Source: Myxococcales bacterium
Lineage (GTDB): Bacteria; Myxococcota; Myxococcia; Myxococcales; Anaeromyxobacteraceae
Length of the DNA stretch: 53,577 bases
Assembly: GCA_021806645.1 (NCBI GenBank)
Contig: JAJZQX010000020.1
Coordinates: 1-53,577 of the forward strand
Reading direction: 5' to 3'
Positions 1 to 53,577 of this stretch are shown one piece after another. The position numbers were made by a program, and so were the translations under genes. The notes under the pieces are model-generated. The model was not told where the DNA came from. It worked only from the letters and a program-made list of their open reading frames with translations, and searched no databases. The stretch's first letter is position 1, and every line of letters begins with the position of its first letter.

Positions 1-525
1 GGACTGCCAGCCGACGCGCCCGGAGTAGTAGAGGAACTCGGCGAAGCGGAGCCTGCGGCGCGGCAGCCGGGGCCCCGGGCCTTCGGCTGCTTGCGCGGCC
101 GGCGGCGGCGGCGCCCGCGGCGGCGGCGCCCGCGGCGGTGGAGCCCGCGGCGGTGGAGCGCGCGGTGGCGGTGGCGGCGGGCGTGGGGCCGCGCCACGGG
201 GCGGCGGCGGACTGCGCGCGGCGCGCGGCGGGGAGGCGACCGCCGGCCCGGCCCTTGGAGACGGCGGGCCCTTCGACCCGATCGAGAACGACTCCAGCAG
301 CTCGAACGCCTCGGTCACCGCGCGGAACTCGCGCTGCAGCAGGGCCTCGCTCTTGCCCAGCAGGGCGGCGCGGTCCGGGTGCGTCTCGAGCACGCGGCGG
401 CGCCAGGCTGCCCGGAGCCCGGCGCGCCAGCCGGCGCCGTGGACCGCCGCGGCGAAGCCCGGTCCGAAGAGGACCGTGCCCGCCTGGACCAGCTCCTCCC
501 AGCTCACCTCGCGATTCGCCACCAC
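1..525 (-). CDS. J-domain (DnaJ-like) protein with proline-rich linker, 3' part off the left edge
   Basis: The frame stays open from a GTG at 525 (alternative GTG at 522, 5 nt after a GGGGAG) to the window edge, giving 175 codons. The N-terminal third holds a J-domain core: a basic helix, the HPD tripeptide in ETHPDRAALLG, then a helix ending FRAVTEAFELLESF. HPD is the motif that stimulates Hsp70/DnaK ATPase, so a co-chaperone role is inferred. A low-complexity linker follows, with about four APPPR repeats near residues 125-150. The visible C-terminus, RLRFAEFLYYSGRVGWQS, resembles the region that follows the linker in other myxobacterial J-domain proteins (from memory). The C-terminus is outside the window. 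The GC-rich repeat at about 100-180 is this linker, not a tandem-repeat element. Confidence 0.75.
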   Translation of the reverse strand, partial: MVANREVSWEELVQAGTVLFGPGFAAAVHGAGWRAGLRAAWRRRVLETHPDRAALLGKSEALLQREFRAVTEAFELLESFSIGSKGPPSPRAGPAVASPPRAARSPPPPRGAAPRPPPPPPRAPPPRAPPPRAPPPRAPPPPAAQAAEGPGPRLPRRRLRFAEFLYYSGRVGWQS

Positions 526-624
526 GGCTCCCCGGCGACCCCGCGCCGATATCGGCCGAAATCTAGGATCGCGGGAAGCGAGAGGCGAATTTTCGGCCGC
601 GGGACGCAGCCGATCGTGGGGGCG

Positions 625-2205
625 CTAGTGGTCCCGGTCCAGCCGGACCGTCAGCGTCAGCCAGAGCGCGACCGGCTGCCCGTTCCCGGCGACGCCCGGC
701 GTGAAGGAGCAGGAGCGCACCGCCCCGGCGATGACGGCGACCAGCGGCTCGGGCGCCGGCGTCAGCGCGTGGAACAGGACCGGCTTGCCCGACCGGTCGA
801 CCACCAGCTTCACGGTGACGGCGTTGGCGACGCCGCGATAGGCCTCGGGCACGCGGAGGTTCCTCTCCACGCACCCCGGGTCCTTCAACGCCGCGCGCAG
901 GCCATCGGACGACGGGTACTCCGGCGCGGGGCCGGGCGGCGCCGCCTCGAAGCCGAAGCGGGCCAGGTAGGGGCCGCCCAAGCCGCCGCTCGGCATCGGG
1001 AAGGTCCACGCCCCGATCACGTCCATGGCGCAGGTCTCGAGCCCCTGGTCCTCCGGCTCGGTGGCCGCGCGAAGCTCACCCGGCCTGCCGTCCGATTCCA
1101 CGAGGAAGAAGGCCGCCAGCTGGGCGGCGGCAGGAGTGGTCCGCTCCCGCTCCAGGCAGGTGGCGAGCTGCGCCCGACGCAGCCGGAGCAGCAGCTCGAC
1201 CGGCTCGTCCGGCTTCTGTTCGCCTTCGGCCGGTTGCTCCAGGTTTAGCCGCTGGCGCAGCGGCGCGGGCAGCGTGGCGAGCTGGCTGGCCGGGAGGTGG
1301 CGCAGGAGCGCGCGCGAAAGGCGGGGCCCACCGGGCGGCAGGGCGAGGTCGGTGAGGTGGAAACCGCCGGTGCCCGGGATGCCCAGGGCGAAGCTGTCCC
1401 GCTCCGCCACCAGCCTCGGTGACGGGGTGAGCGGACCGACCGGGCCCGGCGCCTCACCTGTCGGCGTGCAGGCGGGGACGATCCCTGCGCCGCAGGCGCG
1501 GTCGTTGAGCGCGGCGACGTCGGCCCCATGGGCGGCGTCCGGAGCCGCGGCGGCGAGGAGCGCCGCCCGGTGGCAGCCGAGCGGGAGCCCGCCCCGGCAG
1601 GCTCGCTGGAAGGCCCGGTACGCCCCCGCCAGGTCCTGGTCCACCAGCTCGCCACGTTCCCTGGCGGTACCGAGGTTGAGGCAGCCCTCCGGCGCTCCGG
1701 CCTGGCAGGCCGTCCGGAAGGACCGGACGACCCTCGGGCCACGCTCACCTTCCTCCTCGGGACGGAGCGGGAGCTTGCTGACCCCCTCGATGATGAGCGT
1801 GCCGAGATTGGAGCAGGCCAGCGCGAAGCCGGCGTCGCAGGCGCGGCGGACGAGGGCGCCGCCGACGGCGTCGTCCTGGGCGACCCCGCGGCCGAGGAGC
1901 GTCAGGACGCCGAGGTCGCTGCAGCTGGCCGGCTCACCGATCTCGCACCCCTTCATCAGGTAGGCGGCCGCCAGCCGGTCGTCGGCCGGAACGCCGGCGC
2001 CGATCAGGTGGGCGCGGCCAAGCTTGCGGCAGTCGACGGCGAAGCCACGCTCGCAGCGCGCCTGGCTGGTGGCGGCCGCGGCCGCCAGCTCTCCGGTGGT
2101 CGCCTCCAGCGGAGGGGCCCCACCGCCAGGGTTCGTGTCGCGCCCGGGGTTGCCGGCGCAGGCGGCGACGGCCAGGGCGGCCACCACGGTCGCGGCGATT
2201 CGCAT
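625..2205 (-). CDS. Sel1-repeat lipoprotein with TonB-like C-terminal domain
   Basis: The protein has 526 residues. The N-terminus is a lipoprotein signal peptide with a cysteine after AVAA (about residue 16), so an envelope location is expected. Residues of about 45-260 contain Sel1-like (TPR-related) repeats with paired cysteines, for example SCSDLGVLTLLGRGVA and CLNLGTARERGELV. The last 100 residues look like the TonB C-terminal fold used in myxobacterial envelope proteins (VTVKLVVDRSGKPV, then CSFTPG). Sel1 repeats mediate protein-protein contacts; no enzyme motif is visible. It lies 53 bp downstream of the acyl-CoA ligase on the same strand, so read-through is possible, but the function seems unrelated. 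A longer reading frame that runs on upstream through the ligase region is an out-of-frame shadow. Confidence 0.75.
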   Translation of the reverse strand: MRIAATVVAALAVAACAGNPGRDTNPGGGAPPLEATTGELAAAAATSQARCERGFAVDCRKLGRAHLIGAGVPADDRLAAAYLMKGCEIGEPASCSDLGVLTLLGRGVAQDDAVGGALVRRACDAGFALACSNLGTLIIEGVSKLPLRPEEEGERGPRVVRSFRTACQAGAPEGCLNLGTARERGELVDQDLAGAYRAFQRACRGGLPLGCHRAALLAAAAPDAAHGADVAALNDRACGAGIVPACTPTGEAPGPVGPLTPSPRLVAERDSFALGIPGTGGFHLTDLALPPGGPRLSRALLRHLPASQLATLPAPLRQRLNLEQPAEGEQKPDEPVELLLRLRRAQLATCLERERTTPAAAQLAAFFLVESDGRPGELRAATEPEDQGLETCAMDVIGAWTFPMPSGGLGGPYLARFGFEAAPPGPAPEYPSSDGLRAALKDPGCVERNLRVPEAYRGVANAVTVKLVVDRSGKPVLFHALTPAPEPLVAVIAGAVRSCSFTPGVAGNGQPVALWLTLTVRLDRDH

Positions 2206-2258
2206 GGTGCCCTCCACGGCGTTCAGGGATACCACGCCGGAGGAGGGCGCGCGCCGGG

Positions 2259-3926
2259 TCAGGCCGGCACGCCTCCCGACATCCTGGCCGCCAGCTCGGC
2301 CCGGAGCTGGCTCTTCAGCGCCTTCCCGACCGGGTTCCTGGGGATGGCCGCCACCACCTCGAGGCGCTCCGGGAGCTTGTAGGTCGCCACGCCCGCCTTC
2401 TTCATGAACTCGACGATCCCCTCCAGGGTGAGGGTCTCGCCGGGACGCGGCACGGCGTAGACGCAGACGCGCTCCCCGAGCTGCTCGTCCGGCATGGCGA
2501 TGACCGCCACCTCCAGGATCGCGGGGTGGCCCACCAGGAGGTTCTCCACCTCCTGCGCCGAGATGTTGTTGCCGCCGCGGATGATGATGTCCTTGACGCG
2601 ATCGAAGAACTTCAGGTACTGCGCGCCCTTCACCTGGAAGAGATCGCCGGTCCGGAAGAAGCCCTCGGCGTCGAAGGCCCGCTCGTTCAGGTCGGGCCGG
2701 CGGAAGTAGCCCGGCATCACGTTGGGCCCGCGGTAGAGCAGCTCGCCCACCGCGTCCATCCCTTCGACGGGAACCCCGGCGCCATCCACCAGCTTGGTCC
2801 GGATGAGGTTGGTAAGCGGGACCGACCAGGTGAAGCCCTTGGCGCCGTAGCGGGGAAACTGGTCCACGCGCCGGGTGATGTCGGGGATGTCCTTGACCCC
2901 GGAGACGATCCCGGTGCCCTCGTTCATGCCCCAGATGTTCCCCATCGCCACGCTCCACCGCTTCTCGAACTCCTCCATCGCCCAGAGCGACGGCGGCGCC
3001 GAGCCGACGGTGATCGACTTCAGGCCGCCCAGGTCGATCCCCTTCGCCGCAGGGTGCTTCAGGATGAGGTTCAGCACGGCGGGGACGAGGAGCGTGTACT
3101 GGACCTTCTCCTCCATCATCTGCTTGAGCAGCAGGAGCGGCTCGAACGGATGGTGCAGCACCATGGTGCCGCCGTTCAGCAGCCAGGGGGCGAAGACCGT
3201 CCCCACCGCCCCCATGTTCACCAGCGGACCGGCGGTGAGCAGGGTGTCTCCCGGACCGATCCCGGCGCTCGAGGCCAGCGCAGCCTGGCAGCGCCAGTTG
3301 TTGTGGCTCAGGGGGCAGCCCTTCGACTGCGCCTCGGTGCCCGAGGTCCAGCAGATGGTGAAGATGTCGTTGGCCTCGACCCGGACGCGGTCCAGCCCCG
3401 CATCGGGCCCGGTGCCCGCCATGGCCCGGATCTCGGTGTAGCTGAAGAGCATCTTCAGGGCGGTGGAGGCCGCCTGGATCTCCTTCGCCATGGCCATGTG
3501 TCCGAAGCCGTGGAAGGTGTCCACGGTCACCAGCGCCTTGGCGGCGGTGAGCTCGGCCACGTACCCCAGCTCCCTGGACCTCCACTGCATGGGGACCGGG
3601 GAGATGATCGCCCCGGCCCGCGCGATGGCGAGGTAGAGCATCGCCAGCTCCCAGCAGTTGGGGAGCTGCACCAGCACGATGTCGTCCTTGCCGATCCCGG
3701 CGGCGGCCAGCGCCGAGGCGGTGCCCTCGACGGCGCGGGCCAGGTCCCGGTAGCTGAGCCGCTCCGGAGGCCGCCCCAGCAGCACCTCCTTGTTCAGCGG
3801 ATCCACGATGGCGACGTGATCCGGCATGCTCGCCGCATGGTCCCGGAAGTCGTCGAGCAGCGTCCGGGTGCCCCAGCAACCTGCCGCGGTGTACTCCTCG
3901 ATGGCCTTCTTGGACGCCAGGATCAT
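2259..3926 (-). CDS. Acyl-CoA ligase (AMP-forming, ANL superfamily)
   Basis: The product has 555 residues, a normal length for fatty-acyl/aryl-CoA ligases. It should activate a carboxylic acid with ATP and CoA through an acyl-adenylate. ANL motifs appear in order: the P-loop-like TSGTEAQSKGCPLSH (unusual EAQ in place of TGxP), the adenylate motif NIWGMNEGTG, FRTGDL, the hinge FDRVKDIIIRGGNNIS, and the C-terminal catalytic lysine in NPVGKALK. The ATG at 3926 follows GGAGG by about 7 nt. It is the last gene of a minus-strand set that supplies every beta-oxidation step, so it probably provides the starting acyl-CoA. The substrate cannot be read from the sequence; the neighbouring SCPx-like thiolase suggests a branched-chain or sterol side-chain acid. 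Confidence 0.88.
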   Translation of the reverse strand: MILASKKAIEEYTAAGCWGTRTLLDDFRDHAASMPDHVAIVDPLNKEVLLGRPPERLSYRDLARAVEGTASALAAAGIGKDDIVLVQLPNCWELAMLYLAIARAGAIISPVPMQWRSRELGYVAELTAAKALVTVDTFHGFGHMAMAKEIQAASTALKMLFSYTEIRAMAGTGPDAGLDRVRVEANDIFTICWTSGTEAQSKGCPLSHNNWRCQAALASSAGIGPGDTLLTAGPLVNMGAVGTVFAPWLLNGGTMVLHHPFEPLLLLKQMMEEKVQYTLLVPAVLNLILKHPAAKGIDLGGLKSITVGSAPPSLWAMEEFEKRWSVAMGNIWGMNEGTGIVSGVKDIPDITRRVDQFPRYGAKGFTWSVPLTNLIRTKLVDGAGVPVEGMDAVGELLYRGPNVMPGYFRRPDLNERAFDAEGFFRTGDLFQVKGAQYLKFFDRVKDIIIRGGNNISAQEVENLLVGHPAILEVAVIAMPDEQLGERVCVYAVPRPGETLTLEGIVEFMKKAGVATYKLPERLEVVAAIPRNPVGKALKSQLRAELAARMSGGVPA

Positions 3927-3981
3927 GTCGGTCCTCCAGTGGTGGGTGGTGAGACCCGCTCGGTGGCCGGCGCCGGGCCGC

Positions 3982-4809
3982 TCAGATGCGCAGGCCGCCG
4001 CCGCAGGTGATGACCTGCCCGCTCAGGTAGTTCGACTCGGGCGTGCAGAGCAGGTAGACGGCGCCGGCCGCCTCCTCGGGGGTGCCCGCCCGCCCGAGCG
4101 GGATGGACAGCTCCATCTGCTTCACCAGCTCGGCGTTCACGCCGACCTGGATCCGCCTGCCGGCGACGTCGATGGTGGACGAGCCGCCGGCGGTCGCCTC
4201 GGTGAGGCGCGTCCGGATCATGCCGAAGGCCACGGCGTTGACGTTCACCTTGTAGCGGCCCCACTCCTTGGCCATCGCCAGCGTGAGCCCGACCACCCCG
4301 GCCTTCGCCGAGGCGTAGTTGGCCTGGCCCACGTTCCCGCTGGTGCCGGCCACCGACGAGATGTTCACCACCTTGCGGAACACCTCCCGACCCGCCTCGG
4401 CTTCCCGCCTGGCCGCCTGGCGGATGAACCCGGCCGCCGCCCGGAGGATGCGGAAGGGGGCGGTCAGGTGGACGTCCACGATGGCCTGCCACTGCTCGTC
4501 CGACATCTTCTGGATGACGTCGTCCCAGGTGTAGCCGGCGTTGTTGACGACGATGTCGAGGCCCCCGAAGCCCTCCACCGCGGTCCGGACGTACCGTTCC
4601 GGGAAGGCGGGGTCGGTGACGCTTCCCGGGCAGACCAGGGCGGCGCCTCCAGCCTTCGTGACCGCCGCCGCCGTCTCCTCGGCCGGTTCCTGGTCCAGGT
4701 CGTTCACCACCACCTTGGCCCCCTCGCCGGCCAGCTTCAGGGCGATGGCGCGCCCGATGCCGCGACCGGAACCCGAGACCAGCGCCACCTTCCCTTCGAG
4801 CTTGCCCAC
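3982..4809 (-). CDS. Short-chain dehydrogenase/reductase, probable 3-hydroxyacyl-CoA dehydrogenase
   Basis: A classical SDR of 275 residues counted from the GTG at 4809. The cofactor loop is SGSGRGIG (residues 12-19), followed by NNAG (89-92), the catalytic serine in NISSVAG (151/152) and YASAK (Tyr165, Lys169). The acidic residue after beta-2 (NDLD) suggests NAD(H). The GTG at 4809 follows GGAGG by 4 nt; an earlier GTG at 4833 would add eight non-conserved residues. Within the operon it most likely oxidises the 3-hydroxyacyl-CoA made by the MaoC hydratase pair just upstream. It could also be a FabG-like reductase, since sequence alone does not separate the two directions. Confidence 0.85.
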   Translation of the reverse strand: MGKLEGKVALVSGSGRGIGRAIALKLAGEGAKVVVNDLDQEPAEETAAAVTKAGGAALVCPGSVTDPAFPERYVRTAVEGFGGLDIVVNNAGYTWDDVIQKMSDEQWQAIVDVHLTAPFRILRAAAGFIRQAARREAEAGREVFRKVVNISSVAGTSGNVGQANYASAKAGVVGLTLAMAKEWGRYKVNVNAVAFGMIRTRLTEATAGGSSTIDVAGRRIQVGVNAELVKQMELSIPLGRAGTPEEAAGAVYLLCTPESNYLSGQVITCGGGLRI

Positions 4810-4844
4810 GTCGCCTCCGGTCCTCGCGTGCACGTCCGTGTCAC

Positions 4845-5264
4845 TCAGGGCAGCGCCACCAGCGCCTGGCCCGCCAGCTTCACCTCGCCGCCGGCGTCGG
4901 CGACCTCGACGCGCAGGCGAACCCGCCGCTCGCCTTCCTCCTCGCGCTTCTCGATGACCGTGCCGGAGCAGGTGAGCACGTCCCCCGGCCTGGTCAGGGA
5001 GGTGAAGCGGACGCCGAACTGGCGGAGGCCGCCGGGCGGCGCCCAGGCGGAGAGCGCCCGCCCCGCCCAGGCCATCACCAGCATGCCCTGCGCGAAGACG
5101 TCCCCCATCCCGGCGGCGCGCGCCACCCCGGGGTCCAGGTGGATCGGGTTGTGGTCTCCCGAGGCGGCGGCGAAGAGCGCCAGCGTGCCGCGGGCGACCG
5201 GGGGGAGCGTGAGCGGCGGGATGGTCTCCCCGATCCGCACCGCCTCGTAGGTTGGACCGGTCAT
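4845..5264 (-). CDS. MaoC-like enoyl-CoA hydratase, hot-dog subunit with catalytic motif
   Basis: The protein has 139 residues and a single hot-dog domain. The hydratase-2 signature ASGDHNPIHLD is present, with the catalytic Asp37 and His42. Single-domain MaoC proteins encoded beside a second half-size MaoC protein, as here, usually form heteromeric hydratases, like ChsH1/ChsH2 of steroid side-chain degradation (established for that family, inferred here). Reaction: hydration of a trans-2-enoyl-CoA to the 3-hydroxyacyl-CoA. The gene starts 13 bp after the stop of the partner subunit and is followed by the SDR gene, so co-translation as part of one mRNA is likely. Confidence 0.85.
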   Translation of the reverse strand: MTGPTYEAVRIGETIPPLTLPPVARGTLALFAAASGDHNPIHLDPGVARAAGMGDVFAQGMLVMAWAGRALSAWAPPGGLRQFGVRFTSLTRPGDVLTCSGTVIEKREEEGERRVRLRVEVADAGGEVKLAGQALVALP

Positions 5265-5277
5265 GGCGCGCTCGCCT

Positions 5278-5718
5278 TCAGCCGTTGCGGACGGCGAGGA
5301 CCGCCCGGAGCGTGGCCACCCGGGTTCCGGCCTGGTTGGTGACGGTGGTCTCGCGGACGATGAGCTCCAGCGCCCCGCCCCTCTTCGACTGGATGTCGGC
5401 GATGCGCGGCGCGAAGGTGAGGCGGTCGCCGGCCACGACCGGCGCGTGGTAGGCGAAGGACTGCTCGCCGTGAAGGACCCTCGAGAGCTCCACGCCCAGC
5501 GGGGCCAGCCAGCCGAACGGATCCGGCCTCTCCAGCTCCAGGGTGAAGAGGAAGGTGGGCGGCACCGGCCGCGGGGCGAACCCGGCGCGGGCCGCCGCCG
5601 CGCCGGTGGTGATCGGGTCGGCCTCGCCGATGGCCTGGGAGAACAGCCGCAGCCGCGCCGGCTCCACCTCGACGGTGTGCCCGGGCAACTCGTCGCCGAC
5701 GTGCTTGCGATCGATCAT
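5278..5718 (-). CDS. MaoC-like N-terminal-type dehydratase subunit (FAS1-DH-like)
   Basis: The protein has 146 residues, starting at the ATG at 5718 (MIDRKHVGDELPGH). A longer frame upstream overlaps the dehydrogenase gene and is rejected. The sequence matches the N-terminal hot-dog half of two-domain MaoC hydratases (PF13452 type): FSQAIGEADPI, then PVPPTFLFTLE and GEQSFAYHAPVVAGDRL. It lacks the D-x-N-P-I-H catalytic motif, which its 3' neighbour supplies. That division of labour fits a heteromeric enoyl-CoA hydratase in which this subunit binds the long acyl tail. It lies 17 bp after the acyl-CoA dehydrogenase gene. Confidence 0.82.
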   Translation of the reverse strand: MIDRKHVGDELPGHTVEVEPARLRLFSQAIGEADPITTGAAAARAGFAPRPVPPTFLFTLELERPDPFGWLAPLGVELSRVLHGEQSFAYHAPVVAGDRLTFAPRIADIQSKRGGALELIVRETTVTNQAGTRVATLRAVLAVRNG

Positions 5719-5735
5719 GGCCTTCCCCTGGCTGG

Positions 5736-6881
5736 CTAGAACCCCATGGCCCGGCCGATCAGCTCCTTCATGATCTCGTTGGTGCCGGCGTAGATGGCGG
5801 CCACCCGGGCATCCACGAAGGCGCGGCCGATGGCGTACTCGCGCATGTAGCCGTAGCCGCCGTGGAGCTGCAGGCACCGGTCCAGGACGCGATTCTGCAG
5901 GTCGGTGGTCCACCACTTCGCCATCGACGCCTCGTCGGCGCGCAGCGCGCCGCGATCGTGCACCTCGATGCAGCGGTCCACGAAGACCCGGCCGATCTCG
6001 ATCTCGGTCTTCATCTCCGCCAGCTTGAAGCGGGAGTTCTGGAAGGAGCCGATGGGCTGGCCGAAGGCCTTCCGCTCATGGCAGTAGCTGACGGTGGTTT
6101 CGAGCGCCGCCTCGCAGGAGGCCATCGCCGACACCGCCACGCCGAGCCGCTCCTGGACCAGGTTCTGCATGAGATAGGCGAAGCCCTTCCCCTCCTCGCC
6201 CAGCAGGTTGGCGCGGGGGACCCGGACGCCGTCGAAGGAGAGCTCGGCGGTGTCCTGGGCGTGCATGCCGATCTTCTCGAGCTTGCGGCCGCGCTCGAAG
6301 CCCTTCATCCCGCGCTCCACCACCAGCAGGCTGATCCCCCGGGACGGCTTCTCCTCCCGGCTGGTCCGCGCCGCCACCACCACCAGGTCGGCGAGGATGC
6401 CGTTGGTGATGAAGGTCTTGGACCCGTTGAGCAGGTAGTGGTCGCCGGCGGGTTCGGCGGTGGTGCGCAGCGCGGCGAGATCGCTCCCCGCCCCCGGCTC
6501 GGTCATCCCGATCGCCGAGATGGTCTCGCCGCTCACCATCCCCGGGAGCCAGCGGCGCTTCTGCTCCAGGTTGCCGTAGGCCAGCAGGTAGGGGAGGACG
6601 ATGCCGGTGTGGACGGCGAACCCCGGTCCGCTGGCGCCCACGCGGGCCAGCTCCTCGTCGACGATGACGTTGTAGCGGAAGTCGGCGACCCCGGAGCCGC
6701 CGAACTCCTCCGGCACCGCCATGCAGAGGAAGCCGGCCTGCCCGGCCTTCCGCCACAGCTCCCGGGGGACGAGGCCGTCCGCCTCCCACTGCGCGTGGAA
6801 GGGGACGATCTCGCGCTTCACGAACTCCCGCACCGAGGCGCGGAAGAGGCCATGTTCCTCGCCGAAGAGCGTCCGCTCCAT
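5736..6881 (-). CDS. Acyl-CoA dehydrogenase, long-chain (LCAD)-like
   Basis: This FAD flavoprotein of 381 residues introduces the alpha-beta double bond into acyl-CoA. The FAD/substrate loop GMTEPGAGSDL lies at about 125-135, RKAFGQPI at about 261, and the C-terminal QLHGGYGYM at about 339. The usual catalytic Glu position in the C-terminal IYxGT motif is Ala here (IYAGTNEIMKEL). Glu244 in LVQERLGVA sits where isovaleryl- and long-chain dehydrogenases keep their base, and the C-terminus resembles mammalian LCAD. It is the second gene of the thiolase operon, 13 bp after the thiolase stop. Confidence 0.9.
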   Translation of the reverse strand: MERTLFGEEHGLFRASVREFVKREIVPFHAQWEADGLVPRELWRKAGQAGFLCMAVPEEFGGSGVADFRYNVIVDEELARVGASGPGFAVHTGIVLPYLLAYGNLEQKRRWLPGMVSGETISAIGMTEPGAGSDLAALRTTAEPAGDHYLLNGSKTFITNGILADLVVVAARTSREEKPSRGISLLVVERGMKGFERGRKLEKIGMHAQDTAELSFDGVRVPRANLLGEEGKGFAYLMQNLVQERLGVAVSAMASCEAALETTVSYCHERKAFGQPIGSFQNSRFKLAEMKTEIEIGRVFVDRCIEVHDRGALRADEASMAKWWTTDLQNRVLDRCLQLHGGYGYMREYAIGRAFVDARVAAIYAGTNEIMKELIGRAMGF

Positions 6882-6894
6882 GCCGTGCCTCCTG

Positions 6895-8079
6895 TCAGGC
6901 CGCGCGCCGGTACAGCGTGACCACCGCCGCGCCGCCGAGCCCGAGGTTGTGCTGCAGCGCCGCCCGGGCGCCGGGCACCTGCCGCTTGCCGGCCAGCCCG
7001 CGCAGCTGCCAGCTCAGCTCGGCGCACTGCGCCAGGCCGGTCGCGCCCAGCGGGTGACCCTTCGAGATGAGGCCGCCCGACGGGTTGACCACCCAGCGGC
7101 CGCCGTAGGTCACGGCGCCCGAGTCGATCAGCTCCCCGCCCTCGCCCTCCGGGCAGAGGCCCAGCGCCTCGTAGGTGATGAGCTCGTTGGTCGAGAAACA
7201 GTCGTGCAGCTCGATGACCTGCACGTCCTCCGGCCCGAGTCCGGACTGCTGGTAGGCCCGCCGCGCCGCCAGCCGGGTCATCTCGGACCCGACCAGCCGG
7301 ATGGCGCTGTCCTCGAAGGAGCCGGGGAGGTCGGTGGCCATAGCCATCCCCGCGATCTCCACCGCCTGCTCCTCGAGCCGGTGGCGCCGCACGAAGTCCT
7401 CGCTCACCACCACCGCCGCCGCCGCGCCGTCCGAGGTCGGGCAGCACTGGAGCCGGGTGAGCGGCTGGTGCACCGCCGGCGACTGCTGGATCTGCTCGAG
7501 CGTGTACTCCTGCCGGAACTGGGAGTTGGCGTTCTCCACCGAGTGACGATGGTTCTTCAGGGCGATGCGGGCGAAGCTCTCGGCCCGGGTGCCGTAGCGC
7601 TCCATGTGCTCCCGTCCGGCGTTCCCGAAGAGCTGGGCGGCCGGGGGGCCGTCCGCCTGGCCCCGGAGCCGGACCATGGTCTCGAGGTGGCGCTGGAGCG
7701 GGTTGCCCTGGCTGGCGTCGATGGCCAGGGCGCCCCTCTGCATCTTCTCGAAGCCGAGGGCGAGGACGCAGTCGGCCAGCCCCCCCTCGACCAGCTGCTT
7801 GGCCAGGAACAGCGCGGTGGAGCCGGTGGCGCAGTTGTTGTTCACGTTGTAGACGGGGATGCCGGTGAGGCCGAGCTCGTAGACGGCCCGCTGGCCGCGC
7901 GTCGAGTCGCCGTACACGTAGCCGACGGCGGCCTGCTGCACCTCCTGGTAAGGGACCCCGGCGTCCCGCAGCGCCTGCGTCCCGGCCTCGCGGGCCATGT
8001 CGGGGTAGTCCCAGTCCCGGGTGAACGGCTTCTCGAACCGGGTCATGCCCACGCCGGCGACGAACACCTTGCGTCCCAT
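6895..8079 (-). CDS. SCPx/lipid-transfer-type thiolase (3-ketoacyl-CoA thiolase)
   Basis: The product has 394 residues, from the ATG at 8079 preceded by GGAGGAG. The nucleophilic Cys83 lies in [11 protein letters not shown], His292 in [11 protein letters not shown] and His342 in [10 protein letters not shown], the residue set of the thiolase domain of peroxisomal SCPx. Because the nucleophilic cysteine is present, a thiolytic cleavage role is favoured over the aldolase activity of Ltp2-like relatives. SCPx-type thiolases accept 2-methyl-branched and sterol side-chain 3-ketoacyl-CoAs (family knowledge). It is the first gene after the palindrome at 8125-8150 and starts the minus-strand operon thiolase-ACAD-MaoC-MaoC-SDR-ligase. 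Confidence 0.88.
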
Positions 8080-8124
8080 TGGTCTCCTCCTCGCCGCGTC
8101 CGGGGGACGATAGCCCGGCCCGCG

Positions 8125-8150
8125 ACAAACAAGCAACCGTGCTTGTTTGT
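8125..8150. promoter_or_regulatory. Perfect inverted repeat, candidate TetR operator upstream of the thiolase operon
   Basis: ACAAACAAGCA (8125-8135) and TGCTTGTTTGT (8140-8150) are exact reverse complements separated by ACCG. The site ends at the base before the stop codon of the TetR gene and lies 45 bp upstream of the thiolase ATG, so it sits where an operator for the beta-oxidation operon should be. The 4-nt spacer and A/T-rich outer half-sites stand out against the surrounding DNA. Recognition by the adjacent TetR protein is inference. The repeat is not a convincing terminator because neither arm is GC-rich. Confidence 0.65.
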
Positions 8151-8699
8151 TCACCCCCCGGGCGCCAGGGTGAAGTAGGCCAGCCGCTTCCAGAGCTCGA
8201 GCGCCGAGCGGCGCCGCCGCTCCCGGGGCTCCAGGATCGACTCCAGCGCCATGCCGCGCATGAGGTAGAGGGTGAGCCGCCGCAGGTCTCCGAAGCGGGG
8301 ATGGGCCGACACCTCCCCGAACACCTCGTCGAGGAACTGGGCGATGGAGCGCCCGGTCTCCCGCTCGGTGAGGAGCAGCGTGGCGTGCAGCGCGGGGTCG
8401 GTCCGGGACGCCACCCAGAGCTCGACCGCCGCCATGAAGAGCGGTCCGGAGAAGGAGGACCAGAGCAGGTCGATGGCCACCGAGACGCGGTCGCCTTCCG
8501 GCGGGAGGCCTTGCCGCACCTGCCGGAAGTGGCCGATCCACTGCTCCGCCAGGTGTCTCACGGCGTGGGCGACCAGCGTCTCCTTGGTGGGGAAGTGGTG
8601 AAGCTGGGCGCCCCGGGAGACCCCCGCGCGCCTGGCCACCTCGGTGGTGGTGGTCCCGGCGTAGCCCCGCTCCAGGAGGCAGTCGATGGCGGCGGCCAT
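8151..8699 (-). CDS. TetR-family transcriptional regulator
   Basis: The N-terminal HTH is clear: [17 protein letters not shown], then [10 protein letters not shown], the usual TetR recognition helix and following helix. About 150 divergent residues form the ligand-binding domain. The first canonical start in frame is the ATG at 8699, but TetR-like sequence continues upstream ([17 protein letters not shown]) with no ATG, GTG or TTG. An ACG at 8777, 7 nt after GGAG and overlapping the end of the dehydrogenase gene, could be the real start; the protein would then have 208 residues. It lies between two acyl-CoA dehydrogenase/thiolase units and next to the 8125-8150 palindrome, so it probably represses this locus in response to an acyl-CoA. 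The ligand is unknown. Confidence 0.85.
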
Positions 8700-8769
8700 G
8701 AGCTTGGCGCGCGTCCCGGCGCTGCGCTCCGCCTGCGTCCGGCGCCTCTTCGGCGCGGCCCGGGCGCGC

Positions 8770-10014
8770 CTAGCCGTAGTCCTTCTCCTCCAGCTGGTCG
8801 GCCGAGACGGCGTCCAGCTCGTGGTCGCGCGTTCGCGCCTCGGCCTTGGCCTTCCGGTGGGCCCGGTACCACTCGCTGGCGGTGATCATCGACATCACCT
8901 CGTTGGTGCCGGTCCAGATCGAGGCCAGCCGCAGGTCGCGGACGATCCGCTCCAGCGGGAAGACGTCGGTGTAGCCGATGCCGCCCATGACCTGCATGGC
9001 GTGGTGGGCCGCCTGCTGGCAGGACTCGGTCGCGAACTTCTTGGTCTCCGAGACCAGGCGCCGGATGGTGGCCCGGTCGGCGCCCTGGTCCACCGCGCGG
9101 CTGGTGACGTCCACCATGGCGCGCGCCGCGTCGAGGAGCGTGGCCGCCTCCGCCACCTGGAAGGAGACGCCCTGGAACTGGTGGATGGGCTGGCCGAAGG
9201 CCTTGCGCTTGAGCGTGTAGCCGGTGGCGATCTCCAGGGCCGGGCGCGCCGCCCCGATGGTCATGGCCGCCGTGCCGAGCCGCTCCGGGATCATCATGGT
9301 GTCGAAGATCGCGGCGCCGCCGTGCAGCTGGCCGAGCAGGTTCTCCTTGGGCACCACCACGTCGCGGAAGACGATCCGGCCGGCGCCCCCACCCCGGCAG
9401 CCCATCAGGCCGTAGAGGTACCTGGTCTCCACGCCCGGGCCGCGGTCCACGACGAGGGCGCTGATCCCCTCCTGCGGCTTGGCCGCCGGGTCGGTCCGGG
9501 CGTAGACCAGGAAGTAGTCGGCCGCGTCGGCCCCCACGATGAAGCGCTTCTGGCCGTTGAGGAGGAAGTGATCGCCCCGGTCCTCGGCCACGGTGGTGGT
9601 GCCGAAGAAGTCCGAGCCGCCCCGGGGCTCGGTGAGGCACTCGGCGGCGAAGAGCTCGCCGCGCAGCAGCGGCTTCACGTACCGCTCGCGCTGGGCGTCG
9701 GTGCCGTGCAGGACGATGGCGTCGCAGACCAGCTCCGCCCCCACCCCGAAGACGCAGGCGAACATGTAGCCGAGCGTCCCCACCTCCTCCATCACCATGC
9801 TGGTGGAGACCCAGTCCATGTCCCGCCCGCCCCAGCGGCGCGGGTAGCGCACGCCCATCAGGCCGCGCCGGCCCGCCTCCTGCAAGAACGCCTTGGGGAA
9901 GCGGAGCTTGTCCTGGTCCATGTCCAGGATCATCTGGCGGGGGACCCAGCGCACCAGGTCGCGCACCTCGTCGCGCAGGGCCCGTTGCTCCTTGGTCAGC
10001 AGGAAATCGAACAT
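8770..10014 (-). CDS. Acyl-CoA dehydrogenase, second copy in the locus
   Basis: An acyl-CoA dehydrogenase of 414 residues, clearly diverged from the copy at 5736-6881. Flavin/substrate motifs are CLTEPRGGSDFFG (about 126) and RKAFGQPIHQF. The C-terminal motif IWTGTNEV has Thr where medium-chain enzymes have the catalytic Glu; Glu244 in MIPERLGTA is the likely base. A charged tail of about 30 residues extends past the usual end. It is followed with overlap or close spacing by the TetR gene, and the palindrome at 10067-10088 lies 52 bp upstream, so dehydrogenase plus regulator form a separate transcription unit. It could act on the same pathway at a different chain length. Confidence 0.88.
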   Translation of the reverse strand: MFDFLLTKEQRALRDEVRDLVRWVPRQMILDMDQDKLRFPKAFLQEAGRRGLMGVRYPRRWGGRDMDWVSTSMVMEEVGTLGYMFACVFGVGAELVCDAIVLHGTDAQRERYVKPLLRGELFAAECLTEPRGGSDFFGTTTVAEDRGDHFLLNGQKRFIVGADAADYFLVYARTDPAAKPQEGISALVVDRGPGVETRYLYGLMGCRGGGAGRIVFRDVVVPKENLLGQLHGGAAIFDTMMIPERLGTAAMTIGAARPALEIATGYTLKRKAFGQPIHQFQGVSFQVAEAATLLDAARAMVDVTSRAVDQGADRATIRRLVSETKKFATESCQQAAHHAMQVMGGIGYTDVFPLERIVRDLRLASIWTGTNEVMSMITASEWYRAHRKAKAEARTRDHELDAVSADQLEEKDYG

Positions 10015-10066
10015 GGAATCCTCCGGGGCCGCGGACTCGAGGCGGCGACTCTAGGAAGCGGACGAG

Positions 10067-10088
10067 AAACCGTCAAGGCTGACGGTTT
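10067..10088. promoter_or_regulatory. Perfect inverted repeat, candidate operator upstream of the ACAD-TetR unit
   Basis: AAACCGTCA (10067-10075) and TGACGGTTT (10080-10088) are exact reverse complements with spacer AGGC. The repeat lies between the divergent starts of the dehydrogenase (10014) and the ferredoxin-like gene (10180), 52 bp upstream of the former. Its geometry (4-nt spacer, A/T-rich ends) matches the 8125-8150 palindrome, but the half-site sequence differs, so it may belong to a second TetR-type regulator. It could also be a stem-loop in the leader of the dehydrogenase mRNA. Confidence 0.5.
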
Positions 10089-10179
10089 GTTGCGGCGCCA
10101 GGGCCGCCGCCCCTGCAAGCGGACTTTGACACCGGGGCCCCCTTTCAAGTGGCCGCGCCACGGTGGGATAACGCGCTCC

Positions 10180-10959
10180 ATGCTCAGGAAGGTCGTGCAG
10201 ATCGACGAGGCGAAGTGCGACGGCTGTGGCCAGTGCGTCAACTCCTGCGCCGAGGGGGCCATCGCGCTGGTCGGCGGCAAGGCTCGCCTGGTCTCCGACG
10301 TCTACTGCGACGGGCTGGGCGCCTGTCTGGGCGAGTGCCCGCAGGGCGCCATCACGGTCGAGGAGCGCGAGGCGGCCGGCTTCGACGAGGCGGCGGTCGG
10401 CGAGCACCTGAAGCGGCTCGGCCGCGCGCCGCCGCCACACGCCTCTTCGCAGGCCTCCGCCCCCGCGCCCCACGCGCACGGTCACGCCGGCTGCCCCGGC
10501 TCGGCGCCCCGCGAGCTGCCGCGCCGCGGTCTCTCCGTGGTGGCGGACGCCCCCGGCCCGGCCGCCGCGCCGGCCCCACGCCAGGGCGGCTCGACGCTCG
10601 GCCACTGGCCGGTGCAGCTGAGGCTGGTGCCGGCTGGCGCCCCGTGGCTCTCCGGCGCCGACCTGCTGGTGGCGGCCGACTGCGTCCCGTTCGCCTACGC
10701 CGACTTCCACGCCGACTTCCTGGCCGGCAGGAAGGTGCTGGTCGGCTGCCCCAAGCTCGACGACAACCAGGCCTACGCCGCCAAGCTGGCCGACCTCTTC
10801 GGCCGCCAAGACGTCCGCTCGGTGACCGTGATCCGGATGGAGGTGCCCTGCTGTGGCGGCCTCTCCTGGGCCGCGCGCGAGGGGCTGGCCAGGAGCGGCA
10901 AGCAGGTGCCGTTGCGCGACGTGGTGATCGGCGTCGACGGTGGCGTGCGACAGGGCTAG
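10180..10959 (+). CDS. 4Fe-4S ferredoxin-like protein with conserved cysteine C-terminal domain
   Basis: The product has 259 residues. The N-terminal 60 residues are a bacterial-type ferredoxin fold: Cys13, 16, 19 and 23 (CDGCGQCVNSC), then Cys43, 49 and 53 in YCDGLGACLGECP, where Leu replaces the expected fourth Cys. Leu at this place is typical of a family common in anaerobes (from memory). After a His/Ala/Pro-rich linker (HAHGHAGCPGS) comes a conserved domain with LLVAADCVPFAYADFH, GCPKLDD and VPCCGGLSWAA. The biochemical role of this family is not known to me; electron transfer under anoxia is inferred. It diverges from the dehydrogenase and overlaps the next gene by 20 bp. Confidence 0.85.
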   Translation: MLRKVVQIDEAKCDGCGQCVNSCAEGAIALVGGKARLVSDVYCDGLGACLGECPQGAITVEEREAAGFDEAAVGEHLKRLGRAPPPHASSQASAPAPHAHGHAGCPGSAPRELPRRGLSVVADAPGPAAAPAPRQGGSTLGHWPVQLRLVPAGAPWLSGADLLVAADCVPFAYADFHADFLAGRKVLVGCPKLDDNQAYAAKLADLFGRQDVRSVTVIRMEVPCCGGLSWAAREGLARSGKQVPLRDVVIGVDGGVRQG

Positions 10960-11425
10960 GTTCACGGGCCTGAGCGCCCGGGTCCTCCAGTTCGGCCTCG
11001 ACGAGCTGCGCGCCGCCTTCGGACGCCACGCCGCGCCCGGGGCCGACCCTCGCCACGACACCGCCCCGTTCCGCGCCTTCCGCACCGCGCTCCTCGACGC
11101 CGCGGCGCGCGCCGCGGTCCGCCCCTGCGACCTCACCATGGCCTGGGCCGGCACCTTCAACGAGTACCGGCTGCTGGTCTCCGTCGAGCCGCCCGACGCC
11201 CTGCCCGGCCTCGACCTCTCCGGCGTCTGCGCCGTCGAGCACGACGCGGTCGCGCCGGCGCGCCCGGATCGGTATCCTCTCGCCCACGTCGAGCCGGGCC
11301 ACGCCACGGTGGCGCGCGCGGCCGACGGCACCACCCACCAGGCGCCCTTCGGGGCCGCCACCGGCCACTTCGGTGCGCCGGGGATTCGGAGGCTCAAGTG
11401 CCCCGCCCCAGGCAAGATGGCGTGA
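10940..11425 (+). CDS. Unrecognised protein overlapping the ferredoxin gene
   Basis: A frame of 161 residues from a GTG at 10940. It has the strong GC3 bias of real genes and balanced amino-acid composition (FRAFRTALLDAAARAAVRP, then WAGTFNEYRLLVSVEPPD), so I regard it as coding. No family was recognised. The start overlaps the 3' end of the ferredoxin-like gene by 20 bp, suggesting translational coupling and a shared function. The last nine residues (KCPAPGKMA) and the stop codon come from the left arm of the palindromic repeat at 11397-11575, so the original C-terminus may have been replaced when that element arrived. Confidence 0.6.
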   Translation: MACDRARFTGLSARVLQFGLDELRAAFGRHAAPGADPRHDTAPFRAFRTALLDAAARAAVRPCDLTMAWAGTFNEYRLLVSVEPPDALPGLDLSGVCAVEHDAVAPARPDRYPLAHVEPGHATVARAADGTTHQAPFGAATGHFGAPGIRRLKCPAPGKMA

Positions 11426-11575
11426 CGAGAGCGTCGAGACCGAAGCGAGGCGTGCGCCCGAGGAGTGAGCAGCGGAAGCGTGGCAGCGCTACGCTGAGCA
11501 GCGGAAAGACGAGGCCGCTCGCCGCAGCGAGAGGATCGGCGCTCGCAGCAGGCATCTTGCCTGGGAAGGGGCACT
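11397..11575. repeat. 179-bp palindromic mini-element (MITE/REP-like) with 23-bp terminal inverted repeats
   Basis: The left arm (11397-11419, AGTGCCCCG...CAAGATG) and the right arm (11553-11575) are inverted copies matching at about 21 of 23 positions. A third copy of the arm occurs alone at 44585-44607, which shows a dispersed family. The interior contains two direct copies of GAGCAGCGGAA (around 11467 and 11498), smaller inverted segments, and no ORF. The element begins inside the end of the preceding gene and finishes 2 bp before the ATG of the quinone oxidoreductase; its right arm provides the only purine-rich stretch (AAGGGG) in ribosome-binding position. No obvious target duplication was seen. 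Confidence 0.65.
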
Positions 11576-11577
11576 AG

Positions 11578-12564
11578 ATGAAGGCGGTCCGGTTCACCGG
11601 CAAGGGCGGTCCCGAGGTGGTGGAGCTGGCGGAGGTCGTGGCGCCCCGGCCGGCGCGCGGCGAGGTGCTGGTGCGCGTCAGGGCCGCCGCCATGAACCGG
11701 GCGGATCTCCTGCAGCGGCGCGGACTCTACCCGCCGCCGCCCGGCTTCCGCGAGGACATCCCCGGGCTGGAGCTGGCCGGCGAGATCGCCGAGCTGGGCG
11801 AGGCGGTGACCGGCTGGAAGGTGGGCGACCAGGTGATGGCCATCGCCGCCGGCGAGGCCCAGGCCGAGCTGGCGGTGGTCCACGAGCGGATGCTGCTGCG
11901 GGTCCCGGCCGGCATGTCGCTCACCGACGCCGGCGCGCTGCCCGAGGCCGGCCTGACCGCCCACGACGCCCTCTTCACCATCGGTGGGCTGCGCCCGGGT
12001 GCCACCGTGCTCGTCCACGCCGCCGGCTCGGGCGTGGCCACCGCCGCGCTCCAGATCGCGCGCGCCGCCGGAGCCCTCACCATCGGCACCAGCCGCACCG
12101 CCGACAAGCTGGAGAAGGCCCGGGCGCTCGGCCTCGACCACGGCCTCCTGGTCGGGAAGGAGGAGCCGAGGTTCGCCGAAGAGGTGAAGAAGCTGACCGG
12201 CCGGCGCGGCGCCGCCGTCATCCTCGACTTCGTGGGCGGGGCCTACGCCTCGGAGAACGTCGCCAGCCTGGCCCCGGGCGGGCGGATCGTGGTGATCGGC
12301 ACCATGGGCGGCCCCAAGGTCCAGCTCGACCTCGGCCTGCTGATGCGGGCCCGCGGCTCGATCCACGGCACCGTGCTCCGCCCGCGGCCGCTCGAGGAGA
12401 AGATCGCGGCGACACAGGCCTTCGGCCGCGACGTGCTGCCGCTCATCGCCGCCGGCAAGGTGAAGCCGGTGGTGGACGCGGTCCTCCCCGCCGCCCGGGC
12501 CCGCGAGGCGCACGAGCGGATGGAGAAGAACGACTCGTTCGGGAAGATCGTGCTGGCGTTCTAG
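11578..12564 (+). CDS. NADPH:quinone oxidoreductase, PIG3-like zinc-free MDR
   Basis: A zinc-independent medium-chain dehydrogenase/reductase of 328 residues. The N-terminus (MKAVRFTGKGGPEVVEL) and MNRADLLQRRGLYPPPPG identify the TP53I3/PIG3 quinone reductase group. The Rossmann motif is VHAAGSGVATAALQIA (about 142-157), and the structural-zinc cysteines of alcohol dehydrogenases are missing. These enzymes reduce quinones or reactive carbonyls with NADPH in the cytoplasm. The ATG follows the right arm of the palindromic element, which contributes AAGGGG seven nt upstream, so its translation signal may be element-derived. A hairpin and a small membrane-peptide gene follow. Confidence 0.88.
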   Translation: MKAVRFTGKGGPEVVELAEVVAPRPARGEVLVRVRAAAMNRADLLQRRGLYPPPPGFREDIPGLELAGEIAELGEAVTGWKVGDQVMAIAAGEAQAELAVVHERMLLRVPAGMSLTDAGALPEAGLTAHDALFTIGGLRPGATVLVHAAGSGVATAALQIARAAGALTIGTSRTADKLEKARALGLDHGLLVGKEEPRFAEEVKKLTGRRGAAVILDFVGGAYASENVASLAPGGRIVVIGTMGGPKVQLDLGLLMRARGSIHGTVLRPRPLEEKIAATQAFGRDVLPLIAAGKVKPVVDAVLPAARAREAHERMEKNDSFGKIVLAF

Positions 12565-12633
12565 CGCTGGAAGGCGGGCGAGCCGGGAGTCCCGATCCGG
12601 GCCGGTCACATCCGGACCAGAACGGTGTCTTCA

Positions 12634-12670
12634 CTCCTTGAAAGGGCGCGGTCGGCCCTCGATCAAGGAG
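12634..12670 (+). promoter_or_regulatory. Hairpin that encloses the ribosome binding site of the small peptide gene
   Basis: CTCCTTGA (12634-12641) pairs perfectly with TCAAGGAG (12663-12670), with an inner AGGGC/GCCCT pairing around a short loop. The 3' arm contains AAGGAG, the best Shine-Dalgarno for the ATG at 12677 (spacing 6). When folded, the hairpin would hide that site, so translation of the small peptide could be conditional. It could also act as a weak terminator for the quinone oxidoreductase gene, although no T-run follows. Confidence 0.55.
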
Positions 12671-12676
12671 CTGGAG

Positions 12677-12802
12677 ATGAACGCGAACGGAAAGCCGGTG
12701 CACTGGAACCCGAACCGCGTGCGCGACCTGGTGCTCGACATCGCCATCCCGCTGATCTTCGCGGTCCTCACCGCCGCCTTCTTCGTGCTCGCCTCGCTGT
12801 AG
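12677..12802 (+). CDS. Small single-pass membrane peptide, 41 residues
   Basis: An ATG preceded by AAGGAG (spacing 6) opens 41 codons ending at TAG 12800-12802. The peptide has a polar N-terminus (MNANGKPVHWNPNRVRDL) and one hydrophobic helix, VLDIAIPLIFAVLTAAFFVL, which should span the inner membrane. Third positions are GC-biased and the start signal is good, so I call it real despite its size. Function unknown. The stop abuts the stop of the convergent Rsm22-like gene with no spacer. The hairpin at 12634-12670 covers its ribosome binding site. Confidence 0.6.
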   Translation: MNANGKPVHWNPNRVRDLVLDIAIPLIFAVLTAAFFVLASL

Positions 12803-14029
12803 TCAGCTTGCCTGGATGGGGGCCCCCGTTCCGGCCACCGGCCTCCCCGCCTCCGCCAGCACCGTCACCCGCGAGGCGGCGCCGAGCGCCAGCCCGTCGC
12901 CGCGCGCCTCGACCCCCTCCAGCGCCACCACGTCGCCGCGCCGCAGCGTCTCGAAGCGCCGGTTGGCCTCGCCGACGTGCTTGTCCTGCAGCGCCAGCCC
13001 CTTGCGCCCGTCCGGACCGCAGCCCATGTAGCGGAGCCGCCCCTTGCCGGCGAGCGGCTCGGAGACGATGCGGAAGACCTGCCCCTGGCTGGCAGAGCCG
13101 TCGCCGGGGGCGCCGGCTGCCGGCGGCTCGGCCCACGGCTCCCCCGGCGGCGCCAGCACCAGGTAGCTCATCTTCACCGCCTCCTTGCGCAGGCCGGCGG
13201 CGCGACCGATCTGCGCCACCAGCGGCGGCGGGTCGATGGCCCGCTCGGCGTGGCACCAGTCGCTCTCCTTCAGCAAGGCCGGGCAGCCGCCGCGAAAGAA
13301 GCATGGCGCCCGGACCGCGTGGCCGCTCGCCACCAGCAGGTCCCGCACCCGGAGCAGCGCCCGCGAGGTGTCTCGCAGCGCCGGCTCGATCACCACCAGC
13401 GATCCTCCGGGCGCCAGCGCGCGGGCCGCCTCGGCGAGCAGCGCGGCGCGCTTCGGCTCGGCGCCGTCGCCCTTCCAGAGCTCGTTGACGACGTGGCCGA
13501 GCGTGATGAGGTCGGGCGCGCGTCCACCGGTCAGCTCGGCCAGCGGCTTGCCGTGGGTCGGGTTCCACTCCCGTGTCGAGAGCGGCTCTCCGGAGAGACG
13601 CGCCAGCTCCCGCGCGGCCGAGAGCGCCTGCTTGGCCCGGTCGCAGGCCGTCACCTCGGCCGCCCCGGCGTCGAGCGCCGCGAAGGCCAGCGGCCCGGGA
13701 CCGCTGCCAAGGTCGAGCACGGTGCGTGGGCGCCGGGGCAGCTCGGAGAGGACGCCGCGGGCCTGCAGGTAGGAGATCGGCCAGTAGAAGAGCAGGTAGG
13801 CGCCGAGCAGCCGCTCGTCGTCGAGATACCGGGCGCCCGCCAGCTCCCGCTCCCGGGTCAGCCCGGTGGAGAGGCGGATCACCGCGTCTCCCACCTCGCG
13901 GAGCTCGCCGGGCAGGAGCCCGTCGGTGGGCGGTCGAGGGCCGCCGCGGCCGGGAGCGCGGCGCGCGGCGCGCCAGGTGGCGAGGAGGCGGGGGATCCAG
14001 GCGTTCAGGTCGTCGGCGGGCGTGCCCAC
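12803..14029 (-). CDS. Rsm22-family rRNA methyltransferase-like protein
   Basis: The protein has 408 residues from the GTG at 14029 (the frame is open further upstream but not conserved-looking). A SAM-binding motif VLDLGSGPGPLAFAALDAG sits at about 104-122. Rsm22/METTL17 proteins associate with the small ribosomal subunit. Four cysteines, C243-x5-C249-x9-C259 and C337, occupy the places of the 4Fe-4S ligands described for METTL17. A small OB-like tail (residues 355-400) follows. No Shine-Dalgarno is evident before the GTG, so the start is provisional. It converges on the small peptide gene with zero spacing. Confidence 0.8.
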   Translation of the reverse strand: MGTPADDLNAWIPRLLATWRAARRAPGRGGPRPPTDGLLPGELREVGDAVIRLSTGLTRERELAGARYLDDERLLGAYLLFYWPISYLQARGVLSELPRRPRTVLDLGSGPGPLAFAALDAGAAEVTACDRAKQALSAARELARLSGEPLSTREWNPTHGKPLAELTGGRAPDLITLGHVVNELWKGDGAEPKRAALLAEAARALAPGGSLVVIEPALRDTSRALLRVRDLLVASGHAVRAPCFFRGGCPALLKESDWCHAERAIDPPPLVAQIGRAAGLRKEAVKMSYLVLAPPGEPWAEPPAAGAPGDGSASQGQVFRIVSEPLAGKGRLRYMGCGPDGRKGLALQDKHVGEANRRFETLRRGDVVALEGVEARGDGLALGAASRVTVLAEAGRPVAGTGAPIQAS

Positions 14030-14187
14030 GGAGGGAGTCCTAGCACGGCCTCGCCCGCCCGGGTTCCCCCGCCCGGCTCGGCGAGCCGCGCCGGAGCGGT
14101 GGGCCGGTGGCCCGCCAGGCGCCCGGTTCCATGGGTTCCACCGAGGGAAACTGGCCGGCACCCCCGGAACGTGGTCTGATAGGCCAC

Positions 14188-14649
14188 ATGCCGACGAACC
14201 GGCCCAAGACCATTGCCACGAAAAAGCCCGTGGCCACGGCGCCTGCCGCGCGCCCCGACCCGATGAACGCACCGCTGACCGAGAAGCTGGACGTCAAGCC
14301 CGGCACCACCATCGTGGTGCTCGGCGCGCCGGCCGGCTACCGGCAGAAGCTCGGCCCACTCCCCGAGGGTGCCCGGTTGGTGAACGTGGTCCCGGCCGAG
14401 GCGGCCTTCGTCCACCTCTTCGCCCGCGACGGCGCCGCCCTCTCCTCGCGCCTCCGCGAGGTGTCGCCGCGCCTGACCGCCGACGCCACCGTCTGGATCA
14501 GCTTCCCCAAGGCCGACTCGGGCGCCGGCTCCGACCTGAGCCGCGAGAAGATCCGCGCGCTGGCCGGGCCGTTCGGCCTCGAGCCGGCCGCGGTGATCGC
14601 GCTCGACAATGTCTGGGCTGGGCTCCGCTTCAAGCGCGTCCCGAAGTAG
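14188..14649 (+). CDS. DUF3052-family protein
   Basis: The product has 153 residues from the ATG at 14188; a later ATG at 14263 is also possible. The core runs from LTEKLDVKPGTTIVVLGAPAG through VWISFPKADSGAGSDLS to ALDNVWAGLRFKRV, matching the DUF3052 pattern (an N-terminal GAP motif, a WxxxPK motif, and a final WxGLRF). Molecular function is not known. The N-terminal extension before residue 25 is Lys/Ala/Pro-rich and probably disordered. It is transcribed divergently from the Rsm22-like gene across 158 bp and converges on rnz with 33 bp between stops. Confidence 0.75.
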   Translation: MPTNRPKTIATKKPVATAPAARPDPMNAPLTEKLDVKPGTTIVVLGAPAGYRQKLGPLPEGARLVNVVPAEAAFVHLFARDGAALSSRLREVSPRLTADATVWISFPKADSGAGSDLSREKIRALAGPFGLEPAAVIALDNVWAGLRFKRVPK

Positions 14650-14682
14650 CCGGACCGATCCCGCACCGCCTGCCGGCCCGGC

Positions 14683-15597
14683 CTACCCGGGCAGCGGCAG
14701 CTCCACCACCAGCCCGTCGCTGGCCACGTCCACGGCGCCGAACTCGGCGCGGGCCTGCGTGAGCAGCGTGGCGGTGTCCTTGTCGTAGCGGGTGGAGAGG
14801 TGCGTGAGCAGCAGCCTCGCCACCCCCGCCTGGCGCGCCACCCTGGCCGCCTCGCGCGCCGTGGAGTGCAGGGTCTCGACCGCGCGGGCCGCCTCGGCGT
14901 CTCCGAAGGTCGAGTCGTGGACCAGCAGGTCGGCGCCGGCCGCCGCCGCCACCGTCGCGGCGCACGGCCGGGTGTCGCCGGTGACCACGACCTTGCGGCC
15001 ACGCCGCGCCCCATCCACGACCTGGGCCGGCTCGACGCGCCGCCCGTCGGGCAGCGTCACCGCCCGCCCGTGCTGCAACTCGCCGAAGAGCGGTCCCGGC
15101 GGCACCCCCAGGGCCAGGGCCCGCTCCAGGTGGAAGAGACCGGGCCGCTCGTCCTCCTCCAGCGCCCAGCCACAGGAGGCCAGCTTGTGCTCGGTCGCGA
15201 AGGTCACCAGCCGGCATCCGTCGCGGCGCACCTCGTCGCCCGGCGTCACCTCGTGGATGCGCACCTCGAAGGTCAGCTTCTCAACGCCGGCGAAGAGCAT
15301 GGTGTCGAGCAGCTTGCGGGCCGGGCGCGGACCGTAGAGATCGAGCGGCTCGGTCCGCCCCTGCATGGAGAGGGTCCGCAGGAAGCCGATGGCGCCGAGG
15401 TAGTGATCGGCGTGGAAGTGGGTGAAGCAGATGGCGGCCACGTCGAAGCCGGTGCCGAAGCGGATCATCTGCCGCTGCGTCCCCTCCCCGCAGTCGACGA
15501 GGAAGAGCTCCCGCTCCCGGCGCAGCGCGTGGCCGGTCAGGTTCCGCCCGATGGTGGGCTGGGCGGCCGAGGTGCCGAGGAAGGTGAGCCGGAGCAT
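14683..15597 (-). CDS. rnz: Ribonuclease Z
   Basis: A metallo-beta-lactamase-fold endoribonuclease of 304 residues that trims tRNA 3' ends. Zinc ligands are visible in THFHADH (His60, His62, Asp64, His65), in VVVTGDTRPC (Asp) and in the C-terminal LLLTHLSTRY (His). The N-terminus LTFLGTSAAQPTIGRN is characteristic of RNase Z/ElaC. Length is normal for the bacterial short form. It lies 31 bp upstream of nothing on its strand but follows the transaldolase gene by 31 bp, so both may be cotranscribed. Confidence 0.92.
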   Translation of the reverse strand: MLRLTFLGTSAAQPTIGRNLTGHALRRERELFLVDCGEGTQRQMIRFGTGFDVAAICFTHFHADHYLGAIGFLRTLSMQGRTEPLDLYGPRPARKLLDTMLFAGVEKLTFEVRIHEVTPGDEVRRDGCRLVTFATEHKLASCGWALEEDERPGLFHLERALALGVPPGPLFGELQHGRAVTLPDGRRVEPAQVVDGARRGRKVVVTGDTRPCAATVAAAAGADLLVHDSTFGDAEAARAVETLHSTAREAARVARQAGVARLLLTHLSTRYDKDTATLLTQARAEFGAVDVASDGLVVELPLPG

Positions 15598-15628
15598 GGC
15601 TACCGCGAGCGGTCTTGCGCCGCGGCGC

Positions 15629-16276
15629 CTAGGCCTTGGGGACCTTCTCCCAGTCGGCCAGGAACTGCTTCAGCCCCTTGTCGGTGAGCGGGTGCTGGGC
15701 CAGCTGCTCGATCACCTTGTACGGGATGGTGGCGACGTCGGCGCCGATCCGGGCCGACCGCAGGACGTGGACGGGGTGGCGCACGCTCGCCACCAGCACC
15801 TGCGTCTTGAACTGGTAGTTCGTGTAGATCTCGACGATCTGCTCGATGAGCTGCATGCCGTCCTCGGAGACGTCGTCGAGCCGGCCGACGAAGGGCGAGA
15901 TGTAGGTGGCCCCGGCCTTGGCCGCCAGCAGCGCCTGCACCGCCGAGAAGCAGAGGGTGACGTTGGTCTTGACCCCCCTGGCGGTGAGCAGCTTGACCGC
16001 CTTCAGCCCCTCGATGATGAGCGGGATCTTGACGACGATGTCGGGGCCGAAGGCGGTGAGGTGCTCGGCCTCCTTGAGCATGCCGTCACAGTCAACCGCC
16101 GTGACCTCGGCGCTGATGGGGCCGGGCTTGAGCGCCACGATCTCCTTCAACACGTCGTCGAACTTCCGGCCGGTCTTGGCCACCAGCGACGGGTTGGTGG
16201 TGACGCCGTCACACAGCCCGAGGGCGAGGGCCTTCTTGATCTCGCCGAGGTCCGCCGAGTCGATGAAGAACTTCAT
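15629..16276 (-). CDS. tal: Transaldolase, short TalC/FSA type
   Basis: The protein has 215 residues, from the ATG at 16276 ([13 protein letters not shown]). A TIM-barrel class I aldolase of the small transaldolase/fructose-6-phosphate aldolase group: VTTNPSLV near residue 25 and the Schiff-base Lys83 in DIVVKIPLI. It exchanges a dihydroxyacetone unit between sugar phosphates in the non-oxidative pentose phosphate pathway; FSA-type cleavage cannot be excluded. A frame extension upstream of the ATG has no support. It diverges from kdsD across 94 bp and precedes rnz by 31 bp. Confidence 0.9.
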
Positions 16277-16370
16277 CTGGGAATTCTCCGGAAGGGTTGG
16301 GAAGGCTTGGCCATAGCGCACCGGCCAGGGCGCCCGCAAGCACTCGCCAGCGTGACATACTGCGCGCCGC

Positions 16371-17453
16371 ATGCCGACTCGCCGCCATCCCCGCGCCGCC
16401 CGCCCCAAGCAAGCCGCACGCGCCTCCGGGGCCGGGAAGGCCCGCCCCGCCCCCCGGGCCCGGCCGATCCGTCCTGTCCCCGCCCGCCGCTCCCGCGCCC
16501 TGCTCGACTACGGCCGGTCCGTCCTCTCGGCCGAGGCCGCCGCCATCGGGCTCGTCAAGCTGGGCGAGCCGTTCGCCCGCGCCGTCGAGTGGATCCTCGG
16601 CTGCACCGGCCGCGTGGTGATCACCGGCATGGGAAAGCCCGGCTTCGTGGCCCAGAAGATCTCGGCCACCCTCGCCTCCACCGGCACCCCCTCGCACTTC
16701 GTCCACCCAGCCGAGGCGGCCCACGGCGACCTCGGCCGGATCGCCCGGGAGGACGTCGTCATCGCCCTCTCCAACTCGGGCGAGACCGAGGAGTTGCTGC
16801 GCCTCCTGCCGGCCTTGAAGAAGATCGGCGCGCGGATCGTGGCCATCACCCGCGACACGGTCAACCCGCTGGCCCGCGGCGCCGATCTGGTCATCGCCAT
16901 CGGCGACGTCGCGGAGGCCTGCCCCATGGGGCTGGCCCCGACCGCCTCCACCGCCGTGCTGCTGGCGGTGGGCGACGCGCTGGCCATGACCGTGCTGGAG
17001 AACCGCGAGTTCTCCCGGGAGGAGTACGCCCTCTTCCACCCCGGCGGGAAGCTCGGCCGCGGCCTCATGAAGGTGCACGAGCTGATGCGCCAGGGCGAGG
17101 CCTGCCCGCTGGTGGCCGAGTCGGCGCCGCTCAGCGCGGCGGTGGCGGTGATGACCGAGACGCCGGGCCGGCCCGGCGCCACCGGGGTGCACGACGCCGC
17201 CGGCAAGCTGGTCGGCATCTTCACCGATGGTGACCTGCGCCGGCTGGTCGAGCTGGGGCAGACCGACTTCACGCGGCCGGTGGCGGCCGCCATGGGGCGC
17301 CACCCGCGCACCATCCGGCCCGACGACCTGCTGGTGGACGCCGCCCGGGTGCTGCGCGAGGCCCGCATCGACCAGGTGCCGGTGGTGGACGGCGAGGGGC
17401 GGATGGTCGGCCTGCTCGACGTCCAGGACCTGCTGGCCGCCAAGATCCTGTGA
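16371..17453 (+). CDS. kdsD: Arabinose-5-phosphate isomerase (SIS plus two CBS domains)
   Basis: The protein has 360 residues. A basic, Pro/Ala-rich N-terminal tail of about 40 residues precedes the SIS domain ([49 protein letters not shown]), then two CBS domains (about 235-295 and 300-355). KdsD interconverts ribulose-5-phosphate and arabinose-5-phosphate for Kdo and hence LPS synthesis. The usual GKS of the sugar-phosphate loop is GKP here, a small departure. The long basic tail is unusual; a downstream start is possible, but no methionine occurs before the SIS domain. Its stop overlaps the GTG of the aldolase gene (GTGA). Confidence 0.9.
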
Positions 17454-18106
17454 GCTCCTCGGACGCGCCCCGCATCGCCCTCTGCGCCGCCGGCCGCCGG
17501 CTGCTGGAGGCAGACCTGATCGCGGCCGCCGAAGGGAACCTCTCGGCCCGGCTCCCGGGCGGCACCTTCCTGGTCACGCCCTCGGGCGTCTCCAAGGCCA
17601 CGCTCCAGCCCGGCGACCTGCTCGAGATCGACGCCACCGGGCGGGTGGTCTCTGGTGCCGGACGGCCCTCGACCGAGCTGCCCATGCACCTGGCCGCCTA
17701 TGCGGCCCGCCCCGACGCGGCGGCGCTGGTCCACGCCCACCCCGTCACGGCGGTCGGCTTCACCATCGCCGGGATCCCCTGGCCGGGCGACCTGGTGCCC
17801 GAGGCGGCGGTGACGCTGGGGCCGGTGGCGGTGGCGCCGTTCGCCGTCCCCGGCACCGCCGAGGTGCCGGCGTCGCTGGCGCCGTTCCTGGCGGGCCACG
17901 ACGTGCTGCTGCTCTCGCGCCACGGCGCGCTCTGCCTGGGCCGCACCGTGGACGAGGCGGTCTGGCGCATGGAACTGCTGGAGCGGGTGGCGCGGATGGC
18001 GCTGGTGGCCCGCGCGCTGGGCCGCTGCGAGCCGCTGCCAGCGGCCGCCGTGGAGGCGGTGCTGCGGGCCGCCGGCAAGGCGCCGCGGGGTGGGAGCGGG
18101 CGGTAA
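17450..18106 (+). CDS. Class II aldolase/adducin-family protein (fuculose-phosphate aldolase-like)
   Basis: The protein has 218 residues from a GTG overlapping the kdsD stop by 4 bp, so the two are translationally coupled. Features of zinc class II sugar-phosphate aldolases: AAEGNLSARL (phosphate-binding region), TPSGVSK, STELPMHLAAY (catalytic Glu), VHAHP (two zinc His) and SRHGALCLG (third His). The substrate is not determined by these motifs; fuculose-1-phosphate, ribulose-5-phosphate or methylthioribulose-phosphate are candidates, and coupling to kdsD suggests a pentose phosphate. The C-terminal tail overlaps a peptidase remnant on the other strand. Confidence 0.82.
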   Translation: MSSSDAPRIALCAAGRRLLEADLIAAAEGNLSARLPGGTFLVTPSGVSKATLQPGDLLEIDATGRVVSGAGRPSTELPMHLAAYAARPDAAALVHAHPVTAVGFTIAGIPWPGDLVPEAAVTLGPVAVAPFAVPGTAEVPASLAPFLAGHDVLLLSRHGALCLGRTVDEAVWRMELLERVARMALVARALGRCEPLPAAAVEAVLRAAGKAPRGGSGR

Positions 18107-18111
18107 TCACT

Positions 18112-18240
18112 TCCCGGCCAGTGCAGCGCTCGCTCCAGCGCCTCGTCGCGCCCTGCCTTGAGCGACTCCAACGTGAGCGGAAACTCCACGTCGGGAGCCA
18201 CACCGACCCCTTCGAACGGCGAACCGTAGGGGAATGCGGC
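18112..18240 (-). pseudogene. Remnant of an S41-type (C-terminal-processing-like) peptidase, C-terminal tail only
   Basis: Minus-strand codons between 18240 and 18112 read PYGSPFEGVGVAPDVEFPL, then GRDEALERAL. This is the end typical of S41 family serine peptidases (PDGxPxEGVGVxPDV...GxDxxLExAL, from memory). Nothing upstream on this strand continues a peptidase domain, there is no start, and the frame runs into the end of the aldolase gene without its own stop. It is best read as the tail of a deleted gene. The rest of 18107-18400 holds no other recognisable feature. Confidence 0.55.
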
Positions 18241-18400
18241 GCGGCGAAGGCCCTGGCCAGCAGCAGCGAACCGGCAGGACGACGAAGGCGATAGCTGGTC
18301 ATCGGGGCTCCAAGACGTGGAGTCCGCGCATGCCTTGCCAACCCACAGTACGCTTCGCGACCAAAGGCGTCTGCCGCATCGCGCAAGCACCATCCACTCG

Positions 18401-19642
18401 TCAGGTGGCCCGGCGGCCGCCCTGATACCGTCCCATCAGGCGCGCGCCAAAGGCTTGCCGCGCGGCCAGGGCGTTGTGCGATCGACAAGCGACTCGGAGG
18501 TTGGCGACCGTCGGCTCCCCATCTCGTGCCCAGGGATTGATGTGGTCCAGCTCGAGCCGGTGGGTCGAGCCGCAGACACCGCCCGAGTCGAGCGGCCACG
18601 AGCAGCGGCCGCCGTCTCGTGCCCAGACGGCGCGGCGGACGGCGGCTGGAATGGTCTCGCGAGGGCCCGTGCGGCGATGAGGAGGCGGATCCGACGGGAC
18701 GAGGGCGAGCGGCGGCGAGGCCTCCTGGGGCTCGGCCGCGGCATTCACCGGAGCCCCTACACGAGGTGCCGCCACGGCGAGCGTGGTCCGCGGCCGCTTC
18801 ACCTGCCCACGCGCCCTGGCCTGCTTCTCCAGGAGCAGGTCGAGCGCCGCCTCCAGCACCTGCTCCATCGTGGCGCCGCGGATGGAGTGGGAGAGCACCT
18901 CGCGAGCGGCCTCCAGCTTCTTCACCACCTGCTTGCCAACGTTGAAGTGGACCCGGCGCAGGTCCGCGGTGAGCGGCACGATCTCGTCGCGCCTGGCGGC
19001 GAGCCGGCCGCCTCCCCCATTCGCGAGTTCTGACGTCAGAACTCGCGAAGGAGGGACCATGTTCGGGTGCGTATCGACCGGTGACGCGGACGCAATCGTT
19101 AGCAGGGGTTGAGTGAGACTGGCCAGCGGCGTCACCGACTGGTCCAGCCCCCTGGTCACCACCATCCTGGTGGACGGGACGTGGCGAGGCTGGAACTCCG
19201 CGACCAGTTCCTGCGCCTCCCTGGCAGAGAGTCCGAAGAAGCGCGGCGCCACGACGGCCCGGTTTTCATCGGTCAGCACCTTGGCCAGTTCGGCGGTGGT
19301 GGAGAGGCAGAGGCGACCCTCGCGGAGCGGCTCGATGATCTCGGGGAAGTGCTGGAGCAGCTCGGCGGCGCTCTTCCGGTAGAAGGCCGCGCTCTTCGAG
19401 AGCCGCAGCTCGACGTGCAGGAAGGCGAAGAGGTTGGCGTGCCCGAGCGGCTCCCAGCCGCGTCGCCGGTCGAAGTCGGCCAGGGCGATGAGGAAGTCGG
19501 CCATGGCGGCCTGCTCCTTGCGGAGAAGCGCTGCCAGTCCGTCGCGGAGCTGCCGGGCTTCGAGGAGCTCGAGAGGACGGCTGGCCGGAGCGTGAGCGGA
19601 AGCCGCGGCCGAGGAAGGGGTCGGGTGTGCGGTGGCGATCAT
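18401..19642 (-). CDS. HNH endonuclease-domain protein
   Basis: The protein has 413 residues. A C-terminal HNH nuclease module is clear: RDGGRCSWP (zinc/loop Cys), LELDHINPWARDGEP and VACRSHNALAARQAFG, giving the D-H...N...H pattern. The N-terminal 110 residues are helical (LRKEQAAMADFLIALADFD), resembling the N-terminal part of DUF222-like HNH proteins that occur in many copies in myxobacteria. The protein is probably a DNA nuclease linked to mobile or selfish elements; the target is unknown. It stands alone beside a peptidase remnant and a 280-bp stretch (19643-19922) in which I see no gene. Confidence 0.8.
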   Translation of the reverse strand: MIATAHPTPSSAAASAHAPASRPLELLEARQLRDGLAALLRKEQAAMADFLIALADFDRRRGWEPLGHANLFAFLHVELRLSKSAAFYRKSAAELLQHFPEIIEPLREGRLCLSTTAELAKVLTDENRAVVAPRFFGLSAREAQELVAEFQPRHVPSTRMVVTRGLDQSVTPLASLTQPLLTIASASPVDTHPNMVPPSRVLTSELANGGGGRLAARRDEIVPLTADLRRVHFNVGKQVVKKLEAAREVLSHSIRGATMEQVLEAALDLLLEKQARARGQVKRPRTTLAVAAPRVGAPVNAAAEPQEASPPLALVPSDPPPHRRTGPRETIPAAVRRAVWARDGGRCSWPLDSGGVCGSTHRLELDHINPWARDGEPTVANLRVACRSHNALAARQAFGARLMGRYQGGRRAT

Positions 19643-19922
19643 TCACCGACAGTCCCACGCTGGTCTGACATTTTCGGCCCCGCGGAAGACACATGGCACC
19701 CAACAGGGACGGGCTTTTGCTGATGGCGATCGGCTGGGGCCCTTCCACCTCGCGCGCCCACGGTTACTCGGAGTGCGCCTCTGGCAGGGCGAACTTCCGC
19801 GGTAGGACCGCTCGCGCCCCGCACGGCGCCGGCCGAGCCCACTCACCCTCCTCCGCGCCTTCCGGTCGCCACCGGCTGCGCTCGCAGGGCAGGGCGCCGT
19901 TTGCCGCCATCGCGCCTCCCCC

Positions 19923-20411
19923 TCACCCCGGATACCCCCCCACGTCCCTCAGCTCCCACGCCGGCGCGGCCGCCAGCAGCTCGGCCACGGTCCGGCCCGT
20001 CCCCGGGACGACGCGCTCCCCGCAGAGCTCGGCCAGCGGCTGGAGCGCGAAGCGCCTCGCGCCCAGCTCCGGGTGCGGCACCAGCAGCCCCGGCCCGGCC
20101 ACCACCGCGTCCCCGAAGAGCAGCAGGTCGAGGTCGAGGGTACGCGCCCCCCAGCGGACGTCGCGGCGGCGGCGCGCCTGCCGCTCCACCGCTTGCAGCG
20201 CGGCCAGTAGCGCCCGCGGCGGCAGGGTGGTCTCCAGCTCCAGCACGGCGTTGAGGTAGCGCGGCTGCGGCGGCCCCAGCGGCGCCGAGTCCCAGACCCG
20301 CGAGCCGCGCACCACCGCCACGCCGGGCGTGGCCCTCAGCGCCCGCGCCGCCAGCGCCAGCCAGGCCCAGCGATCACCGAGGTTGGCGCCGACGCCGACG
20401 AAGGCCCGCAT
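19923..20411 (-). CDS. folK: 2-amino-4-hydroxy-6-hydroxymethyldihydropteridine pyrophosphokinase
   Basis: The product has 162 residues. HPPK transfers pyrophosphate from ATP to hydroxymethyl-dihydropterin in folate synthesis. The signature RWGARTLDLDLLLFGD is present with both metal-binding aspartates, followed by VPHPELGARRFALQPLAEL. The N-terminus MRAFVGVGANLGDR is typical and the length is standard. No other folate gene is adjacent. It lies downstream of the NO reductase on the same strand, with a possible small ORF between them. Confidence 0.92.
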   Translation of the reverse strand: MRAFVGVGANLGDRWAWLALAARALRATPGVAVVRGSRVWDSAPLGPPQPRYLNAVLELETTLPPRALLAALQAVERQARRRRDVRWGARTLDLDLLLFGDAVVAGPGLLVPHPELGARRFALQPLAELCGERVVPGTGRTVAELLAAAPAWELRDVGGYPG

Positions 20412-20420
20412 GGCGAAGTC

Positions 20421-20513
20421 CTAACCCGAAGCGACCTGGGCGGCCACCGCCCCGAGCTGCTCCAGCGGGAAGCTCCCGAGAAAGACCACCGCGCCGGCCG
20501 CGTGGAGGAGCAT
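20421..20513 (-). CDS. Possible 30-residue hydrophobic peptide upstream of folK
   Basis: A short minus-strand frame from ATG 20513 to TAG 20421-20423 encodes MLLHAAGAVVFLGSFPLEQL and ten further residues, ending 9 bp before the folK start. The frame is open further upstream without another good start. Composition is membrane-like and third positions are GC-rich, but the frame is too short to be confident; another minus frame is also open here. It may be a real small peptide coupled to folK or chance. Confidence 0.25.
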   Translation of the reverse strand: MLLHAAGAVVFLGSFPLEQLGAVAAQVASG

Positions 20514-20646
20514 CGAGAACCCGCTCCCGGTGCCGGTGGGATGGTCGGGCTGACCGCGGGCCCCTGGCCAGCGCGGCCGGCGACGGGTCTTGCTGGAGTG
20601 CGATCGCCATCCGGAGGATCCTGCGTGCGCGTGGCCGGGCCCGAGG

Positions 20647-22938
20647 TCATCGGGCGTTTAGCGGCGGGTCCCGCCTCAGCATGGGGAGAACCGCCGCCAC
20701 CGCGATGGGCAGGGCCCCGAAGACGAGGAAGACGGTGTCGCCCGCGACGCGGACCCACTCGAGGGTGTGGAAGGTGCCGCTCATCAGGTAGTCGAGCCGC
20801 CGCGCGTGCCAGTACCCGTTGGCGATCACGTCCCAGAGCTGGAGGACTCCCGCCGGGAAGAGGTCGAGGATGATCATCAGCGAGAGACCCGCGTTGAGCC
20901 CCCAGTACCCCACCCTGATCCACCGCTCCGTGCCTCTCCAGGTCTCGTCGCTCTGCAGCGCGCGGAGGCAGAACACCAGCACCCCGAGACCCAGCATCCC
21001 GAACACGCCGAACATGGCCGCGTGGCCGTGGTTTGCGGTGAGGGTCGTGCCGACCTCGAAGTAGGAGACGATTGGCGTGTTGATGAGGAAGCCGAAGACG
21101 CCCGCGCCGATGAAGTTCCAGACACCCACGGCGATGAAGAAGTAGATGGCCCACTTGTGCTTCGCGGCCAGGCTGGTCCGGTCCTCCGCCGTGGCGCGCC
21201 GCCGCAGCTGGATGAAGCCCGCGGCGTCCAGCGTGAGGAGCGTGAGCGGCACCACCTCCAGGGCGGAGAAGCACGAGGCCAGCCCCATGTTGAGCGTGCC
21301 CTGGCCGGTGAAGTACCAGTGGTGACCGGTCCCGATGATGCCACCCGTCAGGAAGAGGATGGCGTCGAGGTAGACCAGCCGCGTCGCCGTCCGGGTGGTG
21401 ACCAGCCCGATCTGCCGGAAGATGATGGCCACCAGGACCGTGGCGAACAGCTCGAAGAAACCCTCCACCCACAGGTGGATGATCCAGAAGCGCCAGTTGT
21501 CGATGACCGCCATGTTGGTGCGGGGCCCGTAGAACAGGGCCGGCAGGTAGAAGAGCGGGATGGCCGCGCCGGCGTAGAGGAAGAGCGCGGAGACCTCGCT
21601 GCGCCCCTCGACGCGGACCGCCGGCCGCAGGGCGCGGAACATGAGAAAGAGCCAGAGCAGGAGGCCGGCCGCCAGGAGCACTTGCCACACGCGCCCGAGA
21701 TCCAGGTACTCCGAGCCCTGGTGGCCGAGCCAGAACCAGCCCCGCCCCAGCTGGCCGGTGACGCCCAGGAACTCGCCCGCCAGGCTCCCGACCACCACCA
21801 GCACCAGCGCCCAGAAGAGGACGTCGACCAGCCGCCGCTGCCCGGGCGGATCCCCGCCACCCACCAGCGGCGCCAGGAAGAGCCCGCCGGCCACCCAGGC
21901 CGTGGCGATCCAGAAGATGGCGAGCTGCAGGTGGAAGGTCCGCAGCAGGTTGTAGGGCGCCAGCCGCAGGATGGCGTCGAGGCCGTAGAAGGAGAAGGGT
22001 TCGACGCGGTAGTGGGCCAGGCCGCCGCCCACCAGCGACTGCAGCAGGAAGAGGAGCGCCACCACCGCGAGGTACTTCCCGGTGGCGCGCTGGCTCGGGG
22101 TCAGGACCAGCGTCGCAGGGGGCTGCGCCACGGCGTCCCCGCCCTCCCCTCCCCAGCCGAGGAAGTGGAACTTGCCGAAGAGGAGCAGGACCAGCCCGAG
22201 GCCGCCCAGCAGCGCCACCAGGCTGAGGGCGCTCCAGACGTAGGCCTGGGTGGAGGGGTGGTTGCCCGCGTCCGGGTCGTACGGCCAGTTGTTGGTATAG
22301 GTGTAGTCCTGGCCCGGCCGGTTCGTCACCGTCGCCCAGGTCGCCCAGGAGAAGTAGACGTTCAGGAGCCGGAGCTCGTCCGGGTCGTCGATGCTCCCGG
22401 GGGGAAGGCCCGGGGCGGAGTGAGGCCCGGTGAAATAGCCGCTCCAGTAGGCCTCGAGGTCCCGCGTGGCGGCGGCCTGGCCGGGCGAGAAGGTCAGCGT
22501 GCCGGTGGCCGGGTCGTAGCGGTTGCGCTTGAGCTCGACGCGAACGGCATCGGCCACCTGCCCCTGCTGGCCGGGGGTGAGCGCCTCGAAGGGCCTCCCC
22601 AGCTGGCGCGTCGCGGCGAAGTCGCGTAGCAGCCCGACCTCGCGGTGCAGGTGCTCGGCCGTGTAGTCGGGCCCGAGGTATGCGCCGTGGCCCCAGAGCG
22701 TTCCGTGCTCCATGAGGGCGTGCTTGAGGAACACCTCCTGGCCGCGCTCGATCTCGTCGCCGCTGAAGAGCGTGGCGCCGGACTCGTCGACGACCTGGCG
22801 CGGGATGGGGGGCGCGTTGGTGTAGGTGAGGACGGTGACGACGGTCAGCACCGAGAAGCCGAAGATCATCACCAGCAGGGTGCCGTGGCGCCACCACGCA
22901 GAAAGCGGCCCCTGGCCACCCGCATTGCCTGTCGACAT
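20647..22938 (-). CDS. norZ: Quinol-dependent nitric oxide reductase (qNOR)
   Basis: The product is 763 residues, the length of single-subunit qNOR, which reduces 2 NO to N2O with quinol electrons in the inner membrane. The first helix (VMIFGFSVLTVVTVLTYTN) is followed by a periplasmic region of about 170 residues without a CxxCH haem motif, which separates it from cNOR partners. About 13 more helices carry haem-copper-type ligands: RTFHLQLAIFWIATAWV, GTGHHWYFTGQG (non-haem iron His pair) and TANHGHAAMFGVFGM (haem His). It stands alone, so it may serve NO detoxification or the end of an incomplete denitrification chain. A candidate promoter lies at 22987-23014. Confidence 0.93.
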   Translation of the reverse strand: MSTGNAGGQGPLSAWWRHGTLLVMIFGFSVLTVVTVLTYTNAPPIPRQVVDESGATLFSGDEIERGQEVFLKHALMEHGTLWGHGAYLGPDYTAEHLHREVGLLRDFAATRQLGRPFEALTPGQQGQVADAVRVELKRNRYDPATGTLTFSPGQAAATRDLEAYWSGYFTGPHSAPGLPPGSIDDPDELRLLNVYFSWATWATVTNRPGQDYTYTNNWPYDPDAGNHPSTQAYVWSALSLVALLGGLGLVLLLFGKFHFLGWGGEGGDAVAQPPATLVLTPSQRATGKYLAVVALLFLLQSLVGGGLAHYRVEPFSFYGLDAILRLAPYNLLRTFHLQLAIFWIATAWVAGGLFLAPLVGGGDPPGQRRLVDVLFWALVLVVVGSLAGEFLGVTGQLGRGWFWLGHQGSEYLDLGRVWQVLLAAGLLLWLFLMFRALRPAVRVEGRSEVSALFLYAGAAIPLFYLPALFYGPRTNMAVIDNWRFWIIHLWVEGFFELFATVLVAIIFRQIGLVTTRTATRLVYLDAILFLTGGIIGTGHHWYFTGQGTLNMGLASCFSALEVVPLTLLTLDAAGFIQLRRRATAEDRTSLAAKHKWAIYFFIAVGVWNFIGAGVFGFLINTPIVSYFEVGTTLTANHGHAAMFGVFGMLGLGVLVFCLRALQSDETWRGTERWIRVGYWGLNAGLSLMIILDLFPAGVLQLWDVIANGYWHARRLDYLMSGTFHTLEWVRVAGDTVFLVFGALPIAVAAVLPMLRRDPPLNAR

Positions 22939-22986
22939 TCTTGCCTCGCCGAACCGGAACCCCTCCCGAATCGCGGCTGGTAGGAC

Positions 22987-23014
22987 CCAATATCCGAATG
23001 AGATCTCGGGTCAA
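22987..23014 (-). promoter_or_regulatory. Candidate sigma-70-type promoter for qNOR
   Basis: On the minus strand TTGACC (23014-23009) and TATTGG (22992-22987) are separated by 16 nt, about 50 bp before the qNOR start. The spacer contains the perfect 8-bp palindrome GAGATCTC (23000-23007), a possible site for an NO- or redox-responsive repressor. The -10 match is weak. Confidence 0.3.
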
Positions 23015-23060
23015 GGGCCCGACGGGGGAGTCCCCCGGTCCATCCCGGCCACTCCACTTG

Positions 23061-23134
23061 CGGGCCCTACAGGGATCGAACCTGTGGCCTTCGGATTCGA
23101 AGTCCGACGTTCTATCCAGCTGAGCCAAGGGCCC
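23061..23134 (-). tRNA. tRNA-Arg (anticodon TCG)
   Basis: The minus strand folds as a 74-nt cloverleaf. The acceptor stem is GGGCCCT (5', from 23134) with AGGGCCC (3', 23068-23062), discriminator G. The D arm contains GGCTCAGCTGGATAGA, the anticodon arm is TCGGA-CTTCGAA-TCCGA with anticodon TCG (reads CGA, Arg), and the T arm contains GGTTCGATCCC. CCA is not encoded. It sits between the qNOR promoter and the truncated PKD gene, at the edge of the accessory region, and tRNA genes often mark integration sites; no duplicated tRNA 3' end was seen. Confidence 0.93.
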
Positions 23135-23187
23135 AGGTCATTCGCGTGTGACCGGCGCCCCCAACATCGACGACCTCGGCGCCGAGG

Positions 23188-24420
23188 TCACCGCGAATGG
23201 CCGCCGCGCCGCCGCTGGCCCATGCCCGGCGACACCCGGCCTCCGGGCCTCGCTCCCCAGAGCGCCAGCAGCAGGACCACCGCCAGCGACCCGCCTGGCG
23301 CCGCCGGGGAGGTGGAGCAGCCGCAGCCGGAGCTGGAGGCAGCGGGAGGCGCGGGGGCGGCTGCTGGGGGAGTCACGTCGACGATCAGCTCGCACTCCGG
23401 CGTGGTCCAGCTTCCGGAGACCGCACCGGCTCCGGCGCGCGCCCGCCAGAAGTAGTGGACGTCCTCCTCGAGCGCCACCGACACCTGCCAGGCCGTGTAG
23501 CCGGCGCCGGCGTCGATGAAGGAGACGGCGATCTCGAATGACTGGCAGGTCTCGCCACCATCGCCGTCGGCGACGCAGAGGGTCACGGGGGCGGGCGCCG
23601 CGAGCTGGGCGAAGGTCGGCGACCAGGCTAGCGTGCAGCCGGTCAGGGTGGCGCCGGCCGGCTTCACCGGCGCGGTGCAGGTCAGCACGTCGTTCGCCCC
23701 CGGGTCGGTGGCGGTCAGGGCATAGGAGTACGGCACGCCTTCGGTCAGCGCCGTGGCCGGCGTCGAGGTGATGGTCGGCGCCGCGTTGACCACGGTGACC
23801 GTCATGCTGTCGCTGGCGCTGGCGCCGTCGTCGTCGGTGACGGTGAGGGTCGCCGTGTAGACGCCCTGGTTGGCGTAGGCATGCGAGGCGGCCAGCGTGG
23901 TGGCGGACTGCGTGTCACCGAAGCTCCAGCTGGCGGTGTGGGTGTCGGCGCTGCCGGGGTCCGTCAGGCTCCCGGCTAAGGCGACGGCCGTCCCCTCCTC
24001 GACGGTGATGGGAGCTCCTGCGGTGACGACCGGGGGGAGGTTCGCGATGGTCACCTGGGTGGTGGCCGCCGAGGCGCCGGCGGCGGTGATGACGGTTAGT
24101 GAAAGGTCTAACAGGCCGCTGTCGGGGTAGGCGTAATCGATCCGCTGTCCCTCCCGCACCTCACCATTGCCGAGACTCCAGATGTAGGTCGCCGCGCCGC
24201 CGGCGTGGGCGCTCCCCTCGAAGGTGATTGGCGTTCCTTCACCGACCGTCAGGGTCAAGGCCGTGATGCTGGCGATGGGGGTCATGCCCTCGGTGGAGAG
24301 CGTGATCAGCGCCCAGGCGGCGCGGCCGCGTGAGCCGAGGACGTTGTCGTTGTAGTTGCCGAGCACGCTCGAGAGGGCCCAGGTCCAGCCACCGCTGGCG
24401 GACTGGTTGACGATAGCTAC
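23188..24420 (-). pseudogene. 5'-truncated secreted protein with PKD domains and MYXO-CTERM sorting tail
   Basis: The readable frame runs from about 24420 to the stop at 23188, roughly 410 residues. It opens abruptly inside a sequence resembling the end of a prenyltransferase/squalene-oxidase-like repeat domain (VNQSASGGWTWALSS, GSRGRAAWALITL). Two PKD-type Ig-like domains follow (WSLGNGEVREGQRIDYAYPD; WSFGDTQSATTLAASHAYA), then a cadherin-like/Ig segment (ALTATDPGANDVLTC). The C-terminus is a MYXO-CTERM tag: GCGCS, a hydrophobic helix (GGSLAVVLLLALWGA) and an arginine cluster, which anchors myxobacterial exoproteins. No start or signal peptide exists upstream; foreign-looking DNA joins at about 24417, so the gene is probably a remnant. 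Confidence 0.65.
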
Positions 24421-24749
24421 AGGCAGTCGCCCGTAAGGGAGCACACCGCCAGTAACCACACCGTCGGCGCTACCAATGCAGCGAGCCCCCCAACAACCAA
24501 GCCAGACACCGCCCGAACAACAACGCCCCTCCGCCGAGCAAGTAGAACGCCGACGAACGCGGCTAGGCATGGCAACCCCAGTCCGATGGTCAGCCCAACG
24601 CCCTTGAGAAACCGCGAGGACGAGTCCCAAGTGAAACCTCCCCAACCAGTAGCCAATCCCCCAATAGTGAGGAGCAGTAGCACCGTCGCGAGGCAAGCAA
24701 CGGCGGCCCATCTGGAGTGGTTCAGCAAGATTGCGGCGCCAATGCTCAC
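24417..24749 (-). CDS. Small multi-spanning membrane protein, unrecognised
   Basis: A frame of 110 residues from a GTG at 24749, ending at a TAG whose bases overlap the start of the truncated PKD gene. It has four hydrophobic segments (around 1-12, 17-38, 50-70 and 80-105) and short charged loops (LLARRRGVVVRA). Codon use is richer in A/T-ending codons than in the core genes around it, suggesting acquired DNA. The frame begins 12 bp from the left end of the IS element, and a stop inside the terminal repeat bounds it, so the gene may have lost its 5' end. It could be an immunity protein or an orphan fragment; no family was recognised. Confidence 0.4.
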   Translation of the reverse strand: MSIGAAILLNHSRWAAVACLATVLLLLTIGGLATGWGGFTWDSSSRFLKGVGLTIGLGLPCLAAFVGVLLARRRGVVVRAVSGLVVGGLAALVAPTVWLLAVCSLTGDCL

Positions 24750-24761
24750 GGCGACGACTGA

Positions 24762-24789
24762 GGCCGCCTAGAGCACCGATCTGCATGAA
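24762..24789 (+). repeat. Left terminal inverted repeat of the IS element
   Basis: It starts GGCCGCCTAGAGCACCG and continues ATCTGCATGAA. It mirrors 26477-26504 with three mismatches, all in the inner 11 bp. The transposase ATG lies 7 bp inside. Confidence 0.75.
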
Positions 24790-24795
24790 GTCCCC

Positions 24796-26466
24796 ATGAA
24801 TCCGACCACTTGCGCGACGGGGATCGACAGGGCCCATCCGGCCGTGATCCTCTATGCCTTCGAGCGAGCATGGACTCGCGAGGATGCGGCGATGGATCGG
24901 TGGCGGCCCAAGGGTGCGGTGACGAGGGGCGAGGAGTTCATCCTCAAGCGGCTGGAGAAGAAGCGGAAGCTCTTCGGGTTCCTGCGGCGACACCGGCACG
25001 AGATCTTCGACGACGCGTTCCAGGATGAACTGGAGACAATGTACCGGGACACGGGAGCCGGCAGCGACCCGGTCCCGCCGGCGCTGCTGGCCATGGCGGT
25101 GGTCGTGCAGGGCTACCTGGGGCTGTCGGATGCTGACGCGGTGGATGCGACGGTCCTCGACCTGCGGTGGCAACTGGTGCTCGACCGGTTGGGCGAGACC
25201 GAGCCGGCGTTCTCCCAGGGCGCGCTCCAGGGATTCCGCGAGCGGCTGATCGCGCACGACATGGACCGCCGCCTGCTGGAGCGCACGGTGGAACTGGCGC
25301 GGGCGACCAAGGAGTTCGACTGGAAGAAGATGCCGAAGACGCTGCGGGTGGCGATCGACTCCAGCCCGCTCGAAGGCGCTGGCCGGGTCGAGGACACCAT
25401 CAACTTGCTCGGGCACGCTGGCCGCAAGGTGGCGGAGTGCGCGGCGGAGCTGCTCGGCTGGCCGGTGGAGCAGGTGTGCCGCGACGCCCGGGCTCCGCTG
25501 CTCGCCGAGTCGAGCGTGAAGAAGGCGCTCGACCTCGACTGGAGCGACCCCGCGCAGAAGGCGTCGGCGGTGAAGTCTCTGAGCGTGCAGCTCGACAACC
25601 TGAAGAGCTGGCTTGGCGCGCAACTGGCGGCAGAGATGAAGAAGCTGCCCCTCAAGGACGAGCTAAAGACGCTGGCGCAGCTGATGAGCCAGGACCTCGA
25701 GCCCGACCCGGGCGGCGGCGGCGTGAAGATCCGCGAGGGCGTCGCGCCGGACCGGCGCGTCTCGGTCGAGGACGGCGAGATGCGCCACGGCCGGAAGAGC
25801 AAGTCGAAGCGGTTCAACGGCTACAAGCGACACATCGCCACTGACCTCGACAGCGACCTGATCCTGGCCGGCGCGATCACCCCGGCGAACCGACCCGAGG
25901 AAGAGGCCGCGCCCGAACTGAGGCGGGACATCGAGCAACTCGGGCGTGGCATCGACGAGCTGAACATCGACCGCGGCTACATCGCGAGCCCGCTGGTGGA
26001 CGAGGTCCTCGGCACGGGCGGCCAGGTCATCTGCAAGCCGTGGGTGGCGCGCAACGGGAAGTCCTTCGCCAAGGGCGCCTTCAAGATCAACCTGCGCGAC
26101 CGCACCATCACCTGCCCGGCCGGCGAGACCGAGCACATCGAGTTCGGCTCGGTCGTCGAGTTCGACCCGGAAGCGTGCGACCACTGCCACCTCCGCGCCA
26201 ACTGCACGGCCGCCAGCCCAGGTACAGGACGGACCGTCGCCATCTCCGAGAATGAGCGGCTCCAGCAGAAGCTGCGCAAGTTGCAGAAGACGCCGGCCGG
26301 CCGGGCCAAGCTCCGCGAGCGGGTCGCCGTCGAGCACCGCCTCGCCCACGTCAGTCGCCGGCAGGGACGCCGCGCCCGCTACCGCGGCGTCCGCAAGAAC
26401 CTCTTCGACCTACGCCGCGCCTGCGCAATCCAGAACTTCGAGACGATCCAGAGGAAGGCCGCGTAA
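24796..26466 (+). CDS. IS1182-like DDE transposase
   Basis: The protein has 556 residues. An N-terminal DUF772-like helical region (about 45-165: ALLAMAVVVQGYLGLSDADA, ALQGFRERLIAHDMD) precedes a DDE nuclease region with RVAIDSSPLEGAG (first Asp), KRFNGYKRHIATDLDSDL, and ELNIDRGYIAS (second Asp). Next comes a small zinc-binding insert with CDHCHLRANC. The basic C-terminus (VEHRLAHVSRRQGRRARYRG, FDLRRACAIQNF) contains the last conserved Glu-His region. The product moves the surrounding 1.74-kb element by cut or copy transposition. Length and domain order agree with IS1182-family transposases, and no frameshift is seen, so it may be active. Confidence 0.9.
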   Translation: MNPTTCATGIDRAHPAVILYAFERAWTREDAAMDRWRPKGAVTRGEEFILKRLEKKRKLFGFLRRHRHEIFDDAFQDELETMYRDTGAGSDPVPPALLAMAVVVQGYLGLSDADAVDATVLDLRWQLVLDRLGETEPAFSQGALQGFRERLIAHDMDRRLLERTVELARATKEFDWKKMPKTLRVAIDSSPLEGAGRVEDTINLLGHAGRKVAECAAELLGWPVEQVCRDARAPLLAESSVKKALDLDWSDPAQKASAVKSLSVQLDNLKSWLGAQLAAEMKKLPLKDELKTLAQLMSQDLEPDPGGGGVKIREGVAPDRRVSVEDGEMRHGRKSKSKRFNGYKRHIATDLDSDLILAGAITPANRPEEEAAPELRRDIEQLGRGIDELNIDRGYIASPLVDEVLGTGGQVICKPWVARNGKSFAKGAFKINLRDRTITCPAGETEHIEFGSVVEFDPEACDHCHLRANCTAASPGTGRTVAISENERLQQKLRKLQKTPAGRAKLRERVAVEHRLAHVSRRQGRRARYRGVRKNLFDLRRACAIQNFETIQRKAA

Positions 26467-26476
26467 TGAGATCTCT

Positions 26477-26504
26477 TTCAAGCTGTTCGGTGCTCTAGGC
26501 GGCC
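26477..26504 (-). repeat. Right terminal inverted repeat of the IS element
   Basis: Reading inward on the minus strand it is GGCCGCCTAGAGCACCG then AACAGCTTGAA, the counterpart of 24762-24789. The adjoining 26505-26683 holds no gene I recognise. A minus-strand frame there ends at the TAG formed by the terminal repeat (AIHRRKLARLTPFDLAA) and may be a gene remnant. Confidence 0.75.
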
Positions 26505-26683
26505 AGGTCGAAGGGCGTCAGCCGGGCCAGCTTGCGGCGGTGGATGGCCGAAAGGGCCACCCGGCACGGCGGGAAGAAGTGACCTCGGGTCGCTGCTCGC
26601 GGGCTGGTGCAGGAGCGTGCCGGAACCGGACCCTTTGGGCCATTCCCCGCCCTTGGCCAGCGCCCCCTTCGGCCCGCGCTGCA

Positions 26684-27034
26684 CTACTGGCCCCCGCGCG
26701 CACGAACTTGAACCAACTTCCGATTCCCTGACAGGTAGATCGTATCGCCATCGAAGCCGCGATACGTCAACGAACGGTCGCCTCCGTTCGGAAGCAGCCG
26801 GTACTCGCCACGCGCCTCAACGCCACCAGTAACATCGTGGTAGACGACGCACCGGAACATCTCTCCGGCTGGCGTGCACTCGAACCACGCGCCACCGTCG
26901 GCGCCGCCCGCCCACATGGCGGACATCGGCACTCCGCCGGGCCTAGATGGCACTTCCACGCGCGTCGAGCATGCCCAGGCTCCCATCACCAGGGGACCCG
27001 CAAGGCCCGCTACCAGGCTCCTGAAGCGGCTCAC
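26684..27034 (-). CDS. Putative lipoprotein downstream of the RHS tip, possible immunity protein
   Basis: The frame has 116 residues from the GTG at 27034, whose last bases are the stop of the RHS-tip frame (GTGA overlap), so the two are translationally coupled. The N-terminus VSRFRSLVAGLAGPLVMGAWACS is a signal peptide with a candidate lipidated Cys (weak lipobox). The mature part contains paired cysteines (FECTPAGEMFRCVVYHD) and ends YLSGNRKLVQVRARGGQ. No family was recognised. Genes directly 3' of polymorphic-toxin tips usually encode immunity proteins, which is the basis for that suggestion. Confidence 0.5.
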   Translation of the reverse strand: MSRFRSLVAGLAGPLVMGAWACSTRVEVPSRPGGVPMSAMWAGGADGGAWFECTPAGEMFRCVVYHDVTGGVEARGEYRLLPNGGDRSLTYRGFDGDTIYLSGNRKLVQVRARGGQ

Positions 27035-27460
27035 TTTGCACCCGACTGCTGGACGCGAGGGAAGTCCGACTGAAGCTCCTTGATGTAGGAGTTCGGCCGA
27101 GGGTCGATCATCCACGGCGTATCAACGCCGCCAGCCTCTAGGGTCTGCTTCATGAACGTACCGCAGTTGTTGTCGGTGATGCCGTAGGGCTCGCGCTTGG
27201 GATCCGCGTTCCCGGCCATGCGGCCTTCCGTGAAGCCGACCATCTTGTCAAAGCTGTCGCTCTGGACGTAGGCGCCCTCGACTCGGCCTCCGTGTCCCGC
27301 CTTCTTGGAAACGGCCGATAGCAAGCTATTCATGGAGTCGGCCGTGGGCCGTCCGTCCTTCCCCATCACGACATCGGGCACAGTCTGGCGCTTGACCAGG
27401 CCCTTGCCCTCGGAGTCGTAGCGGCCGTACTCGTAGTAACGAGTGGCACCTGTCACATGA
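27031..27460 (-). pseudogene. C-terminal tip of an RHS-type polymorphic toxin, detached from its core
   Basis: A minus-strand frame of about 140 residues ends at TGA 27031. It begins at TRYYEYGRYDSEGKGLV, which resembles the start of toxin tips in RHS-associated proteins. Further on come REPYGITDNNCGTFMKQTL and GVDTPWMIDPRPNSYIKEL. The Cys in NNCGTF may be the nucleophile of a papain-like or NlpC-like tip; a partner His (HV at the junction) is uncertain. No RHS/YD repeats or core domain are upstream. The frame joins, out of phase, a Cys-rich lipoprotein at about 27455. It is therefore probably a deletion remnant. Confidence 0.5.
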
Positions 27461-28300
27461 ATCGATTGTGCATGGATTGCTGTCGTCGACTGGGGGAGGC
27501 ACACCATCGAGGCAGGTCCCTGCCCCGTCGCAGTACTTGGCAGCCAGACAGATGTTGCCCGTTCCGCAGGACGCCCCTGGGTTGAGTGGAAGGTGGGTCA
27601 CTCCAGTTGCCGGAGAACATTGGTCGGCGGTGCACTGGTTGCCGTCGTCGATGGGAAGCGGTGCACCGGCCTGGCAGACGCCAGCGAAGCAGGCGCCGTC
27701 CGCCCTGCAAAGGTCCGTTGCGGGGCAACTTGCGCCGTCCGCAGCCTGCATACCGCTCAGGCAGCAAGCGTTCGTGAGTGGCGCGTGGACAACGCCCAGA
27801 ACCGGGTCGCAGCTGTCGGCCGTGCAGACGTTGGCGTCATCGACAACGGGAGGGACGCCAGGGAGGCAAGTCCCCGCATTGCATGTCTCTCTGCCGTTGC
27901 AGACCGTGCTGTCGTCGCAGTAGTTCCCGGCGAGTGGGGTCACTGCGCACGAAGACGTCCCATTACAGGCTCGGGTGTTGCACGTGTCCGAGGTGCAGGA
28001 GATGGGCGTCCCAACGCAGGCTCCGGCACTGCAGATATCTCCGTAGGTGCAGGCGTTTCCGTCGTTGCACGTTCCGCCGTTGAGGGCCGTATGCAAGCAA
28101 GCAGTACCGTTCCATGAGTCTGCCGTGCAGGAGTTCCCGTCGTCACATGTCGCGATGATGCACGTGCAAGCCGTCCACCTGATTCCAATACACTCGTGCT
28201 GGGCTTGGACGCAGCCGGCCAGTGGACATGCGGTCACGGTGCCATCGACGCAGCCGGCGAGTGTCAGTCTCGCAACCATCAACATGACCGCGGCTGTCAT
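27452..28300 (-). pseudogene. Cys-rich repeat lipoprotein N-terminal region, broken at the RHS junction
   Basis: From the ATG at 28300 comes a lipoprotein signal peptide with the lipobox LAGC (Cys17). About 260 residues of Cys-rich repeats follow, of the form CxxDDGNxCTADxCDPxxGVxH (for example DDGNQCTADQCSPATGVTH and DDANVCTADSCDPVLGVVH), common in myxobacterial surface proteins, where they can precede RHS regions. The repeat register is lost after NPCTIDSCD at about 27452, and the next sensible coding sequence, in another frame, is the RHS tip. This suggests an internal deletion that removed the RHS core. Its ATG overlaps the stop of a small lipoprotein gene (ATGA). Confidence 0.55.
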
Positions 28301-28422
28301 TGCGCCTCCACCTGAAACGCCGAGTCCCGAGCCATCGACCTGCGCTCACAAGCGGAAGCCAGGAGTCCCACGCCGAGAGCCGCACCGGCGGACTTCAATG
28401 AAGCCACGGCCATCTTGGGCAT
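28297..28422 (-). CDS. Small putative lipoprotein, 41 residues
   Basis: ATG 28422 opens 41 codons with a typical signal: MPKMAVASLKSAGAALGVG, then LLASAC (candidate lipidated Cys), and a short polar tail. The stop overlaps the start of the Cys-rich lipoprotein (ATGA), so the two are translationally coupled and probably belonged to one export unit. The frame is open upstream to 28494, without a signal-like start. Function unknown. Confidence 0.45.
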   Translation of the reverse strand: MPKMAVASLKSAGAALGVGLLASACERRSMARDSAFQVEAQ

Positions 28423-28557
28423 GACGTCGCTCCGGCGACACGTCTGAATGACCCAAGAGGTATCGCCTCGCCCAGACGAAGCGTCAAGCGGCAATTCACG
28501 ATCCGGCCTGGTTCGGAAGGCAAATGCGGCGCAGGGTAGACAGTTGTCGTTGGGATT

Positions 28558-29202
28558 TCAACGACCTTGGTCTGCCGCGACGCGCCTCCTCATCCTCAAC
28601 CGCCAGACCCGCTGCCCGGTCTGCAGGTAGCGCTTCTCGCGCGTCGACGGGATCTCGTCGGGCGGCGCCTCGCAGAACCGGCCCGGCCCGGCCTCGTTCT
28701 CGAAGCCGACCTCCTCGAGCCGCTCCACCGCGTCGAGCGCGTACCGCTCCACGTCGGTGCGGAAGTCGAGCAGCCCGCCGGGGGCGAGCAGCCGCAACAG
28801 CAGCGTGGACATCCGGTCGTCCACCAGCCGGCGCCGCACGTGGCGCCGCTTCCACCACGGGTCGGGGAAGTGGACGTGGATGGCGGCGAGCGAGCCGGCC
28901 GCGAAGAGCCGCGGCGCCAGCAGCCGGCCGTCGCCCTGCAGGATGAGGACGTTGCCGAGCCCGCGCCGCTCCACCTTCTCGGCCACCGTGGTGGCGAACT
29001 TCTTCCGCTGCTCGATCCCGACCAGCGCCCGGCCGGGCCGGAGCCGCCCGAAGGCGAGCGCGTAGCCGCCGTGGCCGCAGCCGATCTCCAGTTCCAGCCG
29101 GCCGGCCAGGTCGCCGAAGCGCGCCTTCCAGTCGGGGAACCGATCGACCGCGATGGGGGCCTGATCGGGGCCGGAGAAGATCATCGGGCCGCTCTCTATC
29201 AT
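28558..29202 (-). CDS. trmB: tRNA (guanine-N7)-methyltransferase
   Basis: The product has 214 residues if started at ATG 29202, or 208 from ATG 29184 (MIFSGPDQAP). TrmB methylates G46 of tRNAs using SAM. The SAM motif LELEIGCGHGGYALAFG sits near residue 36 and HVHFPDPWWKRRH near 109, the family hallmark; the C-terminus IPSTREKRYLQTGQRVWRL completes it. It diverges from the lipoprotein gene at 29217 with only 14-32 bp between starts, so the two promoters overlap or lie inside coding sequence. Confidence 0.93.
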   Translation of the reverse strand: MIESGPMIFSGPDQAPIAVDRFPDWKARFGDLAGRLELEIGCGHGGYALAFGRLRPGRALVGIEQRKKFATTVAEKVERRGLGNVLILQGDGRLLAPRLFAAGSLAAIHVHFPDPWWKRRHVRRRLVDDRMSTLLLRLLAPGGLLDFRTDVERYALDAVERLEEVGFENEAGPGRFCEAPPDEIPSTREKRYLQTGQRVWRLRMRRRVAADQGR

Positions 29203-29216
29203 GTTAGATACCGCCA

Positions 29217-30773
29217 GTGCGCCGCTCCCACCTGACCCCCGCCCTCGTCGTCCTCGCCCTCCTCTCCGGCTGCGCCCGCTGCGGCGCGCCCCGTGGCGGC
29301 CCGCCGCCAGAGCGGTTCATCCCGGCCACCAACGCCGGCGCCGTCGTCATCCCGGTGGTCGCCGACGCCTCCAGGCAGGCTGCGGCCCTGCTGGAGGCGC
29401 TGGCCACCCGCCCCGGCGGCGAGGGCCTCAGGCAGCAGCGGACCGGCCTCGGCCTCCAGCTCACCTTCGACATCTTCGACCCCGAGTCGCTCGAGGGGGC
29501 GGGGCTCGACGTGCAGCGCGGGCTGGCCATCGCCGAGCTGGCGACGCGCCCGGGTGAGCCGGGCACGCCGCTGCTGATCCTGCCGGTCGGCGACGCCCCC
29601 AAGCTCGAGCAGCAGGTGACCCGCCTGGCCCGGGAGCGGCTCGGCGCCGGCGACCACGGCGAGCAGGTGGCCAACGGGATCAAGTTCACCGTCTGGCGGC
29701 GGGCCGCCGGCGAGGCGGCGCTCCTCTCGGTGGCCCAGGCCGAGGGCTCCATGCTGGTGGCCATCGGGCCGCCGGGACCCGAGGTGCTCCGAGTGGTGCT
29801 GGCGCTCGACCCGGCCGTCTCGCTGGCAGCGAGCCCGAGCTGGAAGCGGGGCCGGACGGCGCTGGGCGACGGCTTCCCGCTCCTCTTCTTCGCGCCGCGC
29901 GACGCGCCGGCGCTCCTCGACCTGCCGGCCACCGACGGCGTGGCGGCCGGCCTGTCGGCCACGGCGTCGGGCGTGAGGCTGGCGGTGGCGATCATGCTCG
30001 GGGTGCAGGAGCCGCTGGTACGGCCGCTGGCCGGCACCGGCGACGGCTCGAGCCAGCCCTCCCGGCTCGACCCGGCCACGGTGGTGGCGTTCCGGCTCTC
30101 GGCCGATCCGCAGGTGGCGGTCCGGCTGGCGGCCGGCCAGCTGGGCCTGCCGATCCTGGAGCCCATCGCCGCCATGGCGGCGCAGCTGGCCACGCCGGTC
30201 GAGGTGGGGGCCGGGCTGGCGGCCAAGGTGGATCTCGCCACGCTCCTGGGCGGGCAGGCGCTGGCCCAGCCGCTCAAGGTGGCGCGGGTCGAGGCGCTGG
30301 CGGAGCTGAAGGACCCGGCCGCCTTCGCCGTCGCCAGCAACCAGCTGATGACGCGGCTGGGCGCGCCGGCCGGCAAGGGGACGTGGGTCCTGGGTGGCGG
30401 CGACGCCGAGCTCGCCTGGGCGGTGCAGGGCAAGCTGGTGGCCCTCTCGGCCGGAGCGGCGGGGGGCTTGCCGTCGCTGCTGAAGCGGCTCGGGGCGGGT
30501 GGCCGTGGCTTCGAGCCGCCCGCCGGGATGGCCGGCTCGCTGGCCGGTGGGCTTGGGGGCCTGGTGGTCCACGGCGACAACCTGGTGGCGGCGCTGCGCG
30601 CGCTCCCGCCGTCGGCCTTCGGCGCCGGGCCCGACGCCGTGGTGGGCCGGTCGCTGGTGGAGAAGCTGGTGAGTTCCCTGGGCCAGGGGGCGGCGGTGGC
30701 GCTCCGGGCCGACCTGCCGGCCGGGGCGCTCAAGCTCACCCTCGACCTGAGGCTCGGGACCCCACCCCGGTGA
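29217..30773 (+). CDS. Large putative lipoprotein (DUF3352-like), first gene of an ABC operon
   Basis: The protein has 518 residues from a GTG at 29217. The signal peptide ends in the lipobox LLSGC (Cys19). The remainder is alternating Ala/Leu/Gly-rich helical and strand segments resembling DUF3352-type envelope proteins (IPATNAGAVVIPVVADASR; AAGEAALLSVAQAEGSMLVA); no enzymatic motif is visible. Its stop overlaps the start of the ABC ATPase (GTGA), which in turn overlaps the permease. The three genes therefore probably build one envelope complex, with this lipoprotein as periplasmic partner or substrate handler. A TAGATA box 8 nt before the GTG hints at a very short leader. Confidence 0.7.
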   Translation: MRRSHLTPALVVLALLSGCARCGAPRGGPPPERFIPATNAGAVVIPVVADASRQAAALLEALATRPGGEGLRQQRTGLGLQLTFDIFDPESLEGAGLDVQRGLAIAELATRPGEPGTPLLILPVGDAPKLEQQVTRLARERLGAGDHGEQVANGIKFTVWRRAAGEAALLSVAQAEGSMLVAIGPPGPEVLRVVLALDPAVSLAASPSWKRGRTALGDGFPLLFFAPRDAPALLDLPATDGVAAGLSATASGVRLAVAIMLGVQEPLVRPLAGTGDGSSQPSRLDPATVVAFRLSADPQVAVRLAAGQLGLPILEPIAAMAAQLATPVEVGAGLAAKVDLATLLGGQALAQPLKVARVEALAELKDPAAFAVASNQLMTRLGAPAGKGTWVLGGGDAELAWAVQGKLVALSAGAAGGLPSLLKRLGAGGRGFEPPAGMAGSLAGGLGGLVVHGDNLVAALRALPPSAFGAGPDAVVGRSLVEKLVSSLGQGAAVALRADLPAGALKLTLDLRLGTPPR

Positions 30774-31438
30774 TCCGCCTCGCCGCCATCACCCGCTCGT
30801 TCACCGACGACGGGCGCACCCTCGAGGTCCTCCGGGGCGTGGACCTGGCCGTCTCGGCGGGTGAGGTGGTGGCGGTGGTGGGCGCCTCCGGCTCGGGGAA
30901 GTCGACGCTGCTGGCCATCGCCGGGGCGCTCGACACCGGGTTCGGCGGCGAGGCGGAGGTGGCCGGCCAGCGGCTGCGTGGCCTCTCGCCGGAGGCGCTG
31001 GCCAGGCTGCGCAACCGGAGCATCGGCTTCGTCTTCCAGTCCTTCAACCTGGTGCCGTCGTTCACGGCGCTGCAGAACGTGCTGCTCCCCGGCATGCTGC
31101 GCCACGGCCAGGGTGAGCCGATCGACGCGCTGCGGGTCCGGGCGCTGGCCGCGCTCGACCGCGTCGGGCTGGCCGGCAAGGCCCACGCCCGCCCGGCCCG
31201 TCTCTCCGGCGGCGAGCGGCAGCGGGTGGCGATCGCGCGGGCCCTGCTGACGCGGCCGGCGCTGCTGCTGGCCGACGAGCCGACCGGCAACCTCGACGCC
31301 GTCACCGGCGAGGCGATCATCCGGCTCTTCGGCGAGCTGGCCCGGGAGGGCACGGCGGTGCTGGTGGTGACGCACGAGGAGCGCGTGTCGCGGGTCGCCT
31401 CCCGCGTGCTAACGCTCCGTGAAGGACGATTGTCATGA
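30770..31438 (+). CDS. ABC transporter ATP-binding protein, LolD/MacB type
   Basis: The protein has 222 residues. Walker A is GASGSGKST, the Q-loop is FVFQSFNLVPSFTA, the signature LSGGERQRVAIARAL, Walker B LLLADEPTGNLD and the H-loop VVTHEE. The sequence is of the LolD/MacB/FtsE class that energises mechanotransmission rather than substrate channels. GTG start overlaps the lipoprotein stop and the stop overlaps the permease ATG (ATGA). A role in lipoprotein or envelope-substance extraction, or antimicrobial efflux, fits the class; the substrate is not deducible. Confidence 0.9.
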   Translation: MIRLAAITRSFTDDGRTLEVLRGVDLAVSAGEVVAVVGASGSGKSTLLAIAGALDTGFGGEAEVAGQRLRGLSPEALARLRNRSIGFVFQSFNLVPSFTALQNVLLPGMLRHGQGEPIDALRVRALAALDRVGLAGKAHARPARLSGGERQRVAIARALLTRPALLLADEPTGNLDAVTGEAIIRLFGELAREGTAVLVVTHEERVSRVASRVLTLREGRLS

Positions 31439-32721
31439 CCTGGCGCGGCCTGCTGGCGGTGGCGTGGGCCAACCTGCGGTCCGACCGGGCCGCGGCGCTG
31501 GTGGACTCGGCCGCGGCGGCGGTGGGGGCGGCGGCGCTGGTGATCTTCGTGGCACTCGGGCTCGGCGTCGGCGAGGCGGCGCGGCGGATGTTCCCGGCCG
31601 ACGCCCGGCTGGTCGAGGTGGTGCCGGCGCAGCTCTCGCTGGGCGGGCTGCTGGGCGGGGGCCGGCTCGACGAGGCTGCGGTCGGGCGGCTGGCCGGCCT
31701 GCCGGGCGTGCTCGCCGTCTGGCCCCGCATGAACCTGGTGGTCCCGGTGGCGGCCCCCGAACCGCCGCAAGGGCTGGAGTCGGTCTGGCCGCCGGGGATG
31801 ACGCTGCAGATCCCGGTGGTCGGGATCGACCCGTCGATGGTGGCGGAGGACACGCGCACCGGCATTCCCTTCGTCGATCCGGCCGACGGAGATCCCATCC
31901 CGGTGGTGCTCTCCAGGAGGTTGCTGGAGATCTACAACAAGACCATCGCGCCGACCTGGGGCATCCCCGGCCTGCCACCTGGGCTCGACCCGGTCGGCAT
32001 CGAGCTGCCGCTCCGGATCGGCCTCTCCATCATCCCCGGCAAGACCGAGCGGCGGATCATCGACGTCCGGGTGCGGCTGGCCGGCCTCTCCGACCGCGTG
32101 CCGCTCTACGCCATGGCCGTCCCGCTGGCCACGGTCCAGCGGCTTCACCGGCTCTACAACCGCTCCGACCCCGGTTACGGCCAGGTGACACTGCTGGCCG
32201 ACACACCGGCCGACGCGCCGGTGATCGCGGCGACGGCGCGGCGCATGGGCTTCAACGTGGACCGGACCGACCAGGCCACGGCGGAGCGGGTGGGGACGGT
32301 GGTGGGCCTCACCACCGGGGCGCTGACCGGCCTGGCCCTCCTCATGACCGCGCTGGCGGCGCTGGCCATCGCCCGGTCGCGCGCCGCCAGCGTGGCGGCC
32401 CGCTCCCGGGAGATCGCTCTCCTCCAGGCGCTCGGCGCCACCGCCGGTGACGTCCGCCGGGTGGTGCTGGCGGAGGCCCTGCTGCTGGGAGGCGGAGGCG
32501 GGCTGGTGGGCGTGGCGGTGGGCCGGGGGCTCGGCCTGGTCGGCAACCTGACCTGGCATTCCCTCCTCCCCGACTTTCCCTACCGGCCGGAGGCGATCCT
32601 GGTCTTCCCGGCCTGGCTGCTCGCCGCCGGCGTGGCCGTCACGGCGCTGTCGGCCGTGATCGGCGCCCTGACCCCCGCGGCCGCCGCCGCCCGCGTCGAT
32701 CCGGCCCGGGCGCTGTCATGA
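31435..32721 (+). CDS. FtsX/MacB-type ABC permease
   Basis: The protein has 428 residues. One N-terminal helix (about 20-45) is followed by a periplasmic MacB-PCD-like domain of about 220 residues, then three helices near 295-320, 345-370 and 385-410 separated as in FtsX-domain permeases (ARSREIALLQALGATAGDVRRVVLAEALLLGG is the cytoplasmic coupling region). This four-helix topology is that of LolCE/MacB proteins. It partners the ATPase just upstream by coupled translation; with only one permease gene it probably works as a homodimer. A hairpin at 32720-32750 follows the stop. Confidence 0.88.
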   Translation: MTWRGLLAVAWANLRSDRAAALVDSAAAAVGAAALVIFVALGLGVGEAARRMFPADARLVEVVPAQLSLGGLLGGGRLDEAAVGRLAGLPGVLAVWPRMNLVVPVAAPEPPQGLESVWPPGMTLQIPVVGIDPSMVAEDTRTGIPFVDPADGDPIPVVLSRRLLEIYNKTIAPTWGIPGLPPGLDPVGIELPLRIGLSIIPGKTERRIIDVRVRLAGLSDRVPLYAMAVPLATVQRLHRLYNRSDPGYGQVTLLADTPADAPVIAATARRMGFNVDRTDQATAERVGTVVGLTTGALTGLALLMTALAALAIARSRAASVAARSREIALLQALGATAGDVRRVVLAEALLLGGGGGLVGVAVGRGLGLVGNLTWHSLLPDFPYRPEAILVFPAWLLAAGVAVTALSAVIGALTPAAAAARVDPARALS

Positions 32722-32750
32722 GAAGAGCGCCCGGGTCCACGGGACTTCTC
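32720..32750. terminator. Hairpin between convergent genes
   Basis: GAGAAG (32720-32725) pairs with CTTCTC (32745-32750) and an inner CCCG/CGGG extends the stem. It overlaps the permease stop and lies 14 bp from the mltD-like stop, the right place for a bidirectional terminator, although no T-run follows. Confidence 0.45.
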
Positions 32751-32763
32751 GCTCCCGGCGGCG

Positions 32764-34383
32764 TCACCCGCGGGTGCTGGAGACCACCAGCCTGGCGCCG
32801 ACCTGCAGCTTGTGGTGACGCGGGTTGCCGATGCCGTTGAGCCGGCAGAGCTCGTCGAGTGGCAGCCCGATGTTGCGCGAGATGGACCAGAGCGTGTCCC
32901 CGCGCTTGACCCTCCAGACGCCGGCGCGCGTCCGGGTGGCCACCGTCGCGGCGGGGGCGGGGGCGGGGGCGCGGGCGGCTGCCGGCGCGGCGGCCCGCGC
33001 GGTGCGCCGGGCGGCGAGGCGCGGGATGACCAGCTCGCTGCCGAGGCGCAGGGCGCGGGGATTGACCTTGGGGTTGAGCGCGAGGATCCCGCCGACCGAC
33101 ACGCCGTAGCGCACGGCCAGGCCCGAGAGCGTCTCGCCTCGCCGCACCACATGCCCCTCGAAGATGGCGACGGGCAACCGCGCCTTCATGGCCGGCCAGT
33201 TGGCGGCGAAGGTCGCGGCCGAGGCGGCCGGGAGCTTCAGCTGGTACGGGCGCGGCGGCGTGATGGCGCGGCGCAGCTCGGGGTTCAGGTCGATCAGGTC
33301 CGCCTCGCCGACGCCGGCCGCCGCGGCGATGAGGACCAGCGGCGCCGCGTCGGGGATGGTGACCTCCTCGACGTCGGGCCAGCGCTCGGCCTCGATCTCC
33401 TCGGGCTTGAAGCCGAAGGCCTCGGGGTGGCGCGCCATGATGGCGGCCGCCATCAGCTTCGGCACGTAGCCCTTGGTCTCGGCGCGCAGGGCGCGGCGTC
33501 CCTTGGCCGCGGCCATCGCCCAGTAGTCCGTGTAGCCCCTGGCTCTCGCCCGCCGCACGGTCCCCAGCCCGGCGTTGTAGCCGGCCCAGGCGAGCCGCCA
33601 GTCGCCGGTCTGCTGGTAGAGCTGCTTCAAGAAGCGGGCGGCGGCGTGAGCCGCCTTCTCGGGATCGCGCCGCTCGTCCACCCAGAAATCCTGCTTCAGC
33701 CCGAAGAGCCTGCCGGTCGGGGCGATGAACTGCCACGGGCCGACCGCCCTGGCGCGGCTGGTGGCGTAGTTGGCGAAGCCGCTCTCGATCATGGCCAGGA
33801 AGACGGTGTCCTCCGGCACACCCTCCTCGCGCATGATCTGCTGGTAGCGAGGGATGTAGCGGTGGCCGCGCCCGAGGTACTTCAGGTAATGGGGCCGTAT
33901 CAACGGCAACTGGAAGAAGCGGACGTAGCTGACCACCGCCTCGTTGACGTCGATGGGGATGTCGAACTCGGCGCGGAGCTTCTCGAGGCCGTGGTCGATC
34001 TCGGGCAGGAGGGCGATCCGGTCGGGCGAGTCGGCCTGCGGCGCCGTCACGTCTCGGGAGAGCGCCGCCTCGAGCTGGCCTCGCAGCGGTGAGCCGAGCC
34101 CCAGCCCCTCGGCCGCCTCGGCGGCCCGGGACTCGAGGCTGGGAACGTCCTGGACGCGCGCGGCGCTCTCCGCGGCGCGGACCGCCTCGAGCTCCGCGGA
34201 CTCCGCGTCGATCACGGTCGCCTGCGGACCGGTCTCGGGCGGATCGCCGGCCGCCTCACCGTCGGACGGGACCGGCACCGCGGCCTTCGGAGGCGACGCC
34301 CGGGCGGCCTCGCCCGTCACGGGTTCGGAGCGAACGGCGACGGGGGCCAGCAGCGTGAGGAGGACGAGGAAGGTGGAGCGCAT
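32764..34383 (-). CDS. mltD: Membrane-bound lytic murein transglycosylase D-like protein with LysM domains
   Basis: The product has 539 residues and a Sec signal (MRSTFLVLLTLLAPVAVRSE). After an Ala/Glu-rich linker comes an SLT domain at about 185-290: VFLAMIESGFANYATS (catalytic Glu), AVGPWQFIAPTG, and WAGYNAGLGTV. LysM peptidoglycan-binding domains follow: HVVRRGETLSGLAVRYG (about 409-452) and WRVKRGDTLWSISRNIG (about 488-533), plus a degenerate one near 345-385. It cleaves glycan strands to anhydromuropeptides in the periplasm. No lipobox is seen, unlike E. coli MltD. It diverges from dus across 150 bp. Confidence 0.9.
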   Translation of the reverse strand: MRSTFLVLLTLLAPVAVRSEPVTGEAARASPPKAAVPVPSDGEAAGDPPETGPQATVIDAESAELEAVRAAESAARVQDVPSLESRAAEAAEGLGLGSPLRGQLEAALSRDVTAPQADSPDRIALLPEIDHGLEKLRAEFDIPIDVNEAVVSYVRFFQLPLIRPHYLKYLGRGHRYIPRYQQIMREEGVPEDTVFLAMIESGFANYATSRARAVGPWQFIAPTGRLFGLKQDFWVDERRDPEKAAHAAARFLKQLYQQTGDWRLAWAGYNAGLGTVRRARARGYTDYWAMAAAKGRRALRAETKGYVPKLMAAAIMARHPEAFGFKPEEIEAERWPDVEEVTIPDAAPLVLIAAAAGVGEADLIDLNPELRRAITPPRPYQLKLPAASAATFAANWPAMKARLPVAIFEGHVVRRGETLSGLAVRYGVSVGGILALNPKVNPRALRLGSELVIPRLAARRTARAAAPAAARAPAPAPAATVATRTRAGVWRVKRGDTLWSISRNIGLPLDELCRLNGIGNPRHHKLQVGARLVVSSTRG

Positions 34384-34533
34384 TGGGACGCGTCTTACAG
34401 GATGGAGGTGGTCGAAGGGAACAATGCCTTCGGGGCAGGCTCCTGGGAAGAAAGGTGACGCCGCCCGGGGTGGGACCGAGACGCACTCGCGGCGGCGTGG
34501 AGCCCGTGTTAGGTACCCGCCCGGTCACGCCCC

Positions 34534-35592
34534 ATGCAGATCGGTCCACATCACTTCTCCGGCCGCTTCTTCCTCGCGCCGCTCGCCGGCGTGTCGGATC
34601 GGCCTTTCCGCACCATCTGCCGGGAGATGGGAGCGTCGTTCGCCTACACCGAGATGGTGAGCGCGCACGGCCTGCTCCACGGGACCGCCCAGACGCTCAG
34701 CTACCTCGACCGCGATCCGGCCGAGGTGCCCTTCGCGGTCCAGATCTTCGCGTCGGAGCCGGAGGTGCTGGCTCGTGGCGCCGAGGCGGCGGTGCGGGCG
34801 GGGGCCGGGATGATCGACATCAACATGGCCTGCCCGGTCAGGAAGGTCTGCGGCTCGGGAGCGGGCGCGGCGCTGGCGCGCGATCCGGCGGCGGTGGGCG
34901 CGGCGGTGGCGGCGGTGGTGGCCGCGGTGCCGGGCGTCCCGGTCACCATCAAGATCCGGTCGGGCTGGGAAGAGGGCACCGTCAACTGCGTCGAGGTGGC
35001 CCGCGCCGCGGAAGACGCAGGGGCCGCGGCGGTGGCGCTCCACGGCCGGACCCGCTCCCAGGGCTACTCGGGGAGGGCGCGCTGGGAGCTCATCCGCGCC
35101 GTCAAGGAGGCGGTCGGGATCCCGGTGCTCGGCTCCGGCGACGTCTGGACCGCCGCCGACGCGCTGCGGATGCGGGCCGAGACCGGCTGCGACGCGGTGC
35201 TGGTGGCGCGCGGCGCCTGCGGGAATCCGTGGATCTTCCGCGAGCTCAAGGCCGCCGAGCAGGGCGGGCCGATCCCGCCGCCGCCGACACGCGACGAGTG
35301 GGTCGAGCTGGTGATGCGCCACGTGGCGCTCCAGATCGAGCACCGGCGCCGGCAGCGGCCGCACCAGCCGCTCCCTGCGGTGGAGGAGCAGGCGGTGCGC
35401 GAGCTGCGGCGCCACCTGCTCTGGTACTCGCGCGGCCGGCGCGGCGGCGTGGCCTTCCGGCGCGGCGGCGCGCACGTGAAGACGGCCGCCGACGTCCGGA
35501 CGCTCATTGAGGTGCAGTTCCCACCCGGCGCCCCGTGGGAACTCGACGCCGGGTGGCACCCGGCGCAGGATGGCGGTGACGAGGCCGAATGA
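34534..35592 (+). CDS. dus: tRNA-dihydrouridine synthase
   Basis: An FMN TIM-barrel enzyme of 352 residues that reduces uridines in the tRNA D loop. FLAPLAGVSDRPFRTICR at the N-terminus, the catalytic Cys in NMACPVRKVCGSGAG, HGRTRSQGYSGRARW, and GSGDVWTAADA with VARGACGNPWIF near the C-terminus place it in the DusB-like group. The region after the active Cys (VCGSGAG) departs from the usual Arg/Lys-rich loop. Its stop overlaps the ZIP transporter start (ATGA). Confidence 0.92.
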   Translation: MQIGPHHFSGRFFLAPLAGVSDRPFRTICREMGASFAYTEMVSAHGLLHGTAQTLSYLDRDPAEVPFAVQIFASEPEVLARGAEAAVRAGAGMIDINMACPVRKVCGSGAGAALARDPAAVGAAVAAVVAAVPGVPVTIKIRSGWEEGTVNCVEVARAAEDAGAAAVALHGRTRSQGYSGRARWELIRAVKEAVGIPVLGSGDVWTAADALRMRAETGCDAVLVARGACGNPWIFRELKAAEQGGPIPPPPTRDEWVELVMRHVALQIEHRRRQRPHQPLPAVEEQAVRELRRHLLWYSRGRRGGVAFRRGGAHVKTAADVRTLIEVQFPPGAPWELDAGWHPAQDGGDEAE

Positions 35593-36398
35593 CCGAGCTC
35601 CAGTCTCTCGCGCTCTACACCTTCGCCATCCTGGCCGGCGCCGTCGCCGGCGGCGTGCTGCCGCTGGTCGGCCCCATGCGCCGCAGTGACCTGCTCCTCT
35701 CCTTCTCCGGCGGGGTGATGCTGGGCGCCGCCTTCTTCCACATGCTCCCCGAGGCCATCGAGCTGGGCGGCGCCGGGGTGGTGCCGTGGGTGCTGCTCGG
35801 ATTCCTGGCGCTCTACCTGCTCGAGCGGTTCGTCCTCATCCACATCTGCGGCGAGCCGGGGATGAACCGGGCCCTCTCGGCCGGCACCATCGCCGCGCCG
35901 CACCACCACCCCGGCCACGTCCACGGCGACGAGGCCGGCTGCGAGGTCCACACCCTGGGGCTGGCGGCCTGGGTGGGGATGTCGATCCACACCATGGTGG
36001 ACGGCTTCGCCCTGGGCGCCGCCAACCACGAGGCCGGGCTGGGGCTGCTGGTCTTCATCGCCATCCTGGCCCACAAGATCCCCTCGAGCTTCTCGCTCTC
36101 GGCCATCCTGCGCGGCGAGGGGTACGGCCGGATGAAGGCGCTCTGGATGAACGCCTTCTTCGCGCTCATGGTCCCGCTCGGCGCCGCCGTCTACGTCGGC
36201 CTGCGCGAGCTGGTGGCGGTGGAGAGGTTCACCGCCTTCGCGCTGGCCTTCTCGGGCGGCACCTTCCTGCACCTGTCGCTCTCCGACATCCTGCCCGACC
36301 TGCACCGGCGCGCCGGCTCCAAGTGGCGGCTCACCGGCGCGCTGCTGGCCGGGCTGGCGCTGATGTGGGCGCTCAAGCTCATCAGGCACGGGGCCTGA
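35589..36398 (+). CDS. ZIP-family divalent metal transporter
   Basis: The protein has 269 residues with about eight helices. A His-rich cytoplasmic loop (PHHHPGHVHGDEAGCEVH) lies between helices 3 and 4, and the metal site is formed by SIHTMVDGFALGAA in helix 4 and AHKIPSSFSLSAIL in helix 5. ZIP proteins bring zinc, iron or manganese into the cytoplasm; some work in reverse. The usual helix 4/5 HNxxD and HExPH motifs appear as HTxxD and HKxPS, so metal selectivity may differ. It is translationally coupled to dus. Confidence 0.88.
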   Translation: MTELQSLALYTFAILAGAVAGGVLPLVGPMRRSDLLLSFSGGVMLGAAFFHMLPEAIELGGAGVVPWVLLGFLALYLLERFVLIHICGEPGMNRALSAGTIAAPHHHPGHVHGDEAGCEVHTLGLAAWVGMSIHTMVDGFALGAANHEAGLGLLVFIAILAHKIPSSFSLSAILRGEGYGRMKALWMNAFFALMVPLGAAVYVGLRELVAVERFTAFALAFSGGTFLHLSLSDILPDLHRRAGSKWRLTGALLAGLALMWALKLIRHGA

Positions 36399-36426
36399 GG
36401 GGAGCCGGGACGCGGCCCGCCTCCCC
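36399..36426. terminator. Hairpin between convergent ZIP and phosphofructokinase genes
   Basis: GGGGAG (36399-36404) pairs with CTCCCC (36421-36426), and an inner CGGG/CCCG lengthens the stem. It starts at the base after the ZIP stop codon and ends 10 bp before the convergent gene's stop. No T-run follows on either strand. Confidence 0.45.
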
Positions 36427-36435
36427 GGCGGCGTC

Positions 36436-37632
36436 TCACCCCTCGCTGGTGACCAGGAAGAGCGGCTTCATCTCGAAGCTGTCGTACCGGGGGCGGAGCC
36501 GCTCGGTGCTGTAGTGCTCCTTCACGTTGACCACCTTCTTGGTGGCGGTCACCACGTCGAGCGGCACGTTGTCGTAGCGGCCGTGCTTGAGCACGACCAG
36601 CCGCCCGTGGATCCCCTTCATGATCAGGTCGAGCGCCAGGTTGCCGTAGGCCATGGGCACGATGGAGTCGATGGCGTCGGGGTCGCCGCCGCGCACCAGG
36701 TAACCGAGCTTCTGGTTGATGCAGTCGATCTTGCGGCCGCCGTTGTACTTGGCCGAGAGGTCCTTGAGGTGCGAGGAGACCACGTCGCCGATGCCGCCCA
36801 GCTTGGCGTGGCCATAGGCGTCCACCGCCTCGTCGGCCAGGACCCGCTCGCCGCCGGTGAACATGGCCCCCTCCGAGACCAGCAGCACCGCGTACTTGGA
36901 GGGGTTGCGGTTGCGGTCCTCCACCATGAGCTGCGTGAGCTGCTCCATGTCGAACTTGTGCTCGGGGATGACGCAGCGGTTGGCGGCGCCGGCCATGGTG
37001 GGCAGGAGCGCGGTGAACCCGGCGTAGCGGCCGAAGACCTCCATGACCAGGAAGCGCTCGTGGGAGCCGGCGCTGGTGCGCAGCCGGTTGGTCATCTCGA
37101 TGGTGCGGGTCACGCAGGTGGAGAAGCCGATGCAGTAGTCGGTGCCCGGCACGTCGTTGTCCATGGTCTTGGGGATGGCCACCACCTTCACCCCCTCCTG
37201 GTGCAGCCGCACGCCGTAGGAGAGCGTGTCGTCGCCGCCGATGGGGATGAGGTGGTCTACGCCGAGGAAGGCCAGGTTCTCGAGGATGTGCGGGGTCAGG
37301 TCGTTGACGTCGGCGCCGTACCGGTCCTTGAGGTGGGCCGGCACGCCGGACTTCTTCACGTGGCTAGGGCGGGTGCGCGACGAGTGGAGGAAGGTGCCGC
37401 CGGTGCGGCCGGCGCGGTTCACCACCTCGTTGGTGAGGACCTGGTAGTGCTCGCCGTTGTCGGCCTGGGCGTCGGGGATCATGTCGACGAGGCCGCCCCA
37501 GCCGCGCCGGATGCCGATCACCTCGTAGCCTTCGCGCCGCGCCGCGATGGTGACGGCGCGGATGGCCGGGTTGAGCCCGGGCACGTCGCCCCCACCGGTG
37601 AGGATGGCGATGACGCCCTTCTTGCTGTTCAC
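36436..37632 (-). CDS. pfp: Phosphofructokinase with pyrophosphate-type active-site residues
   Basis: The protein has 398 residues of the PfkA fold: ILTGGGDVPGLNPAIRAV, IPIGGDDTLSYG, PKTMDNDVPGTDYCIGFST and VMEVFGRYAGFTALLP. The GGDD (residues 132-135) and PKTxDND (Lys155) combination marks pyrophosphate-dependent enzymes, whereas ATP-type enzymes have GGDG and PxTIDND (established pattern). The enzyme would interconvert fructose-6-phosphate and fructose-1,6-bisphosphate reversibly using PPi. Phosphoryl-donor choice should be tested, since ATP enzymes with mixed residues exist. It converges on the ZIP gene across a hairpin. Confidence 0.85.
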   Translation of the reverse strand: MNSKKGVIAILTGGGDVPGLNPAIRAVTIAARREGYEVIGIRRGWGGLVDMIPDAQADNGEHYQVLTNEVVNRAGRTGGTFLHSSRTRPSHVKKSGVPAHLKDRYGADVNDLTPHILENLAFLGVDHLIPIGGDDTLSYGVRLHQEGVKVVAIPKTMDNDVPGTDYCIGFSTCVTRTIEMTNRLRTSAGSHERFLVMEVFGRYAGFTALLPTMAGAANRCVIPEHKFDMEQLTQLMVEDRNRNPSKYAVLLVSEGAMFTGGERVLADEAVDAYGHAKLGGIGDVVSSHLKDLSAKYNGGRKIDCINQKLGYLVRGGDPDAIDSIVPMAYGNLALDLIMKGIHGRLVVLKHGRYDNVPLDVVTATKKVVNVKEHYSTERLRPRYDSFEMKPLFLVTSEG

Positions 37633-37764
37633 GCTGGCCTCCGGCCTGCTCCCGGTCTTGGACGCCGCGGGGGCCGCCTGCCCCGTAGCGTGTCCTGATC
37701 GGCCGCCGGGATGAAGAGACCCAAAGGGTCATCTGGGTGCGAGCGGTCGGACTCCGGTGGCCAC

Positions 37765-38160
37765 TCACGCCACCGTCACCTTCTTCACGCCACGCTGCTC
37801 GAGCCAGGCCCCGACCCGCTCCCGCGTGTCGCCCTGCAGCACCAGCGCCCCGCCCTCGATGACGCCGCCGCAGCCGAGAGCGCGCTTCAGGTCGCCGAGC
37901 CAGGCCGTGAGCTCGCGCGGCGGCAGCGCCAGCTTCTCCACCACCGTCACCGTCTTGCCGCCTCGCCCGGCCCGCTCCATCCGGACCACCGCGCGCGCCG
38001 GGGGCGGCCGGCCGGGCGGCTTCGGGGCCGGTGGCGGCTCGGGGTGCGCGGGCGTCACCGGCGACGCAGGGACCTGGCCCAGCCTGGCGGCCAGCCCGGC
38101 CAGCGCGGCGTTGAAGGGCGGCGGAGGGGCGGGCGGCGGGGTCTGGTCACGCTTTCCCAT
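37765..38160 (-). CDS. SUI1/YciH-like translation factor domain protein
   Basis: The product has 131 residues from the ATG at 38160. A Pro/Ala-rich N-terminal half (PAHPEPPPAPKPPGRPPPA) precedes a SUI1 (eIF1-like) domain: VVRMERAGRGGKTVTVVEKL, then LKRALGCGGVIEGGALVLQG and a final GVKKVTVA. Bacterial YciH proteins resemble eIF1 and influence start-site selection under stress (family knowledge). A frame extending upstream lacks conserved sequence. It diverges from thrH across 114 bp. Confidence 0.85.
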   Translation of the reverse strand: MGKRDQTPPPAPPPPFNAALAGLAARLGQVPASPVTPAHPEPPPAPKPPGRPPPARAVVRMERAGRGGKTVTVVEKLALPPRELTAWLGDLKRALGCGGVIEGGALVLQGDTRERVGAWLEQRGVKKVTVA

Positions 38161-38274
38161 GTGGCGGCGATGATGGCACGGCCGCCTGCGCTCCGCTCCC
38201 GCGAAGCGCACGGCCTCCGGCGCGGATTTGCTAGGATGGCCGCTCCACCCGCTTCACGCCGAGGAGTTCACTAA

Positions 38275-38889
38275 GTGCAGATCGTCTGCCTCGATCTCGA
38301 AGGCGTCCTGGTCCCGGAGATCTGGATCGCCTTCTCCGAACGGACCGGCATCGCCGAGCTGCGCCGCACCACCCGCGACGAGCCCGACTACGACAGGCTG
38401 ATGCGCTTCCGGCTCGACCTGCTGCGGCGCCACCAGCTCGGGCTGCGCGACATCCAGCAGGTGATCGCCGGCATGGCCCCCGAGCCCGGCGCCCGCCAGT
38501 TCCTCGACGCGCTCCGGCTCGCCTACCAGGTGGTGATCCTCTCCGACACCTTCTACGAGTTCGCCATGCCGCTGATGGCGCAGCTCGGCTTCCCCACCCT
38601 CTTCTGCCACCGGCTGGAGGCCGACGCCGAGGGGTTCGTGGCCGCCTACCACCTGCGCCTGCCCGACCAGAAGCGGGCGGCGGTGAAGGCCTTCAAGGCC
38701 CTCAACTTCAAGGTGGTCGCGGGCGGCGACTCCTACAACGACACCGCCATGCTGGGCGAGGCCCACGCCGGGATCCTCTTCCGGCCACCGCGGAACGTCG
38801 CCGAGGAGTTTCCCCAGTTCCCGGTGGTGCGGGACTTCGCCGGGCTGCGGACCGCCATCGACGCGGCCAGCGCCCGCATCGGCGGCTGA
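38275..38889 (+). CDS. thrH: ThrH-type phosphoserine/homoserine phosphatase (HAD)
   Basis: The product has 204 residues from a GTG at 38275, the usual length of ThrH. The HAD nucleophile motif is LDLEGVLVPE, in which Glu replaces the second Asp of DxD, a ThrH trait. ILSDTFYEFAMPLM (motif II) and GDSYNDTAML (metal-binding motif III) are complete. ThrH dephosphorylates phosphoserine and can transfer the phosphate to homoserine, linking serine and threonine synthesis. It precedes the CHAD gene by 16 bp, probably in one mRNA. Confidence 0.9.
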   Translation: MQIVCLDLEGVLVPEIWIAFSERTGIAELRRTTRDEPDYDRLMRFRLDLLRRHQLGLRDIQQVIAGMAPEPGARQFLDALRLAYQVVILSDTFYEFAMPLMAQLGFPTLFCHRLEADAEGFVAAYHLRLPDQKRAAVKAFKALNFKVVAGGDSYNDTAMLGEAHAGILFRPPRNVAEEFPQFPVVRDFAGLRTAIDAASARIGG

Positions 38890-38905
38890 TCCGAGAGGAG
38901 TGCGC

Positions 38906-40321
38906 ATGCGGCTCGACCCGGAGCTCCTGGACGGCACCGCCGCCGCGGGGGCGCGCGTGCTGGCGCTGGGCCGGTTCGCCGACGCCGAGGAGGCGGCCGC
39001 GCGGCTCGGCGACCCGGCCGACCTCGAGGCGCTGCACGACTTCCGCGTCGCGGTCCGCCGCCTCCGCTCCACGCTGCGGCTGCTGGAACCGGCGCTCGAG
39101 GGGGCGCTCACCGGGAAGCAGCTGCGACGGCTCTCCAGGTTGGCGCGGCGCACCGGGCCGGCCCGCGACGCCGAGGTGCTCATCGCCTGGCTCGGCGAGG
39201 CGCGCGGCCGGCTGGGCGCCCCGTATCGCGGCGCGCTCGACTGGCTCCTCGACCGGCTTGAGCGGCGCCGGGCCGAAGCGGCCCGCGAGGTCCTCGAGGA
39301 GGCCCTGCCCCGGTTCCGCCGCCTGGCCCCACGGCTCGCCCGCCGCCTCTCGGCCCGCCCGGCCGTCGGCGCCGGCGCGCCGACCACGCTGGCTGCGCTC
39401 CTGGCCGCCACCCTCCGCGCCCAGGCCCGCGCCCTTCGAGAGGCGCTGGCCGGTGTGATCGGCGGCGAGGACGCGCGCGGCCTGCACCAGGCCCGGATCG
39501 AGGCGAAGAGGCTGCGCTACCTCCTCGAGCCGCTGCGCACCCTCCCCGGCGCCGACGCCACGGGTGCGGTCGGCGCGCTCAAGGAGCTCCAGGAGCTGCT
39601 GGGCACCTGGCACGACCGGCACCAGGCTCGCGAGACGCTGGCCGGGGCGCTGGTGGAGGCGGCCGCCGACCGGGCCCGCCGGGGCCGCGCTGCCGGCAGC
39701 GGCGACCTCCGGCCCGGGCTGCTGGCGATCGACCAGCTGGCGGCCCGCGAGGCGGCCGAGGTCTACGACCGGCTCGCCGAGGGCTACCTGCGGTCGCGCG
39801 CCACCGCGCTCCTCGATCTCGCCTACACCGTGGTGGCGGGGCTGGAGGGGACTGCCGACGCCGACCAGGCCGCGCCGCCGGCCGCGGAGCGGCGGCTGCT
39901 CCTGACCGGGCTGCCCGCGGAGGCCACGGGTGGAGAGGTCGAGGAGTCCGAGCTGGGCTGGCTCCCGGGCGAGCGCGAGCACGTCGGGGTGGTCCGCTCG
40001 GGCCTTGGTGAGGGGTGGTTCCGCGCCCGCCCCGCGCCGCGCGGCTCGATCGAGATCGACCCGATCACCCACGCCGCCTTCCAGGCCTGGTGGCCGCTCA
40101 CCGAGGGTCGGCGGCTCGCTCGCCGCAGCCACCGGGTGGCCTCCCTCCCCGGCTGGCGCTTCGAGGAGTTCACCGACCGCCGGCTGGCGCTGGCCGTGGT
40201 GGAGCCGGGAACCGACGCCACCCCGCCGGCGTGGCTGGAGCCGGCGGTGGTCCGCGACGTGACCGGCGAGCGGGGGTACCGCGACGAGGCGCTGGCCCGC
40301 CGCGCCCCGCGCCAGGCCTGA
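38906..40321 (+). CDS. CHAD domain protein with C-terminal CYTH-like domain
   Basis: The protein has 471 residues from the ATG at 38906 (GAGGAG 5 nt upstream; a GTG at 38900 is an alternative). The N-terminal 290 residues form a CHAD helical domain with its conserved His/Arg: ALHDFRVAVRRLRSTLRLLE and GLHQARIEAKRLRYLLEPLR, a polyphosphate-binding fold. The C-terminal 150 residues look like a CYTH triphosphate tunnel domain (RRSHRVASLPGWRFEEFTD, PPAWLEPAVVRDVTGERGYR) but lack the ExExK motif (EVEESELGWL instead). CYTH usually precedes CHAD, so the order is reversed and the CYTH part may be catalytically dead. Polyphosphate binding is inferred. Confidence 0.78.
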   Translation: MRLDPELLDGTAAAGARVLALGRFADAEEAAARLGDPADLEALHDFRVAVRRLRSTLRLLEPALEGALTGKQLRRLSRLARRTGPARDAEVLIAWLGEARGRLGAPYRGALDWLLDRLERRRAEAAREVLEEALPRFRRLAPRLARRLSARPAVGAGAPTTLAALLAATLRAQARALREALAGVIGGEDARGLHQARIEAKRLRYLLEPLRTLPGADATGAVGALKELQELLGTWHDRHQARETLAGALVEAAADRARRGRAAGSGDLRPGLLAIDQLAAREAAEVYDRLAEGYLRSRATALLDLAYTVVAGLEGTADADQAAPPAAERRLLLTGLPAEATGGEVEESELGWLPGEREHVGVVRSGLGEGWFRARPAPRGSIEIDPITHAAFQAWWPLTEGRRLARRSHRVASLPGWRFEEFTDRRLALAVVEPGTDATPPAWLEPAVVRDVTGERGYRDEALARRAPRQA

Positions 40322-40363
40322 ACCATCGAGCCGCCGGCGACGAGCCGCCCGGCGGGGATCGGC

Positions 40364-42451
40364 CTACCAGATGTCGCAGCGCTCGGCCCGGACCATGGGT
40401 GCTCCGGCCCGGCACTGGAAGGCCGCCGCGAACTGGGGGAGGTTGGAGAGCGGGCCGTTGACGCGCCACCGGGCCGACGAGTGCGGGTCGGTGACGGCGC
40501 GGAGCCGGGCGTTCTCCGGCCGGATCTGGGCGCACCAGGCCTGGGCGTGGGCCAGGAAGAACTGCTGGTCGGCGGTGAAGCCGCCCACCGGCGCCTCCTC
40601 GGGCTTCCCGGCGCGCGAGGACCGGTAGGCCGCGTAGGCCAGGGTCAGGCCGCCCAGGTCGGCGATGTTCTCGCCCAGCGTCAACTTCCCGTCGAGCGTG
40701 ACGTCGTCGATGACCGGGTAGGCGGCGTACTGCTTCACCACGCACCCGGCGCGCCGGTCGAACTCGCCGGAGACCGCCGCCGACCACCAGTCGGTGAGGT
40801 TGCCACGCGCGTCGTACTGCCGCCCCTGGTCGTCGAAGCCGTGAGTCAGCTCGTGCCCGACCACCAGGCCGATGGCGCCGTAGTTGACGGCGTCGTTGGC
40901 CCCCTGCGTGTAGAAAGGGGGCTGGAGGATTCCGGCCGGGAAGACCATCTCGTTCATGGACGGGTTGTAGTAGGCGTTCACGGTCGGCGCGGTCATGCCC
41001 CACTCGGTCCGGTCCAGCGGCTTGCCGATCTGCGCCAGCTGCCGCGTCACCTCGAAGGCGCTGGCGGCCACCGCCGAGGCCAGGAAGGCGTCGCGCCGGA
41101 CCACCAGCCCGTCATAGCTCCGCCACCTGGAGGGGTAGGCGATCTTGTTGTCCACGGCGGCCAGCTTCTCCTGCGCCTTGACGCGGGTGGCGTCGTCCAT
41201 CCAGCCGAGCCCGGCGATCCGCTTCCTCATCGCCTGCTGGATCCCGCCCACCAGCGACTCCGCCCTGGCCTTGGCCTCGCCGCCGAAGTAGCGGCGCACG
41301 AAGGCCTGCCCCAGCGCCTCGCCCATCAGCCCGTCGGTCAGGGCCACGCAGTGCTTCCAGCGCTCCGGCATGGCCTGCTCGCCGGTGAAGTGGTGGGCCC
41401 GGAACCAGAAGGCGGCGTCGCTGATCGACCGGGGCAGCGCGCGAGCCGCGGCGGCCTCGGCGAGCAGGTGCCAGCGCAGGTAGGCCCGCCAGGTGGCGGG
41501 CGGCGTGGTCTCGAGCAGGCCGTTCAGCTTCTCCAGCGCCTTCGGAGTGGTGGCGCTGAATGCGGTGACGCCACGGGTGCCCAGCGCGGCCAGGTAGCCG
41601 TCCCAGTCGAAGCGCGGCGCCACCTTCTTGAGGCCGGTGAGGTCGAGCCGGTTGTAGGTCCGCTGCGGGTCGCGCGACTCGACCCGGGTCCACTGGCTCC
41701 CGGCCATGGCGGTCTCCAGCGCCAGGATGGCCTGGGCGTCGGCGGCGGCCCTGGCCGCTGGCGACCCGGCGGCGCGCAGCTGCTTCTCCACGTAGGTGAC
41801 GAAGTCGGCGCGGATGGCGGCGCTCTTGGCGTCGGTCTTCAGGTAGTAATCGCGGTCGGGGAGCGACAGGCCGCCCTGGGCGACGTAGCCGATCACCTGC
41901 GTCGAGTCCCTGGAGTCCTGGGTCGAACCCACCGAGAAGAGCACCCCGGTCCCTTCGGCGTGGAGCCGGCCGACGGCGGCGGAGAGGCTCCGGGCGTCCT
42001 TCACCGCGGCGACCTCCTTCCACTCCGCCTGCAGCGGGGCCAGGCCGGCCTTCTCGATGGCCGGCTCGTCCATGCAGCCGGCGTAGAGGTCGGCCACCTG
42101 CTGGCCGTACCGGTCCTCCGGCGACACCCGCCCGGCCGCTGCCGGATCGAGGATGGCGCGCAGCTTCAGCTTGTTCTCCTCCCCCATCACGTTGAAGGAG
42201 CGGACCCAGCGCGACTGGTCGGCGGGGATGGGCGTCTTCTCCAGCCAGCCGCCGCAGGCGAACTCGTAGAAGTCGGCGCAGGGGTCGAGCGCCCTCTTCA
42301 CCAGCGAAGGATCGATGCCGGAGGCGGCCGGAGGCGGCGCGAACACGGCCCTGGTCGCCGCGGCCGGCGGCGTCGCGGGGGGTGGCGCGGGCGGCCGTGG
42401 AGCGGCGCAGGCGAGGGCGGCGAGGGCGGCGAGCGGCAGGGCACGGTTCAC
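40364..42451 (-). CDS. pepO: M13-family (neprilysin-like) metallopeptidase lipoprotein
   Basis: The protein has 695 residues. The N-terminus carries a lipoprotein-type signal with Cys15 after LAALA, followed by a Pro-rich stretch, so envelope anchoring is likely. The zinc site is complete: VVGHELTHGFDDQGRQYD near residue 530 and GENIADLGGLTLAY about 60 residues later, with NAYYNPSMNEMVFPAGIL before them. M13 enzymes degrade oligopeptides up to about 40 residues. Length is normal for the family (about 670-740). It converges with the CHAD gene and diverges from tgt. Confidence 0.92.
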   Translation of the reverse strand: MNRALPLAALAALACAAPRPPAPPPATPPAAATRAVFAPPPAASGIDPSLVKRALDPCADFYEFACGGWLEKTPIPADQSRWVRSFNVMGEENKLKLRAILDPAAAGRVSPEDRYGQQVADLYAGCMDEPAIEKAGLAPLQAEWKEVAAVKDARSLSAAVGRLHAEGTGVLFSVGSTQDSRDSTQVIGYVAQGGLSLPDRDYYLKTDAKSAAIRADFVTYVEKQLRAAGSPAARAAADAQAILALETAMAGSQWTRVESRDPQRTYNRLDLTGLKKVAPRFDWDGYLAALGTRGVTAFSATTPKALEKLNGLLETTPPATWRAYLRWHLLAEAAAARALPRSISDAAFWFRAHHFTGEQAMPERWKHCVALTDGLMGEALGQAFVRRYFGGEAKARAESLVGGIQQAMRKRIAGLGWMDDATRVKAQEKLAAVDNKIAYPSRWRSYDGLVVRRDAFLASAVAASAFEVTRQLAQIGKPLDRTEWGMTAPTVNAYYNPSMNEMVFPAGILQPPFYTQGANDAVNYGAIGLVVGHELTHGFDDQGRQYDARGNLTDWWSAAVSGEFDRRAGCVVKQYAAYPVIDDVTLDGKLTLGENIADLGGLTLAYAAYRSSRAGKPEEAPVGGFTADQQFFLAHAQAWCAQIRPENARLRAVTDPHSSARWRVNGPLSNLPQFAAAFQCRAGAPMVRAERCDIW

Positions 42452-42585
42452 GGTGGGCTCCTGGATCCGGCGTGTGGAAGGTGAACGTCCGACGGCTTAC
42501 CTCATTTCCCGGGACGCCGGCAGGGCCCTGGGACCCCGGCCCAGGTGACCGGCGGGGCGCCTCCGTTCTATACCGGCGCGGCGCC

Positions 42586-44586
42586 ATGCCGTTCGCCTTC
42601 CAGCCCGGGGTCCGCGATGCCGAGACCCACGCCCGCCGCGGCGCCTTCACCACGCCGCACGGCCGGGTGGAGACGCCGGCCTTCATGCCGGTGGGGACGC
42701 GCGGGACGGTGACCGGCCTCACCCCCGAGGACCTGCACGGGCTCGGCGCCGAGATCATCCTCGGCAACACCTACCACCTGCTGCTCCGCCCCGGCCTCGA
42801 GGCGATGCGCCGCTTCGGCGGGCTCCACCGCTTCATGGGCTGGGACGGGCCCATCCTCACCGACTCGGGCGGCTTCCAGATCTTCTCGCTCCCGTCACAC
42901 CGGACCATCACCGAGGAAGGCGCGCGCTTCCAGAGCTACATCGACTACCGCTACCACCTGCTCACGCCGGAGAGCTCGGTGGCCATGCAGGAGGCCATCG
43001 GCTCCGACGTGATGATGGTGCTCGACGTCTGCGTCCCCTCCACCGCGGGTGAAGCGGAGATCCGCGCCGCCATGGAGCGGACCCACCGCTGGGCGCTGCG
43101 CAGCCTGGCGGCCCGCGGCAACGGCGAGCAGGCCCTCTTCGCCATCGTGCAGGGCGGCCTCTCCCCCACGCTGCGGGCCGAGTCGGCAGGCTTCCTCACC
43201 CAGCACCCCTTCGACGGCTTCGCCATCGGTGGATTGGCGGTGGGGGACACGCGCACCGAGCGGTTCGACGTGGTGGGCGCCACCGCCGGGCTCCTGCCGC
43301 CGGCGAAGCCGCGCTACCTGATGGGCGTGGGCACGCCGCCCGACCTGCTCGAGGCCATCGCCCACGGCGTCGACATGTTCGACTGCATCATCCCCACCAC
43401 CCTGGCCTGGCAGGGGACCGCCTTCACCGGCACCGGCCGGGTCCGGCTCACCCGCGCCGAGCACCGGCTCTCCGACGCGCCGCTCGACCCGGCCTGCGGC
43501 TGCCCCACCTGCCGGCGCCACCCCCGCGGCTACCTGCACCACCTGATGAAGTGCAAGGAGCCGCTCGGCCCGCGGCTGCTCTCGGTCCACAACCTGCACC
43601 ACTACCTGACGCTGATGCGCGACGCCCGCGCCGCCATCGACGCCGGCCGCTACGGCCGCTTCATGCGCGAGACCATGGCCGGCATCGACCGGCACGAGCA
43701 CGACCTCGCCGGCCGCTCCCCCGGGCGCCGCGCCGCGCCGCCGCGCGCCACCCCGGCGCCGCTCACCCCGGGCGTCCGCTTCGAGATCGTCGCTACCTCC
43801 AGCGGCGAGCCGTCGGTGCGCGACGCCGAGGCCGGCGAGGTGATGCACCCGGTGATCGGCGCGGCGGTCGAGTCGGAGCGGCTCTACGTGGCCCAGTCGC
43901 GCCTGGCCGCGCGACTCCTCGAGCCGGGGATCGGCCCGCTGGTGCTCTTCGACGTCGGCCTCGGCGCCGCCGGCAACGCGCTGGCCGCCATCCGGGCCGC
44001 CCGCGCCGCGCCCCCCGGCCACCGGCCGCTCACCGTGGTCAGCTTCGAGCGCGAGCTGGGGGCGCTGACGCTGGCCGCCTCGCCCGAAGGCGCCGCCCGG
44101 CTCGGCTGGTCGCCCCGGGACACGGCGGCGGCCGGCGCGCTGCTGCGCGACGGGCACCATGAGGAGCCGGGCCTCACCTGGCGGCTCGCGCTCGGCGACG
44201 CCCTCGAGCGGCTCGACGCCGAGCCGCTCCGCGCCGACCTCGTCTACTGGGACCCCTACTCACCGAAGGTGAACAGCGCGCTCTGGACCGCGGGGGCCTT
44301 CGCCCGCCTGGCCGACCGCTGCGCCCCCGGCGCCGCGCTCTTCACCTACTCGACCGCCACCGCCACCCGCGCCGCGCTGCTGCTGGCCGGCTTCGTGGTG
44401 GGGCACGGCGACGCCTCCGGGCCCAAGGAGGAGACCACCGCCGCGGCGCTGCCGCCGGCCCGCCCCGCCCGGCCGCTCGACGCCCGCTGGCTGGCGCGGC
44501 TGGCCCGCTCCTCGGCCCCGTTCCCCTCCGACGCCCCCCGCGACGCGCTGGGGCTGATCTCGGCGCGGCCGCAGTTCCAGGCCTAG
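42586..44586 (+). CDS. tgt: tRNA-guanine transglycosylase fused to an MnmC-like methyltransferase
   Basis: The product has 666 residues; normal bacterial Tgt has about 375. Residues 1-380 are Tgt: MPVGTRGTVTGLTPEDL, ILTDSGGFQIFSL, AIGGLAVGD, HGVDMFDCIIPTTLAWQG (nucleophilic Asp) and a zinc site CGCPTC (from about 304) with HNLHHY. The canonical RNARNG after FDC is TLAWQG and DEC is DVC, so substrate recognition may differ. After a Pro/Arg-rich linker (about 380-400) comes a Rossmann methyltransferase like MnmC/DUF752 (VLFDVGLGAAGNALAAI at about 452; DLVYWDPYSPKVNSALWT at about 551). Both modules act on wobble position 34 in known relatives. The stop codon TAG overlaps a copy of the dispersed repeat arm. 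Fusion is direct; the joint function is inferred. Confidence 0.85.
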   Translation: MPFAFQPGVRDAETHARRGAFTTPHGRVETPAFMPVGTRGTVTGLTPEDLHGLGAEIILGNTYHLLLRPGLEAMRRFGGLHRFMGWDGPILTDSGGFQIFSLPSHRTITEEGARFQSYIDYRYHLLTPESSVAMQEAIGSDVMMVLDVCVPSTAGEAEIRAAMERTHRWALRSLAARGNGEQALFAIVQGGLSPTLRAESAGFLTQHPFDGFAIGGLAVGDTRTERFDVVGATAGLLPPAKPRYLMGVGTPPDLLEAIAHGVDMFDCIIPTTLAWQGTAFTGTGRVRLTRAEHRLSDAPLDPACGCPTCRRHPRGYLHHLMKCKEPLGPRLLSVHNLHHYLTLMRDARAAIDAGRYGRFMRETMAGIDRHEHDLAGRSPGRRAAPPRATPAPLTPGVRFEIVATSSGEPSVRDAEAGEVMHPVIGAAVESERLYVAQSRLAARLLEPGIGPLVLFDVGLGAAGNALAAIRAARAAPPGHRPLTVVSFERELGALTLAASPEGAARLGWSPRDTAAAGALLRDGHHEEPGLTWRLALGDALERLDAEPLRADLVYWDPYSPKVNSALWTAGAFARLADRCAPGAALFTYSTATATRAALLLAGFVVGHGDASGPKEETTAAALPPARPARPLDARWLARLARSSAPFPSDAPRDALGLISARPQFQA

Positions 44587-44607
44587 TGCCCCGCTCCAGG
44601 CAAGATG
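44585..44607 (+). repeat. Solo copy of the palindromic-element arm
   Basis: This 23-bp segment (AGTGCCCCG...CAAGATG) matches the left arm of the 11397-11575 element at all but one position. It begins in the TAG stop of the tgt fusion. No opposing arm was found within the next 300 bp, so it may be a decayed or partial element. Confidence 0.55.
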
Positions 44608-44666
44608 ACCACTGCGAGCGCGGCCCGATCAGGATCTCGCGCTCCCGGTTCGGCTCTGATACTCGA

Positions 44667-46115
44667 ATGGGCATGCGAACCGCTCCCGCCCGGGTCCTGC
44701 TCCTGCTCTCCGTCGTCCTCTCCGCCTGCATGGCGCACGACAAGGCCGGCGACCGCGCCGCCGCCGTCGGCGACTGGAAGGCCGCCTACGGCGAGTACCG
44801 GCAGGCGCTCGCCGACGAGCCGAACGACCCGAAGCTGAAGGAGAAGTACGACCGAGCCCGCGCCGAGGCGCTCACGGCCTCCACCGCCGCGGCCCGTGGC
44901 TGCCTGGCCCGGCGCGACTGGGGCTGCGCCGTGGGCGAGGCCGACTTCGCCCTCTCCATCGAGCCGGGCCACGCCGAGCTCTCCGACCTGCGGCGCAACG
45001 CCGGGCGTGAGCTGGCCCTGGTCGAGGCGGAGCAGGCCCGTTCGCAGATCGCGCAGGGACGGCTCCGGCAGGCCGACGCCACCATCCGTCACGCCCAGCG
45101 CCTCTCGAACGAGCCGGCGGTGCAGCAGGCCCTCTCGAAGGCCTCTGGCGCCCTGGTGGTCGCGGCCAGCGCCGACGCCGACCGCCGCCGGGCCGCCCGC
45201 CAGTACCCGGAGGCGCTGGCGGTGCTGCAGCTGGCGCTCCCCTACGAGCCGGCCGTCCGCGATCGGATCGAGCAGGTGCGGCAGGAGCAGGCGGCCTTCC
45301 TCCGCGCCGAGCACGACCGGTTCATGGACGAGGGCGATCAGCTGCTGACCCGCAACGCCTGGGCCGACGCGGCCGCCCGCTTCAGCGCCGCCCAGGCGGC
45401 CATGCCCGACGACCGGGCTCGCGCCTCCGAGCAGTACTGCCGGCTCGCGCTCCAGGCCGACGGCGCCGTGGAGCGCGGCGACTGGCCGGCCGCCACCCGC
45501 GGCTACCAGCAGATGGTGGACCTGCGGGTGGAGCGGAACGGCTACGCCGCGGCACAGCTGGCCCGCGTCACGGTCCGGCCATGGGCCGTCCGGATCCGTT
45601 CCGTACTCGTCTCGCCGCTGCGCCCCGACGGAGTGCCGTGGGTGGGCCGGCCGCGGCCGTTCGTGGTCCGCGTCGCCAACGAGCTGGCACGGGCGTCGGG
45701 CGCCTCGCCCGGCTCCCCCTTCCTGATGCTGCTCGGCCAGGTTCCTCGCGAGAACCAGCCGCACGTGGTGGTCGAGGTGATCGCGCCCGGGGTGCCGCCG
45801 CTGCTCACCCAGCCCCACCGCGGCCTCTACACCTCGCTTGCCAGCACCGTGGTGGTGGGGGCCAACGCCTTCGAGCGGCGCCGCCTCACCTTCCGCGTCT
45901 TCCACGCCGAGCCGAGCGGCCTGGTCGAGGACATCGGGGTGGTGGAGGTGCCGATCGGCGAGCTGATCGCCCGCGGCGGCGCCCGGCTGCAGGGACCGGC
46001 GGTGGCCGGGCTGGAGCTCACGGCCGAGCCGGCCGACGGCGTGCCCATCGGCAGCTTCAGCGACCTGACACCGGCCGCCCCGCCGCGCGGGCCGCCGAGG
46101 CCGCCGGGGAGGTAG
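44667..46115 (+). CDS. TPR-like lipoprotein
   Basis: The protein has 482 residues from ATG 44667 (a second ATG at 44673). The signal peptide RVLLLLSVVLSAC ends with a lipobox-like Cys (about residue 21). Helical TPR-type segments occupy about 25-300 (VGDWKAAYGEYRQALADEP; QARSQIAQGRLRQADATIRHA; RQYPEALAVLQLALPYEP). The last 180 residues are beta-rich without a recognised family (VRIRSVLVSPLRPDGVPWV; LTFRVFHAEPSGLVEDIGV). It is probably an envelope scaffold. It follows the tgt fusion by 80 bp on the same strand, though the function appears unrelated. Confidence 0.72.
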   Translation: MGMRTAPARVLLLLSVVLSACMAHDKAGDRAAAVGDWKAAYGEYRQALADEPNDPKLKEKYDRARAEALTASTAAARGCLARRDWGCAVGEADFALSIEPGHAELSDLRRNAGRELALVEAEQARSQIAQGRLRQADATIRHAQRLSNEPAVQQALSKASGALVVAASADADRRRAARQYPEALAVLQLALPYEPAVRDRIEQVRQEQAAFLRAEHDRFMDEGDQLLTRNAWADAAARFSAAQAAMPDDRARASEQYCRLALQADGAVERGDWPAATRGYQQMVDLRVERNGYAAAQLARVTVRPWAVRIRSVLVSPLRPDGVPWVGRPRPFVVRVANELARASGASPGSPFLMLLGQVPRENQPHVVVEVIAPGVPPLLTQPHRGLYTSLASTVVVGANAFERRRLTFRVFHAEPSGLVEDIGVVEVPIGELIARGGARLQGPAVAGLELTAEPADGVPIGSFSDLTPAAPPRGPPRPPGR

Positions 46116-46659
46116 GGGCGTGGCGCCGCACGCGGCGGCAACCGGTCGAGGGAGGCCCGCGGGTGTCGAGCGTCATCCCGGTCCTGGTCGGTGACACACG
46201 CGCCTGAGCTCGCCAGCAGCCACCCGGCATGGTGGGCGGGCGGCGCTCCCCAGGCCGAAATCCGTCCCCGCGGCGAGGCACGTGGGGGGCCGACCTGCTG
46301 ACGACCCCGAGAGGCGGTAGGATGGGGACACCATGAGGGCGCTCAAGGCAGGTGTGAAGGCTGGCAAGCTCCTACTCGACGGACAGACCGATCGGCTTGA
46401 CGGCGTCGAGTTCGGGGTCGCGCTCGTCGATGACGACCTCGATGACAGTGAGCAGGGCAAGCCGCGCGCCGCGATCCGGGCCGGCGAGGCCGAGTTCGAC
46501 GCGAGGCAGGCTGTCAGCGAAGGCGAGCCCTGGTCGAGGCCGCGGGCCGTCCGGTGATGCACACGTGATGCTCGGGATCGCGCCGCGCGCGGTCGACCGC
46601 TGCTATCGCTCGCCCCCGGGGCGGACTTGGGTCCCAGTCAAACGCCGCGGAGCGTGCCC
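46116..46659. other. 544-bp gap without a confident gene
   Basis: Between the TPR lipoprotein and the kinase gene nothing is certain. On the plus strand a 74-codon frame starts at ATG 46333 after GGATGGGGA (MRALKAGVKAGKLLLDGQTD) and ends at 46557. On the minus strand an overlapping frame without start reads ARLALLTVIEVVIDERDPEL and ends at 46372; its composition looks equally natural. Only one can be real; the minus one would be a C-terminal remnant. Neither family is recognised. Confidence 0.3.
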
Positions 46660-49600
46660 ATGAGCCTCCAGCTGCCCGCCCTGGACGATCGGATCGAGCT
46701 GCGCGGCCGGACCGGCTCGGGCGCCATGGGCGAGGTCTTCCGGGCCTGGGACGCGCAGCTGGAGCGAGCCGTGGCCGTGAAGTTCCAGCTGGTTGCCGAC
46801 CACCGCGAGGCGGAGCGGCTGCTCCTCGAGGCCCGCTTGCAGGCCCGCGTCGAGCACCCGAACGTCGTCAAGGTCCACGAGGTCGGGACGCTGGAGGGGC
46901 GGGTCTGCATCGTCTTCCAGCTGGTCGACGGCCCTACACTGGGTGACCTGGCCGGGACGCTCCCGCCTGGTGAGCGGGTCGAGCTGCTGCGGCAGGCGGC
47001 CCTCGGCCTGCACGCCGCCCACCTGCAGGGGCTGGTGCACCGCGACGTCAAGCCGGGCAACGTGCTGGTCGAGGAGGGGCTGGACGGGAAGCAACGGGCG
47101 CTGCTGGGGGACTTCGGCCTGGCCCGCGCGGAGGAGGGCGGCCTCTCGCGCACCGGCGTGCCGGCCGGGACGCTCGACTACATGAGCCCGGAGCAGCTGC
47201 TCGGCAGTGGACCCGTCGACTTCCGCTCCGACGTCTACGGGCTGGGGGCGACGCTGTACGCGTTGCTGGCCGGGCGCCCCCCCTTCCGCACCAGCGCGTC
47301 TCCGGAAGGCGACGACTCCTCCGGGCTCTTCCGCCGCGTGCTGGAGGATGCCCCGGAGCCGCTGCACCGCGCCGCCCCCGGCACGCCGCGCGAGCTGGGG
47401 CTGGTGGCCGCCAAGGCGATGGAGAAGAGCCCGGCCGAGCGCTACCCTAGCGCCGAGGCCTTCGCCGAGGAGCTGGCCCGCTCTCTGGCCGGTGAGCCGG
47501 TCAGGGCCCGCCCGCCCAGCCAGGCCGAGCGTGTCGTGAAGTGGGCGCGGCGCAACCGCGTCGCGGCAAGGGCCCTTGGAGTGGCCGGCGCGACCATCCT
47601 GGCCGCCGCCGGGCTGGCCGCCTGGTCGTCGCGACAGGCCTCCCTCCAGGCGCTCGAGGCGGCTCGTCTCGGCGCCCAGGCGGAGCAGATGGTGAGCCTG
47701 CTCCGCACCGAGGAGCTGCTCCCCGCGCACGACCTCACCCCGACCTACGACCGGATCCGCGCCGTGATCGAGCGGGTGTCGGGCGGACCGGCCTCGGTCG
47801 CGGCCGGCGCCTCGGCGTTCACGCAGGGGCGCGGCCACCAACTTCTCGGCGAGCCGCGTGAGGCGCACCGGCACCTGGAGCGGGCCTGGGCGCTCGGCTT
47901 CCGTGGGCCCGAGGTGGCGCTGGCGCTCGGCGAGGTCGAGGGGCAGCTCTACGCGCAGGAACTGCTCGCCCTCGGGCGCTTCGACGATCCGGCCCGCAAG
48001 CAGGAACGGGTCGAGGCGCTGGCGAGGCGCTACCGTGACCCGGCGGTGCAGCGGTTGCGCGGCCTGGCTGTGGCCGGCGAGGCCGAGCGGCTGCTGAACG
48101 CGGCGCGCCTGGCCGTGGTGGAGGAGCGCTTCGACGAGGCGGCCACGCAGGCCCGGCAGGCGTTTGAGGCGGGCGCCAACCCGCTCGACGCCGGCGCGCT
48201 GGAGGGGCGGGCCCTGCTCGACGGGGCCTGGGCCCTGTACGAGCAGCGCGACATCCCCGGCACCGCGACGCGGGCGGCGGCGGCGCGCGCCTCGCTGGAG
48301 CGGACCATCCAGGTGGGCCGTAGCGCGCCCGGGCCCCGGCTCCTGCTGGCCCGGGCCCGGCTCCTGCAGTATCGGCTCGAGGCTCACGGCGCGGGGCTCC
48401 GGCTCGAGCCGCTCGACGGGCTGCTGCTGCTGCTGCGCGAGACCGAGGCCATCCACCCCGGCAACGCCGAGCTCCGAGTGGTCTGGTCGGCGGTCGAGGT
48501 GGCCCGGGGAGATGCGCTGCTGGCCGCGGGCCGGGACCCGGAGCCGGCCATGCGCGCCGCCGTGGCCCAGGCCGAGCGCGGGGTCGCGGTCGCGGGCGAC
48601 CGTCGCCAGCCGCTGCTCCAGCTCGCCAACGCCTGCGCTTTCCTGGCCATCCGCATCGCCGACACCGGCGGGGATCCGCGTGCCGTCTTCGAGCAGGGCG
48701 TGGCCGCGGCCGAGGGAGCCCGCGCCCTGGCACCGGAGTCGCACGGCCCGTACTTCAACCTCGCCTACCTGCGAACGGCCCGGGCCAACTGGTTCCTGGT
48801 CCGCGGCGAGGACGCCCGCGCCGAGGCCGAGGGTGCCCTGGCCGATGCACGGAAGATGCTCGAGATCGGGGCCCGGCCCATCATGGCCCGACTCATGGTG
48901 GCCGAGGCGCTCGAGGCGCTGGGCGTGGCGCGCTGGCGGGCCGGCGGGGAGGCCGACGCCCCGCTGGCCGAGGGGCTCGAGCAGGTCAGGCAGGCCACGG
49001 CGCAGGCGCCGCGCGACTGGTCGGCGCGGGCCACAGGGATCCAGCTGAGCGCCACCTGGGCCGAGCTGGCGCTGGCCGAGGGGCGGGTGGCCACGGCGGC
49101 CTTCGACGCCGGGTTGCCGCTGGCCGAGGCGCTGCTGCCGCTGGCCAGGGAGAACGCGACGTGGGGCGGGCTGGTGGGCAGGATCTACCTCCAGCGCAGC
49201 CGGGCCGAGCTGCTGCAGGGGCGCGACCCGGCGGCCTGGCTCGGCCGCGCCCAGCCGCTGCTGCTGGCCGCGGCGCGCATCCAGCCGGGCGCCCACGCCG
49301 CGCTCGGCGAGGCCGAGCTGACCCGCGCCGCCTGGAGCGCCCGGACCGGCGGCGACCCGGGGCCGGCGCTTCGCCGGGCCCGCGTCGAGGGGCAGCGGCT
49401 CGCCGCGGCCGACGCGCGGGCAGCGGAGGGGCCGCTGCTCGAGGCCCGCGCCCTGTCCGATGTGGCGCAACCGCCCCGCCACCAGCTCGAGCTGGCCCTG
49501 GCGGCCGCCTCGCGAGCGGTGGCGCTCGACGGGCGCCGGCCCCAGTCCAGGCTGGTCGAGGCCCGGCTGAGGCTGGCGCTCGGCGACCGGGACGGAGCGC

Positions 49601-49695
49601 GTGCCTCCCTGGAGCGGGCCGCCGAGCTGCAGCCGCGCCTGGCCGGGCTCGCCGCGCTGCAGGCCGCCCTGGAGGGTGCTCCCGCCCGTCCCTAG
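46660..49695 (+). CDS. Ser/Thr protein kinase with single membrane span and extracytoplasmic TPR region
   Basis: The protein has 1011 residues from ATG 46660. Kinase motifs: RTGSGAMGEVF glycine loop, Lys41 in VAVKFQL, HRDVKPGN (about 127), DFGLARA (about 151), and GTLDYMSPEQ activation segment, so it is likely active. A transmembrane segment (LGVAGATILAAAGLAAW, about 305-325) separates it from about 690 residues of TPR-like helical repeats (EEAATQARQAFEAGANPLD-like units, WSARATGIQLSATWAELALA) ending at residue 1011. This architecture is common in Myxococcota and suggests a sensor whose outer repeats bind protein partners. No adjacent phosphatase or substrate gene indicates its target. Confidence 0.88.
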   Translation: MSLQLPALDDRIELRGRTGSGAMGEVFRAWDAQLERAVAVKFQLVADHREAERLLLEARLQARVEHPNVVKVHEVGTLEGRVCIVFQLVDGPTLGDLAGTLPPGERVELLRQAALGLHAAHLQGLVHRDVKPGNVLVEEGLDGKQRALLGDFGLARAEEGGLSRTGVPAGTLDYMSPEQLLGSGPVDFRSDVYGLGATLYALLAGRPPFRTSASPEGDDSSGLFRRVLEDAPEPLHRAAPGTPRELGLVAAKAMEKSPAERYPSAEAFAEELARSLAGEPVRARPPSQAERVVKWARRNRVAARALGVAGATILAAAGLAAWSSRQASLQALEAARLGAQAEQMVSLLRTEELLPAHDLTPTYDRIRAVIERVSGGPASVAAGASAFTQGRGHQLLGEPREAHRHLERAWALGFRGPEVALALGEVEGQLYAQELLALGRFDDPARKQERVEALARRYRDPAVQRLRGLAVAGEAERLLNAARLAVVEERFDEAATQARQAFEAGANPLDAGALEGRALLDGAWALYEQRDIPGTATRAAAARASLERTIQVGRSAPGPRLLLARARLLQYRLEAHGAGLRLEPLDGLLLLLRETEAIHPGNAELRVVWSAVEVARGDALLAAGRDPEPAMRAAVAQAERGVAVAGDRRQPLLQLANACAFLAIRIADTGGDPRAVFEQGVAAAEGARALAPESHGPYFNLAYLRTARANWFLVRGEDARAEAEGALADARKMLEIGARPIMARLMVAEALEALGVARWRAGGEADAPLAEGLEQVRQATAQAPRDWSARATGIQLSATWAELALAEGRVATAAFDAGLPLAEALLPLARENATWGGLVGRIYLQRSRAELLQGRDPAAWLGRAQPLLLAAARIQPGAHAALGEAELTRAAWSARTGGDPGPALRRARVEGQRLAAADARAAEGPLLEARALSDVAQPPRHQLELALAAASRAVALDGRRPQSRLVEARLRLALGDRDGARASLERAAELQPRLAGLAALQAALEGAPARP

Positions 49696-49769
49696 GCAAT
49701 CGGCCATCAGTGCATCGGGCTTGATGCTCGGCACGTCTCCCCGGCCAGGTGCCGCGCGAGAACCAGCCG

Positions 49770-51065
49770 CTACTGAAGCGACACCGCCCCCTCGTCCTCG
49801 TCGTAGGCGAAGAGGTCGCCGTAGCGCGCCCAGCCGATCCAGACCTCGAAGACCCGGTCGTAGTCCTCGGCCGGCATCCGCATCACGATGGTCTCGAGCA
49901 CGAACTCGCGCGGCAGCCGGTGATCGGGCGCCTGCCGCAGCGAGTCGCGCACGTCGGCGAAGAGCCTGAGCGCCAGCAGCTTCTCGCGCCAGATCTCCTT
50001 GCGCCGCTCCGGAGGGGCCGCGGCGAAGGCCCGCCCCTCGGTGGTGAGCACCGCCAGCCGCCTGGGCGTGTCCACCAGGTCGAGCAGCTCGGCCGCCTTC
50101 ACCGCCTGGAGCAGGTGGCCGAAGTCGCGGCCGCTCTCGGCGGCGATGCGGAACACGTCGTCCTGTCCGCCGCGGGCCTCGAGCCACTCGATGAGGCCGA
50201 TCACGTCGGTCACGTCGGCGGTGGGAAGGATCTCCGGCTGAGGCGCGGCGGCCGGGGCCGCGGCCGGCTCGGGGAGGTCGGGCAGCTCGTGGCCGGTGAT
50301 GAGGTCGTGCAGGCGGTCCACCAGCGCCAGCACCTCCGGCGAGCGGGCGTCGCGCGGCCGCGGCAGCGTGTTCTCGACCACGGTCCGCACCCGCCCCGGG
50401 TTGGCGGAGAGGACCACGATCCGGTCGGCCATCATCACCACCTCCTTGATGTCGTGCGACACCAGGAGCATCGCCGAGGGGTTCTGGTGGTGCACCGCCC
50501 AGATGTCGAGGATCTCGGCCCGCAGCGCCTCGGCGGTGAGCGCGTCCACCTGGCTGAACGGCTCGTCCATGAAGAGCGCCTCGGGGCGGAGGGAGAGGGC
50601 GCGCGCCATTCCCACCCGCTGCTTCATGCCGCCCGACAGCTCGCGCGGGTAGGCCTCCTCGAAGCCGGTCAGGCCGACCATCCGGATGGCCTCGGCGATG
50701 CGGGACGTCGCCTCCCCGGCCGGCAGCCCGGCCGCCTGCAGCACGGCACGGACGTTCTCCACCACCGTCATCCAGGGGAAGAGGGCGAACCCCTGGAAGA
50801 CGATGGCCACGCCCGGCGCCAGGCCGTCGAGCGGCGCGCCACGGACGCGGACGGTTCCGCTGGTCGGCTGGATCAGGCCGGCCAGGATCCGCAGGATGGT
50901 GGACTTCCCGCAGCCGGAGGGGCCGAGCAGCGCCACCACCTCGTCCTCGCGGATCTCCACCGACACGTCGCGCAGCACCTCGAGCCGCTGGCCGGAGGGC
51001 AACACGAAGGTGTGGCAGACGTTCTCGATGGCATGGAGCGGCGGGCGGGCGATGGAGTCGGCCAT
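49770..51065 (-). CDS. NitT/TauT-type ABC transporter ATPase with C-terminal AAA-associated domain
   Basis: The protein has 431 residues. ATPase motifs: [21 protein letters not shown] (Q-loop), [26 protein letters not shown] and LLVSHDIKE, of the nitrate/sulfonate/taurine importer class. After an Ala/Pro linker (about 280-295) comes a domain of about 130 residues that follows such ATPases in some operons ([40 protein letters not shown]-like), PF09821 type, probably regulatory. It lies 11 bp after the permease gene. No periplasmic binding protein is encoded nearby, so the imported compound is unknown. Confidence 0.87.
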
Positions 51066-51076
51066 GGTCGGTCCGT

Positions 51077-52798
51077 TCAGGGGGCGAAGCGCCGCTCGGC
51101 GTGGTCGTTGAGCCGGCGCCAGACGAGGCGGTTGAAGAGGACCACCACGGCGGACATCACCACCACGCTGGCGGCCAGCGCCGGAAAGTCGGCGGCCTCG
51201 GCGGCCATGCCGATGCGCGCCCCCAGGCCGAAGGTGGTGAGCGTCCGGCCGCGGTAGGCCACGTACTCCGAGACGATGGAGGCGTTCCAGGCGCCGCCCG
51301 CCGCGGTGACCCAGCCGGTGATGAGATACGGCAGCACCGAGGGGAGCAGGAGCAGCTTGAAGCGGCGCCAGCCGGTGATCCGGTAGCTGGCCGCCGCCTC
51401 GCGCAGGTCGGAGGGCACCGCCATGGCCCCGGCCACCACGTTGAAGAGGATGTACCACTGGGTCCCGAGCAGCATCAGCACCACGCTGCCGCCCGAGAGG
51501 CCGATGCCGAGCTGGGCCAGCAGCGCCACCACCGCCGGAAAGAGCATGGGGGCCGGGAACGACGCCACCACCTGCACCACCGGCTGCAGCAGGCGGGAGA
51601 GGCGCGGGGAGAGGCCGATGGCCAGCCCGGCCGGCAGCGCCCAGAGCGTTCCGAGCGCCACGGCGATGAGCACCCGGGCCAGCGTGGCGCCGGCCGCCAG
51701 CAAGGTGGTGCCCCAGGTCGCCCCCGAGACCTCGCGCAGCAGGTGGACCAGCGCCAGCGCGCCCAGCACCAGCAGCACCAGGAGCCCGCCGAAGAGGGCC
51801 AGCGGCAGGAGGCGCGCAGCCAGGCCGGAACCGGCCTTCGCCTCCGCCGGCGGTCGCGGGGGCGCGGCCACCGAGCCGGCGGCGCGGCGTCGCCAGTGGC
51901 GCACCAGCCGGACCAGCCGCGAGCGGCGCACCAGGTCGAGGAACCAGGAGCGGGCCGCCTCCCCCCCGCCCTGCCCCTCGTCCTGCCGGAACTTCTGCGC
52001 CCAGACCACCACCGGCCGCCAGAGCAGCTGGTCGAGCGCCACGATCATGACCACCATGGCCACCACCGCGGCCACCATGGCCCGCCCGTCGCCGGCCGCC
52101 ACCGCCACGCTCATGTAGGCGCCCAGCCCGGGCAGGCGGAAGTCGCGCGAGCCGAGCACGAAGGCCTCGCTCACCATGAGGAAGAACCAGCCGCCCGCCA
52201 TCGACATCATGGCGTTCCAGGTGAGGCCGATCGCCGAGGCCGGCAGCTCGACCCACTTGAACCGCTGCCACCACGAGAAGCGGTAGTGGCGCGCCACCTC
52301 CAGCTGCACCGGCTGCACCGACCGCACCGAGCGGTAGAAGCTGAAGGTCATGTTCCAGGCCTGGCCGGTGAAGATCATGACGATGGCGGCCAGCTCGAGG
52401 CCGACGTTGGAGCCGGGGAAGAGGGCCACCAGCGAGAGGACCAGCCCGGGCATGAAGCCGAGCACCGGCACGCTCTGCAGCACGTCGAGCAGCGGCACCA
52501 GCACCTTCTCGGCCACCGCGTCGCGCGCCGCCCAGTACCCGTAGACCAGCGTGAAGACGAAGCTCAGGATCAGCGCGGCCAGGCCGCGCATCAGCGAGAG
52601 GAGCGTGTAGCCGGGGAGGGCGCGGATGGAGAGGTCGATCTCCACGGCCGGGCGCAAGGGTAGGACCGCGCCGTGGGCCAGCCGGGAGGCGGCGAAGACC
52701 ACGCCGCCGAGCGCCGCCATCACGGCGAGGTCGGCCCAGCCCAGCCGGCGGGTGTGGCGGAGGAAGGCGGTCGCCTCGCCGAAGGCTCGTCGGGCCAT
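51077..52798 (-). CDS. Double ABC permease (two fused BPD-transport domains)
   Basis: The protein has 573 residues from ATG 52798. Two binding-protein-dependent permease halves are fused: the first covers about 25-270, the second about 320-570. The EAA-type coupling motifs are [20 protein letters not shown] and [19 protein letters not shown], which contact the ATPase. Each half has about six helices; a charged cytoplasmic linker ([15 protein letters not shown]) joins them. Fused permeases of this type accompany NitT/TauT-like ATPases with a C-terminal AAA-associated domain, as here. Start is 12 bp upstream of nothing on its strand; a 148-bp divergent region separates it from the MoxR gene. 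Confidence 0.88.
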
Positions 52799-52946
52799 GA
52801 CCCTCACCCGCCGGTTCTCCCCCGCGAACCACGGGAGGGTCAAGCGACGTCCCCGCCACCGGGAAGAGGCGCGGCCCCCGGGCTGTTCACCGGGACGGGC
52901 GGCGGCTATCTTCGCCCGTTCCCGTGAATCGACGCGTGGAGGATGC

Positions 52947-53577
52947 ATGAACCCGGACATCCTGGCCGTCTCGGACGAGGTGCAGCGGCAGTCGGCGTTC
53001 GTCGACGCGCTCCTCGCCGAGACCGGCAAGGTCATCATCGGTCAGCGGTACCTGGTGGAGCGGGCCCTCATCGGCCTGCTCACCGGCGGTCACGTGCTGG
53101 TGGAGGGCGTGCCGGGGCTGGCCAAGACGCTCACCGTGAAGACGCTGGCCGACGCCATCGACTGCAGGTTCAGCCGCATCCAGTTCACGCCCGACCTGCT
53201 CCCAGCCGACGTGGTGGGCACGCAGGTCTACGACCCCCGGACGCAGACCTTCTCGGTGCGGCAGGGGCCGGTGGTGGCCAACGTGGTGCTGGCCGACGAG
53301 GTGAACCGCGCCCCCGCCAAGGTCCAGTCGGCGCTGCTCGAGGCGATGCAGGAGCGGCAGGTCACCATCGGCGACCAGACCTTCGCCCTGCCCGACCCGT
53401 TCATCGTGCTGGCCACCCAGAACCCCATCGAGCACGAGGGGACCTACCCGCTCCCCGAGGCCCAGGTGGACCGCTTCATGCTGAAGGTCAAGGTGGGCTA
53501 CCCGACGCGCGAGGAGGAGCGGGCCATCCTCGACCGGATGGCCACGCCGGAGCCGCCGCGCGCCTCGAAGGTGATCG
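52947..53577 (+). CDS. MoxR-family AAA+ ATPase, 3' end off the window
   Basis: The frame opens at ATG 52947 after GGAGG (5 nt spacing) and stays open to the edge, 210 codons. MoxR motifs are clear: [14 protein letters not shown] (Walker A), [21 protein letters not shown] (Walker B and the MoxR signature, residues about 113-133), and [18 protein letters not shown] with DRF. MoxR proteins are chaperone-like ATPases that activate partner complexes, often with DUF58 and von Willebrand factor A-domain proteins encoded just 3'. That part is outside the window. It diverges from the ABC permease. Confidence 0.92.

Follow-up and report, generated by a model that had tools for sequence, protein, structure and literature searches.

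A Tgt paralogue coupled to an MnmC2-like methyltransferase in Myxococcota and other bacteria: a candidate source of N-methyl-preQ1 in tRNA

One gene of the window (the whole 53,577-nucleotide stretch of Myxococcales DNA analysed here) encodes a Tgt domain fused to an MnmC2-like methyltransferase. The two belong to a real, conserved Tgt subfamily, named here Tgt2, and its partner methyltransferase, for which the open-licence literature, as covered by titles and the beginnings of abstracts, yields no description. The coupling of Tgt2 to the methyltransferase is strongly supported. We lean towards the hypothesis that the fusion is a bifunctional enzyme whose Tgt2 domain would insert preQ1 in a non-queuosine tRNA and whose methyltransferase would then N-methylate it, giving N-methyl-preQ1. 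The wider proposal, that Tgt2 and its methyltransferase make this undescribed nucleoside in a non-queuosine tRNA, at its wobble position, across Myxococcota, Riflebacteria, Oligoflexia and Verrucomicrobia, is advanced more tentatively, as a possibility with somewhat less than an even claim.

The initial annotation described one frame of 666 residues composed of a Tgt, with its zinc site and nucleophilic Asp, followed by a methyltransferase of MnmC/DUF752 type; translation, which gives a single stop-free frame, Pfam and alignment confirm this organization (Table 1). Among NCBIfam models the fusion passes Q_tRNA_tgt (TIGR00430) with 436.5 bits against a cut-off of 306.75 and stays below tRNA_MNMC2 (NF033855) with 70.2 bits against a cut-off of 136. 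Both fusions scanned lie above the NCBI Tgt cut-off and under that of MnmC2, which means that the name Tgt probably conceals the activity. The AlphaFold2 model of the whole fusion has a mean pLDDT of 85.2 and a pTM of 0.57; with this pTM and a linker of pLDDT under 50, the domains are well predicted and their mutual placement is not fixed. Residues 1-369 of the model superpose on the Z. mobilis TGT 4dxx with Z 49.6 and rmsd 1.7 over 363 residues. The structural matches listed for the whole model are all Tgt rows, and the methyltransferase (43750-44583) was modelled separately, reaching a pLDDT of 92.5. Its best match is the A. aeolicus MnmC2 3vyw (Z 26.6, rmsd 3.1, 244 residues), followed by the MnmC of E. 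coli and Y. pestis (Z 23.8 to 20.9) and then by spermidine synthases (Z 17.8 and below). Neighbours in the window are a CHAD-domain protein (38900-40321, + strand), an M13 peptidase (40364-42451, - strand) and a protein kinase with an extended C-terminal region (46627-49695, + strand), none with an apparent tie to the fusion.

Table 1. Features of the Tgt2-methyltransferase fusion gene, in positions of the window.
Feature	Position	Strand	Basis
Tgt2-methyltransferase fusion gene	42586..44586	+	666 aa plus stop
Tgt domain PF01702, residues 16-365	42631..43680	+	Pfam E 3.9e-146
GGLAVG, preQ1-type pocket, residues 215-220	43228..43245	+	alignment; motif meaning from PMC10723273
Nucleophile Asp266 (= Z. 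mobilis Asp280)	43381..43383	+	alignment
TLAWQG, residues 272-277, replacing canonical R-x-A-R-N-G	43399..43416	+	alignment
Zinc site C304, C306, C309, H335	43495..43590	+	alignment
Disordered linker, residues 374-395	43705..43770	+	pLDDT under 50
Methyltransferase domain, MnmC2-like	43771..44583	+	PF05430 and structure model
GEVMH, residues 417-421: Glu for MnmC Asp26, Met for MnmC Tyr28	43834..43848	+	
PF05430 (Methyltransf_30) match, residues 529-622	44170-44451	+	Pfam E 6e-18
Asp556, aligned to MnmC Asp178 (proposed amine-activating base)	44251..44253	+	alignment

The host genome (4.14 Mb in 33 contigs, completeness 98.99%) yields two TGT matches, the fusion and a second Tgt (G000:C27:82757-83896), and a single PF05430 match, which is the fusion itself. 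The second Tgt is canonical, with the motifs DECPP and TRCARNG, and is encoded downstream of queA. Profile searches also find QueF (1.6e-36), QueA (2.2e-124) and QueC (8.1e-74); the transporter family PF02592 is not found in this genome. The second, canonical tgt with Q-pathway genes that the initial annotation had asked about is thus present in the host, here with queA, queC and queF. The idea therefore survives the genomic half of that annotation's refuting condition, a host lacking all preQ1/Q genes, and the Tgt of the fusion is a paralogue. A frame with a PilZ domain (6.8e-6; L032:818-1435) lies between queA and the canonical tgt.

Linkage of the two proteins was followed from the methyltransferase side. 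A contig scan with A1, a methyltransferase profile of 8 rows built from Tgt2 pairs, confirmed 277 relatives, the best 80 of which were analysed as loci; since A1 derives from Tgt2 pairs, these 80 are the likeliest to be paired, and the linkage figures cover these only. A Tgt is found in the same frame in 23 loci, directly upstream in 45 and is absent from 12, and where it is fused or upstream it is equally altered. The 45 upstream Tgts are on the same strand, 44 of them with 0 to 111 bases between the domain matches (the gap in L112 is not measurable). Six of the 12 loci lacking a Tgt begin at most 132 bases from the locus edge (L082, L090, L106, L126, L134, L156). For five of the remaining loci a Tgt2 is found at another place in the genome: outside the locus for L139 and L143 (L207, L208), as a fused pair for L128 (L193), and in L191 and L192 for L146 and L155. 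The exception is L124, in whose genome only a canonical Tgt is found. The fused methyltransferase of L191 and L192 is cut short and has no DPxSP motif, and the same genomes hold an intact separate copy (L146, L155). One of the in-frame fusions comes from a complete genome, that of Anaeromyxobacter oryzae (L083). Neither an assembly error, which the initial annotation had considered, nor chance accounts for a fusion that recurs in 23 of 80 loci, one of them in a complete genome. On the methyltransferase tree fused pairs intermingle with unfused ones, with 5 changes of the fused label.

The titles of the locus records name Myxococcota genera, Oligoflexia, Verrucomicrobia, Riflebacteria and two Planctomycetota MAGs; Myxococcus, Nannocystis and Anaeromyxobacter are culturable genera among them. 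Anaeromyxobacter gives the best matches to the host among records that carry a name. The Planctomycetota rows sit among Anaeromyxobacter-type rows, so transfer or misbinning is possible. Four loci titled Comamonas, Akkermansia or Planctomycetota (L159, L144, L093, L097) have sequences like those of other groups, L159 with a Myxococcaceae motif; their labels may be wrong or the genes transferred.

At the genome level, TGT matches were counted as places, a number that split genes can inflate. Among 60 relatives, a PF05430 match of 1.7e-12 or better is found in 33, and 32 of these have at least two TGT places; the one that does not, G023, contains the fusion in a genome that is 66% complete. One TGT place or none is found in 25 of the remaining 27 relatives. 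In G001 a Tgt2 lies on a contig that ends before any methyltransferase could follow (L065), and the second TGT place of G014 is partial. A wider set of 116 Myxococcota genomes, mostly of one family, was searched with A1 and PF01702. All 68 genomes with a strong A1 match (2.9e-48 or better) have at least two TGT places, and 46 of the other 48 have one or none (Fisher p 2e-30, a value that ignores shared descent). Of the two exceptions, G109 has two Tgt pieces on different contigs, the single readable motif being canonical, and G145 has a true Tgt2 (KMAQQG) as its second Tgt, with no methyltransferase found in its 800-contig draft. Six genomes have only weak, MnmC-like A1 matches (1.1e-24 to 5.4e-7) and one Tgt each. 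Within families both members of the pair are missing jointly, for example in G008 (f1) and in G042 and G148 (f4).

The Tgt tree was built only from genomes searched here, with 91 of 159 distinct rows after near copies were left out. Tgt pieces shorter than 300 residues were excluded from both the tree and the residue counts, and five rows whose motif was not read count as Tgt2. A branch with an SH-aLRT support of 100 separates the 54 Tgt2 rows from the 37 canonical ones, a picture that sequences from other phyla could still change. Residues were counted over 55 canonical and 104 Tgt2 rows in Z. mobilis numbering; rows were labelled by residue 286, which makes the split at R286 circular, and the tree was made without this label. 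Asp102, Asp156, Gln203, Gly230, Val233, Met260, Asp280 and Cys318/320/323 are kept in 104/104 Tgt2 rows, and His349 (one gap) and Cys158 in 103/104. Conversely, Arg289 is present in 55/55 canonical and 0/104 Tgt2 rows, Asn290 in 50/55 and 0/104, and Lys52 in 55/55 and 10/104 (five gaps). The fusion itself lacks the canonical Arg286, Arg289 and Asn290, and has Asp in place of E235 like 63 of the 104 Tgt2 rows. Tgt2 thus shares with bacterial Tgt (TIGR00430; Z. mobilis and T. maritima structures) the fold, the nucleophile, the zinc site and the preQ1 pocket, and differs from it by the replacement of R286, R289, N290 and mostly K52, by a fused or adjacent methyltransferase and by its presence beside a canonical Tgt in the host. 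A spare queuosine Tgt acting on the usual four tRNAs, to which an unrelated methyltransferase became attached, would explain why the fusion passes the Q_tRNA_tgt cut-off. We hold this highly improbable: Tgt2 is a separate clade that has lost R289 in every row, a canonical Tgt is also in the host, and at least two TGT places are found in 24 of the 28 genomes behind the loci.

The kept residues bear on the inserted base. The choice of pocket residues follows PMC5395182. According to PMC3660597, Cys158 and Val233 largely separate preQ1-using from queuine-using enzymes and E235 belongs to the preQ1 peptide switch, and PMC10723273 assigns GGLAVG to the preQ1 type. The fusion protein has both GGLAVG and Cys149. 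The preQ1 pocket being kept, the inserted base is probably still preQ1; queuine is disfavoured by C158 and V233. The Asp at position 235 weighs against preQ1.

The initial annotation had singled out two altered motifs, TLAWQG and DVC, and suggested that the base or the tRNA may differ. The first motif stands as diagnostic and the second does not: position 157 also varies among the 55 canonical Tgts (E 46, H 5, V 3, Q 1; E in 7/104 Tgt2 rows), which led us to reject DVC as a sign of a changed base. As judged from the aligned rows, the change that marks Tgt2 is that of the RNARNG motif. Of the two suggested differences, a change of tRNA is the likelier, and a change of base is disfavoured by the kept pocket. 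R286 and R289, which in the structure of the Z. mobilis complex we take to touch the anticodon loop, have changed together with N290, and this makes a new RNA target the likelier of the two. PMC5395182 places Arg286 in an inactive dimer, at an intersubunit cavity that joins the two ribose-34/phosphate-35 pockets, and the motif change might concern the dimer instead. The altered R289, N290 and, mostly, K52 of the clade, with the Asp at 235 in 63/104 rows, would also suit a Tgt2 that inserts another 7-deazaguanine or targets rRNA or DNA, the methyltransferase modifying that product. This is distinctly unlikely in our view, since the preQ1 pocket is otherwise intact and the pair is kept in genomes without QueF or a strong QueC match, 10 of 12 of which have a precursor transporter (see below). 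A weaker point against it is that no PHROGs or PADLOC match is obtained at E 0.01, a search made with no positive control and in libraries that may lack a DpdA model.

The methyltransferase keeps the catalytic features of MnmC2. In PMC3648344, Glu101 is proposed as the SAM anchor and Asp178, invariant in MnmC2, as the base activating the amino group of nm5U. Their equivalents in the methyltransferase (METHYLTRANSFERASE) are E97 and D165 in A1, and E488 and D556 in the fusion protein (P0001); neither residue varies across the 8 rows of A1 or the 18 rows of A3. An invariant Glu occupies the position of MnmC Asp26 in the methyltransferase alignment, and the position of Tyr28 is Met in 8/8 A1 and 18/18 A3 rows; the comparison is with the A. 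aeolicus and Y. pestis chains (Tyr), and Tyr28 is not known as required for MnmC2. The enzyme is therefore like MnmC2/MnmD (DUF752, PF05430; A. aeolicus 3vyw, E. coli MnmC) in its fold, SAM Glu and amine-activating Asp, and unlike them in having Met for Tyr28, a score under the NCBIfam cut-off and a Tgt instead of MnmC1 as partner. On the methyltransferase tree (66 rows) the MH-type branch, supported at 89/99, leaves out the three MnmC2 references and the two MnmD-like rows; the bootstrap is under the usual 95 and long branches are flagged.

An ordinary MnmC2/MnmD, converting nm5U34 to mnm5U34 and tied to Tgt2 by shared binding of the anticodon arm on different tRNAs, is an unlikely explanation, though the foremost among the alternatives. 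It fits the nearest solved relatives, which are MnmC2, and the single PF05430 protein of the host; according to PMC3648344, MnmC2 can use the nm5U made by MnmEG with no need of MnmC1. Such an enzyme would have no need for a Tgt paralogue, yet a second Tgt is present in 68/68 genomes with a strong match, and the six genomes with weaker, MnmC-like matches have one Tgt each. Moreover, G079 (L212, one frame) and G074 (L210, broken across two frames) have an MnmD-like YHS-type enzyme together with an MH-type one and Tgt2. The uniform Met at the Tyr28 position also speaks against it. So do the scores under the MnmC2 cut-off, a criterion that alone decides little because the MnmD-like L211 is likewise under it (97.6 bits). 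Counting against the main reading, MH-type methyltransferases are also found away from Tgt2 (L221, L222, L223, L124, L128, L146, L155), and G065 has one although only a canonical Tgt is found there; the group may thus have another role. In some of these seven loci DFYSP, DLYSS or DPYSA replaces DPFSP.

We propose the following mechanism for the fusion. The Tgt2 domain would excise guanine, form a covalent tRNA-Asp266 intermediate and insert preQ1 (7-aminomethyl-7-deazaguanine), as the kept residues and the established enzymology of Tgt suggest. Next, the MnmC2-like domain would methylate preQ1 once it is in place, at its primary aminomethyl group and by means of SAM and Asp556, a step modelled on MnmC2 acting on 5-aminomethyluridine. 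As this aminomethyl is the chemical kind of group that MnmC2 methylates, a concrete product can be named: 7-(methylaminomethyl)-7-deazaguanosine, or N-methyl-preQ1. Its presence would prevent QueA from forming Q at the position concerned. The canonical Tgt already serves the Q pathway and Tgt2 has lost R289 and N290, so that Tgt2 most likely acts on a non-GUN tRNA. The methylation of the preQ1 amine, the order of the steps and the non-GUN target are inferred. The initial annotation's two-step modification by one enzyme gains support from the linkage across groups and from the canonical tgt of the host. The order could be the reverse, with methylation of free preQ1 and insertion of N-methyl-preQ1 by Tgt2. 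The linkage data are the same for both orders, which lead to one product; this order is very unlikely nonetheless, as the Tgt2 pocket has no enlargement at V233 or C158 and the studied relative MnmC works on tRNA (PMC3648344).

If the proposal is true, the queuosine family gains a new nucleoside and a Tgt paralogue has been retargeted to another RNA, with preQ1 kept and the reading changed. Cells making Q in parallel with their canonical Tgt would then run two 7-deazaguanine wobble systems. The MnmC2 fold would be used on a deazapurine amine, and the product would be the RNA counterpart of the methylated preQ1 of phage DNA. There, Cui (2023) is reported to have described DpdA accompanied by a dPreQ1 methyltransferase, DpdM, acting on DNA with a methylase of another fold. 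This pair would likewise combine a guanine transglycosylase with N-methylation of preQ1. A phage origin finds no support: a viral scan gave 30 pattern matches, none of them a methyltransferase relative by tblastn, and the PHROGs and PADLOC searches, run with no positive control, gave no match at E 0.01. For the queuosine family, a 2020 review of natural ribonucleosides (PMC7694415) lists preQ0, preQ1, oQ, Q, GalQ, ManQ, GluQ and G+, with no methylated preQ1 among them. Titles and abstract beginnings in the open-licence literature likewise mention neither a fusion of Tgt with a methyltransferase nor N-methyl-preQ1 as a tRNA nucleoside. Papers that contain 'methylated preQ1' or 'methyl preQ1' have abstracts that open on riboswitches and ribozymes, one naming O6-methyl preQ1.

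The supply of preQ1 differs among relatives. QueF is missing from 12 of 59 genomes (G081-G087, G073, G076, G080, G074, G079; loci L112, L121, L123, L150, L102, L120, L122, L145, L149, L158, L146, L155), none of which has a strong QueC match, though they bear the pair. PF02592, the Q-precursor transporter family, is found in 10 of these 12, compared with 8 of 24 other genomes searched for it. A QueA match is present in 10/12 (weak in G082) and at least two TGT places in 9/12. In all three Riflebacteria loci (L145, L149, L158) the PF02592 gene adjoins the fusion in divergent orientation. This suggests salvage of preQ1 as the simplest supply in QueF-less genomes with PF02592. The twelve must in any case obtain preQ1 otherwise, including G084 and G086, in which PF02592 is not found either. 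G073 and G085 have the pair and PF02592, no QueA found and one Tgt each, possibly a gap of draft genomes. PreQ0 is disfavoured as the inserted base, as it has no amine to methylate and 12 of the 59 genomes searched bear the pair with neither QueF nor a strong QueC match. A second QueA paralogue was considered as a third partner and rejected: the host does not have it, and G035, which does, yields a single Tgt and no methyltransferase. This second, weaker QueA-like PF02547 match (1e-58 to 5e-39), in a longer frame and not tied to Tgt2, occurs in G024, G035, G048, G050, G058, G062, G063, G064, G069, G071 and G087.
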